A stretch of DNA of 64,000 nt from Dyadobacter chenhuakuii (lineage in GTDB: Bacteria; Bacteroidota; Bacteroidia; Cytophagales; Spirosomataceae), in the NCBI RefSeq assembly GCF_023821985.2, contig NZ_CP098805.1, positions 3,472,001 through 3,536,000 of the forward strand, written 5' to 3'. The position numbers were made by a program, and so were the translations under genes. This document shows, piece by piece, positions 1 to 64,000 of the stretch (position 1 is the stretch's first letter; each line of letters begins with the position of its first letter). The notes under the pieces are model-generated. The model did no database searches. It was not told the origin of the DNA and saw only the letters and a list, made by a program, of their open reading frames with translations.

Positions 1-206
1 GCGGTGCGCAGGGAACGTCGGTTGACATTGAAATCACCACGCGTGAAATTGTAAAACTGCGTCACGAGTTGTACGAAATCCTGGCAAATCACACAGGTCA
101 GACACCTGAGCAAATCGCTATCGATTCCGATCGCGATAAGTGGCTAAAAGCTTTGGAAGCAAAGGATTACGGCCTGATTGACGAAGTTTTGACAAGAGAC
201 AAATAA
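1..206 (+). CDS. clpP: ClpP protease, C-terminal part
   Basis: This is the last 67 codons of the ATP-dependent Clp protease proteolytic subunit; the start lies left of the window. The visible part matches the end of ClpP: the segment SVDIEITTREIVKLRHELYE, then HTGQTPEQIAIDSDRD, where the Asp in IAID aligns with the catalytic-triad Asp (mature E. coli Asp171), and the tail KDYGLIDEVLTRDK. ClpP forms a 14-subunit cytoplasmic chamber that degrades substrates delivered by ClpX, which is encoded next. A strong terminator separates the two genes, so clpX probably also has its own promoter. The nucleophile Ser and the His of the triad lie outside the window. Confidence 0.95.
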   Translation, partial: GAQGTSVDIEITTREIVKLRHELYEILANHTGQTPEQIAIDSDRDKWLKALEAKDYGLIDEVLTRDK

Positions 207-227
207 GGTTTGAATGCTTTTTCTTTA

Positions 228-258
228 ACCGCCCGGATAGGTCCCCTGTCCGGGCGGT
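228..258 (+). terminator. terminator after clpP
   Basis: A perfect 10-bp inverted repeat (ACCGCCCGGA / TCCGGGCGGT) with an 11-nt loop starts 22 bp after the clpP stop and is followed by a T-rich stretch. It reads as an intrinsic terminator between clpP and clpX. Confidence 0.8.
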
Positions 259-461
259 TCTTATTATAAGGGCCGGGGCCGATTTGGTAACCCCGACAAA
301 AAACCGGAAATTTGTAATATTGTCTCTACACAGGTCAACATCGGTAAGATTTTTTGAAACATTAATTTCAGTCTTCTTGTTAATGTGGCTCCTGGTTTGT
401 AATCACACAGCAAGTTCAAGTTGGCGACAAACCTGCAATTATTTAAAATACAGCGAAATCA

Positions 462-1706
462 ATGGCACAAGTTAGTTGTTCGTTCTGCGGACGTAAGAAA
501 AACGAAGTAGATTTATTACTTTCCGGAATCGATGCACATATATGTAATCACTGCATCGCGCAGGGACATCAGGTAATAACAGAGGAGTTGGGATCCAAAG
601 AAGATAAAAAGGAAAAAAAGACCAAGTTACCCAAGCTGAAACCCATTCCCCCGCAAGAAATTAAGCATTTCCTCGAACAATATGTGATTGGCCAGGACGA
701 AGCAAAACGCTCATTGGCAGTTGCCGTTTACAATCATTACAAGCGCCTCAACCAGCCGACTTCAGAAGATGATGTTGTGATCGAAAAGTCGAACATTATA
801 ATGGTAGGCGAAACGGGAACCGGGAAAACCTATCTGGCCAAATCCATAGCACGCATTCTCCAAGTTCCTTTCTGCGTGGCGGATGCAACCGTTGTTACAG
901 AAGCGGGTTATGTTGGTGAAGATGTTGAAACAATTTTGACCAGACTGCTGCAAGCGGCTGATTACAATGTGGAAGCTGCCGAGCGTGGGATTGTTTATAT
1001 TGATGAAATTGATAAAATCGCGCGCAAATCGGATAATCCTTCTATTACACGGGATGTCAGCGGCGAAGGCGTTCAGCAGGCCCTTTTGAAATTACTGGAA
1101 GGCTCATCTGTGAATGTTCCACCACAAGGCGGACGCAAGCACCCCGACCAGAAAATGATCACTTTGAACACGGAAAACATCCTGTTCATTTGCGGCGGCG
1201 CATTCGACGGCATTGAAAGGCACATTGGAAAACGCATTAACACGCGCCCGATCGGCTTTTCGGGAGATAACCGCATTATCGAAATCTTTGATAAAGGAAA
1301 TCTGATGCGTTATGTGACTGCTATGGACCTTAAATCATTCGGTCTGATTCCTGAATTGATCGGCCGTCTGCCGGTGTTGACGCATTTGAATCCATTGGAC
1401 CGCGAAACATTGCGCAGGATTTTAACAGAGCCTAAAAATGCATTGGTAAAACAATATGCAAAATTGTTCTCCATGGAGGGCATCACACTTCATGTTGAAG
1501 ACGAAGTGCTGGATTTTATCGTTGACCAGGCCATGACTTACAAACTGGGAGCACGTGGTCTCCGCGCGATATGCGAGTCGATCATGACGGACGCGATGTT
1601 TGATCTGCCTTCCCAAAAAGATGTGAAAGAATTCACGCTCTCGCTGGATTACGCAAAAGACAAGTTCGAGAAATCTTCCATGTCATTACTTCGCTCAGTG
1701 GCTTAA
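462..1706 (+). CDS. clpX: ClpX, ATPase subunit of ClpXP
   Basis: A 414-residue AAA+ unfoldase that recognises tagged proteins, unfolds them and feeds them into ClpP. The N-terminal zinc-binding domain has Cys6, Cys9, Cys28 and Cys31. The ATPase core has Walker A GETGTGKT at residues 116-123, Walker B VYIDEIDK at about 185-192, and the sensor-2 motif GARGLR near the C-terminus. The pore loop GYVGEDVE is present, as is the IGF-type ClpP-docking loop (RPIGFSGD). The length is normal for the family. The ATG at 462 gives the expected [10 protein letters not shown] start, and clpP lies directly upstream. Function is certain from the motifs. Confidence 0.98.
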
Positions 1707-1726
1707 ACAAGCAATTGGCAATATTG

Positions 1727-1765
1727 AAAACGCTCTGCTTTCCTCATCGGAATTCAGAGCGTTTT
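1727..1765 (+). terminator. terminator after clpX
   Basis: An 11-bp perfect inverted repeat (AAAACGCTCTG / CAGAGCGTTTT) ends in a T-rich run, 20 bp after the clpX stop. It is an A/U-flanked intrinsic terminator. Confidence 0.8.
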
Positions 1766-1812
1766 ACTTTTTATGGCAATAGTCCTATTTTGCATTAAAA
1801 TTAAATTCTGAA

Positions 1813-2589
1813 ATGGAAAATTGGTTAGCAAATAAGTCTATTGTAATTATTGGAGGAACAACAGGGCTGGGCTTTTCTGCTGCTAAGGCTTTTGTGAGAA
1901 ATGGTGCTAATGTGGTGGTCGTAGGCCGCAATCCGGAGAACTGTCTCGTGGCCGAGCTGCACCTGGGCAACACGGCCCGCGCCAAGCAAGGCGACGCGAC
2001 ACATCCGCAAACCGCATTGGACGCCATTCAGCTTTGTATCCGGGAATTCGGCAGTTTTGATGGCTTATACCACGTTGCCGGCGGAAGCGGCGAAAAATTC
2101 GGCGACGGCCCTTTGCACGAACTCTCGCTCGAAGGCTGGAATAAGACACTGGACCTTAATTTAACTTCGCTCATGCTCTCAAACCAGGCTGCGATCCGCA
2201 CATTTATGGGCATGAACAAAGGTGGCAGCATTCTTAATATGAGCTCCGTGCTGGCACATGCTCCGGCTTCACAGCATTTTGCCAATCATGCTTACGCCAC
2301 TGCGAAATCTGCCGTGATTGGTTTTTCAAAATCTATCGCAGCCTCCTATGCCTCCAAAAATATCCGCGTGAATGTATTAACGCCCGGCATCATTGAGGGC
2401 GTTGAGAACAGCTCGGAGGCCTCAGACCGATACATCAGAAGCAAACAACCCCTCGATGGCGGCCGCTATGGCCTGGCAGGCGACCTGGATGGTGCTTCGG
2501 TTTACTTTATGTCTGATTATGCGCGCTTTACGACCGGGCAAATCTTCACCGTGGATGGTGGCTGGAAAATTACGGATGGCCAATTCTAA
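1813..2589 (+). CDS. SDR-family oxidoreductase
   Basis: A 258-residue classical short-chain dehydrogenase/reductase, a cytoplasmic NAD(P)-dependent alcohol/ketone oxidoreductase. The cofactor motif is GGTTGLG near residue 15 (TGxxxGxG type with Gly in place of the first Thr context). The catalytic residues are Ser in NMSSVLAHA, and Tyr and Lys in HAYATAKSA (YxxxK). The C-terminal FTVDGGW signature is also present. The substrate cannot be read from the sequence. It lies alone between two terminated or differently spaced neighbours, 134 bp before pfkB, so operon membership is uncertain. Confidence 0.85.
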   Translation: MENWLANKSIVIIGGTTGLGFSAAKAFVRNGANVVVVGRNPENCLVAELHLGNTARAKQGDATHPQTALDAIQLCIREFGSFDGLYHVAGGSGEKFGDGPLHELSLEGWNKTLDLNLTSLMLSNQAAIRTFMGMNKGGSILNMSSVLAHAPASQHFANHAYATAKSAVIGFSKSIAASYASKNIRVNVLTPGIIEGVENSSEASDRYIRSKQPLDGGRYGLAGDLDGASVYFMSDYARFTTGQIFTVDGGWKITDGQF

Positions 2590-2723
2590 GCGTTATCACG
2601 TCATACTTGTGTGAAGAAATTATGCAGGCTGTACCACAGATCGCTTTTTTGCTTTTATTCGCGTAAATTCGTTTAATAAGTTCTTTCGGACTTGTTGGTT
2701 TTTAACTTACGCAATAGAAATAT

Positions 2724-3683
2724 ATGGCAACCGGCCCCATTGTAACGCTTACAATTAATCCAGCCCTTGATAAAAGCTCAAATGTCTCACGCATTGTGCC
2801 TGACAATAAACTGCGCTGCGACGCCCCAAACTTTGAAGCGGGCGGCGGCGGTATCAATGTGGCCAAAGCGGTGCATAGGTTAGGCGGAAACCCCATCGCC
2901 ATCTTTACGATAGGCGGGCCAACAGGCCAGCGCTTGCACAAACTGGTGAAAGCGGAAGGCGTGGAAACAATGGTGATCGAAACGAAGCAATGGACCAGGG
3001 AAAACTTCCACGTGCTGGAAACGAGCACGGGATTTCAATATCGTTTCGGGATGCCGGGAACGGAAATGATGCCTACCGAAGTGCGGTCTATTTTGGAAAC
3101 ATTGGAAGAACTGGATCCAAAACCATCCTACATTATCGCCAGCGGAAGCCTACCTCCCGGCGTTCCGGCGGACTTTTACGGACAAATTGCCAAGATCGCC
3201 AATCAGCAGGGCGCCAAATTTATCGCTGATACATCTGGCGATGCCCTTCGTTATGCGACAGAAGCAGGCATTTATTTATTAAAACCAAACATTGACGAGC
3301 TAAGTGAGCTGGTAGGCGTTGAAAAACTGGAACTTGACGAGGTGGACGACGCTGCCAGGGCATTGATCATCCGCGGTCAATGTGAAATTGTTGTCGTTTC
3401 AATGGGCGCAATGGGCGCAATGCTCGTTACGGAAGATCAGGTGGAACATATCCCGGCTCCTCCCGTGGAACCCAAAAGTACAGTCGGGGCGGGCGATAGC
3501 ATGCTTGCGGGTATTATATGGACATTATCACAGGGGAAATCCGTGCGGGAAGCTGTGAGAATGGGCGTTGCCTGCGGAACCGCGGCCACGATGAACTCCG
3601 GAAGCGAACTGTTTAAGATGCAGGATGTAAACCGCCTCATGGATTGGCTGAACCGTTACGGCAAACGTTATTCTGCGAGTTGA
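2724..3683 (+). CDS. pfkB: PfkB-type 6-phosphofructokinase (or 1-phosphofructokinase/tagatose-6-P kinase)
   Basis: A 319-residue ribokinase-superfamily sugar kinase. It follows E. coli Pfk-2 (PfkB) closely through the family motifs: LTINPALD at the N-terminus, the substrate loop EAGGGGINVAKA near residues 43-54, WTRENFHV, ASGSLPPGV, the KPNIDELSELV segment, and the ATP/anion-hole motif STVGAGDSM, whose Asp is the catalytic base. The expected reaction is ATP-dependent phosphorylation of fructose 6-phosphate in glycolysis. 1-phosphofructokinases and tagatose-6-phosphate kinases share these motifs, so the exact substrate is inferred. The start at 2724 gives a normal-length protein. Confidence 0.82.
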   Translation: MATGPIVTLTINPALDKSSNVSRIVPDNKLRCDAPNFEAGGGGINVAKAVHRLGGNPIAIFTIGGPTGQRLHKLVKAEGVETMVIETKQWTRENFHVLETSTGFQYRFGMPGTEMMPTEVRSILETLEELDPKPSYIIASGSLPPGVPADFYGQIAKIANQQGAKFIADTSGDALRYATEAGIYLLKPNIDELSELVGVEKLELDEVDDAARALIIRGQCEIVVVSMGAMGAMLVTEDQVEHIPAPPVEPKSTVGAGDSMLAGIIWTLSQGKSVREAVRMGVACGTAATMNSGSELFKMQDVNRLMDWLNRYGKRYSAS

Positions 3684-3750
3684 TTTTATGTAAAAAAGGT
3701 GAAATAGTAAGATTTCCTTGCATTCGCCTTTTGCATAGAAAACAATCGTT

Positions 3751-4812
3751 ATGCCTGAACAACATACCCGCCGTGATTTTGCCAAATTAACAGCATTAAC
3801 TGCCGCTGCCATTACATTCAAACCGTTCTATATTCTTCATGCCAAGCCAAAAGTGGATGGGGAAGTGATCGGCCACGGATCCTATAAATACAAAGTGCAC
3901 CAAAGCTGGGGCAATCTGGATGCTGCCAAGTTTCCGGTTAACAATTGCCACGAAATGGTGCAGGACAGCAAAGGCAGGCTGATTATGGTTGGGGATGAGG
4001 TCAAAAACAACATTCTTATTTACGACAGATCGGGCAAATTGCTGGAAACCTGGGGACACGAATTTCCAGGCGGACATGGCCTCACGTTATGGAATGCAAA
4101 CGGCGAAGAGTTCCTGTTTATCAGCGATCCCAACCTGGGTAAGGTCTTCAAAACAGATTTAAAAGGAAAAATACTGCTGACCATTGAACACCCCTCAAAA
4201 GTTGGCGCCTATAAAGAAGCCGATCCATTCAAACCCACAGAAACAGCCATCGGGCCCGACGGAACGATTTATGTTGCAGACGGTTACGGCTCGCAGTGGA
4301 TTTTAAGATACAATCAGAAAGGTGAATTCATTGATAAATTTGGTGGATCGGGAGACGGCGACGCGCAGTTTTCAACAGCCCACGGCATAGCGATCGATTA
4401 CCGTGACAAAGCGAACCCAACATTGCTCATCACCTCCCGCGCGCACAATGCTTTCAAAAGATTTACATTAGACGGAAAATACCTGAGCACATTGTTCCTG
4501 CCCGGCGCATTCGTTTGTCGTCCCGTATTTCACGGTGACACCCTTTTTGCCGGCGTCTGCTGGTCAAGGCTGCGTTATTTAAACCAGACACCAAACTCAG
4601 GTTTTGTGACTATTATTGATAAAAACAACAAGGTTATTTCCAATCCCGGCGGAACAGCACCAGTTTATCAAAAGGGCGAATTACAATTAATGTTGCAGGA
4701 AAAACCCATCTTCATGCATTGCCACGACGTGTGCGTAGACCAGGATGAGAATATTTATGTTTGCCAGTGGAACGCCAAGAAAACGTATCCGGTGAAACTG
4801 GAAAGAGTTTAG
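3751..4812 (+). CDS. Tat-exported NHL-type beta-propeller protein
   Basis: A 353-residue protein. It starts with a twin-arginine signal (TRRDFAKLTALTAAAITF at about residues 6-23), so it should be exported folded by the Tat system. The rest shows NHL/six-bladed propeller features: repeats such as IGPDGTIYVADGYGSQWILRYNQ and GNAKGEFIDKFG-like blades (for example DKFGGSGDGDAQF followed by HGIAIDYRD), and a late blade with VCVDQDENIYVCQW. Propellers of this kind include peptidylglycine-lyase-like and sugar- or polymer-binding proteins; the specific role cannot be determined. It follows pfkB by 67 bp on the same strand. Confidence 0.75.
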   Translation: MPEQHTRRDFAKLTALTAAAITFKPFYILHAKPKVDGEVIGHGSYKYKVHQSWGNLDAAKFPVNNCHEMVQDSKGRLIMVGDEVKNNILIYDRSGKLLETWGHEFPGGHGLTLWNANGEEFLFISDPNLGKVFKTDLKGKILLTIEHPSKVGAYKEADPFKPTETAIGPDGTIYVADGYGSQWILRYNQKGEFIDKFGGSGDGDAQFSTAHGIAIDYRDKANPTLLITSRAHNAFKRFTLDGKYLSTLFLPGAFVCRPVFHGDTLFAGVCWSRLRYLNQTPNSGFVTIIDKNNKVISNPGGTAPVYQKGELQLMLQEKPIFMHCHDVCVDQDENIYVCQWNAKKTYPVKLERV

Positions 4813-4825
4813 AATAAGCATTCGG

Positions 4826-4852
4826 GCTGATTCGCTTCCTCAGCGAATCAGC
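4826..4852. terminator. hairpin between convergent genes
   Basis: A perfect 10-bp stem (GCTGATTCGC / GCGAATCAGC) with a 7-nt loop sits 14 bp after the stop at 4812 and overlaps the last codons and stop of the convergent minus-strand gene. It probably ends transcripts in both directions. It has no long T-run, so termination strength is uncertain. Confidence 0.55.
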
Positions 4853-5625
4853 TTGATTGTAATCCCATTGATCACCATTGTGCCTACGGTTAAAATTCCA
4901 TAGGCCGCGCCAACGGACATTTGCGGCACCAGCATTGCCACACCCACGAGGAATGCTACAAACCCATAACCTGCCAAAAGCAATCCGTAAAGAATCCGCA
5001 CGGCAGCGTCAGATCCTTGCTGCGAATGTGTAAAAACGGCCAATGTGGAGGTCATGATCGGGAAAGGAGTCAAGATCCCGCTCCAGGTGGGCCCAAGATA
5101 ATCCGCGGCCTGAGTTAGTACCACCACAAAAAACGTCGCAACGAGCATACGCAGCGGAATGTCGTAAACCGGCTGCTTCCTCACCTCCCCTTTTCCTTTT
5201 GGTTTTGGAAAAAAATACAAAACTGCCGTTAGCACAACGAGATTCAAAATCACGGCTGATACCAATGATATGGTGCTTCCCAATGATAAGATCGCCACGA
5301 TGAAGAAAACCACGTAACTGATCATAACGGTAGGCAACCATGAAAGCCGGGACGAGAGGACGGAGTAAACCAATGCGAACAATATGGTCCCAACCGAGCC
5401 CAGCAATGCCGAAGTGATCGTGGAAGCAGCGAATAACGGGCCGTGTTCCAACGCGATAAAAAAGGAAATTGGCCCGGCAACCCATGGAAATCCGCCGATC
5501 CAGCCGCCTAAGCCTTCACCCCATTTTCTGACGGCAAGTGTAACGCCCGCAATCAGGGGAGGCATAAGCAATATTTTGGCAAGAAGGAGATCAGACAAAG
5601 CAACAGGGCATAAAATGTGACGCAA
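4840..5625 (-). CDS. multi-pass membrane protein of unknown function
   Basis: An integral membrane protein of up to 261 residues with about seven or eight hydrophobic helices. The N-terminal region (LAKILLMPPLIAGVTLAVRK, then GGWIGGFPWVAGPISFFIALEHGP) looks like a conserved bacterial family of unknown function. The C-terminal half has a second set of helices after a short basic loop (PKPKGKGEVRK), suggesting a two-half arrangement. The start is not clear: the longest frame begins with TTG at 5625, another TTG lies at 5598, and the first ATG (5565) would cut into the first helix. No function is recognised. Confidence 0.6.
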   Translation of the reverse strand: MRHILCPVALSDLLLAKILLMPPLIAGVTLAVRKWGEGLGGWIGGFPWVAGPISFFIALEHGPLFAASTITSALLGSVGTILFALVYSVLSSRLSWLPTVMISYVVFFIVAILSLGSTISLVSAVILNLVVLTAVLYFFPKPKGKGEVRKQPVYDIPLRMLVATFFVVVLTQAADYLGPTWSGILTPFPIMTSTLAVFTHSQQGSDAAVRILYGLLLAGYGFVAFLVGVAMLVPQMSVGAAYGILTVGTMVINGITIKLIR

Positions 5626-5681
5626 ATTTACGTTTCAGCTATTAAATCGCCGTTAAAATCAGAAAATTGTTAAAGCTTTTA

Positions 5682-5713
5682 TTTGCAACGCAGTTGCAAA
5701 ACGCATATTTTTG
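5682..5713 (+). promoter_or_regulatory. probable Zur operator and promoter of the TonB receptor gene
   Basis: A 19-bp perfect palindrome (TTTGCAAC-GCA-GTTGCAAA, 5682-5700) overlaps a Bacteroidota-type promoter: TTG at 5683-5685, exactly 20 nt, then TATTTTTG at 5706-5713 (consensus TAnnTTTG). Another half-site, TTGCAAC, lies at 5711-5717. A second inverted repeat, GTAACA-N6-TGTTAC, is in the leader at 5721-5738. The same palindrome core and promoter geometry occur before the merC-like gene at 9.3 kb, and a Fur/Zur-type repressor gene lies between the two. Repression by that protein is inferred. Confidence 0.75.
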
Positions 5714-5772
5714 CAACATTGTAACAGTTTAATGTTACGCAAACTTCTCTTTTAAGGCATAAAGTGCTGACA

Positions 5773-8094
5773 ATGAAACGGATTGCCATTAGTCTCCTTC
5801 TCTTTTTTACCTCCTTCATTGCACATGCCCAAACCACGGATTGCGCTTGTTTTGTAAAGGGAGTGGTGAAGGATCAGCACACCGGGCAGCCGATCGTTGG
5901 TGCGACGGTTTTGGTGGTTGGACAAAACAGCGGTGTTTTTACAGATGAAAACGGGCGTTACGAGCTGCGGAATCTCTGCCCTGGCGCTTATACATTGGAA
6001 TGCAGGATCATTGGTTACAATCCTTTCCGTGAAAAGCTGGATTTAACTGCTGGTCATGAAGAAAACTTCAATTTGCTGGAACAGGAAGTGCATTTAAAGG
6101 ATGTTGAGATCACGGCACACAGGACCGATGCGCCAAGCTCGCAACCGTTATCGACCATTACAGGAGCCGATCTTGACAAAACGCGCGGGCAAAATCTGGC
6201 AGAAAGTTTGAAAGGAATGACCGGCGTTACATCCCTGCAAACGGGCTCTTCGATATCAAAACCTGTCATTCACGGCCTCCATAGCAACAGGATCCTGATC
6301 ATGAACAATGGTGTGCGGCAGGAAGGCCAGCAATGGGGTTCCGAGCACGCACCCGAAATTGACCCTTTCATAGCGACCCGCTTATCGGTTGTAAAAGGCG
6401 CTGCGGGCGTGCGTTACGGCTCGGATGCGATCGGCGGCGTAATTCTCGTGGAACCGGAAGAGCTTCCTTTCGATAAAGCATTGAGCGGTGAAGTGAATGC
6501 AGTCGGTTTTACCAATGGCCGTCAAGGCGTTTTATCAGGAACATTGCAAGGCAGTATCAAGGGCTTCAAAGGCTTTGGATGGCGGGCGCAGGGAACTATT
6601 AAAAGAGGTGGGAACATCAGAACGCCCGATTATTTCCTGGATAATACGGGCATTAGCGAAAAAAACTTCTCATTGGCAGCAGGTTACCGCAACAAAGGCT
6701 TGGGAATTGATGTCTTTTACAGCCGTTTTGATACGAAAATCGGGATATTTTCCGGCTCCCACATTGGCAGCGTTACGGATTTACTGAATGTGATTGAAAA
6801 CGGCGAGCCGTTTGTAAAATCGGGTTTCAGTTACAACATTGGCCGGCCTAACCAGAATGTGAGCCACGAGCTCATGAAGGCGGAGACACATTATCATTTT
6901 CAAAATGGCAACCGATTTCAATGGACCATTGCGCGGCAATTGAACGATAGGAACGAATTTGATCTGCACCGTCCAAGAAATGACTCCATAGCAGCCCTGA
7001 ACCATCCCGAACTGACATTTAAACTGACCACATTAACCAATGATGTAGTCTGGGATCATAAGCCCATTGCCGGAAAACTTGCCGGGCAGCTTGGAATCAG
7101 CACATTATATCAGTTTAACCTGATGGATGGCAGGCCGCTGATCCCTAATTTCAATCAGTTCAACATTGGGTTTTTCTGGATGGAGCGATATGTGACCAAT
7201 GGCTGGGAACTGGAAGCGGGCGCGCGTTACGATTATCGCTCGCTGACGTCTTTCCGGATCGTGAACCGTGAAAAAGTATCGCAGGATTTCACATTTGCCA
7301 ATTTCTCGGGATTATTGGGAGCAACCCGAAATTTCTCTGAAAAATTCTCGGCAAGACTGAATTTTGGAACGGCATGGCGTGCGCCTAATGTGAGTGAACT
7401 GTTCAGCGACGGCGTGCATCATGGCGCAGCTGCTTTTGAGAAAGGCGATGCTACATTAAAGGCAGAAAAAGCGCTTAATAGCATTGCCAGCGTAAAATAT
7501 GCCAGCCCGAAGTTTACAGCTGAGATCGGCGGTTACTACAACATTATTTCTGATTTTATTTACCTGAAACCACAAGCCGAACCCATTTTGACAGTTCGCG
7601 GCGCCTTTCCATATTTTAAATATACCCAAACAGACGCCAGTTTTAAAGGCATAGACCTTTCGGCGACCTGGGAGTTTATGAAATACACCAGCGTTTCGAG
7701 CAAGTTGAGCTATCTGCGTGTTTATGACCGGCGGAACGACAATTATCTGGTATTAATTCCTGCCAACAGGATCGATAATCAGATCAAATATGAACTGCCG
7801 GAAGATGCGAAATGGCACAAAGCTTATTTTTCAGTTGGAAATTTATTTGTAGCACAGCAGAAGCGTGTGCCGCCGGCTAGTGACTTTCTGGCGCCGCCCA
7901 AGGCCTACTCGCTATGGAATGTACAAATGGGAACGACATTCAATATTTCCGAAAAACAGCAGCTCGAAGTCGGATTGTCTGTTCAAAATCTCTTCAATGT
8001 GGCTTACCGCGACTATCTGAACCGGTTCAGATATTACGCGGATGACATGGGCCGCAATGCATCGTTGCGCCTGAAATGGAAGTTTGGTGCGTGA
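5773..8094 (+). CDS. ZnuD-like TonB-dependent receptor (probable zinc uptake)
   Basis: An outer-membrane receptor of 773 residues from the ATG at 5773; a GTG nine bases upstream is less likely because MKRIAISLLLFFTSFIAHAQ makes a clean signal peptide. Order: signal peptide, carboxypeptidase-regulatory-like domain (about residues 25-110, VKGVVKDQHTGQPIVGATVL), plug domain with SKPVIHGLHSNRILIMNNGV and the segment GSEHAPEIDP before VVKGAAGVRYGSDAIGG, then a 22-strand-type barrel ending RNASLRLKWKFGA. The EHAPEIDP stretch of the plug resembles the zinc receptor ZnuD. The operator upstream, the adjacent Zur-type repressor and the lipoprotein behind it point to zinc (or a similar divalent metal); the substrate is an inference. 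Confidence 0.85.
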   Translation: MKRIAISLLLFFTSFIAHAQTTDCACFVKGVVKDQHTGQPIVGATVLVVGQNSGVFTDENGRYELRNLCPGAYTLECRIIGYNPFREKLDLTAGHEENFNLLEQEVHLKDVEITAHRTDAPSSQPLSTITGADLDKTRGQNLAESLKGMTGVTSLQTGSSISKPVIHGLHSNRILIMNNGVRQEGQQWGSEHAPEIDPFIATRLSVVKGAAGVRYGSDAIGGVILVEPEELPFDKALSGEVNAVGFTNGRQGVLSGTLQGSIKGFKGFGWRAQGTIKRGGNIRTPDYFLDNTGISEKNFSLAAGYRNKGLGIDVFYSRFDTKIGIFSGSHIGSVTDLLNVIENGEPFVKSGFSYNIGRPNQNVSHELMKAETHYHFQNGNRFQWTIARQLNDRNEFDLHRPRNDSIAALNHPELTFKLTTLTNDVVWDHKPIAGKLAGQLGISTLYQFNLMDGRPLIPNFNQFNIGFFWMERYVTNGWELEAGARYDYRSLTSFRIVNREKVSQDFTFANFSGLLGATRNFSEKFSARLNFGTAWRAPNVSELFSDGVHHGAAAFEKGDATLKAEKALNSIASVKYASPKFTAEIGGYYNIISDFIYLKPQAEPILTVRGAFPYFKYTQTDASFKGIDLSATWEFMKYTSVSSKLSYLRVYDRRNDNYLVLIPANRIDNQIKYELPEDAKWHKAYFSVGNLFVAQQKRVPPASDFLAPPKAYSLWNVQMGTTFNISEKQQLEVGLSVQNLFNVAYRDYLNRFRYYADDMGRNASLRLKWKFGA

Positions 8095-8131
8095 GATTGC
8101 TTTTTTACTCAATTACATAAATACTTTACCT

Positions 8132-8686
8132 ATGAAAATGAACCGTAAATTTTCCTGGATGTTGCTTTTGGCTGCGACCGTTTCCTTTACCCAATGCAAA
8201 GATGCCGGCGATGATGTTCAGATCGACGACGAAAACGAATTGATCACTTCTGTGACATTGAAATTTACAGAAGATGGAACGACCAATGTTCAATCATTTT
8301 CGTATAAAGATGCTGATGGGGACGGCGGGAATGCACCAACTCAATTCGACACCATCGCATTAAAACCTAACAAAACGTATACGGTGGCCATTGAGTTACT
8401 GGACGAAAGCAAAACGCCTGCGGATAACATTACGGAGGAAGTTGCTGAGGAGTCGGACGAGCATTTATTTGTGTACACGCCTTCACCATCCGCATTGCTT
8501 ACTTACACTTATGGTGATAAGGATGAGAATAATTTCCCAATCGGGCTAACCGGAAAAGCAGTGACTACTGCCGCAGGATTAGGGAAATTGAAGGTTCAGC
8601 TGCGTCATCAGCCTGACACTAAGAATGGAACGCCAGGACCTGGAAGCGACGATGTAAATCTTGATTTTAACCTGAAAGTGCAGTAA
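8132..8686 (+). CDS. lipoprotein of the metal-uptake locus
   Basis: A 184-residue lipoprotein. The ATG at 8132 starts a short signal, MNRKFSWMLLLAATVSF, followed by the lipobox Cys in FTQCKDAG; an upstream in-frame start overlapping the receptor gene would spoil the signal. The mature part is acidic (ENELITSVTLKFTEDG, KDADGDGGN) and predicted beta-rich. Similar lipoproteins often follow TonB receptors of this type in Bacteroidota and may bind the metal at the cell surface or in the periplasm, which is an inference. The gene is 37 bp behind the receptor and probably shares its transcript. It abuts the convergent repressor gene without any gap. Confidence 0.7.
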   Translation: MKMNRKFSWMLLLAATVSFTQCKDAGDDVQIDDENELITSVTLKFTEDGTTNVQSFSYKDADGDGGNAPTQFDTIALKPNKTYTVAIELLDESKTPADNITEEVAEESDEHLFVYTPSPSALLTYTYGDKDENNFPIGLTGKAVTTAAGLGKLKVQLRHQPDTKNGTPGPGSDDVNLDFNLKVQ

Positions 8687-9097
8687 TTAACCGCACTTCG
8701 GGCAAACTCCCTGGATCAACAGGTTGAAATTTTCAGGGTGATAACCCTTTGGCAGCTGAACGGCAGGAATGTGTATATTCTCAAGACAATTGGTTTCTCC
8801 ACATTCACTGCATTTAAAGTGGATATGGTCGTGGTGATGTTTTTCCTCCGAGCAATTGTGCGAGCATAATGCATAGCGCAATCCCTCATCGTCCAGCACC
8901 TTATGAATGATGCCTTTTTCAAGAAAGGTTTTCAATGTTCGGTAAATGGTCACCCGATCATAGTTTTCGCCAAGCGCTCCTTCCAGATCACCATGGGACA
9001 ACGCATTTTTCTTACTTATAAATGTCGAAAGCACATCTTCACGGCATGTTGTCGTCCGCAGATGATGCCCTTTCAATGTTTCTCTTAACTGATCCAT
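8687..9097 (-). CDS. Fur-family repressor, probable Zur
   Basis: A 136-residue ferric-uptake-regulator family protein. It has an N-terminal winged helix (DRVTIYRTLKTFLEKGIIHKV) and a C-terminal metal-binding domain with a His-rich strand (EEKHHHDHIHFKC), the structural zinc pairs CSEC near residue 95 and CPKC at the extreme C-terminus. ATG at 9097 is preferred to the TTG three codons upstream. In this context (ZnuD-like receptor, MerC-like protein, shared palindromic operators) zinc sensing is most likely, although Fur and PerR relatives share the fold. It is divergent from the merC-like gene and convergent with the lipoprotein gene. Confidence 0.82.
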   Translation of the reverse strand: MDQLRETLKGHHLRTTTCREDVLSTFISKKNALSHGDLEGALGENYDRVTIYRTLKTFLEKGIIHKVLDDEGLRYALCSHNCSEEKHHHDHIHFKCSECGETNCLENIHIPAVQLPKGYHPENFNLLIQGVCPKCG

Positions 9098-9150
9098 TGT
9101 TTCCAATAATTGATTTTCGGAATCCTGTTACGGTTTATGCCAGACCGGGA

Positions 9151-9192
9151 ATTCCATACCGGGTATTCCATACCGGGTATTCCATACCGGGA
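9151..9192. repeat. three 14-bp tandem repeats in the zur-merC intergenic region
   Basis: Three head-to-tail copies of ATTCCATACCGGGT (the last ends in A) lie at 9151-9164, 9165-9178 and 9179-9192, after a partial copy at 9141-9150. Across each junction the sequence GGTATTCCATACC forms a perfect 5-3-5 inverted repeat, so the array holds iterated dyads. It lies 54 bp upstream of the repressor start and could be a regulatory array or a simple slippage product. Confidence 0.75.
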
Positions 9193-9302
9193 ATACTTTT
9201 TATAAAACCTTTCCCGTCAAAGTTAAGTTCTAAGTGTAACAATTTCAAAAGGGATTTGGGTAGTGCAAAAAATGAAGAACCGACTGATCACAAAAATAAT
9301 TG

Positions 9303-9343
9303 TGCAACTCTGTTGCAAGTGATGCCAGATAGGTTTATTTTTG
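9303..9343 (+). promoter_or_regulatory. probable Zur operator and promoter of the merC-like gene
   Basis: A perfect palindrome TGCAAC-TCT-GTTGCA (9303-9317) is followed by TATTTTTG at 9336-9343. The TTG at 9313-9315 inside the right half-site stands exactly 20 nt before the -7 box. The 13-mer TTTTTGCAACATT right after it is identical to that behind the promoter at 5.7 kb. A repressor bound here would cover the -33 element. Confidence 0.72.
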
Positions 9344-9362
9344 CAACATTATTGTATATAGC

Positions 9363-9755
9363 ATGAAAGCAGAACACTCACATAGCAAAGCAGATTATAT
9401 CGGAATCCTGGGTTCTGTGTTGTGCATCGTGCATTGCCTGCTGATGCCTGCACTGGCATTCGGCACCACGATGTCTTCGCATCACCACCACGCCGGATTG
9501 GTTTCCCTTGATTATCTTTTTATTCTGATTAACGGTGTTGCCGTCTTTTACGCAACGAAAAACCACAAATCAATTGCTGTACGAACGATCTTATGGGGAG
9601 CATTGGCGTTATTTTCAGTATCGTTGATTTTCGAAGCAGCGCATCCTGTGTTCACCTGGCTGGGTTACATTGGCTCGGGATTGCTGATCGTAGGACATTT
9701 GACCAATCTGTACATCTGCCAGATCGCTCCCAAAATGAAGTGGAAAGTTTCTTAG
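9363..9755 (+). CDS. MerC-like small membrane protein
   Basis: A 130-residue inner-membrane protein with four hydrophobic helices. It carries the family's Cys-His-Cys pattern in the first helix (VLCIVHCLLMP, near residues 19-29), followed by a His-rich loop SSHHHHAG. MerC proteins were first known as mercury transporters, but in Bacteroidota small MerC-domain proteins are often under zinc or iron regulators. The operator described at 9303 makes zinc handling the likely role. The gene is monocistronic and is followed 3 bp later by the convergent serine-hydrolase gene. Confidence 0.75.
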   Translation: MKAEHSHSKADYIGILGSVLCIVHCLLMPALAFGTTMSSHHHHAGLVSLDYLFILINGVAVFYATKNHKSIAVRTILWGALALFSVSLIFEAAHPVFTWLGYIGSGLLIVGHLTNLYICQIAPKMKWKVS

Positions 9756-9758
9756 CTT

Positions 9759-11009
9759 TTATTTGTCGTACTCAACTTCAAACCGGCTCAGATCGGGCCT
9801 ATTAGCCCTTTTCCGGTTTACCTCATACTCAAAAATAGTCTTACCGAGATTGGTCATAAAGGGAAACCCAACCTTGTCGTAGTCATACTTATCGTCATTG
9901 AAGACCTGGTCTTCGTTGCAATAGATGACAGCAGTCAGCATAAATTCAATTCCCTTCTCAAAGTCTGCGATATAGGCATTATCCAGCAGGAAGCCATACG
10001 CATCACCTACCTTATTAAAAAGCCGGATATGCCTTGGTAACCGCGTTTTAGTAGCTCCAAACAGCAGAAATTTCGCATAACCGTCGTAGTAATCGTCCGT
10101 ATAATGTACCGGAAAGCTCGTTTCAACCGGGAATTGGGACATATACTGATACATAAAACGGTAATCATCGGGAGTAAGACTAAACCGCTGACTGGCGGGC
10201 ACTTGCTCCGGGAAGAATAGGGTTTTCAACAACCGATGCTGATCTTCCAGTGCAAAGTAGTTTTTTGTTGAAAAATCAAAAGGCTCATTCACCAGCACAT
10301 TGTCCTTCATATAACCCTTCCCTATCAAAACTGGCGTCGGCGATTTCAATTCTTTTGCCGCATATTTCGCCGGCTGCTCAAAAACCACCTTGCCATCCTT
10401 TTCGAACCGGATCGGATTGGTGTATCTGTTGTTTTCAGGGCCTATGGGTGAATCCAGCCGGTGCGTGATCCTTACATTGGTGAAGCCCTTTTTATGCAAA
10501 GAATCGTTGAACTCCTCCTGTCCGATAAACTCGTATAGCCGGTTAAAAGCATCATTGTCGCTTACCAGGAGGATCTTCTTGGCATAATGTGCAACGGATG
10601 GTAACTTATTTTCAGAAGTTGAATCTGATTTTACAGCCGTCTGCTCGGGTCGCTCCGCTCCTGTAAACATGGGCGTATCCTTATCAATGCCCAGTTTATT
10701 CAGCTTTTCAAAAGCCAGCGCAACAGCCGGAAGCTTGACGGTGCTTGCCGGATAAAAGTATTTTGAATTGTCAACCTGATAGCGGTGCGTAGTGAAATGC
10801 GGCTCGTTTTTGCGGTTTCTGTCAATCTTTGTGTAAAGGATCTGGATCTGGTATTTATCCGGATCTTTAAGGAGCTCGGCAAATCTTTCCGGATGCTTTT
10901 TCAGTAATTTTTCAATGAAGTTATCGGCCTGAAATTGTGCGGTTGAAGGTAACGAAACCAATGGTAAGAGCAAGTATAGCAACAATTTATAACCTCGTAA
11001 CAAAATCAT
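9759..11009 (-). CDS. class A beta-lactamase-fold serine hydrolase
   Basis: A 416-residue exported protein with a signal peptide (about residues 1-24, ending STAQ). The serine hydrolase motifs of the penicillin-binding/beta-lactamase fold are present: S89-T-V-K92 in YPASTVKLP, an SDN triad in LLVSDNDAF, and a K-V-G box in FNKVGDAYG where KTG is usual. The N-terminal 80-residue extension is not part of a standard beta-lactamase. Proteins like this in Bacteroidota are usually annotated as serine hydrolases; hydrolysis of beta-lactams or of a cell-wall peptide cannot be decided from sequence. No operon partner. Confidence 0.75.
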   Translation of the reverse strand: MILLRGYKLLLYLLLPLVSLPSTAQFQADNFIEKLLKKHPERFAELLKDPDKYQIQILYTKIDRNRKNEPHFTTHRYQVDNSKYFYPASTVKLPAVALAFEKLNKLGIDKDTPMFTGAERPEQTAVKSDSTSENKLPSVAHYAKKILLVSDNDAFNRLYEFIGQEEFNDSLHKKGFTNVRITHRLDSPIGPENNRYTNPIRFEKDGKVVFEQPAKYAAKELKSPTPVLIGKGYMKDNVLVNEPFDFSTKNYFALEDQHRLLKTLFFPEQVPASQRFSLTPDDYRFMYQYMSQFPVETSFPVHYTDDYYDGYAKFLLFGATKTRLPRHIRLFNKVGDAYGFLLDNAYIADFEKGIEFMLTAVIYCNEDQVFNDDKYDYDKVGFPFMTNLGKTIFEYEVNRKRANRPDLSRFEVEYDK

Positions 11010-11124
11010 GGAAATCCCTGGGCACGTGTAAAACGAAGATACAATATTTATTTTAAAGGGTTAATGGAATTATATTTTACTGCCAACGGCCTTTACTTAT
11101 TTGAATATAAACATGGGCGAAATA

Positions 11125-12843
11125 ATGGAGGAAAATAAATTGCGCAGCCGCGGATGGTTCGGAAAGTCCGGTAAGGATGGATTTATATACAGGGCCTGGA
11201 TGAAAAATCAGGGTTACCCGGCAGATGAATTCGACGGACGGCCGGTGATCGGAATTTGCAATACATTTTCGGAATTAACGCCTTGTAATGGTCATTTTCG
11301 GGAACTGGCAGAATCGGTAAAACGGGGCGTATGGGAAGCAGGGGGCTTCCCGGTTGAATTTCCGGTTATGTCTCTGGGCGAAACATTGATGAAACCCACG
11401 GCCATGCTCTACCGCAACCTGGCGAGTATGGATGTGGAAGAATCGATCCGCGCCAACCCCGTTGACGGCGTTGTGCTGCTTTGTGGCTGTGACAAAACCA
11501 CGCCATCACTGGTCATGGGCGCTGCCAGCGTGAACATTCCCACAATCGTCGTTTCAGGCGGGCCAATGCTCACAGGTCGTTACAGGGGCAAAAGCATTGG
11601 CACAAGTGACATTTGGCGGTTCAGTGAAATGTACCGCAAAGGTGAACTTTCACAGGAAGAGTTTACGACCTCAGAAGCTTGCATGTGCCGCAGCAACGGA
11701 CATTGTGCCGTAATGGGAACGGCGTCCACAATGGCTTGTATGGTAGAGTCGCTGGGCCTTACCTTGCCCGAAAATGCGGCTATCCCGGCAGCGGATTCGC
11801 GCAGAAAAGTGCTTGCTCATCTGTCGGGTCGCAGGATTGTGCAGATGGTGCACGAGGATCTGCGCCTGTCCCAGATATTAACAAAAGAAGCTTTTGAAAA
11901 CGCTATTATGCTCAATGCGGCTATTGGCGGCTCGACGAATTTTGTCATACACCTTCTTGCCATTGCAGGTCGGATCGGCGTTGATCTCTCGTTGGATGAC
12001 TTCAATGCGCTTTGTGCGAAAGTGCCCCTATTGCTCAATTTGCAGCCTTCCGGCGGGTATTTCATGGAAGACTTTTACTATGCAGGCGGCTTACCGGTTG
12101 TAATAAAAGAAATGCTCGGGTTGCTGCATCAGAATGTGATCACAGCGAACGGCAAAACAATGGCAGAGAACTGTGCCACGGCCGAATGCTTCGATCCGGA
12201 AGTGATCGCTACGCTGGCAGAGCCGGTTAAAGACCTCACCGGATTGGCTGTTGTGCGTGGTAATCTTTGCGTAAATGGTGCGGTGATCAAACCCTCGGCA
12301 TCATTGAAACCAGAACTGATGCAACACCGCGGACGGGCAATCGTATTTGAAGATATTGACGATTATAAAGCACGCCTTGACGATCCGGACCTGGATGTGG
12401 ATGAAAACAGTATTCTGGTTCTTAAAAATGTAGGCCCGAAAGGCTATCCCGGAATGCCGGAAGTAGGAAATATGTCGTTACCGAAAAAACTGCTTGCTCA
12501 GGGGGTGATCGATATGGTGCGGATTTCGGATGGACGCATGAGCGGGACCGGATTTGGAACGGTTGTTTTGCACATTTCACCCGAAGCGGCCGTGGGCGGA
12601 ACGCTGGCATTGGTCAGGGACGGCGACTACATTGAGCTGGACGTTGAAAACAGGAAACTCAATCTGGAAGTGTCGGACGAGGAGCTTGCAGAACGCGCAA
12701 AATCCTGGAAACCGCTGGAAATGGGCTATAACCGGGGTTATGTGAATTTGCATATCAATCACGTCATGCAGGCGCACGAAGGTGCCGATCTCGATTTCCT
12801 GGTTGGCGGATCGGGAGATAAAGTAACAAGAGATTCGCATTAA
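11125..12843 (+). CDS. IlvD/Edd-family sugar-acid dehydratase
   Basis: A 572-residue [2Fe-2S] dehydratase. Cluster and active-site signatures are ICNTFSELTPCNGHFRELAE, LCGCDKTTPSLVMGAAS and ACMCRSNGHCAVMGTASTMA, with the C-terminal DGRMSGTGFGTVVLHISPEA. The opening KLRSRGWFGKSGKDGFIYRAW is typical of the arabinonate/xylonate-type branch rather than of dihydroxy-acid dehydratase IlvD. Expected reaction: removal of water from an aldonic acid to a 2-keto-3-deoxy acid. ATG at 11125 gives the family start MEENKLRSRG; an ATG at 11113 is possible. The SDR dehydrogenase 42 bp behind would supply the oxidation step that makes or uses the acid. Confidence 0.85.
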   Translation: MEENKLRSRGWFGKSGKDGFIYRAWMKNQGYPADEFDGRPVIGICNTFSELTPCNGHFRELAESVKRGVWEAGGFPVEFPVMSLGETLMKPTAMLYRNLASMDVEESIRANPVDGVVLLCGCDKTTPSLVMGAASVNIPTIVVSGGPMLTGRYRGKSIGTSDIWRFSEMYRKGELSQEEFTTSEACMCRSNGHCAVMGTASTMACMVESLGLTLPENAAIPAADSRRKVLAHLSGRRIVQMVHEDLRLSQILTKEAFENAIMLNAAIGGSTNFVIHLLAIAGRIGVDLSLDDFNALCAKVPLLLNLQPSGGYFMEDFYYAGGLPVVIKEMLGLLHQNVITANGKTMAENCATAECFDPEVIATLAEPVKDLTGLAVVRGNLCVNGAVIKPSASLKPELMQHRGRAIVFEDIDDYKARLDDPDLDVDENSILVLKNVGPKGYPGMPEVGNMSLPKKLLAQGVIDMVRISDGRMSGTGFGTVVLHISPEAAVGGTLALVRDGDYIELDVENRKLNLEVSDEELAERAKSWKPLEMGYNRGYVNLHINHVMQAHEGADLDFLVGGSGDKVTRDSH

Positions 12844-12885
12844 GGCAGGGCTGAGCAGAGCCCTTTCAAAATCAAAACATGTATA

Positions 12886-13683
12886 ATGAGCAGCCAATTA
12901 TTTGATAATCAAGTAGCGATCGTAACGGGAGCGGGACAGGGAATCGGGTTTGAGATAGCAAAACAACTCGCGTCACAAGGAGCTTGCGTGATTTTGAATG
13001 ACTTTGACGAGGCCCTCGCCAAAGAAGCTGCGAGTAAAATACGGAGTATGGAAGGCGAATGTGTTGCATTTGCAGGCGATGCTTCCAAAGTTGAGGTGAT
13101 CAATGGAATGGTGGAAGAGGCTGTTAAATGCTTTGGAAAACTTTCCATTGTGGTTGCAAATGCAGGCATTACGCTCTTCGGCGACTTTTTTACTTATCCG
13201 GAAGAAAATTTAAGAAAGGTCCTGGAAGTGAATCTGATGGGATCTTTCTTACTTACACAAGCCGCAGCCCGCCAAATGCGTGCGCAAAAAGCGGGCGGCA
13301 GAATATTGCTGATGTCTTCGGTTGTAGGCCATCAGGCGCACCAGTTTCTGGGTGCATATGCGATGACGAAGGCAGGATTGGAAATGTTGGCAAAAAATCT
13401 TGTGCTGGAATTATCCCCGCACGGCATCACCATTAACACAGTGGCCCCCGGGGCAACATTGACCGAAAGGACACTGGCCGAAGATCCGAATTACCCAAAA
13501 ATGTGGTCTGCGATCACGCCTATGGGCCGCCCGGCGATTTGTGAAGACATTGCTAATGCTGCGTTATTCCTGTTATCCCCGCATTCCGGGCACATTACAG
13601 GGCAAAGCCTCGTCGTAGATGGCGGCTGGACTTCGGTAAGCCCCCTACCCGACCTGAGTAACCTGCATGTAAATAAGGATTAA
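12886..13683 (+). CDS. SDR-family dehydrogenase, probably sugar or sugar-acid
   Basis: A 265-residue classical SDR. Cofactor motif TGAGQGIG near residues 15-22, NAG motif in VVANAGITLFG, catalytic Ser in LLMSSVVGH, Tyr and Lys in AYAMTKAGL, and VDGGWTS near the C-terminus. Asp in LNDFDEA at the end of the second strand favours NAD(H). It is very likely co-transcribed with the dehydratase, so a role in oxidising a sugar or deoxy-sugar acid is inferred. The 3' end overlaps that of the convergent gene by four bases at 13680-13683, and there is no terminator between them. Confidence 0.82.
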   Translation: MSSQLFDNQVAIVTGAGQGIGFEIAKQLASQGACVILNDFDEALAKEAASKIRSMEGECVAFAGDASKVEVINGMVEEAVKCFGKLSIVVANAGITLFGDFFTYPEENLRKVLEVNLMGSFLLTQAAARQMRAQKAGGRILLMSSVVGHQAHQFLGAYAMTKAGLEMLAKNLVLELSPHGITINTVAPGATLTERTLAEDPNYPKMWSAITPMGRPAICEDIANAALFLLSPHSGHITGQSLVVDGGWTSVSPLPDLSNLHVNKD

Positions 13684-14396
13684 TCTTCCATTCCCTGGGA
13701 AAACAGCTGTGCTTCCAGGTCATCAATGTTTCCATCCGGCGAAACGAAAAGTTCACGCGGCTTGGAGGAGGCGACAGGAACAACCGTCATGAACGTGCGA
13801 TACTGCGCATCTGAAATGATTTTCAATGTCAATGCTCTTTTCAGCACCATCGGGAATGGGACTTTGAAGAAATTGGCTATGTCAGCAGCCAGGAAATCAG
13901 GTATTTTTGAAATGTCATTTCTGAAAAAGCTTTCTACTTCTTCAAAAGGAAGCAAGGCTTCAAATATCAATCGCTCAGAACGTGCTGCCAGCGAGGTTGT
14001 ATTCGTATATAATGTATGCAAACCCAGTGACACGGTCAGCAAATGAATGTGATAATTACGTTCATTTATCTCCGAAGCGGCATTGACAAACACCCATCCT
14101 TTTTGACGATATATTGCAGAAAATCCTTTGAAATTCGGATCTACATTATGCAGTTGGGCGATTTTAATTCCCTCAGGATATGGAAGTTTATGGCCGATCT
14201 GATGTACAATGTCCTGCGCATAAGAAATGTCTGCAACCGCGCCCGCAGGCTCGATCATCCAATCCCCATTCACTAATCCCTCAAAAAGCGCGTCAGCCAA
14301 CCGCTGGCTCTCCACCTGACCAAGATGCAGGACGATCCGGTTACCACGCACCGAAAAATCGAGAAGTAGCTGGTTCTTGGGTTGCTTTTTAGCCAT
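13680..14396 (-). CDS. degenerate ImmA/IrrE-like protein
   Basis: A 238-residue cytoplasmic protein without signal or membrane segments. The C-terminal half has the arrangement of an ImmA/IrrE (DUF955) peptidase: a helix where the HExxH motif should be, a small helix with FEALLPFEEVESF that corresponds to the usual AAELLMP segment, then a LAADIANFFKVPFPMVLKRA helix pair typical of the family. However, the zinc motif is not there: the expected position reads HLLTVSLGLHTLY, and no HExxH occurs anywhere. If the relation is right, it is a catalytically dead member. The N-terminal 60 residues (LLLDFSVRGNRIVLHLGQVE) are unassigned. Assignment is by eye only. Confidence 0.5.
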   Translation of the reverse strand: MAKKQPKNQLLLDFSVRGNRIVLHLGQVESQRLADALFEGLVNGDWMIEPAGAVADISYAQDIVHQIGHKLPYPEGIKIAQLHNVDPNFKGFSAIYRQKGWVFVNAASEINERNYHIHLLTVSLGLHTLYTNTTSLAARSERLIFEALLPFEEVESFFRNDISKIPDFLAADIANFFKVPFPMVLKRALTLKIISDAQYRTFMTVVPVASSKPRELFVSPDGNIDDLEAQLFSQGMED

Positions 14397-14469
14397 AGTG
14401 TTTCAGTTGTTGAGGTCCGAACTTCAAAGATACAGCCTTGCACATTCAGCAACAAAGCCTTTCAGAATT

Positions 14470-15054
14470 TTATCTCCAGTTCAGTGTGTTCAAAAGCTGG
14501 ATCATGTCCTTTTGCAAATAATCGATGACAGGAGCCAGCGAATCGTTTTTCGTGGCAGTGGGAAAGTATATGGCGCCGCGCATGAAGTGTTTTGTACTGT
14601 CCGTAGTATAAAACTGGTAAGGGCTGGGCACGTCGCCTTCGATTTTAAACAGAATGGCCGTTTTCCCGGTCCTACTTAAAACCCGCTGTTCCTGAATGGC
14701 CGAAGCGCGGATCTGGTGCTTGCTGGCCAGCTTATAGGAATCGTCAATATAAGCTTTCAGCAGCGCAGGATTATTCCCGACGTCTTTATAAGTGATTTGA
14801 ATGTTGGCTTTGAATTGAGGATAGTTGATGAAGATCCAATGCTTGCCTGCCGTTGCAAATGTATCGGGGACAGCCTCTGCGTATTTAGAAAATTCAAATG
14901 TATAGGGATGCTCCTGCGTCAGTTTTTGATAAGTATGCGGAGGCAGATCCACCCTGTTAAAACCCTTGGGTTTGGGGACATAACTGGCTTCTTTTTTACT
15001 GCATGCGGCTGATATAATGCATATGACAGAGAAAAGCAGTATTTTTTTATACAT
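14470..15054 (-). CDS. gldD: gliding motility lipoprotein GldD
   Basis: A 194-residue lipoprotein (signal MYKKILLFSVICIISAAC with lipobox Cys18). The body matches GldD, a Bacteroidota lipoprotein needed for gliding in Flavobacterium johnsoniae: KPKGFNRVDLPPHTYQKL, PYTFEFSKYA, the WIFINYPQFKANIQITYK stretch, SYKLASKHQIRASAI and the C-terminal FPTATKNDSLAPVIDYLQKD. Its molecular role is unknown. Here it is separated from other gld genes and sits downstream of glmS behind a terminator, so it probably has its own promoter. Its presence agrees with the T9SS cargo and PorZ elsewhere in the window. Confidence 0.9.
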   Translation of the reverse strand: MYKKILLFSVICIISAACSKKEASYVPKPKGFNRVDLPPHTYQKLTQEHPYTFEFSKYAEAVPDTFATAGKHWIFINYPQFKANIQITYKDVGNNPALLKAYIDDSYKLASKHQIRASAIQEQRVLSRTGKTAILFKIEGDVPSPYQFYTTDSTKHFMRGAIYFPTATKNDSLAPVIDYLQKDMIQLLNTLNWR

Positions 15055-15138
15055 TGAAATGATCTCTTTTATAAAACTGAACGCGCAAACTTAACGAAAA
15101 CAACATTACATTATTTCCTGCAAAAGTTTATGCAAAAT

Positions 15139-15175
15139 AAAAAGCGAAACTGCCCTTGAGACAACTTCGCTTTTT
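15139..15175 (-). terminator. terminator after glmS
   Basis: A 10-bp perfect inverted repeat (AAAAAGCGAA / TTCGCTTTTT), 18 bp after the glmS stop. On the minus strand the stem is followed directly by a T-run, as an intrinsic terminator requires. Confidence 0.8.
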
Positions 15176-15192
15176 AAGATTATAATCAAATA

Positions 15193-17031
15193 TTACTCTA
15201 CTGTCACTGATTTCGCAAGATTCCGGGGCTGATCCACATTCCTGCCGCGCATAACGGCAATGTAATAAGAAAGCAGCTGCAACGGAATTACAGAAACCAG
15301 AGGCGTAAGTAATTCGTGCACTTTGGGAACCTCAATCACAAAATCCACCATGCCCGGGATAAGCGTATCGCCCTCAGTAACAATGGCAATCACCCTTCCC
15401 TTCCGTGCCTTCACTTCCTGAATGTTGGAAACGATTTTCTCGTAAGAGCCATCTTTCGTTGCCAGGAAAACCACCGGCATATCCTCATCAATGAGCGCGA
15501 TAGGCCCGTGCTTCATTTCTGCGGCGGGGTAACCTTCGGCGTGGATATAGGAAATCTCTTTCAATTTGAGAGCGCCTTCCAGTGCCACCGGGAAATTCAA
15601 ACCTCTTCCCAGATAAATAAAGTTGCGTGCATAGGTGAATATAAATGCGATTTCCTTGATCTTATTAGCATTCTCGAACACCTTTTCCACCTTTGCCGGA
15701 ATCGTTTCCAGCTCAACGAGCAGTTGGCGGTAAGTTTCTTCGGATATCGTGCCTTTGCGCTTCGCAGTAGCAATGGCGATCAAAGTAAGCACAGTCACTT
15801 GCGCAGTAAATGCCTTTGTACTGGCCACACCAATTTCGGGGCCGGCGTGCGTGTAAGCGCCTGCATGCGTTGCACGGGCGATGGAAGAACCCACCACATT
15901 GCAAACACCGAATATCGTCGCCCCTTTTGACTTAGCCAGCTCAATGGCAGCCAGTGTATCCGCAGTCTCACCGGATTGTGAAATGGCGATAACAATGTCC
16001 TTTTCGTTAATTACAGGATTTCGGTAACGGAATTCGGAAGCATATTCGACCTCTACGTTCACTCTCGCCAATTCTTCGAAAAGATATTCCGCTACAAGAC
16101 CTGCATGCCATGAAGTGCCGCAGCCTACGATCACAATGCGGTCTGCTTCGGCCAGTTTATCCAGATAATTTGCCAGCCCGCCTAATTGCAAATGTGCATC
16201 GTCCGCACGCAATCTTCCGCGCATACTGTCGGCAATGGAACGCGGCTGTTCAAAAATTTCTTTGATCATGAAATGGTCATAACCACCTTTTTCGATGGTT
16301 TCAAGCTCCATTTCCAGCTTTTGGATATAAGGAATCGTTTCCGTGTTATCCAGATTTTGAATGCTTAACCGGCCGTCACTGATCACAGCAACTTCATAAT
16401 CATCCAGGTAAACCACATCTTTAGTATACTCGATGATCGGCGTGGCGTCGGAAGCGAAGAAAAATTCATCTTCCCCGATGCCAATTACCAGCGGGCTCCC
16501 TTTTCTGGCAGCAATAAGTTGTCCCGGATGATCCAGCGACATCACCACTATCGCATAAGCGCCTACGACTTCTTTCAGCGCGTGTTTCACGGCAGATTCC
16601 AACGAACCGCCCGTCTCCTGCTGAATGTCTTCTATAAAATGAATGAGAACTTCTGTATCTGTATCGCTGAGAAACTTATGCCCTTTTGTGACCAGATTTT
16701 GTTTGATCGAAGCATAATTCTCTATAATGCCGTTGTGAATGATGGAAAGCCGGCGGTTATTGGAGTAATGCGGGTGTGCATTTACGTCATTTGGCTCTCC
16801 GTGTGTGGCCCAGCGCGTGTGCCCGATGCCGATTGTGGCGGTTAAATGTTTGGAAGCAAGCTCACTTTCGAGGTCGGACACCTTGCCTTTTTTCTTATAA
16901 ATATCCAATTTGGCATTTTCCAGCAAGGCAATTCCCGAGCTGTCATAACCCCGATATTCTAGTCTTTTAAGACCTTTGAGAATTAGGGGATAAGCTTCTC
17001 TGCTTCCTACGTAAGCTACAATTCCACACAT
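15193..17031 (-). CDS. glmS: glutamine-fructose-6-phosphate aminotransferase
   Basis: A 612-residue enzyme that makes glucosamine 6-phosphate from fructose 6-phosphate and glutamine, the entry step to peptidoglycan and lipopolysaccharide amino sugars. The N-terminal glutaminase domain starts MCGIVAYVG (nucleophile Cys2) with GHTRWATHGEPN and HNGIIENY. Two SIS domains follow (VGCGTSWHAGL, ISQSGETADTLAA, and SYIHAEGYPAAEMKHGPIAL), and the C-terminus is QPRNLAKSVTVE. Length is normal. No glmS ribozyme structure is seen in the 221 bp upstream. It is flanked by terminators on both sides, so it is monocistronic. Confidence 0.98.
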   Translation of the reverse strand: MCGIVAYVGSREAYPLILKGLKRLEYRGYDSSGIALLENAKLDIYKKKGKVSDLESELASKHLTATIGIGHTRWATHGEPNDVNAHPHYSNNRRLSIIHNGIIENYASIKQNLVTKGHKFLSDTDTEVLIHFIEDIQQETGGSLESAVKHALKEVVGAYAIVVMSLDHPGQLIAARKGSPLVIGIGEDEFFFASDATPIIEYTKDVVYLDDYEVAVISDGRLSIQNLDNTETIPYIQKLEMELETIEKGGYDHFMIKEIFEQPRSIADSMRGRLRADDAHLQLGGLANYLDKLAEADRIVIVGCGTSWHAGLVAEYLFEELARVNVEVEYASEFRYRNPVINEKDIVIAISQSGETADTLAAIELAKSKGATIFGVCNVVGSSIARATHAGAYTHAGPEIGVASTKAFTAQVTVLTLIAIATAKRKGTISEETYRQLLVELETIPAKVEKVFENANKIKEIAFIFTYARNFIYLGRGLNFPVALEGALKLKEISYIHAEGYPAAEMKHGPIALIDEDMPVVFLATKDGSYEKIVSNIQEVKARKGRVIAIVTEGDTLIPGMVDFVIEVPKVHELLTPLVSVIPLQLLSYYIAVMRGRNVDQPRNLAKSVTVE

Positions 17032-17199
17032 ATTTTAAGAATTTAAATTGAGTGTATGTTAAATGATACGGTGCAAATAAATAGCAATCAGGAATGCTTA
17101 ACAAGCTATATTATAATTAATTACTAAAAATTATCCAATTTCATAAGAGTGCTCGAACACATCGTAAATATCCTATTCCGTGATTTTTACGATTAGTAC

Positions 17200-17229
17200 A
17201 AAAAAAATGGCGACCATTATGGCCGCCAT
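17200..17229 (-). terminator. terminator after the glycogen-synthase-like gene
   Basis: On the minus strand a stem ATGGCG / CGCCAT, with a further small dyad in its loop, runs into a stretch of seven or more T's. It lies 24 bp beyond the stop of the gene at 17253. Confidence 0.75.
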
Positions 17230-17252
17230 CATTTTCAGTGATATATCCGGGA

Positions 17253-18059
17253 TCAGTTCATCAGATCCGTATAAAGATTGTAATATGATTCCGAGAACTT
17301 CTCATCCTGTTCGTCAAGCTCAACACGTTTCGGCGCATTGTTGAAAATCTGGTTCAGACTTTCGCTGCAATGATCGTCCGCCTTCAAAACCGCGTCCGCA
17401 TATGCACAGCCAATTTTAACAAATCCTTCAAAGTCGTTAGAGCGCAAATGAGCCAAAGCTTCATCGCTTACATCCATTGCTTTCGCCTTGTTATGTAAAT
17501 CTGCGTCAAATTTATAGTCAAAAGCATTGTTATGCACCGTAAACACACTTTTCGTATCCTTAAACATTGGATCGTTGCGGTAAGTAGTTTTCAGATACAA
17601 TGGAATCAAAGCAGTCATCCAGTCGTTGCAATGCACCACGTCAGGAGCCCAACCCAATTTTTTTACCGTTTCCAATACACCTTTGCAGAAGAAGATCGCG
17701 CGCTCGTCATTGTCATCGTAAAAGTTATTCTCCTTATCAAAGAACACCGATTTGCGGTGAAAATAATCATCATTGTCAATAAAATAGACTTGCAACTTCG
17801 CATTAGGGATAGAAGCCACTTTGATAATCAAAGGCTTTTCTTCATCTCCTACGGTAATATTTATTCCTGACAGTCGAACTACTTCATGAAGCCGGTTTTT
17901 GCGTTCATTGATAAGACCAAAACGGGGAACAAGAATTCTGATTTCTGCACCTCGTTCCTGCATTGCCTGAGGAAGTTTCCTAACGTAATCGGCAACATCG
18001 GTGGTTTGGAGGAAAGGATTGATTTCACTGGCTACATACAAAATTCGTAGTTTCTCCAT
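17253..18059 (-). CDS. single-domain glycogen/starch-synthase-like protein
   Basis: A 268-residue protein (start ATG at 18059; a longer frame adds 12 residues) that resembles only the N-terminal GT5 domain of bacterial glycogen synthase: RILYVASEINPFLQTTDVAD, LPQAMQERGAEIRILVPRFG, a loop DNDDYFHRKSVF, and VVHCNDWMTALIPLYLK, which matches the HDWHTALVP segment. The whole C-terminal nucleotide-sugar domain is absent, and the KTGGL motif that binds ADP-glucose is replaced by QTTDV. Catalysis as a normal glycogen synthase is therefore unlikely. Similar short proteins are known next to panC in other Bacteroidota (from memory). It is divergent from panC. Confidence 0.75.
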   Translation of the reverse strand: MEKLRILYVASEINPFLQTTDVADYVRKLPQAMQERGAEIRILVPRFGLINERKNRLHEVVRLSGINITVGDEEKPLIIKVASIPNAKLQVYFIDNDDYFHRKSVFFDKENNFYDDNDERAIFFCKGVLETVKKLGWAPDVVHCNDWMTALIPLYLKTTYRNDPMFKDTKSVFTVHNNAFDYKFDADLHNKAKAMDVSDEALAHLRSNDFEGFVKIGCAYADAVLKADDHCSESLNQIFNNAPKRVELDEQDEKFSESYYNLYTDLMN

Positions 18060-18264
18060 AGATGTTTCAGCAGTTTGTGAAAAAAAGTTTTGCAAAATTA
18101 TACAAAAAAAATGGCAAAATCAAAAAATATTCCAAACTAAATGTCATATTGCGCTCAGTTTGGGAATTCCCATTCCAAATTTTTTCATCGCCCACGGATA
18201 GTTGCTCACATGAAAGAAAAGCATCCGCTGCGGTTTGATTACTCCCTCTGATTCCACTTTTTCA

Positions 18265-19107
18265 ATGGAAGTATTTACTTCAATCAAAGGCCTGCGCAGT
18301 TTACTCGATCAACAACTTTCAGAGCAAAAAACCATTGGGCTAATTCCCACCATGGGCGCATTGCACGAAGGCCACATTTCACTCGTTGACGCTTCCATTA
18401 AAGATAACGACGTCACAGTCGCCAGCATTTTCGTCAATCCGACCCAGTTTAATAACCCCGAAGATCTGCTGAAATATCCGCGTACGTTAGAAGCAGATTG
18501 TGCTATGCTGGAACAAGCAGGCTGCACAGCCGTCTTCGCGCCATCCGTGGAGGAAATGTATCCTGAAAAATCGTCCTTACTGATCAACTTCGGCACATTG
18601 GAAAGCGTGATGGAAGGGGCTTCAAGACCGGGTCACTTTAATGGTGTAGGCATAGTCGTTTCCAAGCTCTTCCACATCGTAAGCCCGCACCGCGCTTATT
18701 TTGGACAAAAGGATTTACAGCAAGTTTCCATCATCAAAAGGTTGGTCTCAGACCTTGCGTTTAACCTGGAACTGATCGTCTGCCCCACTATTAGAGAAAC
18801 GGATGGCCTGGCCATGTCCTCCCGCAACCGCAGGCTTAATGACGCTGAACGCAACATTGCTCCGCATATTTATCGGATATTGGAAGAAGCGAAGCAAAGT
18901 TTGCTGGCAGGAAAGGACATTACAGAAACCGTTTCCGCTGCTAGCAATGCATTTAATGCTATTCCGGAGTTTAAGCTAGATTACTTTGAAGTGGCGGATG
19001 TAAAGACATTGCAGCCGATTCCCAGCCTCAGCGCTGCCGGAACAAATGCTATTTGCGTGGCTGCGTTTTTAGGGCCGGTGAGGTTGATTGATAATGTTGT
19101 GTTTTAG
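18265..19107 (+). CDS. panC: pantothenate synthetase
   Basis: A 280-residue enzyme that joins pantoate and beta-alanine with ATP to give pantothenate, the coenzyme A precursor. Family motifs: PTMGALHEGHISLVDAS (HxGH nucleotide site), VASIFVNPTQFNNPEDLLKY, GHFNGVGIVVSKLFHIV, YFGQKDLQQVSIIKRLV and RETDGLAMSSRNRRL (KMSKS-like). ATG at 18265 is preferred to an in-frame TTG ten codons upstream because MEVFTSIKGLR fits the family start. panD, which supplies beta-alanine, lies 1.9 kb downstream beyond a repeat region and an oppositely oriented gene. Confidence 0.96.
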   Translation: MEVFTSIKGLRSLLDQQLSEQKTIGLIPTMGALHEGHISLVDASIKDNDVTVASIFVNPTQFNNPEDLLKYPRTLEADCAMLEQAGCTAVFAPSVEEMYPEKSSLLINFGTLESVMEGASRPGHFNGVGIVVSKLFHIVSPHRAYFGQKDLQQVSIIKRLVSDLAFNLELIVCPTIRETDGLAMSSRNRRLNDAERNIAPHIYRILEEAKQSLLAGKDITETVSAASNAFNAIPEFKLDYFEVADVKTLQPIPSLSAAGTNAICVAAFLGPVRLIDNVVF

Positions 19108-19125
19108 AAGGCCTGTCAGCAGCTA

Positions 19126-19211
19126 CCAAGCCCTGTCAGCCTGAGCGGAGACGAAGGCGCGCTACTTCTGGGTAACGCGCCTTCGTCTCCGCTCAGGCTG
19201 ACAGGGCTTGG
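19126..19211. repeat. perfect 36-bp inverted repeat (hairpin) after panC
   Basis: Two perfect 36-bp arms (19126-19161 and 19176-19211) enclose a 14-nt loop. The outer 20 bp of each arm is one unit of the minisatellite that follows, in opposite orientations; the inner part is GAGACGAAGGCGCG and its complement. It starts 19 bp after the panC stop, between convergent genes, so it could end transcription from both sides, but it has no T-run. Confidence 0.9.
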
Positions 19212-19332
19212 TTGGCTCAGGCTGGCAGGGTTTGGTTGGCTCCGTCTGGCAGGGCTTGGTTAACTCAGGCTGACAGGGCTTGGTTAACTCAGGCTGACAG
19301 GGCTTGGTCAACTCAGGCTGACCGGGTCAGCC
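19192..19332 (+). repeat. 24-bp minisatellite, about 5.9 copies
   Basis: Five full units and a partial sixth of CTCAGGCTGACAGGGCTTGG plus TTAA/TTGG start at 19192, 19216, 19240, 19264, 19288 and 19312. Units 4 and 5 are nearly identical; the others differ at one to five positions. The first unit is also part of the right arm of the hairpin. The unit length is a multiple of three, which leaves an open frame through it, but nothing suggests that it is translated. Confidence 0.9.
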
Positions 19333-19359
19333 CAGCCGACATAAACGCTTCCTCCGCCC

Positions 19360-20832
19360 TTACGACAACTTCCAGTCCCCTCTGTACTTCCTCTTCACAA
19401 ACTGGTTAGCCTCGTCAAAGTTGGTGATCTTCATATTATTACCATCCCAAAGCAACTTCTTCCGACCTGGATAGTCAAATCCTTTGCCGTCTGCTTTCGC
19501 TGTGCGGAGGTTGTAGCTGCGGATTCCGAGGTTACCCATGATGACGGTTTCGGTCAATGGTCCGGCGTAGTCGAATGATGAGGTTAACGCTTTGTGTTCT
19601 TTGCTATTGAAACCGGCTTTGCAGGCGTCGGTCCAGGAGACGTGGTGACCGAATTCTGGCATTGGTGTGTATTTGTTTCCAAAATCACCTTGCTTGTATT
19701 CGAGCTTCGTGCCGTCGTTCAGGTAAACTTTTGGGTTAATACCATAAGTCCCGCAAGTCATAACGCCTTTTTGACCTATTAACAAAACACCATTGCTGCT
19801 GTCTGGCTCGCCTAGCGGATCGTTGGCAGGGATAATGTCCGGATGGAAAGGACGCAGGCCGCCGTCGTGCCAGGTTAATGTTACTTCGGATTTGTTGATC
19901 TTGTTCGCAGGGAATTTAAGCTGAACCCTCGATGATGGCGGGCAGCCTTCGGGAATGTATTCGGGCGTCCAGTCTTTAATGAAAACTTGTCCTACGCTGC
20001 ATTCCAGTTCGGTTGGATAGCCTAGTCCCAATGTGCGGAAAGCAGGGTCGATCAGGTGGCAGCCCATGTCGCCTAATGCGCCTGTTCCGAAATTCCACCA
20101 GCCTCTCCATTTGAATGGATGCCACGCCGGATTATAATCAACCCATTCAGCCGATCCTACCCAAAGTTCCCAGTCAATGTCAGCAGGAACGGGGAATTTT
20201 TCGGTTGGAACGGGAATTCCTTGCGGCCACACCGGACGGTTGGTCCAAACGTGCGCTTCGTGCACATTACCGATCAGACCTTTGGAAAACCATTCTTTCA
20301 TCTGCGTTTGCGCAGGGTTGGAAGCGCCCTGGTTACCCATTTGGGTTACCACTTTATATTTACGGGCTGCTTCTGTAAGCATCCGCGCTTCATAAATGTC
20401 GTGCGTCAACGGCTTTTGCACATATACGTGCTTGCCGCGCTGCATGGCCGCCATCGCGATTATGGCGTGCATATGGTCGGTTGTGGAAACGGTTACGGCG
20501 TCGATGTCCTTTTCCATTTCATCAAACATTTTCCTGAAATCCTTGTATTTTTTCGCAGTCGGATGCAGCTCAAAATTCTTTTTGGCCTGGTTCCAATCCA
20601 CGTCGCAAAGTGCTACCAGATTTTCGGCACCTTTATTCCAAGCATTATTTGTATCTGAAAAACCCTTTCCGCCAACCCCTATTCCCGCAATGTTCAATTT
20701 GTCACTTGGTGCCACGAAGCCTTTGCCCAGCACGTGCCGTGGGACAATAAAAAAGCTTCCAATCGCTGCTGCCGTCGTTTTTTGCAAAAACTCCCGGCGC
20801 TTCACATCCTTCGGTTTATTTTCTGAACGCAT
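19360..20832 (-). CDS. Tat-exported Gfo/Idh/MocA-family oxidoreductase
   Basis: A 490-residue protein with a twin-arginine signal (KRREFLQKTTAAAIGSFFIV, residues about 11-30). Next comes a Rossmann fold (KLNIAGIGVGGKGFSD) and the family motif VQKPLTHDIYEARML, where Lys-Pro belongs to the conserved E-K-P triad position. The C-terminal alpha/beta domain includes WKWRGWWNFGTGALGDMGCH-like sequence (from FKWRGWWNFG to GDMGCHLID). Secreted members of this type are common in Bacteroidota and are thought to act on sugars or glycosides; the substrate is unknown. It is inserted, in the opposite direction, between panC and panD. Confidence 0.85.
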   Translation of the reverse strand: MRSENKPKDVKRREFLQKTTAAAIGSFFIVPRHVLGKGFVAPSDKLNIAGIGVGGKGFSDTNNAWNKGAENLVALCDVDWNQAKKNFELHPTAKKYKDFRKMFDEMEKDIDAVTVSTTDHMHAIIAMAAMQRGKHVYVQKPLTHDIYEARMLTEAARKYKVVTQMGNQGASNPAQTQMKEWFSKGLIGNVHEAHVWTNRPVWPQGIPVPTEKFPVPADIDWELWVGSAEWVDYNPAWHPFKWRGWWNFGTGALGDMGCHLIDPAFRTLGLGYPTELECSVGQVFIKDWTPEYIPEGCPPSSRVQLKFPANKINKSEVTLTWHDGGLRPFHPDIIPANDPLGEPDSSNGVLLIGQKGVMTCGTYGINPKVYLNDGTKLEYKQGDFGNKYTPMPEFGHHVSWTDACKAGFNSKEHKALTSSFDYAGPLTETVIMGNLGIRSYNLRTAKADGKGFDYPGRKKLLWDGNNMKITNFDEANQFVKRKYRGDWKLS

Positions 20833-20947
20833 CTGATTTGATAGTGAAAAGATAAAGTGGATAATATTGTTTAAAGCATACTTGTTATAATAATTACTTG
20901 CAGTGTCCGCATTTGTGAACGGGAACCGTAACCATAACGCCGATGTT

Positions 20948-20978
20948 TTGAAGGCTGTATATTATTCCCTTAACTTTG
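20948..20978 (+). promoter_or_regulatory. promoter of panD
   Basis: TTG at 20948-20950, a spacer of exactly 20 nt, and TAACTTTG at 20971-20978, a full match to the Bacteroidota form TTG-N20-TAnnTTTG. Transcription should start near 20985, about 55 bp before the panD ATG. This promoter lets panD be expressed without panC. Confidence 0.65.
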
Positions 20979-21039
20979 GGGTGAATAAGGACATTAATAA
21001 ATTCCCGACTTACATTACCTGGTAATGCAAATAACACTC

Positions 21040-21375
21040 ATGAAATCGAAGATTCACCGGGTTAAGGTGACTCAGGCGGAGTTGAATTACGTAGGCAGCA
21101 TCACCATCGACGAAGATCTTATCGACGCTGCCGGATTGGTTGAAAATGAACAAGTTCACATTGTCAATAACAATAACGGGGAGCGCTTTGTGACGTACGT
21201 TATCAAGGGCGAAAGAGGGTCCGGAATGATCTGCCTGAATGGCGCCGCGGCACGCAGGGTTCAGATCGGCGACATCATCATTATCATTGCATACGGCTCC
21301 ATGAGCCAGGAAGAGGCCAAGACATTCAAGCCAATGGTCGTGTTTCCGGATCATAATAATCATCTTGTGGTGTAG
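21040..21375 (+). CDS. panD: aspartate 1-decarboxylase
   Basis: A 111-residue pyruvoyl-dependent enzyme that converts aspartate to beta-alanine for pantothenate synthesis. It has the self-cleavage site Gly-Ser in [12 protein letters not shown] (Ser near residue 25 becomes the pyruvoyl group), followed by [19 protein letters not shown], and the core [24 protein letters not shown] at 21040 gives the family start [17 protein letters not shown]; an in-frame ATG five codons earlier is less likely. The next gene starts 46 bp later on the same strand and is probably co-transcribed. Confidence 0.95.
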
Positions 21376-21421
21376 GCCAAACTTCTTTTCTTTGCGGGTT
21401 CTCAAAATTCTTTAAACAGCT

Positions 21422-22459
21422 ATGAAAAGCGCTTTACGTTACATCATTTCGCTTGCGCTGGCAGGCGGCCTGATCTGGTTTGTCTTTAAAGACATCAACT
21501 TCGCAGAAATGCTGGACAGGTTTGCCAAATCGGACTGGCGATGGATTGCATTATCCTGCTTTTTGCTGCTTTGCGCACACGTAACGAGAGCCTGGCGCTG
21601 GGGCATGCTGATGGAGCCGCTGGGTCACAAACCCGGGCTTTTCAATAGTTCTATTTCCGTATTAACCGGTTATTTTGCCAATTACATTGTGCCCAGAATG
21701 GGCGAAGTGACGCGCTGCGGCACGCTATACAGGCTGGAACGCATTCCCGTCAACCTCAGCTTCGGGACCGTTGTTGCGGAACGTATATTCGACGTGCTGA
21801 TCCTGCTCATCATGATCGGTTTGAATTTTATTCTGGAATTTGACCGGCTCAGTAAATTCTTCACTGATTTTTTTCAAAGTAAAGTTTCAGGCGGCGAGGG
21901 CGGCAGCACAGGGACTGGAATCCTGGCGGGGATTTTGGTTACGGGCATGGTTGTGGTGGTTGCCGCGGGCATTGCGGTTTATAAAAATGTCGCCTTAAGG
22001 GACCGTTTGCAGCAGAATGCATTGATCCAGAAGATCGTTACGTTCGCAAAAGGAATGCTTGATGGTTTTTTGAGCATCCGTAAATTGAAGAATCCGGGAT
22101 TGTTTATTCTTAGCACGATCGGCATCTGGGTTTTCTATTACTTCGTGTCCTACGTGCTGTTTTTCTGCATTCCCGAAACTTCCAACCTCGGACCATTGGC
22201 TGGCTTGACATTGTTGGTTGTAGGCGCCATTGGTATGACCGCACCCACACAGGGCGGAATAGGAGCTTATCATTTGCTGGTTGGTAATGTGATGATTTTG
22301 TACGGATTATCTCAAAACGATGGCATTACATTGGCTACGTTTATTCATGGAGCGCAAATGATTTTTATGCTTATTATCGGCGCACTGGCATTCCTATACG
22401 TTTTAGTTCAAAACAAAAAATCGGTTTCCGAAAACAATCAGGTTGCGATTGAAAATTAA
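21422..22459 (+). CDS. YbhN/LPG-synthase-TM-type membrane protein
   Basis: A 345-residue inner-membrane protein with about eight hydrophobic helices. It belongs to the lysylphosphatidylglycerol-synthase transmembrane (flippase-like) family: a start of SALRYIISLALAGGLIWFVF, the conserved loop VLTGYFANYIVPRMGEVTRC, the stretch SFGTVVAERIFDVLILL, and the late GAIGMTAPTQGGIGAYHLLV. It has no catalytic C-terminal domain of MprF. Proteins of this class move lipids or glycolipids across membranes; the cargo here is unknown. The position after panD is commonly seen in Bacteroidota (from memory). Confidence 0.8.
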   Translation: MKSALRYIISLALAGGLIWFVFKDINFAEMLDRFAKSDWRWIALSCFLLLCAHVTRAWRWGMLMEPLGHKPGLFNSSISVLTGYFANYIVPRMGEVTRCGTLYRLERIPVNLSFGTVVAERIFDVLILLIMIGLNFILEFDRLSKFFTDFFQSKVSGGEGGSTGTGILAGILVTGMVVVVAAGIAVYKNVALRDRLQQNALIQKIVTFAKGMLDGFLSIRKLKNPGLFILSTIGIWVFYYFVSYVLFFCIPETSNLGPLAGLTLLVVGAIGMTAPTQGGIGAYHLLVGNVMILYGLSQNDGITLATFIHGAQMIFMLIIGALAFLYVLVQNKKSVSENNQVAIEN

Positions 22460-22541
22460 TGGCTGTTTTGTAGTCCGGTTATATCAAAAGCGCGTATGAC
22501 ATCGTACTAACCTTACAAAAATCCTTACACCGATTCATTCC

Positions 22542-23030
22542 ATGAACCTCACCGAAAGCAAGATTTTAAGACTCGAAGAAGCCATTCCAACCATTGAAGA
22601 CTGGCAACGCGCCGGACAAAAGGTTGTTTTTACAAATGGCTGCTTCGACATTGTTCACTTAGGACATATAGACTATCTCGAAAAAGCGCGTGCATTGGGC
22701 GACAGGCTTGTTTTAGGCCTGAACACTGATGCCTCCGTAAGCCGCCTCAAAGGATCATTAAGACCCGTCGTCAATGAGTATGCAAGAGCAAGATTAATGG
22801 CAGCGCTTTCCTTCATTGATGCTGTCATTTTGTTCGACGAACCGACGCCTAGTCAGTTGATTGAAGCTGTAAAACCTGACATTTTGGTCAAAGGAGACGA
22901 TTATACCGTTGAAACTATTGCTGGCGCGGATTTTGTTTTGGGTAAAGGAGGTGAGGTAAAAACGATCGCTCTTGTAAAGGGTTACTCGACTACCGCACTG
23001 ATTGAGAAAATAAAACAAGGATATAACTAA
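22542..23030 (+). CDS. rfaE2: heptose 1-phosphate adenylyltransferase, stand-alone RfaE2
   Basis: A 162-residue nucleotidyltransferase of the cytidylyltransferase family, corresponding to the C-terminal half of HldE. Motifs: FTNGCFDIVHLGHIDYLEKA (HxGH), LVLGLNTDASVSRLKG, RPVVNEYARARLMAAL, DILVKGDDYTVETIAG and the C-terminal YSTTALIEKI. It should activate D-glycero-beta-D-manno-heptose 1-phosphate with ATP for lipopolysaccharide core assembly. The kinase half is not present in the window, so the two halves are encoded separately. It is eight bases from the next gene, forming a likely operon. Confidence 0.9.
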   Translation: MNLTESKILRLEEAIPTIEDWQRAGQKVVFTNGCFDIVHLGHIDYLEKARALGDRLVLGLNTDASVSRLKGSLRPVVNEYARARLMAALSFIDAVILFDEPTPSQLIEAVKPDILVKGDDYTVETIAGADFVLGKGGEVKTIALVKGYSTTALIEKIKQGYN

Positions 23031-23037
23031 CACAAAT

Positions 23038-23718
23038 ATGGCTGGTGCATATGTAATTGGTATTTTGGTGATGCTTATTAGCCTTTATGTGCAATGGCGT
23101 CTCAAAAGTAAATTTGAAGAATACTCGCAAGTAGGGCTGAGTAATGGAATGAGCGGAAAAGAAATCGCTGAAACCATGCTGCGCGAAAGCGGAATATATG
23201 ATGTTCGGGTGTTGTCAGTCGAAGGACGCCTAACCGACCATTATAATCCTCAGGATAAAACCGTTAACCTGAGCCCTGACGTTTATCACGGAAGAAGTGT
23301 CTCCGCTGCCGCTGTCGCTTCCCACGAATGCGGGCACGCAGTGCAGCACGCAACTGCTTATAAATGGTTACAGTTCAGGTCTCAAATGGTGCCGTTTTTG
23401 AGCATTGCCTCGTCTTACATGCAATGGATCATCCTGGGCGGAATCGTTTTGTTAAACACAACGCCGATTCCATTGGCAATCGGCGTAGCATTATTTGCCG
23501 CAACAACAATATTCAGTTTTATCACATTGCCTGTTGAATACGACGCAAGTAACAGAGCACTTGCCTGGATTAAGAACAACAGGATTGTGAATGAGAGAGA
23601 ATATGTTATGTCTGCCGATGCATTGAAATGGGCTGCCAGGACTTATCTGGTTGCTGCAATTGGTTCATTAGCAACATTGCTTTATTATGTAAGCTTGTTA
23701 ATGGGAAGACGGGACTAA
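23038..23718 (+). CDS. membrane zinc metallopeptidase (YugP type)
   Basis: A 226-residue membrane protein of the Zn-peptidase family represented by Bacillus YugP. One N-terminal helix (AYVIGILVMLISLYVQW), then a soluble part with DHYNPQDKTVNLSPDVYHG and the zinc motif SHECGHAVQHA (HExxH), followed by three more helices. The conserved segment LPVEYDASNRALAWI near residue 165 is typical. The biological substrate is not known. Start ATG at 23038 is 7 bp behind rfaE2, and transcription ends at the strong terminator at 23747. Confidence 0.85.
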   Translation: MAGAYVIGILVMLISLYVQWRLKSKFEEYSQVGLSNGMSGKEIAETMLRESGIYDVRVLSVEGRLTDHYNPQDKTVNLSPDVYHGRSVSAAAVASHECGHAVQHATAYKWLQFRSQMVPFLSIASSYMQWIILGGIVLLNTTPIPLAIGVALFAATTIFSFITLPVEYDASNRALAWIKNNRIVNEREYVMSADALKWAARTYLVAAIGSLATLLYYVSLLMGRRD

Positions 23719-23746
23719 GGGAAGTTACTAGTCAACACCAACAACT

Positions 23747-23782
23747 AAAAAGGTCTGAGAGACAAGCTCTCAGACCTTTTTT
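23747..23782. terminator. bidirectional terminator
   Basis: A perfect 15-bp inverted repeat (AAAAAGGTCTGAGAG / CTCTCAGACCTTTTT) with a 5-nt loop lies exactly between two convergent genes. A-runs and T-runs on both sides make it work in both directions. Confidence 0.88.
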
Positions 23783-24951
23783 CATTTCTTCTTCTGATTC
23801 CAATACACAACAACATTATGCGTCGATCTTCCCGATGCCAGGATATCCAGATCCCCATCGCCATCCAGATCCGCAGCCGTAATGTCTTCACAAGCGATTT
23901 TGATTTTATCATCGAGCGCATATTCCTGCCACTTTTTTCCTTCGGGATCTGATCCTACGAAAATTCTTACGCCTGTTTCACCGGTAACATTCGGGTTGCG
24001 CCAGCCCATTACGACCTGGTCGCGGCCCTGGCCGAAGAAATCGGCGCAGACTAATGCGTGGCCTTCTTTGATTTTGTCTGTTAAAACTGTTCTGTTGTCT
24101 TTGGAATAAACGACTAATGTGTTGCCATGCATGGGCTCGATGGTGGCGGTGAAAAGCTGGTTTTTGCCCAGACTTCCTGTTCTAACCTCTCCTACTCCCG
24201 TTTGCGGAACCATCCAGGTGCCTGATGGCGCCAAACCTTCGGCTCCGTCCAGAAAAACTTGCACACCTTCTTTACCAGCAACAGCTAAGCCTAGCATTCT
24301 GCCGGGCACTTCCATAGGGTGCATATTATGCGTCATGTGCATGCCGGTTTCTACCAGATCAAATCCCCAGATTCCTGTTTTATTTTGAGGAACATCAAAT
24401 GCAATAAGTTTTACGCCAGCGCCTTCGCCACCCGAATTTCCTTCACCGTGTAAGGGAAGCACGGCAAGCTGGAATGTGCCGTCGGCTTTCTTCAACCATT
24501 GCATGCGGTGAATGGTCACTTCGTGATGCAGGCGGACTGGCTCCCAAAGCTGCGTCCTGTCACTGGGGGCAGATAAATAGTAAACCGCTCCCGATTGTTT
24601 CAAATTCTTTGTTTCCGAAGGGTTCCACTGCGCACCAACGGCCACTTCTACTTTTCCATCGCCATCAATGTCCCTCGCAGCAATGCATACATTATCCTGC
24701 TCGGTCAGGTCTCTCGCAATGACATAACGCGTCCATTTTTCAGCCTTTTTACCTGGATTTTTATACCAAACAATTTCCTTTTTATCTGCCAGTAAAATAT
24801 CCGGCTTGCCGTCTCCGTCCACGTCGCCGGACGTGACGCCATAACCTATACTGATCTTATCATCAATAACCTCCCCTACAAAAGTCGCTGTCTGAGCAAC
24901 CGTTTTCGCTGCAACCAATGTGAGGGCAAAAAGTAAAAATTTTCTCTTCAT
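23782..24951 (-). CDS. exported FG-GAP/VCBS repeat protein
   Basis: A 389-residue secreted protein with a signal peptide ending KTVAQ (about residue 19). Repeated Asp-rich loops typical of FG-GAP/VCBS propeller blades follow: GDVDGDGKPDILLAD, ARDIDGDGKVEVAVG and TAADLDGDGDLDILASG near the C-terminus, each a calcium-binding-type loop. No catalytic domain and no T9SS sorting domain are visible. Similar propeller proteins occur with sugar-metabolism genes in Bacteroidota. A related protein lies at 48962, next to a sugar epimerase. Role unknown. Confidence 0.78.
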   Translation of the reverse strand: MKRKFLLFALTLVAAKTVAQTATFVGEVIDDKISIGYGVTSGDVDGDGKPDILLADKKEIVWYKNPGKKAEKWTRYVIARDLTEQDNVCIAARDIDGDGKVEVAVGAQWNPSETKNLKQSGAVYYLSAPSDRTQLWEPVRLHHEVTIHRMQWLKKADGTFQLAVLPLHGEGNSGGEGAGVKLIAFDVPQNKTGIWGFDLVETGMHMTHNMHPMEVPGRMLGLAVAGKEGVQVFLDGAEGLAPSGTWMVPQTGVGEVRTGSLGKNQLFTATIEPMHGNTLVVYSKDNRTVLTDKIKEGHALVCADFFGQGRDQVVMGWRNPNVTGETGVRIFVGSDPEGKKWQEYALDDKIKIACEDITAADLDGDGDLDILASGRSTHNVVVYWNQKKK

Positions 24952-25048
24952 AGTCTCCGTTTCGGGGCAGTTGCCCTTCTAATTATTTAAGCATATTTTT
25001 TCCCAATATACTTCAAAAGTGCGCAACAGCATTTGAAAAAAGACTTTT

Positions 25049-25081
25049 TTGTGTCGCTTTGATCGGCTTTACCTACTTTTG
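25049..25081 (+). promoter_or_regulatory. promoter of gcvT
   Basis: TTG at 25049-25051, a 22-nt spacer, and TACTTTTG at 25074-25081, a full match to TAnnTTTG. It lies 28 bp before the gcvT start codon. Confidence 0.6.
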
Positions 25082-25109
25082 TAAATTATTGTGAACCAAT
25101 TTACCATTC

Positions 25110-26192
25110 ATGAAAACTGTCCCATTACACCAGGTCCATATTGATTTGGGTGCCAAAATGGTCCCATTTGCAGGTTTTGAAATGCCTGTGCGTTATTCCT
25201 CGGATCTGGATGAACACCACACTGTAAGAAATAACGTCGGCGTATTTGATGTGTCCCATATGGGCGAATTCAGCATTAAGGGGCCGAAGGCTTTGGATTT
25301 GATACAAAAAGTTACGTCCAACGATGCTGCTGCTTTGTTTGATGGAAAAGTGCAGTACAGTTATTTGCCTAATGGAAAAGGCGGTGTGGTCGACGATTTA
25401 TTGGTTTACAGAATAAAAGAAGACGAATATTTCCTGGTTGTGAACGCGTCCAACATTGAAAAGGACTGGAACTGGATCCAAAGCCACAATGCAGAAGGCG
25501 TTACGATGGAAAATCTTTCCGATGACTTGTGCCTGTTTGCAGTCCAGGGGCCGAATGCGACGCCAACTTTGCAAAAGCTTACTGCGGTAGATCTGAGTGC
25601 AATGGATTATTATACATTCAAAATCGGTGAAATGGCTGGGATTCCGGATGTGATCATCTCGGCAACAGGTTACACCGGTGCAGGCGGATTTGAAATATAT
25701 GTTAAAAACGCCGACGCAGTAAACATGTGGAAAGCCATATTTGCGGCCGGAGCGGAATTTGGAATAAAACCTGTGGGACTAGGCGCCCGTGATACATTGC
25801 GACTTGAAAAAGGCTTCTGCCTTTACGGAAACGACATTGACGATAACACTTCACCGCTGGAAGCTGGCTTAGGCTGGGTTACCAAATTCACCAAAGACTT
25901 TATCGACGCAAAGGAATTGAAAGAGCAGAAAGAAGCGGGTTTGCAGAAAAAACTGGTGGGCTTTGAAATGATCGACCGGGGAATCCCACGCGGACATTAT
26001 GAGCTTTGCGATGAATCCGGCACCAGATTGGGCGAAGTGACTTCGGGAACACAATCACCCACATTACAAAAAGGAATTGGCCTGGGCTACGTCCCAGCCG
26101 CATTTGCCAAGCCTGAAACGGAAATTTTCGTAAAAGTGCGCGACAGGTTGTTGAAAGCCAAAGTTGTCAAACTGCCTTTTGTAAAAAACTAA
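25110..26192 (+). CDS. gcvT: aminomethyltransferase, glycine cleavage T protein
   Basis: A 360-residue folate-dependent enzyme of the glycine cleavage system that releases ammonia from the aminomethyl group on the H protein and forms 5,10-methylenetetrahydrofolate. Motifs: [15 protein letters not shown] near the start, [25 protein letters not shown] with the catalytic Asp, [33 protein letters not shown], and [20 protein letters not shown] near the end. Length matches the family. No gcvH or gcvP lies nearby. It starts a run of same-strand genes reaching to udk. Confidence 0.96.
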
Positions 26193-26233
26193 TTAACTCC
26201 CCCCAATTTACTCCATAGTATCGATTGCATTTT

Positions 26234-26944
26234 ATGAAACAACTTGATGTTTGCCTTACACCCGACCTGCTTCATTTACACAAACTGGATAATTCAATTG
26301 TAGTTGTAGCAGACGTTTTCAGGGCTACTTCGTGCATGGTTACCGGCCTCGCTTATGGTGTCAAGAGCATTACGCCTGTTGCCAGTATTGAAGAATGTAA
26401 ATTGTTACAGGATAAGGGTTTCATTGCAGCTGCGGAACGCGACGCACGGAAAGTAGAAGGTTTTGATCTGGACAATTCGCCTTTCAGTTATATGAATGAG
26501 CGGCTGATCGGCTCGCAGATCGCAATGACAACCACAAACGGAACGTTATCAATCGCTAAGGCAAAGGCATCGGCAGTGAAAGTAATGATCGGATCGTTCC
26601 TGAACCTGGGTGCATTGACGAATCATTTGCGTTCGGAGCCTTATGACATCCTGGTGCTTTGCGCAGGCTGGAAAGGACGGCCCAACCTGGAAGATACATT
26701 GTTTGCAGGTGCGCTTGCCGACGCGCTGAAAGACCAGTTTATGCTTTTGGAAGATGGCACATTGATGGCGCAGCGACTTTACGACCAGAGCCGTAACAAC
26801 TTACTGGCCAGCGTTTCCAATTCATCCCACGTGCGCAGGCTGCAGCGTTTGGGAATCCAGAAAGATATATCTTATTGCTTGCAAAAAGACCTTTATGATG
26901 TTGTGCCTGTTTTGCGCGGAAGCACTTTGGTAGCAATGAATTAA
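26234..26944 (+). CDS. comB: ComB-family 2-phosphosulfolactate phosphatase
   Basis: A 236-residue enzyme of the ComB family: an N-terminal VVVADVFRATSCMVTGLAYG segment, ERDARKVEGFDLDNSPFSY and the signature TTTNGTLSIAKAKAS, then LVLCAGWKGRPNLEDTLFAG. ComB removes phosphate from 2-phosphosulfolactate, a step first described in coenzyme M synthesis in archaea. Bacteria that keep it may make sulfolactate or sulfonolipids; Bacteroidota make capnine-type sulfonolipids, but a link to this gene is speculative. ATG at 26234 is preferred to an upstream TTG. It is 41 bp behind gcvT. Confidence 0.8.
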   Translation: MKQLDVCLTPDLLHLHKLDNSIVVVADVFRATSCMVTGLAYGVKSITPVASIEECKLLQDKGFIAAAERDARKVEGFDLDNSPFSYMNERLIGSQIAMTTTNGTLSIAKAKASAVKVMIGSFLNLGALTNHLRSEPYDILVLCAGWKGRPNLEDTLFAGALADALKDQFMLLEDGTLMAQRLYDQSRNNLLASVSNSSHVRRLQRLGIQKDISYCLQKDLYDVVPVLRGSTLVAMN

Positions 26945-26966
26945 GTTAAATACTAACAACTTTTAC

Positions 26967-28976
26967 ATGTTCAGATTCGTCTTTATTATCTTTTGCGGGT
27001 TGTTGATTTTTTCAAATCAGGCCAATGCCCAGCGAAGAACCAGCACACCTAAAAGACAAATTTTTGCGCCAAAGAAAAAGCCACCTGTCCCTACCAGGCC
27101 AGCCGTAACGCCCAAAGCTGACACGGCCATCGCGCCACGGGCAACGCAGGCAGCGCCCGTAACTGCTCCCACCGCGGACACAACAGCAATTCGCGACGCT
27201 GTCCGGGACACCATTATTACGCCGGATAGCAGCAATGTTGAAATCTCTTCGGACACGCTCACGGAGAAAGAAGCAGAAGAAAGGCTTGCTAAAACAGAAC
27301 CGGCCGCAGACAGCGTACGGTCCTTCAAAATCATCATTGACAATATTTCTTATCTGTCCGTTTGTCCGGGAACAACCATTAACATCCCATTTAAAACGGT
27401 CGGGCCTTATGACGAAGGCAACACATTCATTGCACATCTGATTGACGCGAGTGGCAAATCGGTTCCTATCTCGCTGCCGGTGAGTAAAAGTCCGGTTAAG
27501 GCAGTAATTCCATCTTACAAAATAGGCGGCGAGGTTTACCGGATACAAATTGTAGCTTCTATCCCGGTGGTAAGGAGCCAGGAAGTGCCTATCCGCCTGC
27601 TACAAATGGCCAGCGCGAGACTGGAAGTGATCGACGGAACTCAGTCTGTGCGCATTATGCCGGGTCAGGAAGTTAATCTTAAAGTGAATTTTACGGGTGC
27701 TGCGCCATGGTCGTTTCTTATGTCGGACAGCACAGTTGTATATCAGACAATGTCTAATCCACATTATCTTACTGTAAAACCAAACGATGTAAAAGCTTAC
27801 AGACTAACCGGCGTTGCCAATGCGTGTGGAAGTGGGAATGTTTCAGGAGAAGCCATTGTGAATGTGAATAACAATCCCGAGCCGAAACTGGAATTGAAAG
27901 AAGTGGAAAAAATTGCAAAGCTTTGCAGCGGCATTCCATTCCAGGTTCCTTTCAATGCAACAGGGAAATATAAGGATGGAAACAAATTTGTGGTGCAGAT
28001 CGCAGAACGGACGGGTGCTTTCAAAACCATTTCCACGCCGGACACAACGGGTTACATTACCACCCAGATCCCAACCGATTACAAGCCTGGCGAGTACAAA
28101 CTGCGCGTTGTTTCTTCTGCTCCCTACCTGGTAAGCCAGACAACCAACATTACCATTGTTTCGCCTACTGTTGCCACTTTGCAGCGGGATTCCCTCAGAC
28201 TGGGCGAAAATGAAACAGGAGAACTGACACTAAAATTTACCGGCGGCGGCCCCTGGTTTGTGCTGCTTTCCGACGGCACATATGAGAATAACATTCAGGA
28301 ATCGCCTTACAAAGTGAAGGTTAAGCCTGTTTTTGACACAAATTATCAGATCACTTCCGCGGGAGGTTTGTGCGGAGTAGGTAAATTTTCAGGATCTGCA
28401 AAAGTTTCGGTGAAGAGCCCTCCTGCCAGCATTACATTGGAAAAGCTGCCTCAGAATATGGTCTGCGCCGGTTCTACCATTGAAATACCATACAAAACAG
28501 AAGGCCGTTACAATCCTAACAACAAATTCAGTGTCCAGATTACGGACAAATCGGGCCGGTTTGTGAGCCTGCCGACCACCGTAACGGCTGCAACGATGAA
28601 AGTAAAACTGAGCAGTGCAGCGCAAGGCGATACGATCAGGACGCAGAAAATAAGGATCATTTCCTCATCGCCTGCCGTGTCAAGCGCCATTGAAGAGCTG
28701 GATATTGTCGCGCCTGACAAGGCAATTGCAGAAGTTTCGGGCAAAGGCACCATTACGGCCGGAAGAACCACACGCATTCAATTGAAATTCAAAAACGGAT
28801 TACCGCCCTGGTCGTTCACATTATCGGACGGAACCGCCATCAACGGCACTTTCCTGAACCCATATCTGATTTCCGTTTCTCCCAAGACGACGACGGAATA
28901 CACGATCAGCTCGCTGAAAAGTGGCTGCGGCACGGGAACAGGAAAAGGATCGGCATTGGTTACGGTTTCCAATTAA
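26967..28976 (+). CDS. secreted protein with three repeated Cys-containing modules
   Basis: A 669-residue exported protein (signal peptide ending NQANAQ, about residue 21). Residues 22-110 are Pro/Ala/Thr-rich and low complexity. Three tandem modules of about 180 residues follow, each beginning with a strand pattern such as VCPGTTINIPFKTVGPYDEG, LCSGIPFQVPFNATGKYKDG or VCAGSTIEIPYKTEGRYNPN, and each closing with a second Cys (NACGSG, GLCGVG, SGCGTG). Each module probably holds two Ig-like beta-sandwiches with one disulfide. No T9SS sorting domain and no known enzyme motif. It is followed 33 bp later by porZ, so a role at the cell surface or in secretion is possible. Not recognised as a named family. 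Confidence 0.7.
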   Translation: MFRFVFIIFCGLLIFSNQANAQRRTSTPKRQIFAPKKKPPVPTRPAVTPKADTAIAPRATQAAPVTAPTADTTAIRDAVRDTIITPDSSNVEISSDTLTEKEAEERLAKTEPAADSVRSFKIIIDNISYLSVCPGTTINIPFKTVGPYDEGNTFIAHLIDASGKSVPISLPVSKSPVKAVIPSYKIGGEVYRIQIVASIPVVRSQEVPIRLLQMASARLEVIDGTQSVRIMPGQEVNLKVNFTGAAPWSFLMSDSTVVYQTMSNPHYLTVKPNDVKAYRLTGVANACGSGNVSGEAIVNVNNNPEPKLELKEVEKIAKLCSGIPFQVPFNATGKYKDGNKFVVQIAERTGAFKTISTPDTTGYITTQIPTDYKPGEYKLRVVSSAPYLVSQTTNITIVSPTVATLQRDSLRLGENETGELTLKFTGGGPWFVLLSDGTYENNIQESPYKVKVKPVFDTNYQITSAGGLCGVGKFSGSAKVSVKSPPASITLEKLPQNMVCAGSTIEIPYKTEGRYNPNNKFSVQITDKSGRFVSLPTTVTAATMKVKLSSAAQGDTIRTQKIRIISSSPAVSSAIEELDIVAPDKAIAEVSGKGTITAGRTTRIQLKFKNGLPPWSFTLSDGTAINGTFLNPYLISVSPKTTTEYTISSLKSGCGTGTGKGSALVTVSN

Positions 28977-29015
28977 CACGCAAAAGGCAGCTTATCGCCG
29001 TAAAAGGATGTGATC

Positions 29016-30833
29016 ATGAAGCGGCTGGTTTTATTTGTGCTTCTTTGCGGCGCGCTGTCCCGGATTAGTTGGGGGCAAAATGTGGCGTTGGGCCAGTGGG
29101 AAACGCATTTCAACTATCTTTCCGCAAAGCACATTGTACAGGTTAATGATCATATTTTCTGCGCCTCGCATAATGGCCTTTTCAGCATTCATACTGCTGA
29201 CAAACAAGTCAAAATCTGGTCAAAATCGGATGGCCTGACCAGCACCGGCATTGCAAGTTTGGCTTTCGACGAAGAGCAGAATCTTTTGCTTTTAGCTTAT
29301 CGGGATGGCCATGTTGATCTGGTGTATCTGAATGAATCTGCTCAGGCAGAACAAATTAAACCCTGGCCTGTTTTTTCTCAAAATCCCGATTTACCAGAAA
29401 ACAAGGACATTAAGCGCATCATTATCCGGGAAAATCTGGCTTATCTCTGCACCAGCTTTGGTATTGTGGTTTTGGACACCAAAAATCAACAAGTTGATGA
29501 AACTTACCGCTACATAGGCCCCAACGGAATGCAAGTTTCAGTCATTGACATTGCATTTGCTTCGGACTCGCTTTACGCCATAACACCGCAAGGAATGATC
29601 GGCACATCCATGTCGCCCGCTGTTAACCGCCAGTATTTTGCCAATTGGAAAGTCATTGCTACGCCGGCAAAAATAGTGGCCGTTGCGTCAAATGCTTCTC
29701 AGTTATATATAGGTTGTGCAGGGAAGGGTTTGTATTTAAAAGAAAAAGGGAACTGGAAGTCCGTCTTATCATCAGGCAGTCAGGCTTATTTTATATCTGC
29801 ATCCGAAAGCGGACTTACTGTCACATTAGATGATAAGGTCGTTTTATTGGATCCAAAAAACGGCGTAAGCACTTTTACAAGCCCTTTATTTAAGTCACCT
29901 AAGGAGTCTGTCCATACAAATAGTGAGAAAATCTGGGTGGCCGATTCGAAAAACGGCCTGCTCCACAACGTAGGTCAAGCATTTCAATCTTTCACACCAT
30001 TGCAGGCTGACACCACCATTGTAGATAAGAAAGACTCTGTCATTACGGATCTGAACGGTTTGATCTGGACACGGCTTCCTGATTATCTGGGAGGAGGAAT
30101 TTTGGTAAAAAATGTGCAAAACCAGCAACGCGTACTTTCTACGAACGTTGGCAATGGGAGCCTGCCCTCTTCCATCATTAATAATCTGGCCATGGATTTG
30201 GATGGAAACATTTGGTTTGCGAGCGACAGGGGGATCGGGTATTTTGTATCAGAAAATATCCTGAATGCAGCCAGGGTTGATGCGGTTTTGCCAATATACG
30301 GTCAGAGGAAGCTTTTTGCCAACGAGAAATGTACAGCCCTTGCCATTGAGCCGGGTAACCGAAAGTGGATCGGAACGCGGAATGGCCTTTATCTTTTTAA
30401 TGCCGATGGCACGGAGCTTGTCCAAAAATTCACATCAGCAGACAGTCCTTTGCCATCAGATTCAATCCGTGCTTTGGAATTTGATTCAGAAACGGGCAAT
30501 TTGTTTATTGATACCCCGAATGGAATGGTGTCTTACCGCAGCAATGCGACAACCTCAGCTGAAAATTTTTCGAATGTTAAAATTTTCCCAAATCCGGTTC
30601 ATCCTGGTTATGGCGGGTTTGTTGGAGTAACAGGTTTGAAAAATGAATCCATTGTAAAAATCACCGAACTTTCCGGCCGCCTGATCTATGAAACAAAATC
30701 ACAAGGTGGCACTGCGACCTGGAATTTGAATGATTATACGGGCAAGCGTGCCAGAGGAGGGATTTATATGATCCTGGTAGTAACGCCAGATGGCAGTGAA
30801 ACATTTGCCGGAAAATTGGCAGTAATTGATTAA
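29016..30833 (+). CDS. porZ: PorZ, T9SS cell-surface component
   Basis: A 605-residue surface protein (ATG at 29016 behind AAAAGGA; signal peptide ending SWGQ). It consists of two seven-bladed-type propellers with two-component-regulator-propeller repeats (HIFCASHNGLFSIHTADKQV, NIWFASDRGIGYFVSEN, RKWIGTRNGLYLFNADGTE) and a C-terminal sorting-type domain from residue about 520 (VKIFPNPVHPGYGGFV, then GGIYMILVVTPDG). This is the architecture of PorZ, which in Porphyromonas delivers anionic LPS to the sortase PorU at the T9SS. The N-terminal segment LGQWETHFNYLSA is also typical. Identification rests on architecture and motifs. Confidence 0.85.
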   Translation: MKRLVLFVLLCGALSRISWGQNVALGQWETHFNYLSAKHIVQVNDHIFCASHNGLFSIHTADKQVKIWSKSDGLTSTGIASLAFDEEQNLLLLAYRDGHVDLVYLNESAQAEQIKPWPVFSQNPDLPENKDIKRIIIRENLAYLCTSFGIVVLDTKNQQVDETYRYIGPNGMQVSVIDIAFASDSLYAITPQGMIGTSMSPAVNRQYFANWKVIATPAKIVAVASNASQLYIGCAGKGLYLKEKGNWKSVLSSGSQAYFISASESGLTVTLDDKVVLLDPKNGVSTFTSPLFKSPKESVHTNSEKIWVADSKNGLLHNVGQAFQSFTPLQADTTIVDKKDSVITDLNGLIWTRLPDYLGGGILVKNVQNQQRVLSTNVGNGSLPSSIINNLAMDLDGNIWFASDRGIGYFVSENILNAARVDAVLPIYGQRKLFANEKCTALAIEPGNRKWIGTRNGLYLFNADGTELVQKFTSADSPLPSDSIRALEFDSETGNLFIDTPNGMVSYRSNATTSAENFSNVKIFPNPVHPGYGGFVGVTGLKNESIVKITELSGRLIYETKSQGGTATWNLNDYTGKRARGGIYMILVVTPDGSETFAGKLAVID

Positions 30834-30851
30834 TAATTAAAACAGAAATGC

Positions 30852-30871
30852 GATTTACGCCCTCGTAAATC
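30852..30871 (+). promoter_or_regulatory. hairpin in the porZ-udk junction
   Basis: A perfect 8-bp stem (GATTTACG / CGTAAATC) with the loop CCCT ends 13 bp before the udk ATG. It may hide the udk ribosome-binding region or stabilise the porZ 3' end. It has no T-run. Confidence 0.4.
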
Positions 30872-30884
30872 AATAAATCTAACT

Positions 30885-31532
30885 ATGACAACCCCAGAAT
30901 TTGCACCCTATATTGTAGGCATCACCGGCGGAAGTGCTTCGGGAAAGACATTCTTCATGAAAAGCCTGATCGATTCGTTTGAGAAAGAAGAGATTACCCG
31001 CATTTCCCAGGACAATTATTACCGCCCCATTCACGAGATCCCCCGGGACGAAAACGGCGTCGAAAACTTTGATTTGCCCGAAACCATTGACCACCATTTA
31101 TTTGCCGAACACATTGCCGTGCTGCGGGCAGGGCGGGAAGTGCATCAGAAAGAGTACACATTCAACAATCCATTGATCAAACCCGAAATTTTGGTCTTCG
31201 AACCACGGCCAATCATCATTGTAGAAGGTATTTTTGTCTTCTACTTCCCGGAAATAGCCAGATTGATCGATTTAAAAATTTTTGTAGATGCAAAGGAGCA
31301 CGTTAAAATAAAACGCAGAATTATTCGTGATAATAACGAGCGCGGTTACGACCTGGACGATGTGCTCTACCGCTGGGAACATCACGTAGCGCCAACTTAT
31401 GATAAATTTATATTGCCCCTGCGCTCCGAGGCGGATATGATCATCAACAACAACACCCGCTTCGACACCGGCCTGGAAGTGTTAAAAGGTTTTTTAAAAG
31501 GAAAGCTGGCAGAGAGGAAAAATAATCTCTAA
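30885..31532 (+). CDS. udk: uridine kinase
   Basis: A 215-residue P-loop kinase that phosphorylates uridine and cytidine in nucleotide salvage. Walker A GGSASGKT lies near residues 11-18, followed by ISQDNYYRPIHEIPRDENG (the conserved DxYY substrate loop), ENFDLPETIDHHLF, PIIIVEGIFVFYFPEIARLI and KIKRRIIRDNNERGYDLDDV (lid arginines). The length is normal. It is the last of the gcvT-comB-porZ group, 51 bp after porZ. Confidence 0.93.
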   Translation: MTTPEFAPYIVGITGGSASGKTFFMKSLIDSFEKEEITRISQDNYYRPIHEIPRDENGVENFDLPETIDHHLFAEHIAVLRAGREVHQKEYTFNNPLIKPEILVFEPRPIIIVEGIFVFYFPEIARLIDLKIFVDAKEHVKIKRRIIRDNNERGYDLDDVLYRWEHHVAPTYDKFILPLRSEADMIINNNTRFDTGLEVLKGFLKGKLAERKNNL

Positions 31533-31701
31533 ATTGCAATGCATATACGTCGGGCTGCGTTAAATACATCACGTGCTGATATAGAGTCCCGCGTTGGTAC
31601 AATTTTTTTAGACACCAAAGGAATCATTTTTACCAATTCTACTAAGTTCCAATATGAAAACCACCTTGCTAACACCAAACTTATCTAATCATTTAGGCAA
31701 A

Positions 31702-32154
31702 ATGAAAGCGTTGCTATTTATCTTCTTGTTTTCATTTGTGCTTTTAGGATGCAAAGAAGACGATGTTGATCCGGATCTGACAAAGGATTTTGTCGGAACC
31801 TGGAAGGGCGAAGTAAAACAAGAGAAAGGATACGAATATAGCTCCGACTGGGAAATTTCGAAGGCGTCTGAGAATGCTGTAAAGGTTGTGTCCACTTACA
31901 GGTTTGTCTCCAAAGACCCGAAATACACGTCGCAGACTGTTGTTACTCCCATAGAAAACATCACGCTTTCAACCACTTTGGCAAATAGCGTAGTCTTAAA
32001 TTTAACTGATGAAGAAATCGTACCAGGTGATGTCCTGATGATTAAAGGGGTCGGAATCGTTTCTGGAAAAACACTAACGTTCTCTTCTACCGCAACGTCT
32101 AAAAAGACTGGCAGGGTAGAAACTCCACCAGTTCAAATATTCACAAAACAGTAG
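31702..32154 (+). CDS. small lipoprotein of unknown function
   Basis: A 150-residue lipoprotein. The ATG at 31702 gives a compact signal peptide with lipobox (FSFVLLGCKEDD); an in-frame ATG at 31654 would add 16 residues. After an acidic linker the mature protein begins KDFVGTWKGEVKQE, the opening of a lipocalin-like beta-barrel such as those common in Bacteroidota lipoproteins (GTWKG pattern). Ligand unknown. It lies 170 bp downstream of udk and upstream of a second lipoprotein and the lasso-peptide genes, but a hairpin and 83 bp separate it from the next gene. Confidence 0.6.
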   Translation: MKALLFIFLFSFVLLGCKEDDVDPDLTKDFVGTWKGEVKQEKGYEYSSDWEISKASENAVKVVSTYRFVSKDPKYTSQTVVTPIENITLSTTLANSVVLNLTDEEIVPGDVLMIKGVGIVSGKTLTFSSTATSKKTGRVETPPVQIFTKQ

Positions 32155-32160
32155 AATAAC

Positions 32161-32198
32161 GCTGGTAGTGAAGTATTAGCATATGTTTCACTACCAGC
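32161..32198 (+). terminator. hairpin after the lipoprotein gene
   Basis: A perfect 12-bp inverted repeat (GCTGGTAGTGAA / TTCACTACCAGC) with a 14-nt loop starts 6 bp after the stop at 32154. It is not followed by a strong T-run, so it may be a weak terminator or an mRNA-stabilising end. Confidence 0.55.
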
Positions 32199-32237
32199 TA
32201 TTGCTTAAATGTTTGCCACAACACTATAATACACTCT

Positions 32238-32936
32238 ATGAAAAAACATTTAAACTGGGTTATAGTGCCCATGATTATACTTCTCGCTTCCTGCGAAAAG
32301 TCAGATCGCCCCTCCGTTGACCCCTATCAATATGTGCCAACGTCCTTGGGCCAGTTTGTAATTTCAGATATTGAAGAGCAGATTTATTCTGCCGGTAAAG
32401 ATCAACCGGTAGTTAAAAAATGGCAGGAAAAAGACCAGGTTATAAAAAAATCGGTTGATAGTGAATCGATTACTACGCTTATTTTTTCGAGATCATTGCG
32501 AACTTCCGAAACAGCGCCCTGGGAAAAATTAAAGGAATACAGCGTTAAAATATATCCGGATAAGGTTCTAACTACTGTTGACAATAGAACGGATATGAAT
32601 TTGATTTTTCCTCTCAACGGACAAACTGAGTGGAATGGAAACACTTATCACAGTGCAGACCCGCAGAAATACCATTACGAATCTCTTAATAAGCCTGCAA
32701 CAGTCTCTAAACTTTCGTTTGACAATTCAATAACGGTTGTCGAACGTGAGGACTCCTCAGCAATCAATCAATATATAGGCATCAAAAAGTATGCACTTGG
32801 AGTTGGCCTGATTTTTGATGATCAAATAGCCTATGAGTATTGTCAAACTGAAGAATGCTTCGCAAGTGACATCAAAAAAATTGAGTCAGGCTACCATAGA
32901 GTTAAAATGGTATCTCAGTTTGGTACAGTTAAGTAA
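32238..32936 (+). CDS. lipoprotein of unknown function upstream of the lasso genes
   Basis: A 232-residue lipoprotein (signal MKKHLNWVIVPMIILLASC, lipobox Cys19). The mature part begins DPYQYVPTSLGQFVISDIEE, a pattern known from uncharacterised Bacteroidota lipoproteins that start just after a short linker, and is predicted to be mainly beta structure; there are two further cysteines in YCQTEECF near residue 210. No enzyme motif is recognised. Base composition is visibly more A/T-rich than the udk side. It lies 108 bp before the lasso precursor. A relation to the peptide (for instance immunity or surface reception) is only a possibility. Confidence 0.6.
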   Translation: MKKHLNWVIVPMIILLASCEKSDRPSVDPYQYVPTSLGQFVISDIEEQIYSAGKDQPVVKKWQEKDQVIKKSVDSESITTLIFSRSLRTSETAPWEKLKEYSVKIYPDKVLTTVDNRTDMNLIFPLNGQTEWNGNTYHSADPQKYHYESLNKPATVSKLSFDNSITVVEREDSSAINQYIGIKKYALGVGLIFDDQIAYEYCQTEECFASDIKKIESGYHRVKMVSQFGTVK

Positions 32937-32982
32937 GATTTACAACAGACATTAGCAGCTTATACTTTTTTTTATTATCTTT

Positions 32983-33011
32983 TTGAAAATTGACAAAAAT
33001 ACTTACCTTTA
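32983..33011 (+). promoter_or_regulatory. possible promoter of the lasso precursor gene
   Basis: TTG at 32983-32985, 18 nt, then TACCTTTA at 33004-33011, which matches TAnnTTTG at seven of eight positions. It ends 33 bp before the precursor ATG. The region is very A/T-rich, so chance similarity is possible. Confidence 0.4.
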
Positions 33012-33044
33012 CAACGGACTATTAAAAAATCTAACAAAACAGTT

Positions 33045-33206
33045 ATGAAAACAGTTAATATGCACTCTACACAGACGAAAAAAAATTATGCTAAGCCTAG
33101 CCTTAACAAGCTTGGAAGTGTAAGTAAACTGACGAAGGGTAAGTTGGGAAGCGGATTCGACGGATCAGGACAACCAGCCTTCCGCGATGATTTGGGAGAG
33201 AGCTAG
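33045..33206 (+). CDS. probable lasso-peptide precursor
   Basis: A 53-codon gene, too short for routine ORF lists. Residues 15-30 read YAKPSLNKLGSVSKLT, which fits the lasso leader signature Y-x2-P-x-L-x3-G-x5-T recognised by the B1/RRE protein; Thr30 is then the conserved penultimate leader residue, and cleavage after Lys31 gives a 22-residue core. The core begins GKLGSGFD, so Gly1 can form the macrolactam with Asp8, the common 8-residue ring. A 14-residue tail ending DDLGES follows, with Phe15 and Arg16 as possible plugs. The next gene, 31 bp later, encodes the cyclase expected for this class. Expression and processing are inferred. Confidence 0.85.
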   Translation: MKTVNMHSTQTKKNYAKPSLNKLGSVSKLTKGKLGSGFDGSGQPAFRDDLGES

Positions 33207-33237
33207 TCAAGGCATGGCTTCTACCATTTCTTAGTCG

Positions 33238-35154
33238 GTGTTACTAGAAGGAATTATCCATTATCATAAAAATGTCGACTTGATTCAACATTTTTATGAT
33301 AATGGATTTTTTTTTGATAATTGGTTTGTTGCGGAAAAGGGCTTAAAGTCTCGCACTGATAGTTACTATTCCTTTTTTATGGGTTACCAGGATGAAGTCA
33401 AGGCGGATTTTGTCACAAACTCAGCTGCACCTTCTGCAAACTCTTACAACGATAACATCCGCAGTCTTTCTGACTCTCAGGTTGCAATTGCAGCATGGTT
33501 TGATGAATCCACCAAAAGCTTTTCATTGTTTAGGGAGCTATTCGGAAAAATCCCCCTGTTCTACATTCACATCCCGGATACATTTTTTGCATTTTCAACC
33601 AGCCTTACGCGCTTAATTGCGTTAAAAGACGTTCAACCACATCTCGCGGTTGATCAAAGCAGAATCCCTGCTTACATCTCTTTAAACGGTCATGATTACA
33701 CATCCAACGCATCTTCAACATTTTTTACCAAAATTAAATGTGTCCTGCCTGGTCACTTATTAACGGTGAACAGCCAAAATGTGAGCACGAGGCCACATGT
33801 ACAGCTCAACCCCGGTAAATGGGCGCACCTTACGTCAACGGAGTATAACGAAGAACTGGCTCGACTGTTCAAGGGTTCGGTTTCCTATGCTTCGAAAGAT
33901 TGCTCCATTTTAGGCTCTCACCTGAGTGGCGGACTGGATTCTTCGTCTGTTAGCTCGGCGCTGAGATATCTATATCCGGATAAGGCAATTCACACTTTTC
34001 ACATTCCCTCAACGAGCAAAGAGGCTGACGAACGGGAGTATGCCGAGGCCGTTGCAAATCATATCAGTTCAAAGCAACATTTTATCGATCCGGCCAATGA
34101 CAATTTAGCATCATTACAACTTGCTACTGAGCTATATGGCCAGCCAGAGAATGGATTTCTTTCGCCGGCAACGAATCACAAAACGCTTAAAACGGCGCAA
34201 AGCTTAGGCTGCGACGTTCTGCTTAATGGCTTTGGAGGGGATTCGGTCATTGGGGATGGATCAGAGTTGGTTATTCAGTCATTCCATCAAAAAGATTACG
34301 AACTATTCCAGGAGCTACTTAAAAAGAGAGTCAATTATTTTTCACGGCAGCGCCTGCATCCTTCCTGGGATGAATATGATTTTGATAAAAAGTATCATCT
34401 GGTTCTACAGAACGCCCTATACAGAAGGTTTTCTGCTTCGTCCGGCTCGGTTTCGAAACTGCTGCAATTATATCGGGAAGTGTCCCCTCATTTAAATATT
34501 TCATTAAGTTACTTCTTCGGCAGGGCGCTGAAAAGTTTGCTGCTTCGCACGGCTGACATGAATACAAAGCGCCCGGGCTCTATTATCCGAAGCGATCTCC
34601 GCGCTGATCCTGGTTCAGTGGAACCAAACTTTCCGCAATCCCTGCGAGGCGATCTTCCAGCGAATTTTCAGGAATTGCTGAATGATGTATTCCATCCACA
34701 AGTCATCAGGACGCAAGAACAAGACTTCGTTTTGAGTTGCCACTATGGCGTAAGTAACAGGGCGCCTTTCATGGACAAAGAGCTTTTTGAGCTCAATATG
34801 GCCATCCCCAATATTCTCAAATTCGGAGATGGCATCGGCCGTGCTCATTTCAGGGAATCAATGAAAGGAATCTTGATCGATAAGGTCAGGACCCGGGGCA
34901 ATAAAGCCACTGTCAGTTCGAGTGAGGGAGAAAAAATGGCGCTGGACCTGTACCGCGAATCACAAGATTACCTTGATGATTCGCAGGAAGTATGGATGTA
35001 TGTAGACAGAGCTAAGTTTCAGGAGCAAGTTAAAATTGCGCAAAACAGCAAAATCCCGTTCGCGCAAAAAACCACTACATACGCTCTCATTACGCGCACC
35101 ATATCGCTGTCTGTCTGGCTGAATTGGCTAAAAAGCAAAGGATACAATAGCTAG
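33238..35154 (+). CDS. lasso-peptide cyclase (asparagine-synthetase-like, protein C)
   Basis: A 638-residue member of the asparagine-synthetase B family. It starts with GTG at 33238, because a TAG stands two codons upstream and no ATG occurs until residue 48. The N-terminal domain is glutaminase-like but lacks the nucleophile Cys2 of true glutamine-dependent enzymes. The ATP-PPi domain has the PP-loop SGGLDSS at residues 230-236 and a second phosphate-site segment LLNGFGGDSVIGDG. In lasso pathways this enzyme adenylates the ring Asp/Glu side chain and closes it on Gly1. Position directly behind the precursor supports this. It is convergent with the C25 peptidase gene, only four bases away. 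Confidence 0.82.
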   Translation: MLLEGIIHYHKNVDLIQHFYDNGFFFDNWFVAEKGLKSRTDSYYSFFMGYQDEVKADFVTNSAAPSANSYNDNIRSLSDSQVAIAAWFDESTKSFSLFRELFGKIPLFYIHIPDTFFAFSTSLTRLIALKDVQPHLAVDQSRIPAYISLNGHDYTSNASSTFFTKIKCVLPGHLLTVNSQNVSTRPHVQLNPGKWAHLTSTEYNEELARLFKGSVSYASKDCSILGSHLSGGLDSSSVSSALRYLYPDKAIHTFHIPSTSKEADEREYAEAVANHISSKQHFIDPANDNLASLQLATELYGQPENGFLSPATNHKTLKTAQSLGCDVLLNGFGGDSVIGDGSELVIQSFHQKDYELFQELLKKRVNYFSRQRLHPSWDEYDFDKKYHLVLQNALYRRFSASSGSVSKLLQLYREVSPHLNISLSYFFGRALKSLLLRTADMNTKRPGSIIRSDLRADPGSVEPNFPQSLRGDLPANFQELLNDVFHPQVIRTQEQDFVLSCHYGVSNRAPFMDKELFELNMAIPNILKFGDGIGRAHFRESMKGILIDKVRTRGNKATVSSSEGEKMALDLYRESQDYLDDSQEVWMYVDRAKFQEQVKIAQNSKIPFAQKTTTYALITRTISLSVWLNWLKSKGYNS

Positions 35155-35158
35155 TGCC

Positions 35159-38100
35159 TCATTTGATGATCACAACCTTCCCCGTTACAGTCTTGTCTTC
35201 CTCTGAGTTAAGATATTTAAATATAACCTGGTAAATGTAAAGTCCATCGGAAACGTAATTTGGCTTCCAATACCATTCGTTTGTACCGGATAACGGCGCT
35301 GTGCGTTCCCCTTCATCCATAAGCTTGCCCGCAATGTTAAAGACTTTCCAATGAATACTCGCTGCCGGTTGCTTGGAATTCAATTGTGTTTCAAACCGAA
35401 TGTAATCAACGGCTGGGTTAGGACTTGCAATCACCTTCACATTTTCATCATTGTCGCCTATTAAAAACTGAATTGTGAAAGGCGATGCAATGCTATTTCC
35501 AGCATCATCACTTGAAATCACGAGCATTTCGTAGTTTCCGTCTTCGGCAAGCAGATCCGGGTCTAAGTTTAATTGTATAACGTGATCTGAAATATTTTTC
35601 AGATCCATCTTCCACTTGTCCGAAAAATTAACCCGCTCAAATTCACAGCTATTGTCTTCGCAGGTCTTTAAGAAAATACTGATCCGGGCGGTATCAGCTG
35701 TCAAAACCCGGTCATCCTGTAAAGTCAGTGTTACTTGTGGTTTAGGGCTGATCTGCTCACCATTTTTGATCGTCCGATCATTGAATGTAACATCCAGCAA
35801 CGGCGCGATAATGTCTTTACCACTCGTTAGCGGGTAATAACTTTCATTTTTAGCAATTTCCCAATCAACCAGCAGTTCAGCCGTGTTGTTCTGCTTGTTC
35901 AGTTCCTTTAATGTATTCTGGGGATCAATTTTAACAACGATGCTTTGCAATTCCTTTTGATTCTGTACATCCAGGATCAATGTGTCGCTGTAAGCAAACC
36001 CTTGCAAAGTTTGCGCAGACTTGGTTTGTGAATCCTTATAAATGTAGGTAATCTCCACCGGGACTTTTTCAGCCTTTACAAATCGGCCCAGATTGCGAAT
36101 GAGCAGGTTGACCTTTAATTTGGAAGAACTGGCTATCGTCTTGTCCGGACTTTCAGAAAATATCTTTATTCCATTATCCGCACTAATGGCATAGTCGGAA
36201 CTTGCCACAGAAACCAGCTTTAACGCAGGGTCACCTTGTAAAATAGACTGATGTATATTAGCCACGCTGTACATTCCTGAATCTTCCGCTAGAATTTTCC
36301 TGGCAACAATCCGCTGAATATCACCAATTGGAAGATTATAGCTGGTTGAATCCGTGAACATGGATGTGTACAACTGACTTAAATATTTCGAGGAAGGTCC
36401 GACGAAGCTTTCAAAAGAATTGGCAATGACGGCAATGGCCCCACCATTCGGAGCAAGTAACCAGTCCATTGATAAGGTGTATCTGTCGGTAGCTGCTGGA
36501 TTTGGATTAAATCGTCCAGCGAAGATATTTCCAACCCCACATCCATTAAAATACATCATTGGATACATTCCCTTGTTGTTATAACCACGGTTTGCATCTG
36601 TAATGTATCCCATATTAAGATCTGTTACGGTGGTCGAGCCGTGTCCGAAGTAGGTTATCAGCCCAACTCCGTCATTAACCTCAGGCGTAATGTTCACATA
36701 TTCAACCTCGCCGATTGCCTGCTGCTTCACAAATGGGATTACTTTTCCACCAACCACACCATTCACAACTTTCGGCTCCAATGCCGCTAACAGATTTTTC
36801 AATTGAGTAATTTCCCCAACTGTTTTGCCACCATTCAAATGCAAAACATCCTTCTTCCAGCCAAAATCGCTGGTTGCACCTTGCTCGTAGTCTTTCACCT
36901 TTTGCAGGTAATCCAGAACATTCTGATTCGTCACCGCACTTAACCGGCCTATGGAAACAGCGGGTACGTCTTTCGGCACCCCGCCCAGGCCTTCTACCAA
37001 AAGTATATCCGAACCGGGATAGCCCACAGAGGGAACTTCATCAGGCAGTTCACGTATCATCCTTTCGTTGAACGTAATACTCCTTCCGATCAGATGTAAA
37101 TATTTCCCACTGGTGCCGCTCGATACCATGTAATCCACAAATCTGCGGATTGCAACCGGGCTTGGCTCGCCATAGTTGAACTGATTGTAGACATCTTTAA
37201 TGTTCACTACAATAGGAACAAACCCACCGCCCGCAGCCGAAGCACGGTATGCCGCATACTTATTGGCTCCATCCAGTAAATTTTCACTGGTTAGGATAAT
37301 GTAGTTTGGATTGGTAGGATATTTAGCTGAGAATTTAACTTCCGTAACCTTCGCCTTTTCAATAGTTTTAGCTTCACTCGTGACAAGCAGGTTAAGCGTC
37401 CGCGCAGAAGAATGCGGAACCATTAAGTTGCCAGGCTGTCCGTTGATTACTTTTGGCTTGTTAACATTAGATATATCAAGAATAGTAGCACCGCCAGGTG
37501 CATTCGCTATATTCAGCCTGTTTATTGGTTGAGCTGATTTGGCAAGAGAAAATTCAAAACTCTTCTTGTCCTTCATATCCGTGAGCTGCGGATATGAAAG
37601 TAAATAGTAAGTCAGCGAGTAACCGTCTGCTGAGTTGCTGCCTACTGCCTTTAAATTCAGTATTATTTTATTATCAGCCGTCAGATCTTCCGGTTCCAGG
37701 TCAAAGGAAAATTCTGATCCTGAAAAGCCGTTGTTATTCAGTGCACGCACAAGCCGTAGTGACTGTGCCGTTTTTCCTACCCGAATTTCAATATTCTTAT
37801 TGCCGGGTGTCCGGCCATGCAAGAGCAGCTTTAATCTGGGTTTGATGCCGCTTTCTTTATAGTAATTTGTTAGCTGTAGTGTATAGTCTGTGGCTTTGCC
37901 TTCCATGGAAGACTTTCCAGTTTTGCTGGCTCCTATCTCGAAATAACTGTTAAAAAAGGCTGGTCTGTAAAAGGGAATAGTTCCTAACGAGTATTCATCT
38001 TTATACAAGCTTAAATTGGTGCCTGTATGAAATGTTGTCACCGGAACATTGGTGTCAACATTGCTCGTAATCTGCTCAGCCCTCATTCCCGCCTTGTCGC

Positions 38101-38491
38101 CTACTGTAAGAAAATAGGCACTTTCATCGGAATACAAGCTATAATACGGGTTAATACGCGAACTCATCGGGCGATACAACAAGGAGTCACTTGCACCGTC
38201 ATTGGGCACGGCGTAAAAGACAATTTCTTTATTTTCGGTACTGATGATTGCGACCTCTTCTCCCCTATGCCATAGTTGCAGTTTACCTGCATCGCCCACC
38301 GGGAAACTAGTCGGTAAAAGTGAAAACGGCAATTTGTGAATCCCTTTCTGTGTTACGCCGATCTTTACATAAGGCTTGCCATACACAATCCAATTGTTAG
38401 TATATGGTGCCCCCCATTGAGCGTTGACGGTTTGTAACATTCCGGATGTTACAAGTAAGAATGTGTATAGAAAAATTTTACCTAATCTCAT
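35159..38491 (-). CDS. C25-family (gingipain-like) cysteine peptidase, T9SS cargo
   Basis: A protein of about 1110 residues from ATG 38491 (a longer frame starts upstream); signal peptide ending TVNAQ. An N-terminal beta-rich pro-region (KPYVKIGVTQKGIHKLPFSL, LWHRGEEVAIIS, FYAVPNDGASDSLLYR) is followed by the peptidase domain with His in LITYFGHGSTTV (about residue 614) and Cys in YFNGCGVGNIF (about residue 650), the C25 dyad. Next come Ig-like and CARDB-like modules and a C-terminal T9SS sorting domain (VIASPNPAVDYIRF ... VTGKVVIIK). It is probably secreted and anchored or released outside. Its relation to PorU is family-level only. It is the second gene of a tandem pair. Confidence 0.83.
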   Translation of the reverse strand: MRLGKIFLYTFLLVTSGMLQTVNAQWGAPYTNNWIVYGKPYVKIGVTQKGIHKLPFSLLPTSFPVGDAGKLQLWHRGEEVAIISTENKEIVFYAVPNDGASDSLLYRPMSSRINPYYSLYSDESAYFLTVGDKAGMRAEQITSNVDTNVPVTTFHTGTNLSLYKDEYSLGTIPFYRPAFFNSYFEIGASKTGKSSMEGKATDYTLQLTNYYKESGIKPRLKLLLHGRTPGNKNIEIRVGKTAQSLRLVRALNNNGFSGSEFSFDLEPEDLTADNKIILNLKAVGSNSADGYSLTYYLLSYPQLTDMKDKKSFEFSLAKSAQPINRLNIANAPGGATILDISNVNKPKVINGQPGNLMVPHSSARTLNLLVTSEAKTIEKAKVTEVKFSAKYPTNPNYIILTSENLLDGANKYAAYRASAAGGGFVPIVVNIKDVYNQFNYGEPSPVAIRRFVDYMVSSGTSGKYLHLIGRSITFNERMIRELPDEVPSVGYPGSDILLVEGLGGVPKDVPAVSIGRLSAVTNQNVLDYLQKVKDYEQGATSDFGWKKDVLHLNGGKTVGEITQLKNLLAALEPKVVNGVVGGKVIPFVKQQAIGEVEYVNITPEVNDGVGLITYFGHGSTTVTDLNMGYITDANRGYNNKGMYPMMYFNGCGVGNIFAGRFNPNPAATDRYTLSMDWLLAPNGGAIAVIANSFESFVGPSSKYLSQLYTSMFTDSTSYNLPIGDIQRIVARKILAEDSGMYSVANIHQSILQGDPALKLVSVASSDYAISADNGIKIFSESPDKTIASSSKLKVNLLIRNLGRFVKAEKVPVEITYIYKDSQTKSAQTLQGFAYSDTLILDVQNQKELQSIVVKIDPQNTLKELNKQNNTAELLVDWEIAKNESYYPLTSGKDIIAPLLDVTFNDRTIKNGEQISPKPQVTLTLQDDRVLTADTARISIFLKTCEDNSCEFERVNFSDKWKMDLKNISDHVIQLNLDPDLLAEDGNYEMLVISSDDAGNSIASPFTIQFLIGDNDENVKVIASPNPAVDYIRFETQLNSKQPAASIHWKVFNIAGKLMDEGERTAPLSGTNEWYWKPNYVSDGLYIYQVIFKYLNSEEDKTVTGKVVIIK

Positions 38492-38507
38492 GTCGATATA
38501 AGCGAAA

Positions 38508-38544
38508 CGGCTAAGAAAGTACCTGATAAGCACTTCCTTAGCCG
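38508..38544 (-). promoter_or_regulatory. hairpin between the two C25 peptidase genes
   Basis: Two 13-bp arms (CGGCTAAGAAAGT and ACTTCCTTAGCCG) pair with one mismatch around an 11-nt loop in the 66-bp gap. There is no T-run on the minus strand after it, so partial termination or mRNA processing that sets the ratio of the two peptidases is more likely than full termination. Confidence 0.45.
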
Positions 38545-38557
38545 CGAATTTAATTGA

Positions 38558-41554
38558 TTATTTCTTAACTACTTTTTTGTGATACAAGTCGCCGTTCTCA
38601 GTCAGTATTTCAACAATATATTCTCCCGAAGCAAGATTCGAAACATCGATTTTCAGGCCGGTTTGGTTGGACTTGATTGCTCTTCCCTTCACATCTATCA
38701 GATTCCAGCTTTTGATTGCTACCGGTGCATCCAATGCTATCTCCGCTACATCTGAAACAGGATTTGGAGAAATGACCAGGAATTTGCTGACTTCCCTTGA
38801 AACAGACACCAATCTTGATTGCGTCACTTTTCCCTTCACCAACTTACCGTTGATCGTTACATCACCATCAACTTGTTTAAGTCTGTAATAACTCGTTCCA
38901 CTTAAAGGTTTAAGGTCCTGGAAAACATAGTCAGACTGTACTTCTGTGGTTCCTTTACCCTCAACCATTCCAATGGATTCGAAGTTTTTCCCATTGTAAC
39001 TTCTTTCAACCAGGAAATGGCTGTTATTACTTTCTGATGCAGTTTTCCAAGTTACCTTAACCTGATCCTGCTCAGCATGCGCGTTGAAAGAAATAAGGTT
39101 AACCGGCAGCGCACCCTCAGTGATTAGCACGCGTAATGATGGGTCTCCTTGCAGGATCACTTGATGCACATTGGCGCGATCGGCATCGTAATAAGACATT
39201 GTCCGCCCATTCTGAGCTGGATTATACGAATAGTTTTTCTCTAGCTTCGTCTGCAGCGCTACATTTTTAAGAATATTTCCAATGGCTGGTCTCGTTCCGT
39301 CCGCTGTTGAAAATATCTGCTCGTAAAGTTTATCCAGATATTGGTTGGATGTAGACGCATAGGCATCCCAGGTATTTCCAAAAACAATTACCGCGCCTTT
39401 GTTAGGCGCCAGCAGCCAGTCCAGTGACATAGGACGGACAAGAATCGTAGGAAGTGAGCCAAATTCGCCATTACGCCCACTGAACAGGTTGTTTACTCCA
39501 CACCCATTGTAGAAAAGGATTGGAAACTTGTTTGTGTCCTTATAGCCCTTGCTCGGATTTGAAACATAGCCAGCATTGTAATCTGTTTTATCTACACCGC
39601 CGTGTCCGAAATAAGTAATCATACCCACTCCTTCTACACCCGGAACCTCACCATTCAGCTCGGGGGCCAATGTCATTTCGATAACATTATTGGAAGCAAC
39701 CGTTTTTAATCTGGGAAGAACCGCTCCTGAAAAAGGTGCAGACGATACTACATTTGAAATACCATTTAAATAATTAGAAAACTGAGTGATTTCATTGTTA
39801 GTCTTCCCGCCATTCATATGAACCACGTTTTTCCGCCAAGCCACATCCAGTTGGCTTTCGTAGGTCACAACCTTTTCCAAATAATCATAAACCTGTTGAT
39901 TTACCGTAGCCGATATTCTACCTACCGGAATAGCGGGAACATCATCCTGCACGCCGCCCAGGCCGTCTACAAGCAAAAGATCTGATCCCGGATAACCAAC
40001 AGTCGGCACCTCGTCAGGAATTTCTCTTATGGAACGCTCGAAGTAAGTGATTGATCGGCCTATCAGCAACAGATATTTGTCCAATTGTCCGTCAGAGACC
40101 ATAAAATCAACAAATCTTCTTATAGCAACCGGGCTTGGCTCTCCATAATTGAATTGGTTATAAACGTCGTCAATGTTAATGACCAAAGGTTTGAACTTCC
40201 TGCCTGGCGTCGTTGTGCTACGATACTTTGCATAATCGGTTGCGGATGTGTTCAGAGAATTGCTGCAAATAATCAGGTAATCATTGGCAGCGGGAGATAA
40301 GCTTGTAAACTTAACCGTTGAAATTTTTGAGGTGGGAACTGTTGTTACAGTACTGGCCGCCAACAATTTCAAGGCCTTATCGTCACGATTAATGACCAGC
40401 GCCGAAGGTGTTCCCGACACGATCTGCGGTGCACTCGGATTCGAAATGTTATAAACTTTGGTTCCTGCTGGTGCATTTGCTATGGAAAGTGTTGACTGGG
40501 ATCCTGCTACAACGGCTGGGAAGGTAAGCTCATAAGAGGTTAAGCCTTGCATGTTAATCGCTTGCTCGTATTCAACTGTAAAATATGAGATCGAAAAACC
40601 ACTGCCATCGCTTCCGATTTTGGTAGACTTGAAACCCAATGTTCCGTTCCCGCTCGCATCAAAGTCTGTCGGTTCGAGATTAAATGTGTAATCGTAATCA
40701 TTCAACTCATTGACGTTCAATGTCCCGACAGATCTCAAAGTGCCGGGCGTTTTACCGACGTAGATACCTGCGATCGTAGTTCCGGTCCTGGATTTGATAT
40801 GGATCGTAATTTTTTTGGCCAAAGCGCCAACAGGCGATTTTAATTGAAAAGAGAACGGAACCGGCACATAAGAGTTGGTATATGCTACTGGCTTTGGATT
40901 AGAAGTTTGAATCGCAGTTCCCACAAACTCGTCCATGATGGATGACCCGGTGGTTTGCTTACCTTCTTCAAAATAGCTGTTCAGTGCACTTGGTCTGTAA
41001 AAAGGTATCGTTGAGTGCGTGTGCTCATTCTGATATAGTTTCAAATCTGTCTGAACCTGAGCTGTTAATGCAACAGCGCCAGGATTTGCTGCCACGGCCG
41101 GTGCAGCAGCCCGAAGGCCGTTATCACCAGAGCTAACTGTCAAAAAGTAAGTACTTTGGTCAGAATAAATGCTGTAATAAGGATTTTTTCTGGTTGTGCT
41201 GAATCGATAAAGAAGCGCATCCGAAGCTCCGTCGTTCGGAACGCCGTAAAACAAAATCTCCGATGCATCGGCTTTGATGATCGCAATCTGCTGACCGCGA
41301 TACCACATCTGAATTTTGTCCTTATTTGCATTTTTAAAAGCGTCCGGCAAGTCGTTCACATTGATTTTGTGTATGCCTTTCGCAGTGACACCAATTTTAA
41401 CCCAGGGCTGGCTATACTTTCCTGCCAACCACTCGTTCCCGTTCACCCCGCTCCACTTCTGAGCATTGGCCCCACCGATCGTAAGAAAGAGGAAAAAGAC
41501 TATTTTGGAGAAATTCAACAAGCGAAGTGTGTAAAAAGTAAAGTTTGCTTTCAT
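38558..41554 (-). CDS. C25-family (gingipain-like) cysteine peptidase, T9SS cargo
   Basis: A 998-residue paralogue of the gene downstream. Signal peptide ending GGANAQ, pro-region with QPWVKIGVTAKGIHKINVND, MWYRGQQIAIIK and FYGVPNDGASDALLYR, peptidase domain with His in MITYFGHGGVDK (about residue 649) and Cys in LFYNGCGVNNLF (about residue 684). After the domain comes a fibronectin-like module (LISFNAHAEQDQVKVTWKTA) and a T9SS sorting domain (LVISPNPVSDVAEIAL ... YHKKVVKK). It lacks the CARDB-like modules of its neighbour. First gene of the pair on the minus strand; 471 bp upstream hold no other gene. Confidence 0.85.
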   Translation of the reverse strand: MKANFTFYTLRLLNFSKIVFFLFLTIGGANAQKWSGVNGNEWLAGKYSQPWVKIGVTAKGIHKINVNDLPDAFKNANKDKIQMWYRGQQIAIIKADASEILFYGVPNDGASDALLYRFSTTRKNPYYSIYSDQSTYFLTVSSGDNGLRAAAPAVAANPGAVALTAQVQTDLKLYQNEHTHSTIPFYRPSALNSYFEEGKQTTGSSIMDEFVGTAIQTSNPKPVAYTNSYVPVPFSFQLKSPVGALAKKITIHIKSRTGTTIAGIYVGKTPGTLRSVGTLNVNELNDYDYTFNLEPTDFDASGNGTLGFKSTKIGSDGSGFSISYFTVEYEQAINMQGLTSYELTFPAVVAGSQSTLSIANAPAGTKVYNISNPSAPQIVSGTPSALVINRDDKALKLLAASTVTTVPTSKISTVKFTSLSPAANDYLIICSNSLNTSATDYAKYRSTTTPGRKFKPLVINIDDVYNQFNYGEPSPVAIRRFVDFMVSDGQLDKYLLLIGRSITYFERSIREIPDEVPTVGYPGSDLLLVDGLGGVQDDVPAIPVGRISATVNQQVYDYLEKVVTYESQLDVAWRKNVVHMNGGKTNNEITQFSNYLNGISNVVSSAPFSGAVLPRLKTVASNNVIEMTLAPELNGEVPGVEGVGMITYFGHGGVDKTDYNAGYVSNPSKGYKDTNKFPILFYNGCGVNNLFSGRNGEFGSLPTILVRPMSLDWLLAPNKGAVIVFGNTWDAYASTSNQYLDKLYEQIFSTADGTRPAIGNILKNVALQTKLEKNYSYNPAQNGRTMSYYDADRANVHQVILQGDPSLRVLITEGALPVNLISFNAHAEQDQVKVTWKTASESNNSHFLVERSYNGKNFESIGMVEGKGTTEVQSDYVFQDLKPLSGTSYYRLKQVDGDVTINGKLVKGKVTQSRLVSVSREVSKFLVISPNPVSDVAEIALDAPVAIKSWNLIDVKGRAIKSNQTGLKIDVSNLASGEYIVEILTENGDLYHKKVVKK

Positions 41555-42025
41555 ACCAATTGTTAGATGAATTAATTGTTACAACGAATTGTGTTCAAAT
41601 AATGACTCAAAATGCGTTTCAAGGACTTGACAACAACACTCTTACGACCGACTTGTAACACCAATGCGACATAAATTTACGACAAGTTTTGAGGTTGACA
41701 AATATTGGCGGTTACAAGTTTGGGTTGATTATGCTCTTTTCCAGCGAGATACTCTCCGACGTTGTATTTTGAATGGAACGGTTGTTTTAGCCACACGGCC
41801 ATCATTATAGCATCTCGTGTACGTTCAAGGCACACTGTGTCGAGTTTTAAACGATTGCAATCAATAAAGTTTTAATTGCCCTCATCCAAGAACTTGTAAC
41901 CCGTCATAACTTTTATTTTTTTAATTAAACTATTTTCGGGGCAGGATGTGTTAATTACATTGTAGCAGATTATTTTTTGTACTATTCCGGGCTTTACCGC
42001 CCTGTAACATACCATTTTTTCTCCG
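41555..42025. other. 471-bp intergenic region between divergent genes
   Basis: It separates the minus-strand C25 peptidase gene from mqo. I see no open frame of note, no tRNA and no repeat. It should hold the two divergent promoters. A near match to the -7 box, TATTTTCG, lies at about 41931-41938, but without a convincing -33 element. A short GGGC-N6-GCCC dyad occurs near 41989-42004. Confidence 0.6.
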
Positions 42026-43552
42026 ATGATTACCAAAAAATCTTCAAAGACGATCGCCCCCGACGTCGTTTTGATAGGGGCCGGTATCATGAGTGCAACT
42101 CTTGGAGTTTTACTTAAAAAATTAAATCCAGCGATCTCCATTTCGATCTTTGAAAGACTGGACCGGGTTACCGCCGAAAGTTCTGACCCATGGAATAACG
42201 CAGGAACGGGACACTCCGCTTTCTGCGAGCTCAATTACACACCGCAGCTGGAAGATGGCACGGTAGACACCAAAAAAGCGATTAAGATCGCTGAATCCTT
42301 CGAAGTCTCTAAGGAATTCTGGGCCTATCTGGTTGAGAATGATATTATTGATTCTCCTGACGCATTTATTCACAACATTCCACACCTGAGCTTCGTATGG
42401 GGCGATGATAATGTAGAATATCTTAAAAAGCGTTACGACGGTCTCACAAAACACCACCTGTTCCACGGAATGGAATATACGGAGGACAAAAGCGAGATCA
42501 ATTCGTGGATTCCTCTGGTCATGGAAGGAAGGGATCCTGACATACAAGTGGCAGCAACCAAAATGGATCTGGGTACGGACGTCAACTTTGGAACGCTCAC
42601 CAAATTCATGTTTGAATATCTGGAAAAGCAAGAGGGCGTTGCGCTCTATCTGAATCATGAAGTGGATGATTTTGATAAGAAAAAAGATGGATCCTGGGTC
42701 ATTGAAGTTAAAGACCGCGCAACCAGAAAAACTTCAAAAGTCCAGACAAAATTCGTTTTCATCGGAGCTGGCGGCGGATCACTGCCGCTTCTTGAAAAAT
42801 CCAACATTCCGGAAGGAAAAGGCTTTGGCGGTTTCCCTGTGAGCGGCCAGTGGCTGGTTTGCAACAATCAGGAAATCATTGAAAAGCATCAGGCCAAAGT
42901 TTATGGAAAGGCGTCTGTGGGCTCTCCTCCTATGTCGGTTCCGCATTTGGACACACGAATGATTGATGGCAAGAAAGCGCTCCTATTTGGCCCATATGCC
43001 GGTTTTTCAACCAAATTCCTGAAAAACGGATCATTTCTGGATCTGCCATTGTCCATTAAGCTCGACAACATCCGCCCTATGCTCGCCGCCGGGATCCATA
43101 ACATTCCGTTGACCAAATACCTGATTGATCAGGTAAGACAGTCGCCGCAAGACAGGCTGGAAGCATTGAAAGATTACCTGCCCGAGGCGAAACTGGAAGA
43201 CTGGGATCTTGAAATGGCCGGACAGCGTGTACAAGTTATTAAGAAAGACAAGAAAGTAGGCGGCGTCCTGGAATTCGGAACGGAAATGGTCACCGCTGCC
43301 GACGGTTCGCTTGCAGCATTATTGGGAGCATCCCCGGGTGCCTCAACGGCTGTCTCGATCATGCTGGAACTCATTCAGAAGTGTTTCAAAGAAGCCAGAT
43401 CAGACGAATGGCAGGCTGAATTCAAAAAGATCATCCCATCATTCGGAGAATCCCTTTCCAAAAATGCCGAACTGGCAGCCAAAACACGCGCCAGAACAAC
43501 TGAAATCCTGGAACTGGGTGCTTCACATTATTCCGAGGAGTTTACTGCTTAA
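42026..43552 (+). CDS. mqo: malate:quinone oxidoreductase
   Basis: A 508-residue FAD enzyme that oxidises malate to oxaloacetate and passes electrons to quinone at the inner membrane face, replacing or supplementing malate dehydrogenase. The FAD site is DVVLIGAGIMSATLGVLL near residues 13-30, followed by ERLDRVTAESSDPWNNAGTG, GHSAFCELNYTP, FVFIGAGGGSLPLLEKSNIP, FPVSGQWLVC and GPYAGFSTKFLKNGS; the C-terminal KVGGVLEFGTEMVTAADGS is also typical. Normal length. A 121-bp internal part (43144-43264) exists a second time at 45215-45335. Confidence 0.96.
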   Translation: MITKKSSKTIAPDVVLIGAGIMSATLGVLLKKLNPAISISIFERLDRVTAESSDPWNNAGTGHSAFCELNYTPQLEDGTVDTKKAIKIAESFEVSKEFWAYLVENDIIDSPDAFIHNIPHLSFVWGDDNVEYLKKRYDGLTKHHLFHGMEYTEDKSEINSWIPLVMEGRDPDIQVAATKMDLGTDVNFGTLTKFMFEYLEKQEGVALYLNHEVDDFDKKKDGSWVIEVKDRATRKTSKVQTKFVFIGAGGGSLPLLEKSNIPEGKGFGGFPVSGQWLVCNNQEIIEKHQAKVYGKASVGSPPMSVPHLDTRMIDGKKALLFGPYAGFSTKFLKNGSFLDLPLSIKLDNIRPMLAAGIHNIPLTKYLIDQVRQSPQDRLEALKDYLPEAKLEDWDLEMAGQRVQVIKKDKKVGGVLEFGTEMVTAADGSLAALLGASPGASTAVSIMLELIQKCFKEARSDEWQAEFKKIIPSFGESLSKNAELAAKTRARTTEILELGASHYSEEFTA

Positions 43553-43578
43553 AATTTCGCTTCATATTATATTAATGT

Positions 43579-43607
43579 AAAGTCCCGGCATCGCGTCGGG
43601 ACTTTTT
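43579..43607 (+). terminator. terminator after mqo
   Basis: AAAGTCCCG and CGGGACTTT pair across 9 nt and are followed by more T's, 27 bp after the mqo stop. The same stem occurs in front of the third C1q-like gene (46688), a sign of duplicated flanks. Confidence 0.8.
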
Positions 43608-43713
43608 CATTTCCGTTTAATCACCCTACTTCGCCGCCGGCTCATCGCTTTCGCTATTCCTCGCTGTTCCTGACAATCTTGGCTTTTATAAATTCCACAT
43701 ATCCGCCAATAAC

Positions 43714-44874
43714 ATGAGAACATTCGATTTACAACTAATCAGCAATCAAAAGCTCAAACTGACTTTCGGCAAACTTGCATTATCAGCAATGCTACTTTCA
43801 TGCGGTCCCAGCATCTTCGCACAAAATGTCGGTATCAACACCCAGCAACCCGATACCAGCTCCGCCCTGGATATTGTAGGAACAGATAAAGGCTTACTAA
43901 TCCCAAGAGTTTCCCTTCAATCCCTAACAGACAATGTTACAATTCCAAATCCGGCGACAGCGCTGCTGGTGTAAAATACGAATGCGGGATTGGGGAAAGT
44001 AGGTTTTTACTATAATTCCGGAACGGCGGCAGCTCCGGTTTGGAGTCTGGTAGGCGGCGGTGAAGGAGGAAACCTAACATTACCATTTTCCCAAAATGGA
44101 AGTAGCATAAGCTCATTATTTCACATTAATAACACAGGTGGAATCTCAGTCGGCTCAGCCATCACTGGCGAAAGTGAAAGCTCGGTCGGTGTGAAAGGTG
44201 TAACGAATACAGGCCGCGCCATTGTGGGAACGAGCAACGGATCAGGAACTGCCGTTTCTGGCTACGCAGTCTCTGATGGAACAGGAGTCATTGCCTCCGC
44301 TGCAAACACTAACGGAAAAGCGCTGGAAGTAAGCGGCCCAATGCGGATTGCAGGACCGGGTCAGTCTCCGGGAAAGGGTAAGATGCTTGCTTCTGATGGG
44401 AATGGGAACGCTAGTTGACAAGAGATAGTAGCCTTCAAGGCCGCCGGAATCCCACCAAATGGAAGCCAAAGCATTCCCGCTGGTGCAAAAGTCAAGGTTG
44501 CCTTCGCGAATCAAGAGTATGATTTGAATTCTAATTATAATGATGTCAATGCATCTCCACACAGCACATTTATAGCACCATTCGATGGAATTTACCATTT
44601 TGATTTAAAGCTGGCCTGGAATTCATATGGCGTGACTGACTCATACCAGACTTTTACAAGACTAGTAAGAACAAGAGCAGGAAATCCGGTTGATGTATCA
44701 ATTGAATTTTCCGAAAGTATATTTGATGTATCATCCAAGACCTCAGTAGATTTGCAATTGATTCAGGGAGACATGATCCATGTTGAGGTAGAGAATATAG
44801 GATCAGAAACTGTGGAAATCTTCATTAACAATGAATCAAGTAATTTCAGTGGCCGCCTCTTATTTAAACAGTAA
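43714..44874 (+). pseudogene. C1q-like secreted protein, copy 1, with two internal stops
   Basis: One continuous frame of 387 codons interrupted by TAA at 43972-43974 and TGA at 44416-44418. The first stop is a single change in the codon that is Tyr in copies 2 and 3 (ALLVYNTNAG). The second falls where the others have Trp (GNATW), next to a loss of three codons. The N-terminal signal, the GINTQQPD opening and the Gly/Ser-rich stalk are nearly identical in DNA to copy 3 (46824), whereas the C-terminal C1q-like head (STFIAPFDGIYHFDLKLAW ... FSGRLLFKQ) is closer to copy 2. It is a broken, mosaic member of the tandem family. Confidence 0.88.
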
Positions 44875-44957
44875 GCGACCCAATTTTAGTTACACTAATT
44901 TATTGATTTTGAATAGAAATATTATCCACAATAAGTACTGCACTTAATCTAAATCAC

Positions 44958-45214
44958 CAACCCCCACAAAAACCGCAATCCATGCACTGCATCGCCTATT
45001 TCGAAAGCTCTACCTGCCTCTGTATCGAAGCGGCCTTGGCTATGATTTTACATCTGGAGTGACAGATTCGTTGACGATGTCGCCCTGGTAGTTGATGTTG
45101 TCCCAGGCGGCGAAGATTCGGTCCCGCTGATTTGGTCGTTGCCGCCGGTGCCGCGCTCGCTCCCTGATGCCTGGAGAAGGGCGAGTTTTGCTGCCTGCCA
45201 TAATGATTGCCAGG
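44958..45214 (-). pseudogene. relic of the sugar epimerase 3' end
   Basis: About 257 bp resemble the last 85 or so codons of the epimerase gene at 48106-48960, in the same orientation, roughly four-fifths identical by eye, with small deletions that break the frame (for example one base lost near 45128). Stretches such as RIFAAWDNINYQGDIV remain recognisable. No start or complete domain is left. It ends exactly where the mqo fragment begins. Confidence 0.8.
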
Positions 45215-45335
45215 GCCGCAGGACAGGTTGGAAGCATTGAAAGATTACCTGCCCGAGGCGAAACTGGAAGACTGGGATCTTGAAATGGCCGGACAGCGTG
45301 TACAAGTCATTAAGAAAGACAAGAAAGTAGGCGGC
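45215..45335 (+). pseudogene. 121-bp fragment of mqo
   Basis: This piece matches mqo 43144-43264 base by base with three substitutions in 121 positions and no gap. It has neither start nor stop of the gene and cannot be functional. The left border lies at a shared GCCGCA-GACAGG sequence, which suggests recombination at short homology; to the right, unrelated sequence begins at once. Confidence 0.9.
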
Positions 45336-45386
45336 TCAGGCGACTACATTAATTAGCTGCTGACATTATATCTATTTTTTGCCAAA

Positions 45387-45408
45387 GCGCTGGATTTAAA
45401 TCCAGCGC
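45387..45408. terminator. 22-bp perfect palindrome before C1q copy 2
   Basis: GCGCTGGATTT and AAATCCAGCGC form a perfect palindrome without loop bases. It holds the place that the AAAGTCCCG-type terminators have before copies 1 and 3, so it is probably a terminator or a remnant of one. Confidence 0.55.
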
Positions 45409-45530
45409 GTTGCTTGTTTTTGACCGTACACTCATCCTACTCCACCGCAGGCTCATCGGTTTCATTGTTCTTATCCTTTCTTGTGAATATTGGACGTTCA
45501 AATGTTTCATACTATTCACTCAAAAAAACG

Positions 45531-46625
45531 ATGAGAAAACTAATTACTCCTCTCGCGATCTCAGCTGCACTCTTTTTTGCCAGCCAAGGCTCATTCGCAC
45601 AAGGTGTCGGCATCAACACCACCCAACCTGACGCCAGCGCTGCGCTCGACATTACAGGAACGGACAAAGGCTTGCTTATTCCCCGTGTTTCGCTGCAGTC
45701 GCTGACAGACAATACAACAGTCCCTAATCCCGCCACCGCATTGCTGGTCTATAATACAAATGCAGGATTAGGGAAGGTTGGGTTTTATTATAATTCCGGA
45801 ACACCTGCAAATCCTGCTTGGAGTCTAATAAACGGAGGAGGAAGCTTGACACTTCCGTTTTCGCAGCTCGGAACAAATAATGGACCATTGTTTCTGATCA
45901 ATAATAATGATGCGAATGGCACGTCAGTTGGTATTAGTGGGATTGCTGCAAACGCGATTGGAGTAAGAGGTGCTACATTATCCGGCAAAGGTGTTGTTGG
46001 ACATTCTGCCTCCGGAGGCACAGGGGTTTTCGCTTCCTCTGCAAACGTTAACGGAAAAGCGCTGGAGGTAAGTGGCCCAATTACAATCGCCGGTCCCGGG
46101 CAGTCACCTGGGAATGGCAAAGTGCTTACTTCTGATGATAATGGGAATGCAACCTGGCAGACTATTTCGGGAGACGTTGCTTTCAGGGCTAATGGTGTAT
46201 TGGGTGGTGGAAACCAAAACATAGCACTTGGGGCTACCGCAAAAGTCGTTTTTGAAAATGAAGTCTATGATCTTAATCAAAATTACAATAACGCTAATAG
46301 CGCTCCTAACAGCACTTTCATTGCACCAGTTAATGGTGTATATCATTTTGATTTAAACATTGCCTGGAAGAAGCCACTAGATGTCCCCTCCTTTTACGCG
46401 GAGACTCATTTGGTCCGAACACGAGGTGGAGTAAAGGTTGTAATAGCCAGTGACTTTGTGCATAGCGAAGTGGACAATTCATCCAAGTTGTCCACCGAGG
46501 TTAATCTTTTGGCAGGAGACATGATGCACGTCGAAGTTAAAAATCCCATCACCGAGGGCGGCATTCAACTCTTTACAACAGCAGAGCATAGCTTCTTCAA
46601 CGGGCGACTGGTTATTAAACAATAG
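45531..46625 (+). CDS. C1q-like secreted protein, copy 2
   Basis: A 364-residue exported protein; ATG at 45531 gives the signal MRKLITPLAISAALFFASQG with cleavage after SFAQ. Next comes a conserved opening (GVGINTTQPDASAALDITG, LLIPRVSLQSLTDN, NTNAGLGKVGFYYNSG), a Gly/Ala/Ser-rich stalk with short repeats (GVRGATLSGKGVVGHSASGG), then GPGQSPGNGKVLTSDDNGNATW and a C-terminal jelly-roll head of C1q/TNF type (STFIAPVNGVYHFDLNIAW, HLVRTRGGVKV, FFNGRLVIKQ). It resembles head-and-stalk adhesins or phage-fibre-like surface proteins. No T9SS sorting domain. Function unknown. Confidence 0.75.
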   Translation: MRKLITPLAISAALFFASQGSFAQGVGINTTQPDASAALDITGTDKGLLIPRVSLQSLTDNTTVPNPATALLVYNTNAGLGKVGFYYNSGTPANPAWSLINGGGSLTLPFSQLGTNNGPLFLINNNDANGTSVGISGIAANAIGVRGATLSGKGVVGHSASGGTGVFASSANVNGKALEVSGPITIAGPGQSPGNGKVLTSDDNGNATWQTISGDVAFRANGVLGGGNQNIALGATAKVVFENEVYDLNQNYNNANSAPNSTFIAPVNGVYHFDLNIAWKKPLDVPSFYAETHLVRTRGGVKVVIASDFVHSEVDNSSKLSTEVNLLAGDMMHVEVKNPITEGGIQLFTTAEHSFFNGRLVIKQ

Positions 46626-46687
46626 AGACTGGCTAAGGTTTTCAAATTCAATCCCTGATTGGTTCGTCTCAATGCAGTTTTCATTTC

Positions 46688-46718
46688 AAAGTCCCGCAGC
46701 AATGCCGGGACTTTTTTA
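46688..46718 (+). terminator. terminator before C1q copy 3
   Basis: AAAGTCCCG and CGGGACTTT pair across 9 nt and end in six T's, 62 bp after the copy 2 stop. The stem is the same as that after mqo at 43579. Confidence 0.8.
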
Positions 46719-46823
46719 TTTCCGATCAATCATCCAAGCATACCGTCTGCTCAACGCTTTTGCTCTGCTTGTCTATTCTGGCGAACCTTGGGCTTTTATA
46801 AATTTCACACATCCGACAATAAC

Positions 46824-48017
46824 ATGAGAACATTCCATTTACCATCATTCAGCAACCAAAAGCTAAAACTAACTTTTGGCAAACTTGCATTATCAGCGAT
46901 CCTACTTTCATACGGGCCAGGCATCTTCGCACAAAACGTAGGTATCAACACCCAACAACCTGATCCCAGCTCAGCCCTGGACATTGTAGGAACAGACAAA
47001 GGCCTACTAATTCCAAGAGTATCCCTCCAATCCCTGACAGACAATGCCACCATTCCAAATCCTGCAACAGCGCTGCTAGTGTATAATACGAATGCGGGAC
47101 TTGGCAAAGTAGGTTTTTATTATAATTCCGGAACGGCGGCGAGTCCGGTTTGGAGTCTGGTTGGTGGCGGTGAAGGAGGAAATTTAACCTTACCATTTTC
47201 CCAAAATGGAAGTAGCCTAAGCTCGCTTTTTCACATTAATAACACAGGGGGAATCTCAGTAGGCTCAGCCATCACGGGCGAAAGCGAAAGCTCGATCGGT
47301 GTGAAAGGTGTAACGAATACAGGTCGTGCTGTAGTCGGAACGAGCAATGGATCGGGAGTGGCCGTTTCTGGTTACGCTGTTTCAGATGGAACAGGAGTCA
47401 TCGCCTCCGCTGCAAACACTAACGGAAAAGCGCTGGAAGTAAGCGGCCCAATGAAAATCGCAGGGCCTGGGCAGTCACCTGGCAACGGTAAGGTGCTCAT
47501 GTCAGATGGGAGTGGGAATGCTACTTGGGAGAATGTTTCGGGGAATGTTGCTTTTCGGGCGAGTGGGATTAAGGGCGGAGGAAGTGAACTGATACCAGTC
47601 GACGGAACACAAGTTAAGATTACGTTCGCAGGAGAGAATTATGATGTAGGTGATAATTATCAAGATGCGAATGGCTTCCCGCACAGCACCTTCACTGCAC
47701 CAAAAGCCGGGCTTTATCATTTCGATGCTCAGGTAGAATTTTTTAACTATAATGATACGGGGGGAAATCCAGTCCCAAAAACTTTCGAACAGAGTCTCCA
47801 GATCATCGTGACTCGTGGCAACTCAACCTTTAATGTAGCAACAAACAATACAGTGATGACTTTAAGGTATTCATCAACAATATCAACAGATTTAAAACTT
47901 CTAGCAGGAGATAAAGTACATCTAATAGCCTCTTCAACTGCAACTTACGGCCCAACGACTCTTACCACGATGCCCGAAAAATCTTTCTTTTCCGGAAGAC
48001 TAGTGTTTGAACTTTAA
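46824..48017 (+). CDS. C1q-like secreted protein, copy 3
   Basis: A 397-residue exported protein from ATG 46824 (signal ends GIFAQ near residue 37; an N-terminal basic segment NQKLKLTFGK precedes the hydrophobic core). The order is as in copy 2: NVGINTQQPDPSSALDIVG opening, stalk with GVKGVTNTGRAVVGTSNGSG and DGTGVIASAANTNGKALEV, then a C1q-like head. Its head differs clearly from copies 1 and 2 (STFTAPKAGLYHFDAQVEF, a longer NDTGGNPVPKTFEQ loop, FFSGRLVFEL end). Constant stalk and varied head suggest selection on the binding face. Function unknown. Confidence 0.75.
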   Translation: MRTFHLPSFSNQKLKLTFGKLALSAILLSYGPGIFAQNVGINTQQPDPSSALDIVGTDKGLLIPRVSLQSLTDNATIPNPATALLVYNTNAGLGKVGFYYNSGTAASPVWSLVGGGEGGNLTLPFSQNGSSLSSLFHINNTGGISVGSAITGESESSIGVKGVTNTGRAVVGTSNGSGVAVSGYAVSDGTGVIASAANTNGKALEVSGPMKIAGPGQSPGNGKVLMSDGSGNATWENVSGNVAFRASGIKGGGSELIPVDGTQVKITFAGENYDVGDNYQDANGFPHSTFTAPKAGLYHFDAQVEFFNYNDTGGNPVPKTFEQSLQIIVTRGNSTFNVATNNTVMTLRYSSTISTDLKLLAGDKVHLIASSTATYGPTTLTTMPEKSFFSGRLVFEL

Positions 48018-48105
48018 GCTTAACTCTTAAATACAAAATTGCTTTAATACTACGTGAAAAATTAATGCAAGATTAGAATTTAAGTTAGTAACAATGAAAT
48101 TGTGA

Positions 48106-48960
48106 TTATCTAATGTAACAACCTAACCCCCGCAAAAACCGTAACCCATCCACCGCAATCGCCTCTTTGGAAGGCTCCACCTGCCTCCATATCGAAGCTG
48201 CTTTGGCGATGACTTTTACATCAGGCGTGAAAGATTCAATAACAATGTCGCCCTGGTAGTTGATGTTGTCCAGGGCGGCGAAGATTCGGTCCCAGTTGAT
48301 TTGGTCGTTGCCGGGGGTTCCGCGGTCGCTGCCTGATGCGTGGAGGAGGGCTAGTTTGGAGCCGGCCATTTTTATGGCTAGGGCTGGGTCCTTTTCTTCT
48401 AGGTTCATGTGGAAGGAATCGAGGTGCACCATTAGCGCGTCGCTTCTTACGTCGGCAATTAATTTAAGCACCTGTTCGCAGGTGTTAATGAAATCGGTTT
48501 CATAGCGGTTCAAAGGCTCTAACGCCAGCTTAACATTGCGCTCACCTGCGTAATCAGCGAGGATTGTGAGATTTTTTACAACTGTTTTCCATTGCTTTTC
48601 CTTTTTATCTTCAGGAACAAGATCAGCCCTGCCGACAGAAGAATAAACAGGCCCGGCTACGAGCTGACTTCCCAGGATCGGGGCGATGTCGATTAATGTT
48701 TGAACATATTCCAATGACGTAACCTGCTCTTTTCGGGTGCCGCGCAGGTCGCGGCCGAGGCCGGTTGCGGCGCATATGGAACGGCATTCCAGTTGATTGT
48801 GATCCAGCGCCTTTCTGACATATTTGGCATCAACGTTCGAAGGATCCTCAACGGCAATTTCTACGAAATCGAAACCCCATTCCTTGAATTGCGGAAAGAA
48901 GGAAACGCTTTCATTTGTGAATGGCGAAGAGAACAAATAGGTGTTGATACCGAATTTCAT
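48106..48960 (-). CDS. sugar-phosphate isomerase/epimerase, tagatose/psicose 3-epimerase type
   Basis: A 284-residue TIM-barrel protein (AP-endonuclease-2 superfamily). ATG at 48960 gives the start MKFGINTYLFSSPF. Metal-binding candidates are Glu in LALEPLNRYETDFINT, Asp in MVHLDSFHMNLEE, and Glu in DIVIESFTPDV, as in D-tagatose/D-psicose 3-epimerases; a His in LLHASGSDRGTPG lies between. It should interconvert ketohexoses or related sugars with Mn or Co. It is one base beyond the stop of the VCBS gene upstream (TAACATG), so both are co-transcribed. A broken copy of its 3' end lies at 44958-45214. Confidence 0.83.
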   Translation of the reverse strand: MKFGINTYLFSSPFTNESVSFFPQFKEWGFDFVEIAVEDPSNVDAKYVRKALDHNQLECRSICAATGLGRDLRGTRKEQVTSLEYVQTLIDIAPILGSQLVAGPVYSSVGRADLVPEDKKEKQWKTVVKNLTILADYAGERNVKLALEPLNRYETDFINTCEQVLKLIADVRSDALMVHLDSFHMNLEEKDPALAIKMAGSKLALLHASGSDRGTPGNDQINWDRIFAALDNINYQGDIVIESFTPDVKVIAKAASIWRQVEPSKEAIAVDGLRFLRGLGCYIR

Positions 48961-48961
48961 G

Positions 48962-50167
48962 TTACCGGCTTTGAATAAAAATGCGAACACCCTTTTTGTT
49001 TCCTGTTACAATGTCCAGCAGTCCATCCTTGTTCAGATCTTCCACGGTGACATGCAGACCCGCACCTGAATCATTGTCGATTTCGTGCCTGGTCCAGCTT
49101 GGGACTTTTCCCGGTTTATATTCAAACCAATAAATTACAGCAGGCTCAAATTCACCCGGATCGTTTCCGTGGTGAGCGAAGTATCTTTTTCCGGTCACAA
49201 AATCAATGTTGCCATCGCCATTAATGTCTGCCAAAGCAAGGCCGTGCGTCTGGGAGAATGTATTGTCGATGGTATGATGCCGCCATGTGGCGTTTCCTTG
49301 TTCGTCTTTGCCTTGCTCATGCCACCAAATGCCATAATCATGCGCGGATGCACTTAAAACATCGTTCAAGCCGTCGCCGTTGAGGTCCATGACGTACATT
49401 TGAGAACAATCTTTTCCTAAATCAGCGGGATGAAATTTCCAGTCTGCATCTTTTGCAACCTTAGAAGGCCCTTCTGCCGGACCTTCCCACCAGCCGTTTT
49501 TGACTATAACATCCTTACGGCCATCGCCATTGATGTCCCCGTAACCGATGCCATGCGTGTACATATGTGTAGCAATGTTCGGATCATTGCTGATCGTGAA
49601 TTTTTCCCATTCCGTCTTGCCTTTTTCAGCAGGACAACGCAGCCAAATCACTTTTTTTGCCGTCGGATCATTGCATAGCAAGTCCAGACGACCGTCTCCG
49701 TCCATATCCACCAACATCGGCGACTCATTTCCTACCGAAGAATGGATCACATGCGTGGGCCAGTGGCCGCGCTTGCCCTTCGGATTTTCATGCCAAACGG
49801 CAGCTTTACCAGGCCAGTCAATTCTGATCAGATCGATCCAGCTGTCCTGGTTCACGTCCATGGCGAAATCGAGAAAAGAGTTGCTATAACCCCCATTGAC
49901 GATAAATGAATCCGGCTTGGCCAATTCGTGCGCTTTCCAGCTGGGCGCTTCGAACCAATATGCACCGGCGAGTATATCTTTCTTGCCGTCCTTGTTCACA
50001 TCCCCCATCGCTGCTCCTTCGGCAATGAATTTGTTGACTAAAACCTGTTTTTTAAATGAGACAGTCTTGCCCAGTTTCGCTTTGGTCTGCGCTTGCGACG
50101 CATAGCCCGATAACATTAAAACCGGGATCAGGAAAAGCCATTTTAGCTGTTTTGCAATTGTTCTCAT
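48962..50167 (-). CDS. exported FG-GAP/VCBS repeat protein
   Basis: A 401-residue secreted protein with signal ending YASQAQ (about residue 27). At least six FG-GAP loops of the DxNxDGxxD kind are seen: GDVNKDGKKDILAGAYW, VDMDGDGRLDLLCND, GDINGDGRKDVIVKNGWW, MDLNGDGLNDVLSAS, ADINGDGNIDFVTGKRYF and EDLNKDGLLDIVTGN, which is a full propeller. No sorting domain is present. It is immediately upstream of, and translationally close to, the epimerase gene, so a part in binding or handling of a sugar or polysaccharide is inferred. Confidence 0.8.
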   Translation of the reverse strand: MRTIAKQLKWLFLIPVLMLSGYASQAQTKAKLGKTVSFKKQVLVNKFIAEGAAMGDVNKDGKKDILAGAYWFEAPSWKAHELAKPDSFIVNGGYSNSFLDFAMDVNQDSWIDLIRIDWPGKAAVWHENPKGKRGHWPTHVIHSSVGNESPMLVDMDGDGRLDLLCNDPTAKKVIWLRCPAEKGKTEWEKFTISNDPNIATHMYTHGIGYGDINGDGRKDVIVKNGWWEGPAEGPSKVAKDADWKFHPADLGKDCSQMYVMDLNGDGLNDVLSASAHDYGIWWHEQGKDEQGNATWRHHTIDNTFSQTHGLALADINGDGNIDFVTGKRYFAHHGNDPGEFEPAVIYWFEYKPGKVPSWTRHEIDNDSGAGLHVTVEDLNKDGLLDIVTGNKKGVRIFIQSR

Positions 50168-50246
50168 TTATCAAGGATTTAGATTTCTTATTATAAAAAA
50201 GAAAAGCAAGTCAATTTTACTGCCATTTACTGAAATGCCGTCGAAA

Positions 50247-51329
50247 CTACTCCCTCAAATAATTACCATATCCAACTATCAAAACAGACAACACAATCAC
50301 CAAAATGCCCGAAATGATCGTTGTGAGCGTTTTTTTGCTGATCCCTTTCCATTCTTTCAGGATTAAGCCCCACGAATTGGCGACTAATATGATGAATGCC
50401 ATGTGCAGGATCCATGAACTCGGACCGTTGCCCAGCTTGCTTTCGCCCATGCCGTAAAAGAAGAATTGCAGGAACCAGGTCGTGCCGGCTAGGGCAGAGA
50501 AAATGTAGTTGGATAGTAATGGCGTGCGGGAATCGGTGTAATTGCCGAATGTTTTGTTGCGCGCATTGAGCAGCATGCACCAGATAAAATTGGTGGTAAG
50601 CCCGCCCAAAAGGATCACGACATAAGTCACATTGTTTTGAAATAAAAACTCTCCCTGATCCGGGTTCAGCGCTTTCCAGGCTGCGTTTGCTTCCTCAGCC
50701 ATTACTTTTCCGGCATCTATCCCGAAAGCAAAACAAGCGCTTAATACGCCGGAAATGATGGAAACGGTAAGCCCTAGGCCGATTTTGAATTCCGTTTTAT
50801 CATCGGCTACATATCCCGATTTTTTGAGGTCGCTGTCCTTCATCGCGCCTGCTTTGCCACAAATGACAATGCCAATCACACAGACCAGCAAACCAAGCAA
50901 GACCATTTGCCCCCAGCTGTTTGTCAGCAAGTCGGAAATCGTGTCTTTTCCCGGTCTGGGTGAAAATTGGTAGTAAACGGAAGGGATTAAGGCACCGAAA
51001 ACGGAGCAAAGCCCGAGAATGATGGAACTTCCGAGCGAAACACCGAGATAGCGGACTCCCAGCCCGTAAGTGAGGCCGCCTATTCCCCACAAAACACCGA
51101 AAATGTAGGTGATTAGTAAAATCCCTCCATCGGTTGCGGCAATGATGTCTGTGAAGCCCGGAATGGTCAGATAAGCGGCGAGCGGGGGAACAATGAGCCA
51201 GGAAAAAAGTCCGCCTACGATCCAATAGGATTCCCAGGCCCAGCCTTTGACTTGTTTGTATGGAATGTAAAAACTGCCGGAAGCAAAACCGCCAATAAAA
51301 TGGAAAATTACGCCGAGAAGAGCTTGCAT
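50247..51329 (-). CDS. RhaT-type sugar:proton symporter
   Basis: A 360-residue inner-membrane carrier with ten hydrophobic helices. The N-terminus (LGVIFHFIGGFASGSFYIPYK, WAWESYWIVGGLFSWLIVP) and the later GLGVRYLGVSLGSSIILGL, ACFAFGIDAG and WFLQFFFYGMGESKLG match the L-rhamnose-proton symporter family. RhaT imports rhamnose in enterobacteria; with a 3-epimerase and propeller proteins as neighbours and no rhamnose genes in view, another sugar is equally possible. It is 79 bp upstream of the VCBS gene on the same strand and may head the operon. Confidence 0.85.
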   Translation of the reverse strand: MQALLGVIFHFIGGFASGSFYIPYKQVKGWAWESYWIVGGLFSWLIVPPLAAYLTIPGFTDIIAATDGGILLITYIFGVLWGIGGLTYGLGVRYLGVSLGSSIILGLCSVFGALIPSVYYQFSPRPGKDTISDLLTNSWGQMVLLGLLVCVIGIVICGKAGAMKDSDLKKSGYVADDKTEFKIGLGLTVSIISGVLSACFAFGIDAGKVMAEEANAAWKALNPDQGEFLFQNNVTYVVILLGGLTTNFIWCMLLNARNKTFGNYTDSRTPLLSNYIFSALAGTTWFLQFFFYGMGESKLGNGPSSWILHMAFIILVANSWGLILKEWKGISKKTLTTIISGILVIVLSVLIVGYGNYLRE

Positions 51330-51376
51330 GAAATTGAATTTTATCTTGTAAGAGCTTTCCTGCGGCTATCTACTTG

Positions 51377-53626
51377 CTAATTTGCCACCATCACCTTCCT
51401 CACTACACGGCTGTTTCCCGATTTTATTTCAATCAAATACAACCCCGCAGACCAGTGTTGCGTGACGATTTCCTGTTCGACATTTGCATTCAGCTTTTGA
51501 TCCTGGACGACTTTCCTGCCGCTTACACTGACAATGTCAAACGTGGCGGGCTTTGAGGATTTAATCTTCAAATAGTTGGCTGCCGGATTTGGAAAAACGT
51601 TCACCAATGGCCCTGCGCCCGGTTCGTTGCCCGTAATGGTCACAGGAACAACGTTGGTCAACAGCCTCAGCCCGCCTGCGTTGCTGCCAATAGCGATATC
51701 GGGCTTTTTATCACCATTATAATCCCCAATGGCCACTGAAAGATAAGTGCCGAATGATGGTGCGGCAACTTTTCCGTTTTGCTCAACGAGCAATGTTTCG
51801 CGCGCTGTCCATTTACCCCATTCAGCGCCGTGAAAAAGGCGAATGTTGCCGGTATGATCCGCAGTAATCAGGTCTGCTCGGCCATCGAGGTCGAAATCGG
51901 CTACGGCCAGTTGCGGTGAGCGGCCTTCGAAACTGATGCTAACACCCGCAAAAGCATCACTTTCCAGCTTGAAAGTGAACTGCTTGCTGGTTCCCGTGTT
52001 GGCATAATAATATAAATTCCCCTGCGTCTTGCCTACCAGCAAATCCAGGTCGCCGTCGCCGTCCACATCGTAAAAATGTGGCGAATCGCCCGTTTGCGAT
52101 TCGGTCGGCAAGGCAATGGTTACGGCATCGGCTACGTTCAATTGCGCTGGCGCGCCAGCTGGCGCTTTATTAGGAATGTAGCGATATTCGGGTTTTAATG
52201 TTGAGGTTGAAGTGGCTGCAAAACCGAGGTCTGTCACCCCATCTCCATTGAAATCAGCCCATTGCGGCTTGATGTTGTAAACTGCGAATGCGGAAGCCAG
52301 ATTCAGATAATTTTCCGATTCGACTTCGTAAGCAGGCGTTGTGTTATTCCCGGTGTTTTTCAAAAGCCAGAAACTGCCCTTATAACCGCTTTGACCCGGT
52401 ACTCCGCCGGTGCCGACCAGCAAATCCAGATCGCCGTCCCCATCAATATCAAAAAACGAGGGCGCTGCATTTTCACCGACATCCAACATTTGATCTTGCA
52501 GGAAATTCTTTTTCGAAAGCTTGAAATCCGGCTTGCTATCCGTTCCGGCATTGTGATAAAGCCAGCCGGAAGATTTGAAATCAGTAAGATTACCATCATT
52601 GGAAGCCACATTGGGCGCAATAAGCAAGTCTTTTTTTCCATCAAAATCTACATCCTCCATATACGCAGCCGGAAAAATGTGCAATTGCACAGGATTGACC
52701 GCCGGAAATGTGTTGGTATAAGCAGTGAAATTTCCAATCAATCCGCTTGCTGCATTGGTAAGGAAAGAGACGTGCGTGTTGCTGACGTGCCCTACCAAAA
52801 GGTCCTTTTTGCCATCCCCATTTAAATCCCGCAGCAGAATAGAATTCCCCGCATGCATTTCGCGGTTACCCGATTTGATAGTGACGCCACAATCTAATCC
52901 AAAATCAAAACCCTCATTAGTGCCTTTATGGAAATTGCCCCAGCAATCCCCATTACGCTGGAACACCGGATTTTGAACGTTACCCAGACTGTCCGGCTTG
53001 CCAAATTTTTCCATGCTCAGATTCTGGTGCAGCTCAATGTAATTTCCCGAAAAATCAAAGAGCAACAAGTCAAGATCACCGTCGTCGTCCACATCCACAA
53101 TGCCCGGAATGTCCGTTCCGGAAACCTGTAAATTGATATTTCCTGAAAAACCTTTGGTATAAAGCACTTCCTGCATTTGCCTGAATGTCCAGGATTGCGC
53201 GGTTTTTGCCTGTCGGTACACGCTGATTCCCAGCGAAGTGCTGGTAAACAGATCTTTATGACCATCGCCGTCATAATCGGCCAGAATCATCCAGTTATCT
53301 GCTTTTGGAAAAAGCGATTCGTAATAAGGTGCGTGAATGAATGTCTTTTTGCCCTGGTTCAGCGGGTCGGCAGCGGTCAGGAATGTGGTGATCTTGCTGT
53401 TTGTACGATCATAAACGACCAGATCTTCATCAGCATCATTGTTCAAATGCATTTTCAAAAACTGCGAGGCATTAAGACCACCGGCCCAGGGATTGGTCAG
53501 TTTCACGCCTTTGGATGTTACGCTGGTCAGGGTGTCAATTTTAAACCATGACTTTTGTGAAAAAGCATTCGTAAGCGTTATAATGTAAAAAAGGAAGAGA
53601 AAAAAGGAGGTAAATTTCGTTCGCAT
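51377..53626 (-). CDS. large FG-GAP/VCBS protein with T9SS sorting domain
   Basis: A 749-residue secreted protein (signal ending TNAFSQ, about residue 24). Many FG-GAP loops are spread over the chain: ADYDGDGHKDLFTST, VDVDDDGDLDLLLFD, RDLNGDGKKDLLVGH, EDVDFDGKKDLLIAP, FDIDGDGDLDLLVGT, ADFNGDGVTDLGFA, YDVDGDGDLDLLVGK, ADFDLDGRADLITAD and GDYNGDKKPDIAIGS, enough for two propellers. The last 80 residues are a T9SS type A sorting domain (VNVFPNPAANYLKI, YLIEIKSGNSRVVRKVMVAN). It should be displayed at the surface. It is 48 bp upstream of the RhaT-type gene. Confidence 0.83.
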   Translation of the reverse strand: MRTKFTSFFLFLFYIITLTNAFSQKSWFKIDTLTSVTSKGVKLTNPWAGGLNASQFLKMHLNNDADEDLVVYDRTNSKITTFLTAADPLNQGKKTFIHAPYYESLFPKADNWMILADYDGDGHKDLFTSTSLGISVYRQAKTAQSWTFRQMQEVLYTKGFSGNINLQVSGTDIPGIVDVDDDGDLDLLLFDFSGNYIELHQNLSMEKFGKPDSLGNVQNPVFQRNGDCWGNFHKGTNEGFDFGLDCGVTIKSGNREMHAGNSILLRDLNGDGKKDLLVGHVSNTHVSFLTNAASGLIGNFTAYTNTFPAVNPVQLHIFPAAYMEDVDFDGKKDLLIAPNVASNDGNLTDFKSSGWLYHNAGTDSKPDFKLSKKNFLQDQMLDVGENAAPSFFDIDGDGDLDLLVGTGGVPGQSGYKGSFWLLKNTGNNTTPAYEVESENYLNLASAFAVYNIKPQWADFNGDGVTDLGFAATSTSTLKPEYRYIPNKAPAGAPAQLNVADAVTIALPTESQTGDSPHFYDVDGDGDLDLLVGKTQGNLYYYANTGTSKQFTFKLESDAFAGVSISFEGRSPQLAVADFDLDGRADLITADHTGNIRLFHGAEWGKWTARETLLVEQNGKVAAPSFGTYLSVAIGDYNGDKKPDIAIGSNAGGLRLLTNVVPVTITGNEPGAGPLVNVFPNPAANYLKIKSSKPATFDIVSVSGRKVVQDQKLNANVEQEIVTQHWSAGLYLIEIKSGNSRVVRKVMVAN

Positions 53627-53644
53627 CGTTGAGGAATAATCTGT

Positions 53645-53652
53645 TAGTTTTG
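53645..53652 (+). promoter_or_regulatory. -7 box for murF
   Basis: TAGTTTTG, a full match to the Bacteroidota -7 consensus TAnnTTTG, stands 78 bp before the murF ATG. No -33 element at the right distance is clear. Confidence 0.4.
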
Positions 53653-53730
53653 CAGGTTAAAGGGCTTACTGATCGGGCTTTTAAACCTAACGAAATAAGC
53701 GCTTATTACTTTATATTGATTCCAGATTTC

Positions 53731-55035
53731 ATGTATACTTCAACCGAAACGCTCTATAACCACTTCCAAAACGGCGCTGTGATCTCAACCGACACCCGCA
53801 AAATCAGCGAGGGATGTCTGTTTTTCGCATTAAAAGGTGACAATTTCGACGGCAATCAATATGCGGCCGAGGCATTGGGCAAAGGTGCCGCTTATGCCGT
53901 GGTGGACGATCCGGAAGTTGTGATTAACGAGCAATTCCTGTTGGTTGAAAATGTGCTGGAAGCATTACAGGACTTGGCAAGACATCATCGCAAAACATTC
54001 ACTTTCCCGGTGATCGCATTAACCGGCTCGAACGGAAAAACCACAACGAAAGAACTGATAGCGAAGGTGTTATCCATGAAATACAACACGTACGCAACCA
54101 AGGGAAACCTGAACAACCACATTGGCGTGCCGCTGACCATCCTATCGATTGATCCGCAGAAACACGAGATGGCGGTTGTGGAAATGGGCGCAAACCATCA
54201 GCAGGAAATTGCCTTGTTAAGCACCATTGCCATTCCCACGCACGGCCTGATCACCAACATTGGCAAAGCGCACCTGGAAGGTTTTGGCGGAATAGCGGGC
54301 ATTATGAAAGGCAAAGGAGAGCTTTTCGATTTTCTTTCCAAAAAGAAGGGCACCGTTTTCGTCAACACCAAGGACGACGTGATCATGGAAATGGCGAGCA
54401 AGCGCAGGGCTTTTGGAGAAATTGTGTTTTACTGCTCGGAGAATGCTGCGGTTAATCCTGTTTTGGTGCAGGAAAGTCCTTTTGTAATTTATCAAAACAA
54501 TGGAAAAACTGTTTCTACGCAGCTGACAGGCGGATATAACTTCGACAATATGTGCGCCGCGCTGGCCATTGGAAAATATTTCGGTGTGGAAGATAGCGAT
54601 GCCAATGAAGCCGTGGCAACGTATAAACCCGACAATAACCGTTCGCAAATTGTAAAAAAAGGAAGTAACACGGTGATAATGGACGCCTATAATGCCAATC
54701 CATCCTCCATGTCGGCTGCTGTTGCCAACTTTGCCACGATTGATGCGCCAAGGAAAATGCTAATCCTGGGCGATATGTTTGAGCTTGGCGAGGCTGCTCC
54801 GGCAGAACATTTGGCACTGGGCAAACAAATTGCAAAGCATAATTTTGACATTGTGATTCTGGCCGGCTCCTTAATGCAACATGCATTGCCTGCACTGCCG
54901 AAAGCCTATTATTTTCCCGACAAATTTTCCCTGCATAATTGGGTTATGGACAACCCGCAAGAAAATACATACATGCTCATAAAAGGCTCGCGCGGGATGG
55001 CGCTGGAAACGGTACTGAACCTGATGCCGGAATGA
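53731..55035 (+). CDS. murF: UDP-MurNAc-tripeptide:D-Ala-D-Ala ligase
   Basis: A 434-residue Mur ligase that adds the D-Ala-D-Ala dipeptide in the last cytoplasmic step of the peptidoglycan precursor. The N-terminal domain has STDTRKISEGCLFFALKG, the ATP site is ALTGSNGKTTTKELI near residue 100, followed by TKGNLNNHIGVPLTIL, VVEMGANHQQEIALL, NIGKAHLEGFGG, the DAYNANPSSM signature and ILGDMFELGEAAPAEH. ATG at 53731 is chosen; the frame runs 34 codons further up but that part does not belong to the family. Divergent from the gene ending at 53626. Confidence 0.95.
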   Translation: MYTSTETLYNHFQNGAVISTDTRKISEGCLFFALKGDNFDGNQYAAEALGKGAAYAVVDDPEVVINEQFLLVENVLEALQDLARHHRKTFTFPVIALTGSNGKTTTKELIAKVLSMKYNTYATKGNLNNHIGVPLTILSIDPQKHEMAVVEMGANHQQEIALLSTIAIPTHGLITNIGKAHLEGFGGIAGIMKGKGELFDFLSKKKGTVFVNTKDDVIMEMASKRRAFGEIVFYCSENAAVNPVLVQESPFVIYQNNGKTVSTQLTGGYNFDNMCAALAIGKYFGVEDSDANEAVATYKPDNNRSQIVKKGSNTVIMDAYNANPSSMSAAVANFATIDAPRKMLILGDMFELGEAAPAEHLALGKQIAKHNFDIVILAGSLMQHALPALPKAYYFPDKFSLHNWVMDNPQENTYMLIKGSRGMALETVLNLMPE

Positions 55036-55183
55036 GTTCTATAATTTAAGTAATTATTAGTTAAATTATATTGGCTGAATCTATCCTATTATCGACAAAA
55101 TTGATAAATATCAGATTCTAATCAATAAAATCAAATTCATTTGATTCTAACAACTCTTTCCTGATATAGTACCAGGCGAAAAG

Positions 55184-55214
55184 TTGCCTTCTGAGAGCGG
55201 CGGTTGTAGTTTTG
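55184..55214 (+). promoter_or_regulatory. promoter of the ahpCD pair
   Basis: TTG at 55184-55186, a spacer of 20 nt, and TAGTTTTG at 55207-55214, both matching the Bacteroidota consensus. It ends 39 bp before the peroxiredoxin ATG. Confidence 0.65.
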
Positions 55215-55253
55215 TAACACTAAAAAGTACAAAATATATAATCAACGCATATC

Positions 55254-55805
55254 ATGTCAAATAGGATTTTATCCGTGGGATCTACCTTCCCTGCATTTAA
55301 AAAAACATCTGTTGTTTCTCTTGAAAAAGGAAACGAATTCTACGATATTACCTCAGAGGATCACAAAAACGCTGAAAAGTGGATGGTAATGTTCTGGTGG
55401 CCAAAGGATTTCACATTTGTATGCCCTACTGAGATTGCTGAGTTTGGCAAACACGTTGAAGACTTCGCGGATCGCGATACAATGCTGATCGGCGCTTCTA
55501 CGGACAGCGAATTTGTTCACCTGGCCTGGAGAAAAAACCACGATGATCTTCGCGACCTGCAATTCCCGATGCTGGCTGATACTTCCAAGTCATTGGCAGA
55601 AGAACTGGGCATTCTTGAAGCAAACGAAAAAATCGCTTACCGTGTAACTTACATCGTTGATCCACAAGGAATTATTCGTTGGGTGAGTGTCAATGACCTT
55701 TCTGTTGGCCGTAATGTTGGTGAAGTAATCCGCGTTCTGGATGCTTTGCAAACAGACGAACTTTGCCCTTGCAACTGGGTTAAAGGAGAAGCAACATTAG
55801 CTTAA
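55254..55805 (+). CDS. ahpC: AhpC/AhpE-type peroxiredoxin
   Basis: A 183-residue thiol peroxidase that reduces hydrogen peroxide and organic hydroperoxides in the cytoplasm. The peroxidatic Cys57 lies in FTFVCPTE, preceded by MVMFWWPKD; the conserved GASTDSEFVHLAWRKNHDD follows. Instead of the long C-terminal AhpC tail it ends with a CPC pair (Cys171, Cys173) in DELCPCNW, as in AhpC of Mycobacterium tuberculosis. That form is recharged by AhpD, and an AhpD-like gene follows 11 bp later. No AhpF is in view. Confidence 0.92.
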   Translation: MSNRILSVGSTFPAFKKTSVVSLEKGNEFYDITSEDHKNAEKWMVMFWWPKDFTFVCPTEIAEFGKHVEDFADRDTMLIGASTDSEFVHLAWRKNHDDLRDLQFPMLADTSKSLAEELGILEANEKIAYRVTYIVDPQGIIRWVSVNDLSVGRNVGEVIRVLDALQTDELCPCNWVKGEATLA

Positions 55806-55816
55806 TCAAAAACCAA

Positions 55817-56407
55817 ATGTATCCATTCGCAACAACAGGAAATACGAAAGATTCCCTGTATAAAGAAGTGAATTTGCCAGCTGAATTCGAAAGCGTGCTG
55901 ATCAACAAGCTGGCGGCATTGGACCATCGTTATCTTAAAGATTTGAAGATTAATGTTGGTAATGTGTTGAAATCTCAGACATTGAACCGTAAAGAAGCAT
56001 TGCTGATTGCGCTTTCAGTAGCTGTGAATGAGAAAAATGCAGCGTTGATCACAGCTCTTGAAGAACTGGCGAAAGCAGAAGGCGCAGACGAGAAGGAGAT
56101 TGCAGAAGTTACAGCCTGCGTTTCTTTAATGAATGCCAACAACGTTTTCTATCGTTTCAGGCACTTCATGCACAAGGAATTTTACGACAATGCTCCTGCC
56201 GGAATTAAAATGAGCATTATGGTGAATCCGGTTCTGGGTAAAGAATTCTTTGAACTGCTGAGCCTTGTGGTTTCTGCATTGAACGGCTGCGAAATGTGCG
56301 TGACTTCACACGAACAGTCGGTGCTGAACCATGGCGGAACACCTGCGCGTATTTTCGACGCGGTTAGGGTTGGCGCTATCTTTAAAAGCTTTTCAGTATT
56401 GGTGTAA
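55817..56407 (+). CDS. ahpD: AhpD-like alkylhydroperoxidase
   Basis: A 196-residue all-helical carboxymuconolactone-decarboxylase-family protein. The active site is GCEMCVTSHEQ, with Cys158 and Cys161 as the CxxC pair and His165, as in AhpD. An Asn-rich helix MNANNVFYRFRHFM at about residue 105-118 is usual in the family. AhpD passes electrons to the peroxiredoxin; the neighbouring ahpC with a CPC tail fits this. Both genes share one promoter and one terminator. Confidence 0.9.
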   Translation: MYPFATTGNTKDSLYKEVNLPAEFESVLINKLAALDHRYLKDLKINVGNVLKSQTLNRKEALLIALSVAVNEKNAALITALEELAKAEGADEKEIAEVTACVSLMNANNVFYRFRHFMHKEFYDNAPAGIKMSIMVNPVLGKEFFELLSLVVSALNGCEMCVTSHEQSVLNHGGTPARIFDAVRVGAIFKSFSVLV

Positions 56408-56476
56408 AATAAAACTTCCCGTCCCATAAAAGGGTCGGGAAGTCTGCACTACTACTCTTTACTCCGTAACTTTTAC

Positions 56477-56521
56477 AATCCCAAGTCCTGGCGATCCTGT
56501 CTCCACGACTTGGGATTTTTT
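56477..56521. terminator. terminator after ahpD
   Basis: AATCCCAAGTC and GACTTGGGATT form a perfect 11-bp stem with a 19-nt loop, followed by six T's. A second hairpin (ACTTCCCG / CGGGAAGT, 56414-56443) lies closer to ahpD. Both stand between convergent transcripts. Confidence 0.8.
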
Positions 56522-56524
56522 CTT

Positions 56525-57283
56525 CTATTCTAAATAGCTGATGAAAGCAATGTTATTCCCCCACATTGTCGAAGGCTCAAAATCTATGGTGATCTCGCTC
56601 TCATATGCATCCTCAGAAAAGTGCTTTCTAAGTTTCAATGGCATTTTGCCAGCCTCGCCGTTGTAATGGGCGGTTATGGTGTACCGGCCAAGCGGGATGT
56701 CAACCAGTTTCCCGTATTCAGCAGTGAACGGCTTCCCATGCTTTAATTTTAAGGTTTTACCTTTTGAGCCATCAATCAGGTTGCCGACCGGAATGAGTGT
56801 AAACTCAATGTTTTCTGAGTCATAAATGCTGCTCATCACGTCTTTATTGACCTCGATCGTGACACCATAATAACCTTGTGCTTCCACCGGCCGCCTGCCC
56901 GTAAGTTTCCATTGAAAATTCCTGACCGCTCCGTCAATGCTAAATTCCTCATACACATCGGGGTGCAGGTCCAGTTCATATTCCTTGCCGTTGTACTTTT
57001 TCACAATATGAGCTGACGCCATGAATGTGCCCACTTTCGGCAACTGGATTTTATAATTCCCATTCTCATCCGACGAACCGATTGAGTAGGAAGCATAGAA
57101 CATTGTGTTATCGACCACCACTTTCACCCCTGGCATGGGCGAACCGTCCGTACTCGTGATTTTTCCGGTGGTATACCCTTCTTCCGGGCTCAATCCATCC
57201 GGCGAGGGGCTTCCGGAATCTTTGCAGGCCACCGCCATGAGCACCAAAAGCGCCCATTGAAATAGGAATGAAATCTGTTTCAT
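56525..57283 (-). CDS. lipoprotein with carboxypeptidase-regulatory-like domain
   Basis: A 252-residue lipoprotein (signal MKQISFLFQWALLVLMAVAC, Cys20). After an acidic linker comes a carboxypeptidase-regulatory-like Ig fold: YTTGKITSTDGSPMPGVKVV, then SSDENGNYKIQLPKVGTF. The rest is beta-rich (LGRYTITAHYNGEAGKM) without known motifs. It is the last gene of a five-gene operon, and its ATG overlaps the stop of the preceding gene by one base. Surface or outer-membrane location is likely; the role is not known. Confidence 0.72.
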   Translation of the reverse strand: MKQISFLFQWALLVLMAVACKDSGSPSPDGLSPEEGYTTGKITSTDGSPMPGVKVVVDNTMFYASYSIGSSDENGNYKIQLPKVGTFMASAHIVKKYNGKEYELDLHPDVYEEFSIDGAVRNFQWKLTGRRPVEAQGYYGVTIEVNKDVMSSIYDSENIEFTLIPVGNLIDGSKGKTLKLKHGKPFTAEYGKLVDIPLGRYTITAHYNGEAGKMPLKLRKHFSEDAYESEITIDFEPSTMWGNNIAFISYLE

Positions 57284-58116
57284 TACTTGGTGATTTTCTG
57301 CAATTCTGTGGTAGAAACGTCGTCATCGGATGTTTCGACGGTTTTCACAATGCCAATTCCGGGCGCTGTCCACAGCTCAACGTTGTACACAAATTCCTTC
57401 TCTTCAACCGGGATGAAAAGGCTCGATAATTTCAGGTACATCTCATATTTATACTCCCATTTCGTACAATTGAATGTTCCTGCGGGGGTTGTGATCATTT
57501 CTTGCTTGGTCGCCTTTCCATCCAGATAAGTGATTTTGGTTTCCAAATCTGCTTCTATGGAGTCGTTTTCGTCAATCGGGATCAACAATTCCAGACCGAT
57601 TTCCATGGGTTCCTTGCTGAAAGTAATGTTGCTGCCCACCGTGCCCTTGTTTTCCATAACCTGCTTCTGCGGAAAACCTTTCATCGTAACTTTCTCAATC
57701 GTAGCGAATTCCTCCGTGTTAGCATAAAGCGAATTGATTGCATCTTCGTAAAACAACTCGTAAGTCGTCACACCACCTTTGCTGAATGCGCGGTTTCTGG
57801 TGGTAACATAAACATTTCCCTCTTTGATTTCATTTTCAATGTTATAAACTGAAATACCCGAGGAATCTTTTACACTGACCACTTTCATTGTGGAGCTGCT
57901 TTTTGAGCCGTCGCTGTCGGAGATCCTGTATGTGTAAACCTCGTCTTTGTTTGGCAGAAATGCTTTGTCTTCCGTCGCCGGGTTGCCGTCGTCTGGCTTA
58001 ATGTTGTCTTTGTCGTCCTTGCAGGATGCGAACGAGAGCGCGGCGATGGCCAGTGCGAAAAATGCCTGCCTTGCCTGACGGGCGGTTGTAATAGAAGGTT
58101 GAATTTTATTTAACAT
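57283..58116 (-). CDS. lipoprotein of unknown function
   Basis: A 277-residue lipoprotein. The N-terminus is unusual: 16 residues (LNKIQPSITTARQARQ) precede the hydrophobic core AFFALAIAALSFASC, with lipobox Cys about residue 32. The mature chain begins with an acidic linker (KDDKDNIKPDDGNPATEDK), then a beta-rich domain with VYTYRISDSDG, TMKVVSVKDSSGISVYNIEN, and a late segment TTPAGTFNCTKWEYKYE, a pattern seen in periplasmic lipid-handling-like beta proteins (TPAGxFxC). The ligand is unknown. Part of the five-gene operon. Confidence 0.7.
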   Translation of the reverse strand: MLNKIQPSITTARQARQAFFALAIAALSFASCKDDKDNIKPDDGNPATEDKAFLPNKDEVYTYRISDSDGSKSSSTMKVVSVKDSSGISVYNIENEIKEGNVYVTTRNRAFSKGGVTTYELFYEDAINSLYANTEEFATIEKVTMKGFPQKQVMENKGTVGSNITFSKEPMEIGLELLIPIDENDSIEADLETKITYLDGKATKQEMITTPAGTFNCTKWEYKYEMYLKLSSLFIPVEEKEFVYNVELWTAPGIGIVKTVETSDDDVSTTELQKITK

Positions 58117-58176
58117 GGCTTTTTTGTAAAAAAATGAAACATGGAAACGGATAATGTTATACGTATTAAAATTGCA

Positions 58177-58653
58177 TTACCTGACTTTGAAAACGAGATG
58201 GATCAGGAGCAAGAAAAACCCTGCAATGGACAGATAGCCCCTGATCATGATGAATTTCAGCCACTCGGATCTTACAGTTGAAGATTCTGCTGTGCTCAGC
58301 GTATCGCTGTTAATCAATGCATTAACTGGTTCGCTAACTTTGACGATCAGCGCCAAATCAGCCACTAACAGCAGGAAGGCCATCAAAACGGGCGCATAGG
58401 AAAGGAATCCCGCACTTTTATCACTCATCAGAAACCAGATGAACATAATCGCCAATGCCGAGAGATAAAGCACTTTGAATCTGCCCCTCACGATCGGATC
58501 GACGGCTTTGCGCAGCACGATAAAGTCCTCGGATGGAATGTTATACAATGCTTTGCCAAAACCAAAATGGTAAAATGCGCCTTGTGCAGCAATGAAAAAG
58601 TAAAGCACAATGCCAACAATCCGCACCACGGAAATTAACTCAATTGGTTTCAT
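58177..58653 (-). CDS. small four-helix membrane protein
   Basis: A 158-residue inner-membrane protein from ATG 58653. Four hydrophobic segments: ISVVRIVGIVLYFFIAAQGA, VLYLSALAIMFIWFLM, FLSYAPVLMAFLLLVADLAL and GYLSIAGFFLLLIHLVF. The loop after helix 1 (HFGFGKALYNIPSEDFIVLR) is probably periplasmic. No family was recognised. The start overlaps the end of the preceding gene by 14 bases, so the two are translationally linked. Third or fourth gene of the lipoprotein operon. Confidence 0.65.
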   Translation of the reverse strand: MKPIELISVVRIVGIVLYFFIAAQGAFYHFGFGKALYNIPSEDFIVLRKAVDPIVRGRFKVLYLSALAIMFIWFLMSDKSAGFLSYAPVLMAFLLLVADLALIVKVSEPVNALINSDTLSTAESSTVRSEWLKFIMIRGYLSIAGFFLLLIHLVFKVR

Positions 58654-58957
58654 ACAGTTTTTGAATTGAGGCTTTTGTTGTATCCCTTGACAGCTCTCCG
58701 GCAAGTTTTTTGTTCAAATATCTCCTAACCGAAAGTTTGGTAATATCCAGGTTTGCAGGTTCCGCGACTGTCGAAACAAGGCGATTGCTGTTTGCATAAT
58801 ACCGCACGATCGTGCCGGTTTTCCCGGGCTTGCTTTCGGTCACCCAAAAACCGGTTGCGGGATAAGGTTGCCGCAATGGTCTTTTTGGAGACTTCATCGT
58901 GTATTGCATGCCCGCGACCATGAGCATAGCCGCGAGCATTACATTGAGCGTCACCAT
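58640..58957 (-). CDS. small membrane-anchored protein
   Basis: A 105-residue protein with one N-terminal hydrophobic segment (TLNVMLAAMLMVAGMQY) and a basic, Pro-rich soluble part (MKSPKRPLRQPYPATGF), then a domain with SKPGKTGTIVRYYANSNRLV and RRYLNKKLAG. It may be a signal anchor or an uncleaved signal. No known motif. It starts two bases after the stop of the PKD/beta-helix gene (TAACAATG) and overlaps the next gene by 14 bases, so it clearly belongs to the operon and is very likely a real gene. Confidence 0.65.
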   Translation of the reverse strand: MVTLNVMLAAMLMVAGMQYTMKSPKRPLRQPYPATGFWVTESKPGKTGTIVRYYANSNRLVSTVAEPANLDITKLSVRRYLNKKLAGELSRDTTKASIQKLYETN

Positions 58958-58959
58958 TG

Positions 58960-60429
58960 TTATTCTTTCAGGACTTTGCCTTCAACATTGTCCGCAAATG
59001 TGTTCGCGGTCTCAATGTCTTCATTCACGTTAGCCTGATAATTCACATAGACACCATATCCGCCGCTGCCCGAGATTTTCGAGTTTTTGATCTGGAAACT
59101 GGCTTGACTTCCGTAAACGGCAATGTTCACTTTCTTACCCGAAACCAGCGCTGTGCTGCCGCCGCCGGATATTTCCACATATTCGAATACATTCATCGCA
59201 CTGGTCGAGAAGCAGATCAGCCCTCTCCAGTAAGCAGGCTTGTTCTCTGCGCCTCTGATAATGATCTTCGAAGCCTGGGTTCCTTTTGCGTTGATATAAC
59301 CGTTGTCAACGGACATTCTGGCGCCTGCTGACATTTCAATGATTACACCTGGCAATAATTTCCAGTTTGCATCCACCGTAAGGCTTTCCAGGACGCGGTA
59401 AGGTGTTTTGTCTTTGAAACCCTGCCAAACAATTTCCCCGGCAGAACTCTTGGGAAGCTGCGATGCAGATATTTCCACCACATTCCGTCCGTTTCCACCC
59501 GTAAAAACGGAGTTAGGATCCAGTTTCGCAACGTTTCTGGCAGTCAGCAAAATGCCCGCTTCCGTGTTGTCCTTGAACACATTGAAAGCAAATGCGGACA
59601 AAATAACAGCATCTTCAACCCACAAACCATAACCGTCATTCTTTTCAAAAAGGCAGTCTTTGATTGACAATTCTGCCTTGGAACTGCCCGTAACGGCCAT
59701 ACCAGCTTTAATTCCGCTGTAAAGCACCTTACTGCCCGCATGCAGCACATGCACATTTTCCAATGTATTGGCACTGCTTGCAGAACGGAAAATCACGCCA
59801 GCCCAAAAGCCCTTTTTTGCTTCCTGACCTATCAGGCGGATCGGTTTGTTAGGTTCACCGGATGCAAGCAATATCCCGCCTCTATCATTTACTTCGAAAC
59901 GGGCGTCCCTTGCGAAAGCGATCACTACGCCTGGTTTCACTGTCAGTTCGGCATTCACTGCAATATTGCCGTTAGCAATGTAGTCGGGAAGGTCAGGATT
60001 ATCAATGCGGTCTTCCAATGTGGTTTTTGCATTAATATTCGCATCCAGCACAATCGGCTGAATAGCAGCTGCTGTGATCAGGACTTTGTCTTTGCTTTCG
60101 CCGTTCGCATTGCTGGTCGTCAGCTCAACTTCGTATTCACCGGGGAGGTCTGTTTTGAATGTTGGCTTATTAACCGTTGCTGAACTCAGCGCTACTGTGC
60201 TTCCGGCAGGTTTTTTGGTAAACGTCCACCGGAAATCGAATGGTTTGTTCTCGCTGTCGGTCGAAGCACTTCCGTCGAGGGTTACGATGTCACCGACCTT
60301 CACATTCTGGTCCGCACCGGCGCGGGCGGTAAGCGTGTTGCCTGGTTTTACGTCTTCATCTTCCTTACAGCTTGCTGCGAAAAGGGCAAGTGAAAAGAGG
60401 GCAAGCAGAATTCTTTTACTTTTTAACAT
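58960..60429 (-). CDS. lipoprotein with PKD domain and parallel beta-helix
   Basis: A 489-residue lipoprotein (signal MLKSKRILLALFSLALFAASC, Cys21) and first gene of the five-gene operon. Residues about 35-120 are a PKD domain (RAGADQNVKVGDIVTLDGSA, FDFRWTFTKKPAGS, GEYEVELTTSNANGES). From about residue 150 the chain has the repeating pattern of a right-handed parallel beta-helix: LENVHVLHAGSKV, LSIKDCLFEKNDGYGLWVED, VFKDNTEAGILLTARN, FEYVEISGGGSTALV and FQIKNSKISGSGGYGVYVNY. Such folds often bind or cut polysaccharide, but no catalytic motif was identified. It is encoded 150 bp downstream of the two-component system. Confidence 0.8.
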   Translation of the reverse strand: MLKSKRILLALFSLALFAASCKEDEDVKPGNTLTARAGADQNVKVGDIVTLDGSASTDSENKPFDFRWTFTKKPAGSTVALSSATVNKPTFKTDLPGEYEVELTTSNANGESKDKVLITAAAIQPIVLDANINAKTTLEDRIDNPDLPDYIANGNIAVNAELTVKPGVVIAFARDARFEVNDRGGILLASGEPNKPIRLIGQEAKKGFWAGVIFRSASSANTLENVHVLHAGSKVLYSGIKAGMAVTGSSKAELSIKDCLFEKNDGYGLWVEDAVILSAFAFNVFKDNTEAGILLTARNVAKLDPNSVFTGGNGRNVVEISASQLPKSSAGEIVWQGFKDKTPYRVLESLTVDANWKLLPGVIIEMSAGARMSVDNGYINAKGTQASKIIIRGAENKPAYWRGLICFSTSAMNVFEYVEISGGGSTALVSGKKVNIAVYGSQASFQIKNSKISGSGGYGVYVNYQANVNEDIETANTFADNVEGKVLKE

Positions 60430-60517
60430 GGCTATTTTGAATTAACTGGACACTGATTTTCGCCATCGGCTCAATGGCGGTGCAATGGTAAGTCGAAATA
60501 GCGACGTGAGAAATTAC

Positions 60518-60563
60518 TGTCGATTAACAGCAGGTTTTATCGACAAAAGGCGTCAGTAGACGC
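60518..60563 (-). terminator. hairpins between the two-component genes and the lipoprotein operon
   Basis: GCGTC and GACGC (60550-60563) form a small stem that, on the minus strand, is followed by CTTTTG, 17 bp beyond the response-regulator stop. A second dyad, TGTCGAT / ATCGACA (60518-60545), follows. They may be a weak terminator, or a site in the promoter region of the lipoprotein operon. Confidence 0.4.
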
Positions 60564-60579
60564 TAATTTTTACCGTTTG

Positions 60580-61305
60580 CTAAAAAGTCAGCTTGAAGCG
60601 TCGCTGACAATCATTCCTGAAATTACGGCCGATGGGAAGTTCTTTCCCGGCAATTTCGATTTTGTGGGCATGGTAACTTTCCACCTTATCCACCGGCACA
60701 ATAAACGACCGGTGCACGCGGATGAAGCTGTCTTCGGGAAGCAACTCTTCCAGCAGGCTGATTTTTTGTTTTGTAATCAAAACTTTGTCTTTCAAAACCA
60801 CCTTAATGTAATCCCGAAGGCTTTCTACCCAAAGGATATCATTCACATTGACCTTCACCATTTTCCTATCCACTTTGAGATACAAAAAGACGTCCTGGTT
60901 ACTCACAGTGGCTTTTTGCGCGATAGAAACGGACTGATTGGTGACATTCAGGCTTGTGAAAACTTTGTCCATAGCCCTCAAAAATCGCTCGAACGGGATA
61001 GGTTTCAGCAAATAATCGACTGCATTTAAATCGAAACCTTCCACAGCATAATCCTGGTAAGCCGTTGTAAAAACCACTTTTGGCGGCGTTTTGAGGCTTC
61101 TTAACAGTTCAGTCCCGGTTAACCCGGGCATTTTCACATCCAAAAACATCAGATCCACTTCCCGCTGCCGCAGCACCTGAAAAGCCTGAATGGCATCCTG
61201 GCATCGCGCAACGATCTCAATTTCGCTGAAATTCCGGAGATAGTTGTCCAGCACTTCAATAGCATGCGGCTCATCGTCGACCAAAATTGCTTTGATTTTA
61301 ATCAT
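60580..61305 (-). CDS. LytTR-family response regulator
   Basis: A 241-residue cytoplasmic regulator. The receiver domain holds acidic residues in ILVDDEPHAIEVLDN, the phosphoacceptor Asp56 in MFLDVKMPGLTG, Thr in VFTTAYQDYAVEGF and Lys in YLLKPIPFERF. The output domain is LytTR, a DNA-binding beta fold: FLYLKVDRKMVKVNVNDILW, VESLRDYIKVVLKD, FIRVHRSFIVPVDKVES and ELPIGRNFRND. The start overlaps the last base of the kinase gene. The lipoprotein operon directly downstream is its most evident candidate target. Confidence 0.93.
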   Translation of the reverse strand: MIKIKAILVDDEPHAIEVLDNYLRNFSEIEIVARCQDAIQAFQVLRQREVDLMFLDVKMPGLTGTELLRSLKTPPKVVFTTAYQDYAVEGFDLNAVDYLLKPIPFERFLRAMDKVFTSLNVTNQSVSIAQKATVSNQDVFLYLKVDRKMVKVNVNDILWVESLRDYIKVVLKDKVLITKQKISLLEELLPEDSFIRVHRSFIVPVDKVESYHAHKIEIAGKELPIGRNFRNDCQRRFKLTF

Positions 61306-62405
61306 CAGGCTATCTCCATTTTCTTATCCAATTCCAATTCCAGAATCACTGCGAAAACCTCATCTTCTTCCAGGATTTTGAGCTGATATGCAGACGGATA
61401 CAAGATATCCAGGCGCTTCCTGACGTTGGCTAAGCCGATGCTTGCATGATGGCTTCGGTTGTCTTTCAAATCTGGTCGTTCGGGTTTGCTGTTTGATATT
61501 TTAAATTTAAGAAAATTGTTTTTGACCCGCAGATCCATATTAATCCACGCCTGCCCTACCTGCTCGCTGGCGCCATGTTTGAATGCATTTTCAACTAATG
61601 GAAGGATCAGCAGCGGCGCAATTTTGTATTCGCCGGAAAGACCATTGATGCTGAAATTAATGTCCAAGCGTTCTTCATAACGGATTTTTTCCAGCTCAAT
61701 ATAACGCTCGACAATGCTTATATCACGCTCTAAATCAACCACATCCGTATTGGCCTCATAAAGCATATAACGCAATATTTCTGCCAGCCCAATCACCACC
61801 GAAGGGGATTGCGGTGATTGGTTCAATGTTAATGCGTAGAGATTGTTGAGTGTGTTAAATAGAAAATGCGGGTGTAACTGACCTTTCAAAAAGTTCAGCT
61901 CAGCCTCTATCGCCGCCTGTCTTCTTTCAAACCACATTTTAAAAAATTTAACTGATAAGGCGATCCACACAAAAATATTGGTCTGCTCGAACGCGCTGAT
62001 CAGATACACCGGTTTCGAAAGCTGCTGCCAGAAATTCCCTTCCAGTTTTTTCCAGACAAATGTCGGGTCCGTCTTTCTAACTGCGCCGTAAATGATGGGA
62101 TCAGCAACAAAAATTTCCATTAACCGGAACGCCAGCGTGGATAGCAGCACGGCGGCAATGAGCAGGATAAAAAATTCGATCCGCTTTCTCCTGTTGAAAA
62201 ATTTCGGAATGATAACATACCCGATCGAATAAAAATAGGCAATGTGTATAGGCAAAAACAAGGCAACAACCCCGATCGCAATCCAATAATCCGGCATTCC
62301 CGCGCCGTAAATCAGTGTCAGGATAACCAGGACTGCGATCCAGAATGCTGCATGCTGCAAAACCCTAAGTCGGGTCTGATGAGTAGGGTAAACGTTTGGG
62401 CGCAT
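61305..62405 (-). CDS. LytS/YehU-type sensor histidine kinase
   Basis: A 366-residue membrane kinase (ATG at 62405; a TTG two codons upstream is possible). Four hydrophobic segments in the first 155 residues (FWIAVLVILTLIYG, WIAIGVVALFLPIHIAY, FFILLIAAVLLSTLAF, IFVWIALSVKFF) form the sensor. The kinase core has the HisKA-like motif LHPHFLFNTLNNLYAL with phospho-accepting His180, and an ATPase domain with LILPLVENAFKHG (N box) and IGLANVRKRL (G box). It acts on the LytTR regulator encoded with it. The signal is unknown. Confidence 0.92.
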   Translation of the reverse strand: MRPNVYPTHQTRLRVLQHAAFWIAVLVILTLIYGAGMPDYWIAIGVVALFLPIHIAYFYSIGYVIIPKFFNRRKRIEFFILLIAAVLLSTLAFRLMEIFVADPIIYGAVRKTDPTFVWKKLEGNFWQQLSKPVYLISAFEQTNIFVWIALSVKFFKMWFERRQAAIEAELNFLKGQLHPHFLFNTLNNLYALTLNQSPQSPSVVIGLAEILRYMLYEANTDVVDLERDISIVERYIELEKIRYEERLDINFSINGLSGEYKIAPLLILPLVENAFKHGASEQVGQAWINMDLRVKNNFLKFKISNSKPERPDLKDNRSHHASIGLANVRKRLDILYPSAYQLKILEEDEVFAVILELELDKKMEIA

Positions 62406-62661
62406 AGGCAAATATAAATAATTCAGCGCCTATTTTTCGAGCCTGAAAACATTGTCGACAAAGATCACCCTAAGATCGACAAACAGCATAAAAGCCATAG
62501 GTTCAGCCCTGTTAAGACAAAATATCTGCCAGGCATGTGGATTGAGCCGATACTCACTTACAAATTGAGGAATAGGGCACAATAGGAAGATAAAACATCC
62601 AAATTCACGCACAAAATCACAATTTGTATCTAAAATTCTTCCCGTCCGTGGTTTTTCTACT

Positions 62662-62669
62662 TAGTTTTG
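62662..62669 (+). promoter_or_regulatory. -7 box for ahcY
   Basis: TAGTTTTG, a full match to TAnnTTTG, is 35 bp before the ahcY ATG. A proper -33 TTG at 20 nt is missing (the place reads ATTCTT). The remaining 250 bp up to the histidine kinase gene hold nothing else that I recognise. Confidence 0.45.
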
Positions 62670-62704
62670 TATTAAAATAAAGATATTAACTAAACTGTCA
62701 AATA

Positions 62705-64000
62705 ATGGCAACGTCAACAGAAACGTACATTCCTTATAAGGTAAAAGACATCACTTTGGCCGAATGGGGCCGTAAAGAAATTACACTTGCAGAAGCTGAA
62801 ATGCCAGGTTTAATGGCAATCCGCGCTGAATACGGTCCATCTCAGCCCCTTGCAGGTGCACGTGTTGCCGGTTGCTTGCACATGACGATCCAGACTGCGG
62901 TCTTGATCGAAACATTGACAGCATTAGGAGCTGAGGTTACCTGGTCTTCATGTAACATTTTCTCAACGCAGGATCACGCAGCAGCGGCAATCGCAGCAGC
63001 GGGTATCCCGGTTTACGCTTGGAAAGGCATGAACGAAGAGGAATTCAACTGGTGTATCGAGCAAACATTGTTCTTCGGTGAAGACCGCAAGCCATTGAAT
63101 ATGATCCTGGACGACGGCGGTGACCTTACGAACATGGTTTTCGACGAATATCCAGAGCTGATCGAAGGCATTAAAGGACTTTCAGAAGAAACCACAACGG
63201 GCGTGCTTCGTCTGTATGATCGTTTGAAAAACGGAACGCTTCATTTGCCTGCAATCAATGTAAATGACTCTGTTACAAAATCTAAATTTGATAACAAATA
63301 CGGCTGCCGCGAATCACTTGTAGATTCGATCCGTCGCGCAACTGACTTGATGCTTGCTGGTAAAGTGGCAGTTGTAGCAGGTTACGGTGACGTTGGTAAA
63401 GGTTCAGCAGAATCGCTTCGTGGCGCAGGATGCCGTGTATTGGTTACTGAAATTGATCCAATTTGCGCGCTTCAAGCTGCAATGGACGGTTTTGAAGTGG
63501 TTACAATGGACGAAGCTGCAACGCGTGCGAACATTTTTGTAACAGCAACAGGAAATTACAAGATCATCACAGACCGTCACTTCCTGGCAATGCGTGACAA
63601 AGCGGTAGTATGTAACATCGGTCACTTCGACAACGAAATCGACATGGCTTGGTTGAACTCCACTTATGGCGATTCAAAAGTGCAAATCAAACCACAGGTT
63701 GACATTTATTCTGTTGCCGGCAAAGACATTATCATTCTTGCAGAAGGCCGTTTGGTAAACCTGGGCTGCGCAATGGGTCACCCATCATTCGTAATGTCCT
63801 GCTCGTTCTCTAACCAGACATTGGCTCAAATCGAACTTTGGACCAACACTGCAGCTTACGAGAAAAAAGTATACGTACTTCCAAAAGCACTAGACGAAAA
63901 AGTAGCAGCCTTCCACTTAGCGCACGTAGGCGCGAAGCTGGAAACGCTTTCAGACGAGCAAGCGGCTTACATTGGTGTTAGCACCGAGGGGCCGTTCAAG
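62705..64000 (+). CDS. ahcY: S-adenosylhomocysteinase, nearly complete
   Basis: 432 codons are visible from the ATG at 62705 to the window edge without a stop. The enzyme splits S-adenosylhomocysteine into adenosine and homocysteine and keeps methylation going. Motifs: [76 protein letters not shown] (with the catalytic Lys/Asp) and the NAD site [20 protein letters not shown], later [12 protein letters not shown] and [14 protein letters not shown]. The last visible residues, [11 protein letters not shown], are followed in the family by only about five more, so nearly the whole protein is here. Confidence 0.97.

Follow-up and report, generated by a model that had tools for sequence, protein, structure and literature searches.

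Can a lasso peptide precursor and its cyclase that stand side by side without leader-processing genes belong to a working pathway, and what would the product do? This question is raised by a locus of Dyadobacter chenhuakuii, which we analyzed within a window of 64,000 nt (GCF_023821985.2, contig NZ_CP098805.1, positions 3,472,001–3,536,000; coordinates below are those of the window). The pair is very probably one half of a complete lasso pathway, the other half of which, the genes for B1, B2, a kinase (K) and a nucleotidyltransferase (NT), lies 590 kb away.

The precursor and cyclase genes

The precursor gene A (33,045–33,206, forward strand) encodes 53 aa, with the leader in residues 1–31 and the core in residues 32–53 (GKLGSGFDGSGQPAFRDDLGES). 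The original prediction had read a lasso leader signature and a core with Gly first and Asp at position 8 from this ORF, and both are there: Y15, P18, L20, G24 and T30 agree with the signature, comprising the Y-x2-P-x-L motif and T at −2, and the NCBIfam model NF033521 (lasso_leader_L3) matches with 21.2 bits (cut-off 19). In the precursor alignment, 22 of 22 rows, including that of the window, match this model at E ≤ 0.1, a limit other than the curated cut-off. The core-coding stretch (33,138–33,203, forward strand) specifies Gly1, Lys2, Ser5 and Asp8 and a 14-residue tail with Ser at the end. By the lasso rule, the leader is expected to be cut after T(−2)-K(−1), and the ring is predicted to be an 8-residue macrolactam formed between Gly1 and Asp8, within the range of 7–9 described for lasso macrolactams (PMC8498205). 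The 22-residue core minus one water has a calculated lasso monoisotopic mass of 2177.998. A TTTG-N18-TACCTTTA element located 5′ of gene A (32,982–33,011, forward strand) and spotted by eye is a possible promoter of the Bacteroidota type.

The ring motif in relatives is K-x-G-S-x-x-D, with ring Gly-Ser present in 80 of 80 precursor rows and Asp7 in all 41 cores outside Dyadobacter that are paired with a cargo gene (see below). A few Dyadobacter cores fit the ring rule less well; in L155, for example, the first Asp is at position 10. The Lys side chain is not favored as the ring nucleophile because four Dyadobacter cores of the form GGTGGS-x-D (L149, L153, L157 and L158) keep Gly1 and Asp8 without a ring Lys.

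The cyclase gene C (33,238–35,154, forward strand; 638 aa, GTG start) begins after a gap of 31 bp and, as predicted, encodes an asparagine synthetase-like protein with an SGGLDSS loop and without Cys2. Its top NCBIfam model is the lasso cyclase NF033535, with 184.6 bits (below the curated cut-off of 525) versus 101.7 bits for the asparagine synthase model TIGR01536. The PF00733 domain (E 6.8e-30) would also suit an ordinary asparagine synthetase next to an incidental small ORF, but that reading has practically no chance: apart from the absence of Cys2 and the conservation of the ORF, the model scores and the tree rule it out. The protein sits with lasso cyclases, whereas a single clade that excludes it unites all 21 synthetase-like rows with the AsnB-like protein of the genome; the grouping with ordinary synthetases that had been named as a test did not occur. 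The tree used 50 of 68 loci, with mixed-label loci and proteins outside 560–720 aa dropped, and its labels come from our own models. The sole other cyclase match in the genome is weak (E 9e-6) and was placed among the asparagine synthetases. No solved structure matched the cyclase by sequence at E 0.001.

The probable distant half of the pathway

Lasso genes usually lie in one cluster, frequently with an ABC exporter gene D, although neither feature is universal. The statement that only A and C are present holds for the neighborhood and fails for the genome: on the same chromosome, 590 kb off, an operon carries B1, B2, the kinase and the nucleotidyltransferase. The suggested genome search for RRE and transglutaminase-like genes thus returned both, one B1 match and one B2 match, side by side. 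B2 scores 83.4 bits with the lasso B2 model NF033537 (cut-off 33), and B1 (RRE/PqqD) remains under the cut-off of the lasso model NF033536. K is HPr-kinase-like, with weak domain hits under cut-off; inspection by eye shows its nucleotide-binding motif G-x-P-G-A-G-K-S-T and D-D. All 30 Dyadobacter B loci that were fetched have B1-B2-K collinear with NT alongside, and three further genera (G096, G151 and G173) have B1-B2-K-NT at the same aldh/ftsH site.

A, C, B1 and B2 each occur in all 48 Dyadobacter genomes examined, one precursor match (G032) holding a stop. The small ORF was therefore not lost where the cyclase was kept, and the comparison of related genomes proposed with the original prediction recovers the precursor and cyclase in every one of the 48. 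Judged by sequence comparison, the precursor ORF is more than chance, because its family occurs in every one of these genomes and it differs from that of a sister genome (G001) by one synonymous codon of 53, the cyclase differing in 158 of 637 codons. Synonymous and nonsynonymous changes between these two genomes number 1:0 for A, 104:54 for C, 8:3 for B1, 21:7 for B2 and 49:15 for K.

The halves are also separated in the rest of the genus. In the 21 of 48 genomes with cyclase and B2 on one contig, the distance is never below 360 kb, a minimum set by a second, weaker cyclase of G047; only 21 distances are available because the halves sit on different contigs in the other 27. Outside Dyadobacter, among the matches listed, 68 genomes of the family have B2 or C and 50 have both (B2 matches counted only if above the Pfam cut-off, C matches only from 139 bits upward), and in 26 of these 50 the two lie within 15 kb, with the same gene set as the Dyadobacter halves. 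Of the 69 cyclase matches outside Dyadobacter that reach 139 bits, 55 loci were surveyed (duplicate loci L072–L076 dropped; 57 loci recounted as 55 after removal of L075 and L076); B1 was found in 32, NT in 30, B2 in 26 and K in 25. A class-level sample of 396 genomes gave one match to the precursor model outside the family; this lone match (L269) has no cargo gene in its 1.5-kb flanks.

Several observations count against an intact pathway. C and B1 score under curated cut-offs, and no gene D stood out when the ORFs of the A-C and B loci were viewed by eye; an ABC ATPase ORF at L033 (920–1597) looks FtsE-like. The C-terminal Ser, the target of paeninodin-type kinases, is not conserved: only 10 of the 80 precursor rows, that of the window among them, end in it. 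Each of K, NT, B1 and B2 is missing at many of the 55 cyclase loci outside Dyadobacter.

Three explanations had been offered for the missing genes: B proteins acting in trans, another protease, or an eroded locus. Erosion, in which the locus would be a relic after loss of the B genes, could draw on the local presence of A and C only and on stop codons or disrupted frames seen in some relatives (the cyclase of G013; the precursor and PorU2 gene of G032), but the four core genes in all Dyadobacter genomes and the mostly synonymous codon changes contradict it and make it barely conceivable. It is very unlikely that another protease replaces B2 and that the distant B1-B2 serve something else; the 590-kb separation would allow this, but the genome has no other lasso-type cyclase and no second precursor, and in relatives these genes adjoin C and A without a break. 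That the distant B1-B2 belong to a second, complete lasso cluster was likewise rejected, as no other lasso-type cyclase or precursor match was found in the genome. Gene content thus supports the remaining option, and we read the two loci as an intact lasso pathway that would work in trans.

From the observed genes, motifs, conservation and co-occurrence, we infer the following reactions and product. B1 would bind the leader at Y-x2-P-x-L, K would probably phosphorylate the precursor, likely on the invariant ring Ser, B2 would cut after T(−2)-K(−1), and C would activate Asp8 and close the Gly1–Asp8 ring around the tail. The pathway is probably part of the ordinary physiology of Dyadobacter, because it is present in all 48 species genomes examined.

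Type IX secretion genes and precursor–cargo pairs

The convergent C25 peptidase and a lipoprotein of the pair noted earlier are present; the type of the peptidase and the recurrence of the lipoprotein had been missed. The peptidase (35,159–38,533, reverse strand; 1124 aa; PF01364, E 7e-68) is a PorU2-type sortase-like protein of the type IX secretion system (T9SS), scoring 895.7 bits with NF052324 (cut-off 450). Judging by eye, its Cys/His dyad seems present, and no solved structure matches it by sequence at E 0.001. A second PorU2-type C25 protein (38,558–41,554, reverse strand; 998 aa; NF052324, 617.6 bits) has a C-terminal T9SS type A sorting domain (CTD; TIGR04183, 33.2 bits, cut-off 23) and is the CTD-bearing gene of the Dyadobacter locus. 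The lipoprotein, lp2 (32,238–32,936, forward strand; 232 aa), matches nothing in Pfam (E 0.1) or NCBIfam (E 1). Further upstream lies PorZ (29,010–30,833, forward strand; NF052228, 377.9 bits, cut-off 260), a T9SS component whose family name refers to anionic LPS delivery; a homologue is present at seven of eight Dyadobacter loci and at none of the 25 others compared.

All but one of the 48 Dyadobacter genomes have PorU2 next to the main locus, and it is found in 43 of the 55 non-Dyadobacter cyclase loci (12 lack it). The lp2 family recurs in 41 of these 55 and in six of the eight Dyadobacter loci compared; it is missing from the Dyadobacter main loci L068, L069 and L257; among four cyclase loci fetched later (L260–L263), three have both genes. 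In a tree of their own, lasso-linked PorU2 proteins are separate from most unlinked ones. Both families also occur in genomes of the family without a lasso-type cyclase; they were rejected as lasso-only markers, and the claim is limited to lasso loci carrying their own copies. A comparison of cores across loci gave a Fisher p of 0.010, with relatedness ignored, some genomes entered twice (L068/L150 and L069/L155), 4-kb Dyadobacter loci too short for reliable PorU2 detection and the L218 core wrongly parsed.

Outside Dyadobacter, 41 of 51 precursors near the machinery have a T9SS cargo gene as their direct neighbor. The same holds for 35 of 44 lone precursors, among the matches listed, which were picked by hand away from C or B2 matches and contig ends (L319 and L335 have B1 nearby; L306, L307, L341 and L343 are near PorU2 or lp2). 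Among the proteins immediately upstream of lone precursors, restricted to 35 ORFs of 200–700 aa inside the locus, 28 match TIGR04183 at E ≤ 0.001. In unrelated stretches, our own CTD model was positive for 1 of 76 ORFs; that model was seeded with precursor-adjacent cargo proteins, and the independent check is the NCBIfam result on proteins chosen by position. The TIGR04183 baseline is expected to be somewhat above 1 in 76, since our model misses PorZ, which TIGR04183 finds. The cargo partners carry different passenger domains, falling into nine passenger groups after L177 and L206 (rows emptied by trimming) were left out. The Dyadobacter precursor itself is not adjacent to a cargo gene.

Because its conserved company consists of a PorU2 sortase, the lp2 lipoprotein and T9SS cargo genes, the evidence points to a job of the lasso peptide at the cell surface together with T9SS, and hints that it is not just a free antibiotic.

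Known systems and possible roles

Paeninodin, pseudomycoidin and the bsf system of Bradymonas share with the Dyadobacter pathway A, C, split B1/B2, an HPr-kinase-like K and a nucleotidyltransferase-like gene; the leader features Y-x2-P-x-L and T(−2) are common to them too. Phosphorylation of core Ser3 is reported for BsfK (PMC10368454) and sets a precedent for a site at the ring Ser, and PsmN is reported to add a hexose onto phospho-Ser (PMC9266682). Unlike in that group, the Dyadobacter genes form two distant loci at which no exporter was noticed, the C-terminal Ser is not conserved, relatives show the K-x-G-S-x-x-D ring motif, and genes for PorU2, lp2 and T9SS cargo stand alongside. With the PorU/PorZ attachment complex of Porphyromonas gingivalis, the locus shares a C25 Cys/His sortase-like peptidase and, in Dyadobacter, PorZ. 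PorU is described as cleaving the type A CTD and joining cargo to an amine of anionic LPS, with primary amines, amino acids and short peptides as further acceptors (PMC10202324). PorU2 forms a separate NCBIfam family, without a solved relative found by sequence, and the amine donor proposed here would be a lasso peptide. The DybA/DybH RiPP–lipoprotein hybrid of Dyadobacter crusticola likewise sends a RiPP to the cell envelope in this genus, but by MNIO chemistry and a lipoprotein pathway (PMC12636315). In the open-access literature, we found no paper joining a lasso peptide with type IX secretion or T9SS; matches for a lasso peptide with Dyadobacter or Spirosoma concern another RiPP only, those joining RiPP, type IX secretion and PorU are, by title, c-di-AMP work only, and the name PorU2 was not found among the listed matches on type IX secretion.

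What the peptide does admits more than one reading. Tentatively, and with more doubt than confidence, we propose that in the Dyadobacter/Spirosoma family it is no free product and acts as a surface partner of T9SS, in that PorU2 would join CTD-trimmed cargo to a free amine of the lasso. PorU2 would remove the sorting domain and transfer the new cargo C-terminus to the ring Lys of K-x-G-S-x-x-D or to a tail Lys, the lasso serving as acceptor instead of anionic LPS or alongside it; K and NT would fix it on an envelope carrier, and one shared machinery for many scattered cargo–precursor pairs would amount to a protein-anchoring chemistry. It is a real possibility, if still short of probable, that the product is instead a free antimicrobial or signal and that the T9SS genes are mere neighbors through chance linkage or shared regulation. 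To our knowledge, lasso peptides of known role are free molecules; the Dyadobacter precursor stands apart from cargo genes, some of the family loci without PorU2 have other cores, and PorU2 and lp2 occur without lasso genes. However, this reading sits poorly with lone precursors that still adjoin cargo genes, with the TIGR04183 matches upstream of them set against the baseline of our model, with the separate lineages of lasso-linked PorU2 and with the absence of a noticed exporter at either locus. Lasso peptides can inhibit proteases, and the peptide could be a ligand or latency factor controlling PorU2 rather than its substrate, in line with the PorU2 genes that adjoin most cyclases, largely as separate lineages; this is unlikely, as it leaves unexplained why precursors pair with cargo of different passenger domains, also far from PorU2.

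Tools for genome mining that expect lasso genes in a single cluster could overlook or misinterpret a pathway whose halves lie 590 kb apart, as well as precursors remote from their enzymes. If functional, the T9SS link would give RiPPs a new role, the fixing or marking of surface proteins, would make the amine acceptor of PorU-like sortases in Bacteroidota other than Porphyromonas a testable question, and would explain why the pathway is retained in each of the 48 Dyadobacter genomes.

Precursor, cyclase and distant leader-processing genes

The original prediction placed a lasso precursor gene (A; 33045..33206, forward strand) 31 bp upstream of a lasso cyclase gene (C; 33238..35154, forward strand), and open reading frames of 53 and 638 codons are indeed present in this arrangement. 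The 53-aa protein scores above the cut-off of the lasso-leader model NF033521 (21.2 bits versus 19). An asparagine-synthase domain was found in the 638-aa protein, for which the lasso cyclase model is the best match (184.6 bits, E 3e-54, short of the strict cut-off of 525), with a lower score for the asparagine synthase model (101.7 bits). The concern that this protein might group with ordinary asparagine synthetases is answered by these scores and by a tree of 71 proteins (quick method, mixed-label rows left out). In the tree, 21 synthetase-like sequences and the AsnB-like protein of the same genome form one fully supported clade, and the window cyclase lies outside it, within a clade of 21 lasso cyclases from its family, the sister of which is a cyanobacterial cyclase with leader-processing genes B1 and B2 nearby.

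The predicted lack of B1 (RRE/PqqD protein) and B2 (transglutaminase-like leader protease) holds beside A and C but not for the genome as a whole: the 6.08-Mb genome (99.8% complete) contains one B2-type match and one PqqD match, adjoining each other at 2.914 Mb of contig C1, 590 kb from the cyclase. B2 exceeds the cut-off of the lasso B2 model (83.4 bits versus 33), and the best NCBIfam match of B1 is the lasso PqqD chaperone, below its cut-off (64.8 of 80). Packed directly after B1-B2 are genes for an HPr-kinase-like protein (K) and an NTP_transf_5 nucleotidyltransferase-like protein (NT). A kinase gene is reported to accompany the lasso genes of paeninodin, and both a kinase and a nucleotidyltransferase gene those of pseudomycoidin and bsf (PMC9266682, PMC10368454). 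A split lasso pathway is well supported.

Maintenance and gene order across the family

An eroded locus was another option of the original prediction, against which the codon changes between this genome and its sister genome, G001, speak. A differs by 1 synonymous change in 53 codons, and synonymous changes outnumber nonsynonymous ones in C (104 and 54, 637 codons), B1 (8 and 3, 89 codons), B2 (21 and 7, 146 codons) and K (49 and 15, 311 codons), which is not a pattern of decay. Across 32938-33240, a stretch that opens ahead of the putative promoter, contains A and reaches the cyclase start, the two genomes differ by 3 mismatches and 1 gap in about 302 bases, compared with 176 of 1911 bases in the cyclase gene, and the nucleotide sequence of A may itself be under additional constraint.

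Each of the 48 Dyadobacter genomes has a match to A, C, B1 and B2, with a stop inside the A match of G032 and inside the C match of G013. The latter cyclase match (L146/L258) is interrupted by an in-frame TAA. All 30 fetched Dyadobacter B loci have collinear B1-B2-K and contain NT, with aldh upstream in 27. In 21 of the 48 genomes both C and B2 are on one contig, separated by at least 360 kb in all 21 and by 559-694 kb in 15; the other 27 have them on separate contigs. Second precursor-cyclase pairs were observed in G014 (L254, A at 8357) and G047 (L255, A at 5941), with cores ending Trp-Asp-Pro-Cys and PorU2, described below, not seen in the fetched stretch.

Outside Dyadobacter, 68 family genomes have B2 or C among the matches listed, 50 have both and 26 have both within 15 kb, a typical order in clustered loci being PorU2, lp2, C, NT, K, B2, B1, A, cargo. 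Three further genera (G096, G151, G173) also have a split pathway whose B genes occupy the same aldh/ftsH site; a fourth genus (G155, L170) has B1-B2 at this site and C about 7 kb beyond. In some Spirosoma-group clusters (e.g. L173, L185, L187), B2 alone is undetected locally and a B2 is found elsewhere in the genome. Given these split loci and displaced B2 genes, operation in trans seems to be old and recurrent within the family.

Association with type IX secretion

Both C25 genes 3' of the cyclase (35159..38533 and 38558..41554, reverse strand) belong to NF052324, 'putative type IX secretion system sortase PorU2', and the second additionally bears a T9SS type A C-terminal sorting domain (CTD). 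PorZ is encoded upstream, as is the lipoprotein lp2 (32238..32936, forward strand). Upstream of lp2 lies a small lipoprotein, lp1 (31654-32154), which matches a BSAP immunity protein model weakly (E 0.005) and has no relative in the annotated comparison loci. In 47/48 Dyadobacter genomes PorU2 is found no more than about 2 kb from the main A-C locus, a tally comprising 41 of 50 loci and then six more main loci, that of G032 among them. The G045 locus is cut by a contig end, and the two loci that still lack PorU2 are extra ones of G004. The PorU2 genes of G032 (L248) appear in several pieces. Among 55 fetched cyclase loci outside Dyadobacter, PorU2 was found in 43, lp2 in 41, A in 46, B1 in 32, NT in 30, B2 in 26 and K in 25.

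PorU2 and lp2 families also occur in genomes without lasso-type cyclases, so that the lasso loci hold their own copies. A tree of 81 PorU2 proteins (quick method) places 18 of the 20 not linked to lasso genes in one clade, to which one linked PorU2 (L213) is sister, and the remaining two, both Dyadobacter paralogues, inside the linked Dyadobacter clade. Genus g21 has a weaker asparagine-synthetase-like match about 11-14 kb from PorU2 (G133:C17, G135:C10, G136:C14, G137:C14, G139:C223), the one in G135 also lying about 3 kb from lp2; no B2 match was found in these five genomes, and the arrangement is possibly a related yet different system.

In machinery loci (those with cyclase or B genes) outside Dyadobacter, 41/51 precursors directly adjoin a cargo gene, one whose product is secreted and carries a T9SS sorting domain. 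Many genomes hold extra precursors away from these genes (102/222 family genomes with a match, up to 8 each, among the matches listed). A cargo gene lies within 400 bp of 35 of the 44 lone precursors fetched; in 34 of these cases the gap to the model match is at most 100 bp. As an independent check, proteins upstream of lone precursors, picked by position alone, matched TIGR04183 in 28/35 and PF18962 in 20/35 cases. When 76 ORFs (250 aa or longer) from the window and five further stretches were scored with our own CTD model, one was positive, namely the CTD-bearing PorU2 of the window; this baseline is slightly too low because the model fails to pick up PorZ. The passenger parts of the cargo are diverse (102/703 pairs alike at E 1e-5), some with ice-binding domains, and over the final 190 residues 702/703 pairs are alike, a likeness partly built in because our CTD model selected these proteins. 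The common feature of the cargo genes is the sorting domain, the part that a sortase reads. One Spirosoma-group locus, L304 (G187:C8:1217000-1232500), holds four precursors and cargo genes in 8 kb, with four further matches elsewhere in the genome among the matches listed.

Core peptides and a possible role

The motif K-x-G-S-x-x-D starts 41/41 cargo-paired cores of machinery loci and 3/10 unpaired ones, and is also present in a fourth, L218, whose core was misparsed. In Dyadobacter it is mostly shifted behind one first residue (GKxGS-x2-D8 in the window), and some variant cores fit the usual ring rule poorly. Lasso rings that begin with Lys are not known to have been described. First ring residues named as observed in one report include Gly, Cys, Ser and Ala, with Asn as its new case (PMC12670498). 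In 80/80 rows Gly-Ser falls inside the first nine residues of the core, and the ring Ser is a likely site for the kinase, BsfK being reported to act on Ser3 (PMC10368454). Lys is present in 61/61 cores from loci where PorU2 was seen and absent from 3/18 others (rows not independent); a clade with GGTGGS-x-D has lost the ring Lys and has a tail Lys.

As to the role of the pathway, most of the data fit the unproven reading that PorU2 would join T9SS cargo to the lasso peptide. PorU of P. gingivalis forms a thioester with cargo once the sorting domain is cut, and the amine that resolves it can come from A-LPS, an amino acid or a short peptide (PMC10202324). Since the N-terminal amine is consumed in the lasso ring, the free amine offered to PorU2 would be a Lys side chain. 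The Dyadobacter precursor has no adjoining separate cargo gene, and its partner would be the CTD-bearing PorU2 at 38558-41554, the weakest joint in extending this reading to the window.

The pathway shares its kinds of genes and its chemistry with phosphorylated lasso peptides. Neither the separation of the pathway halves nor the tie to the T9SS came up in our searches of open-access PMC, which covered listings and a few passages.
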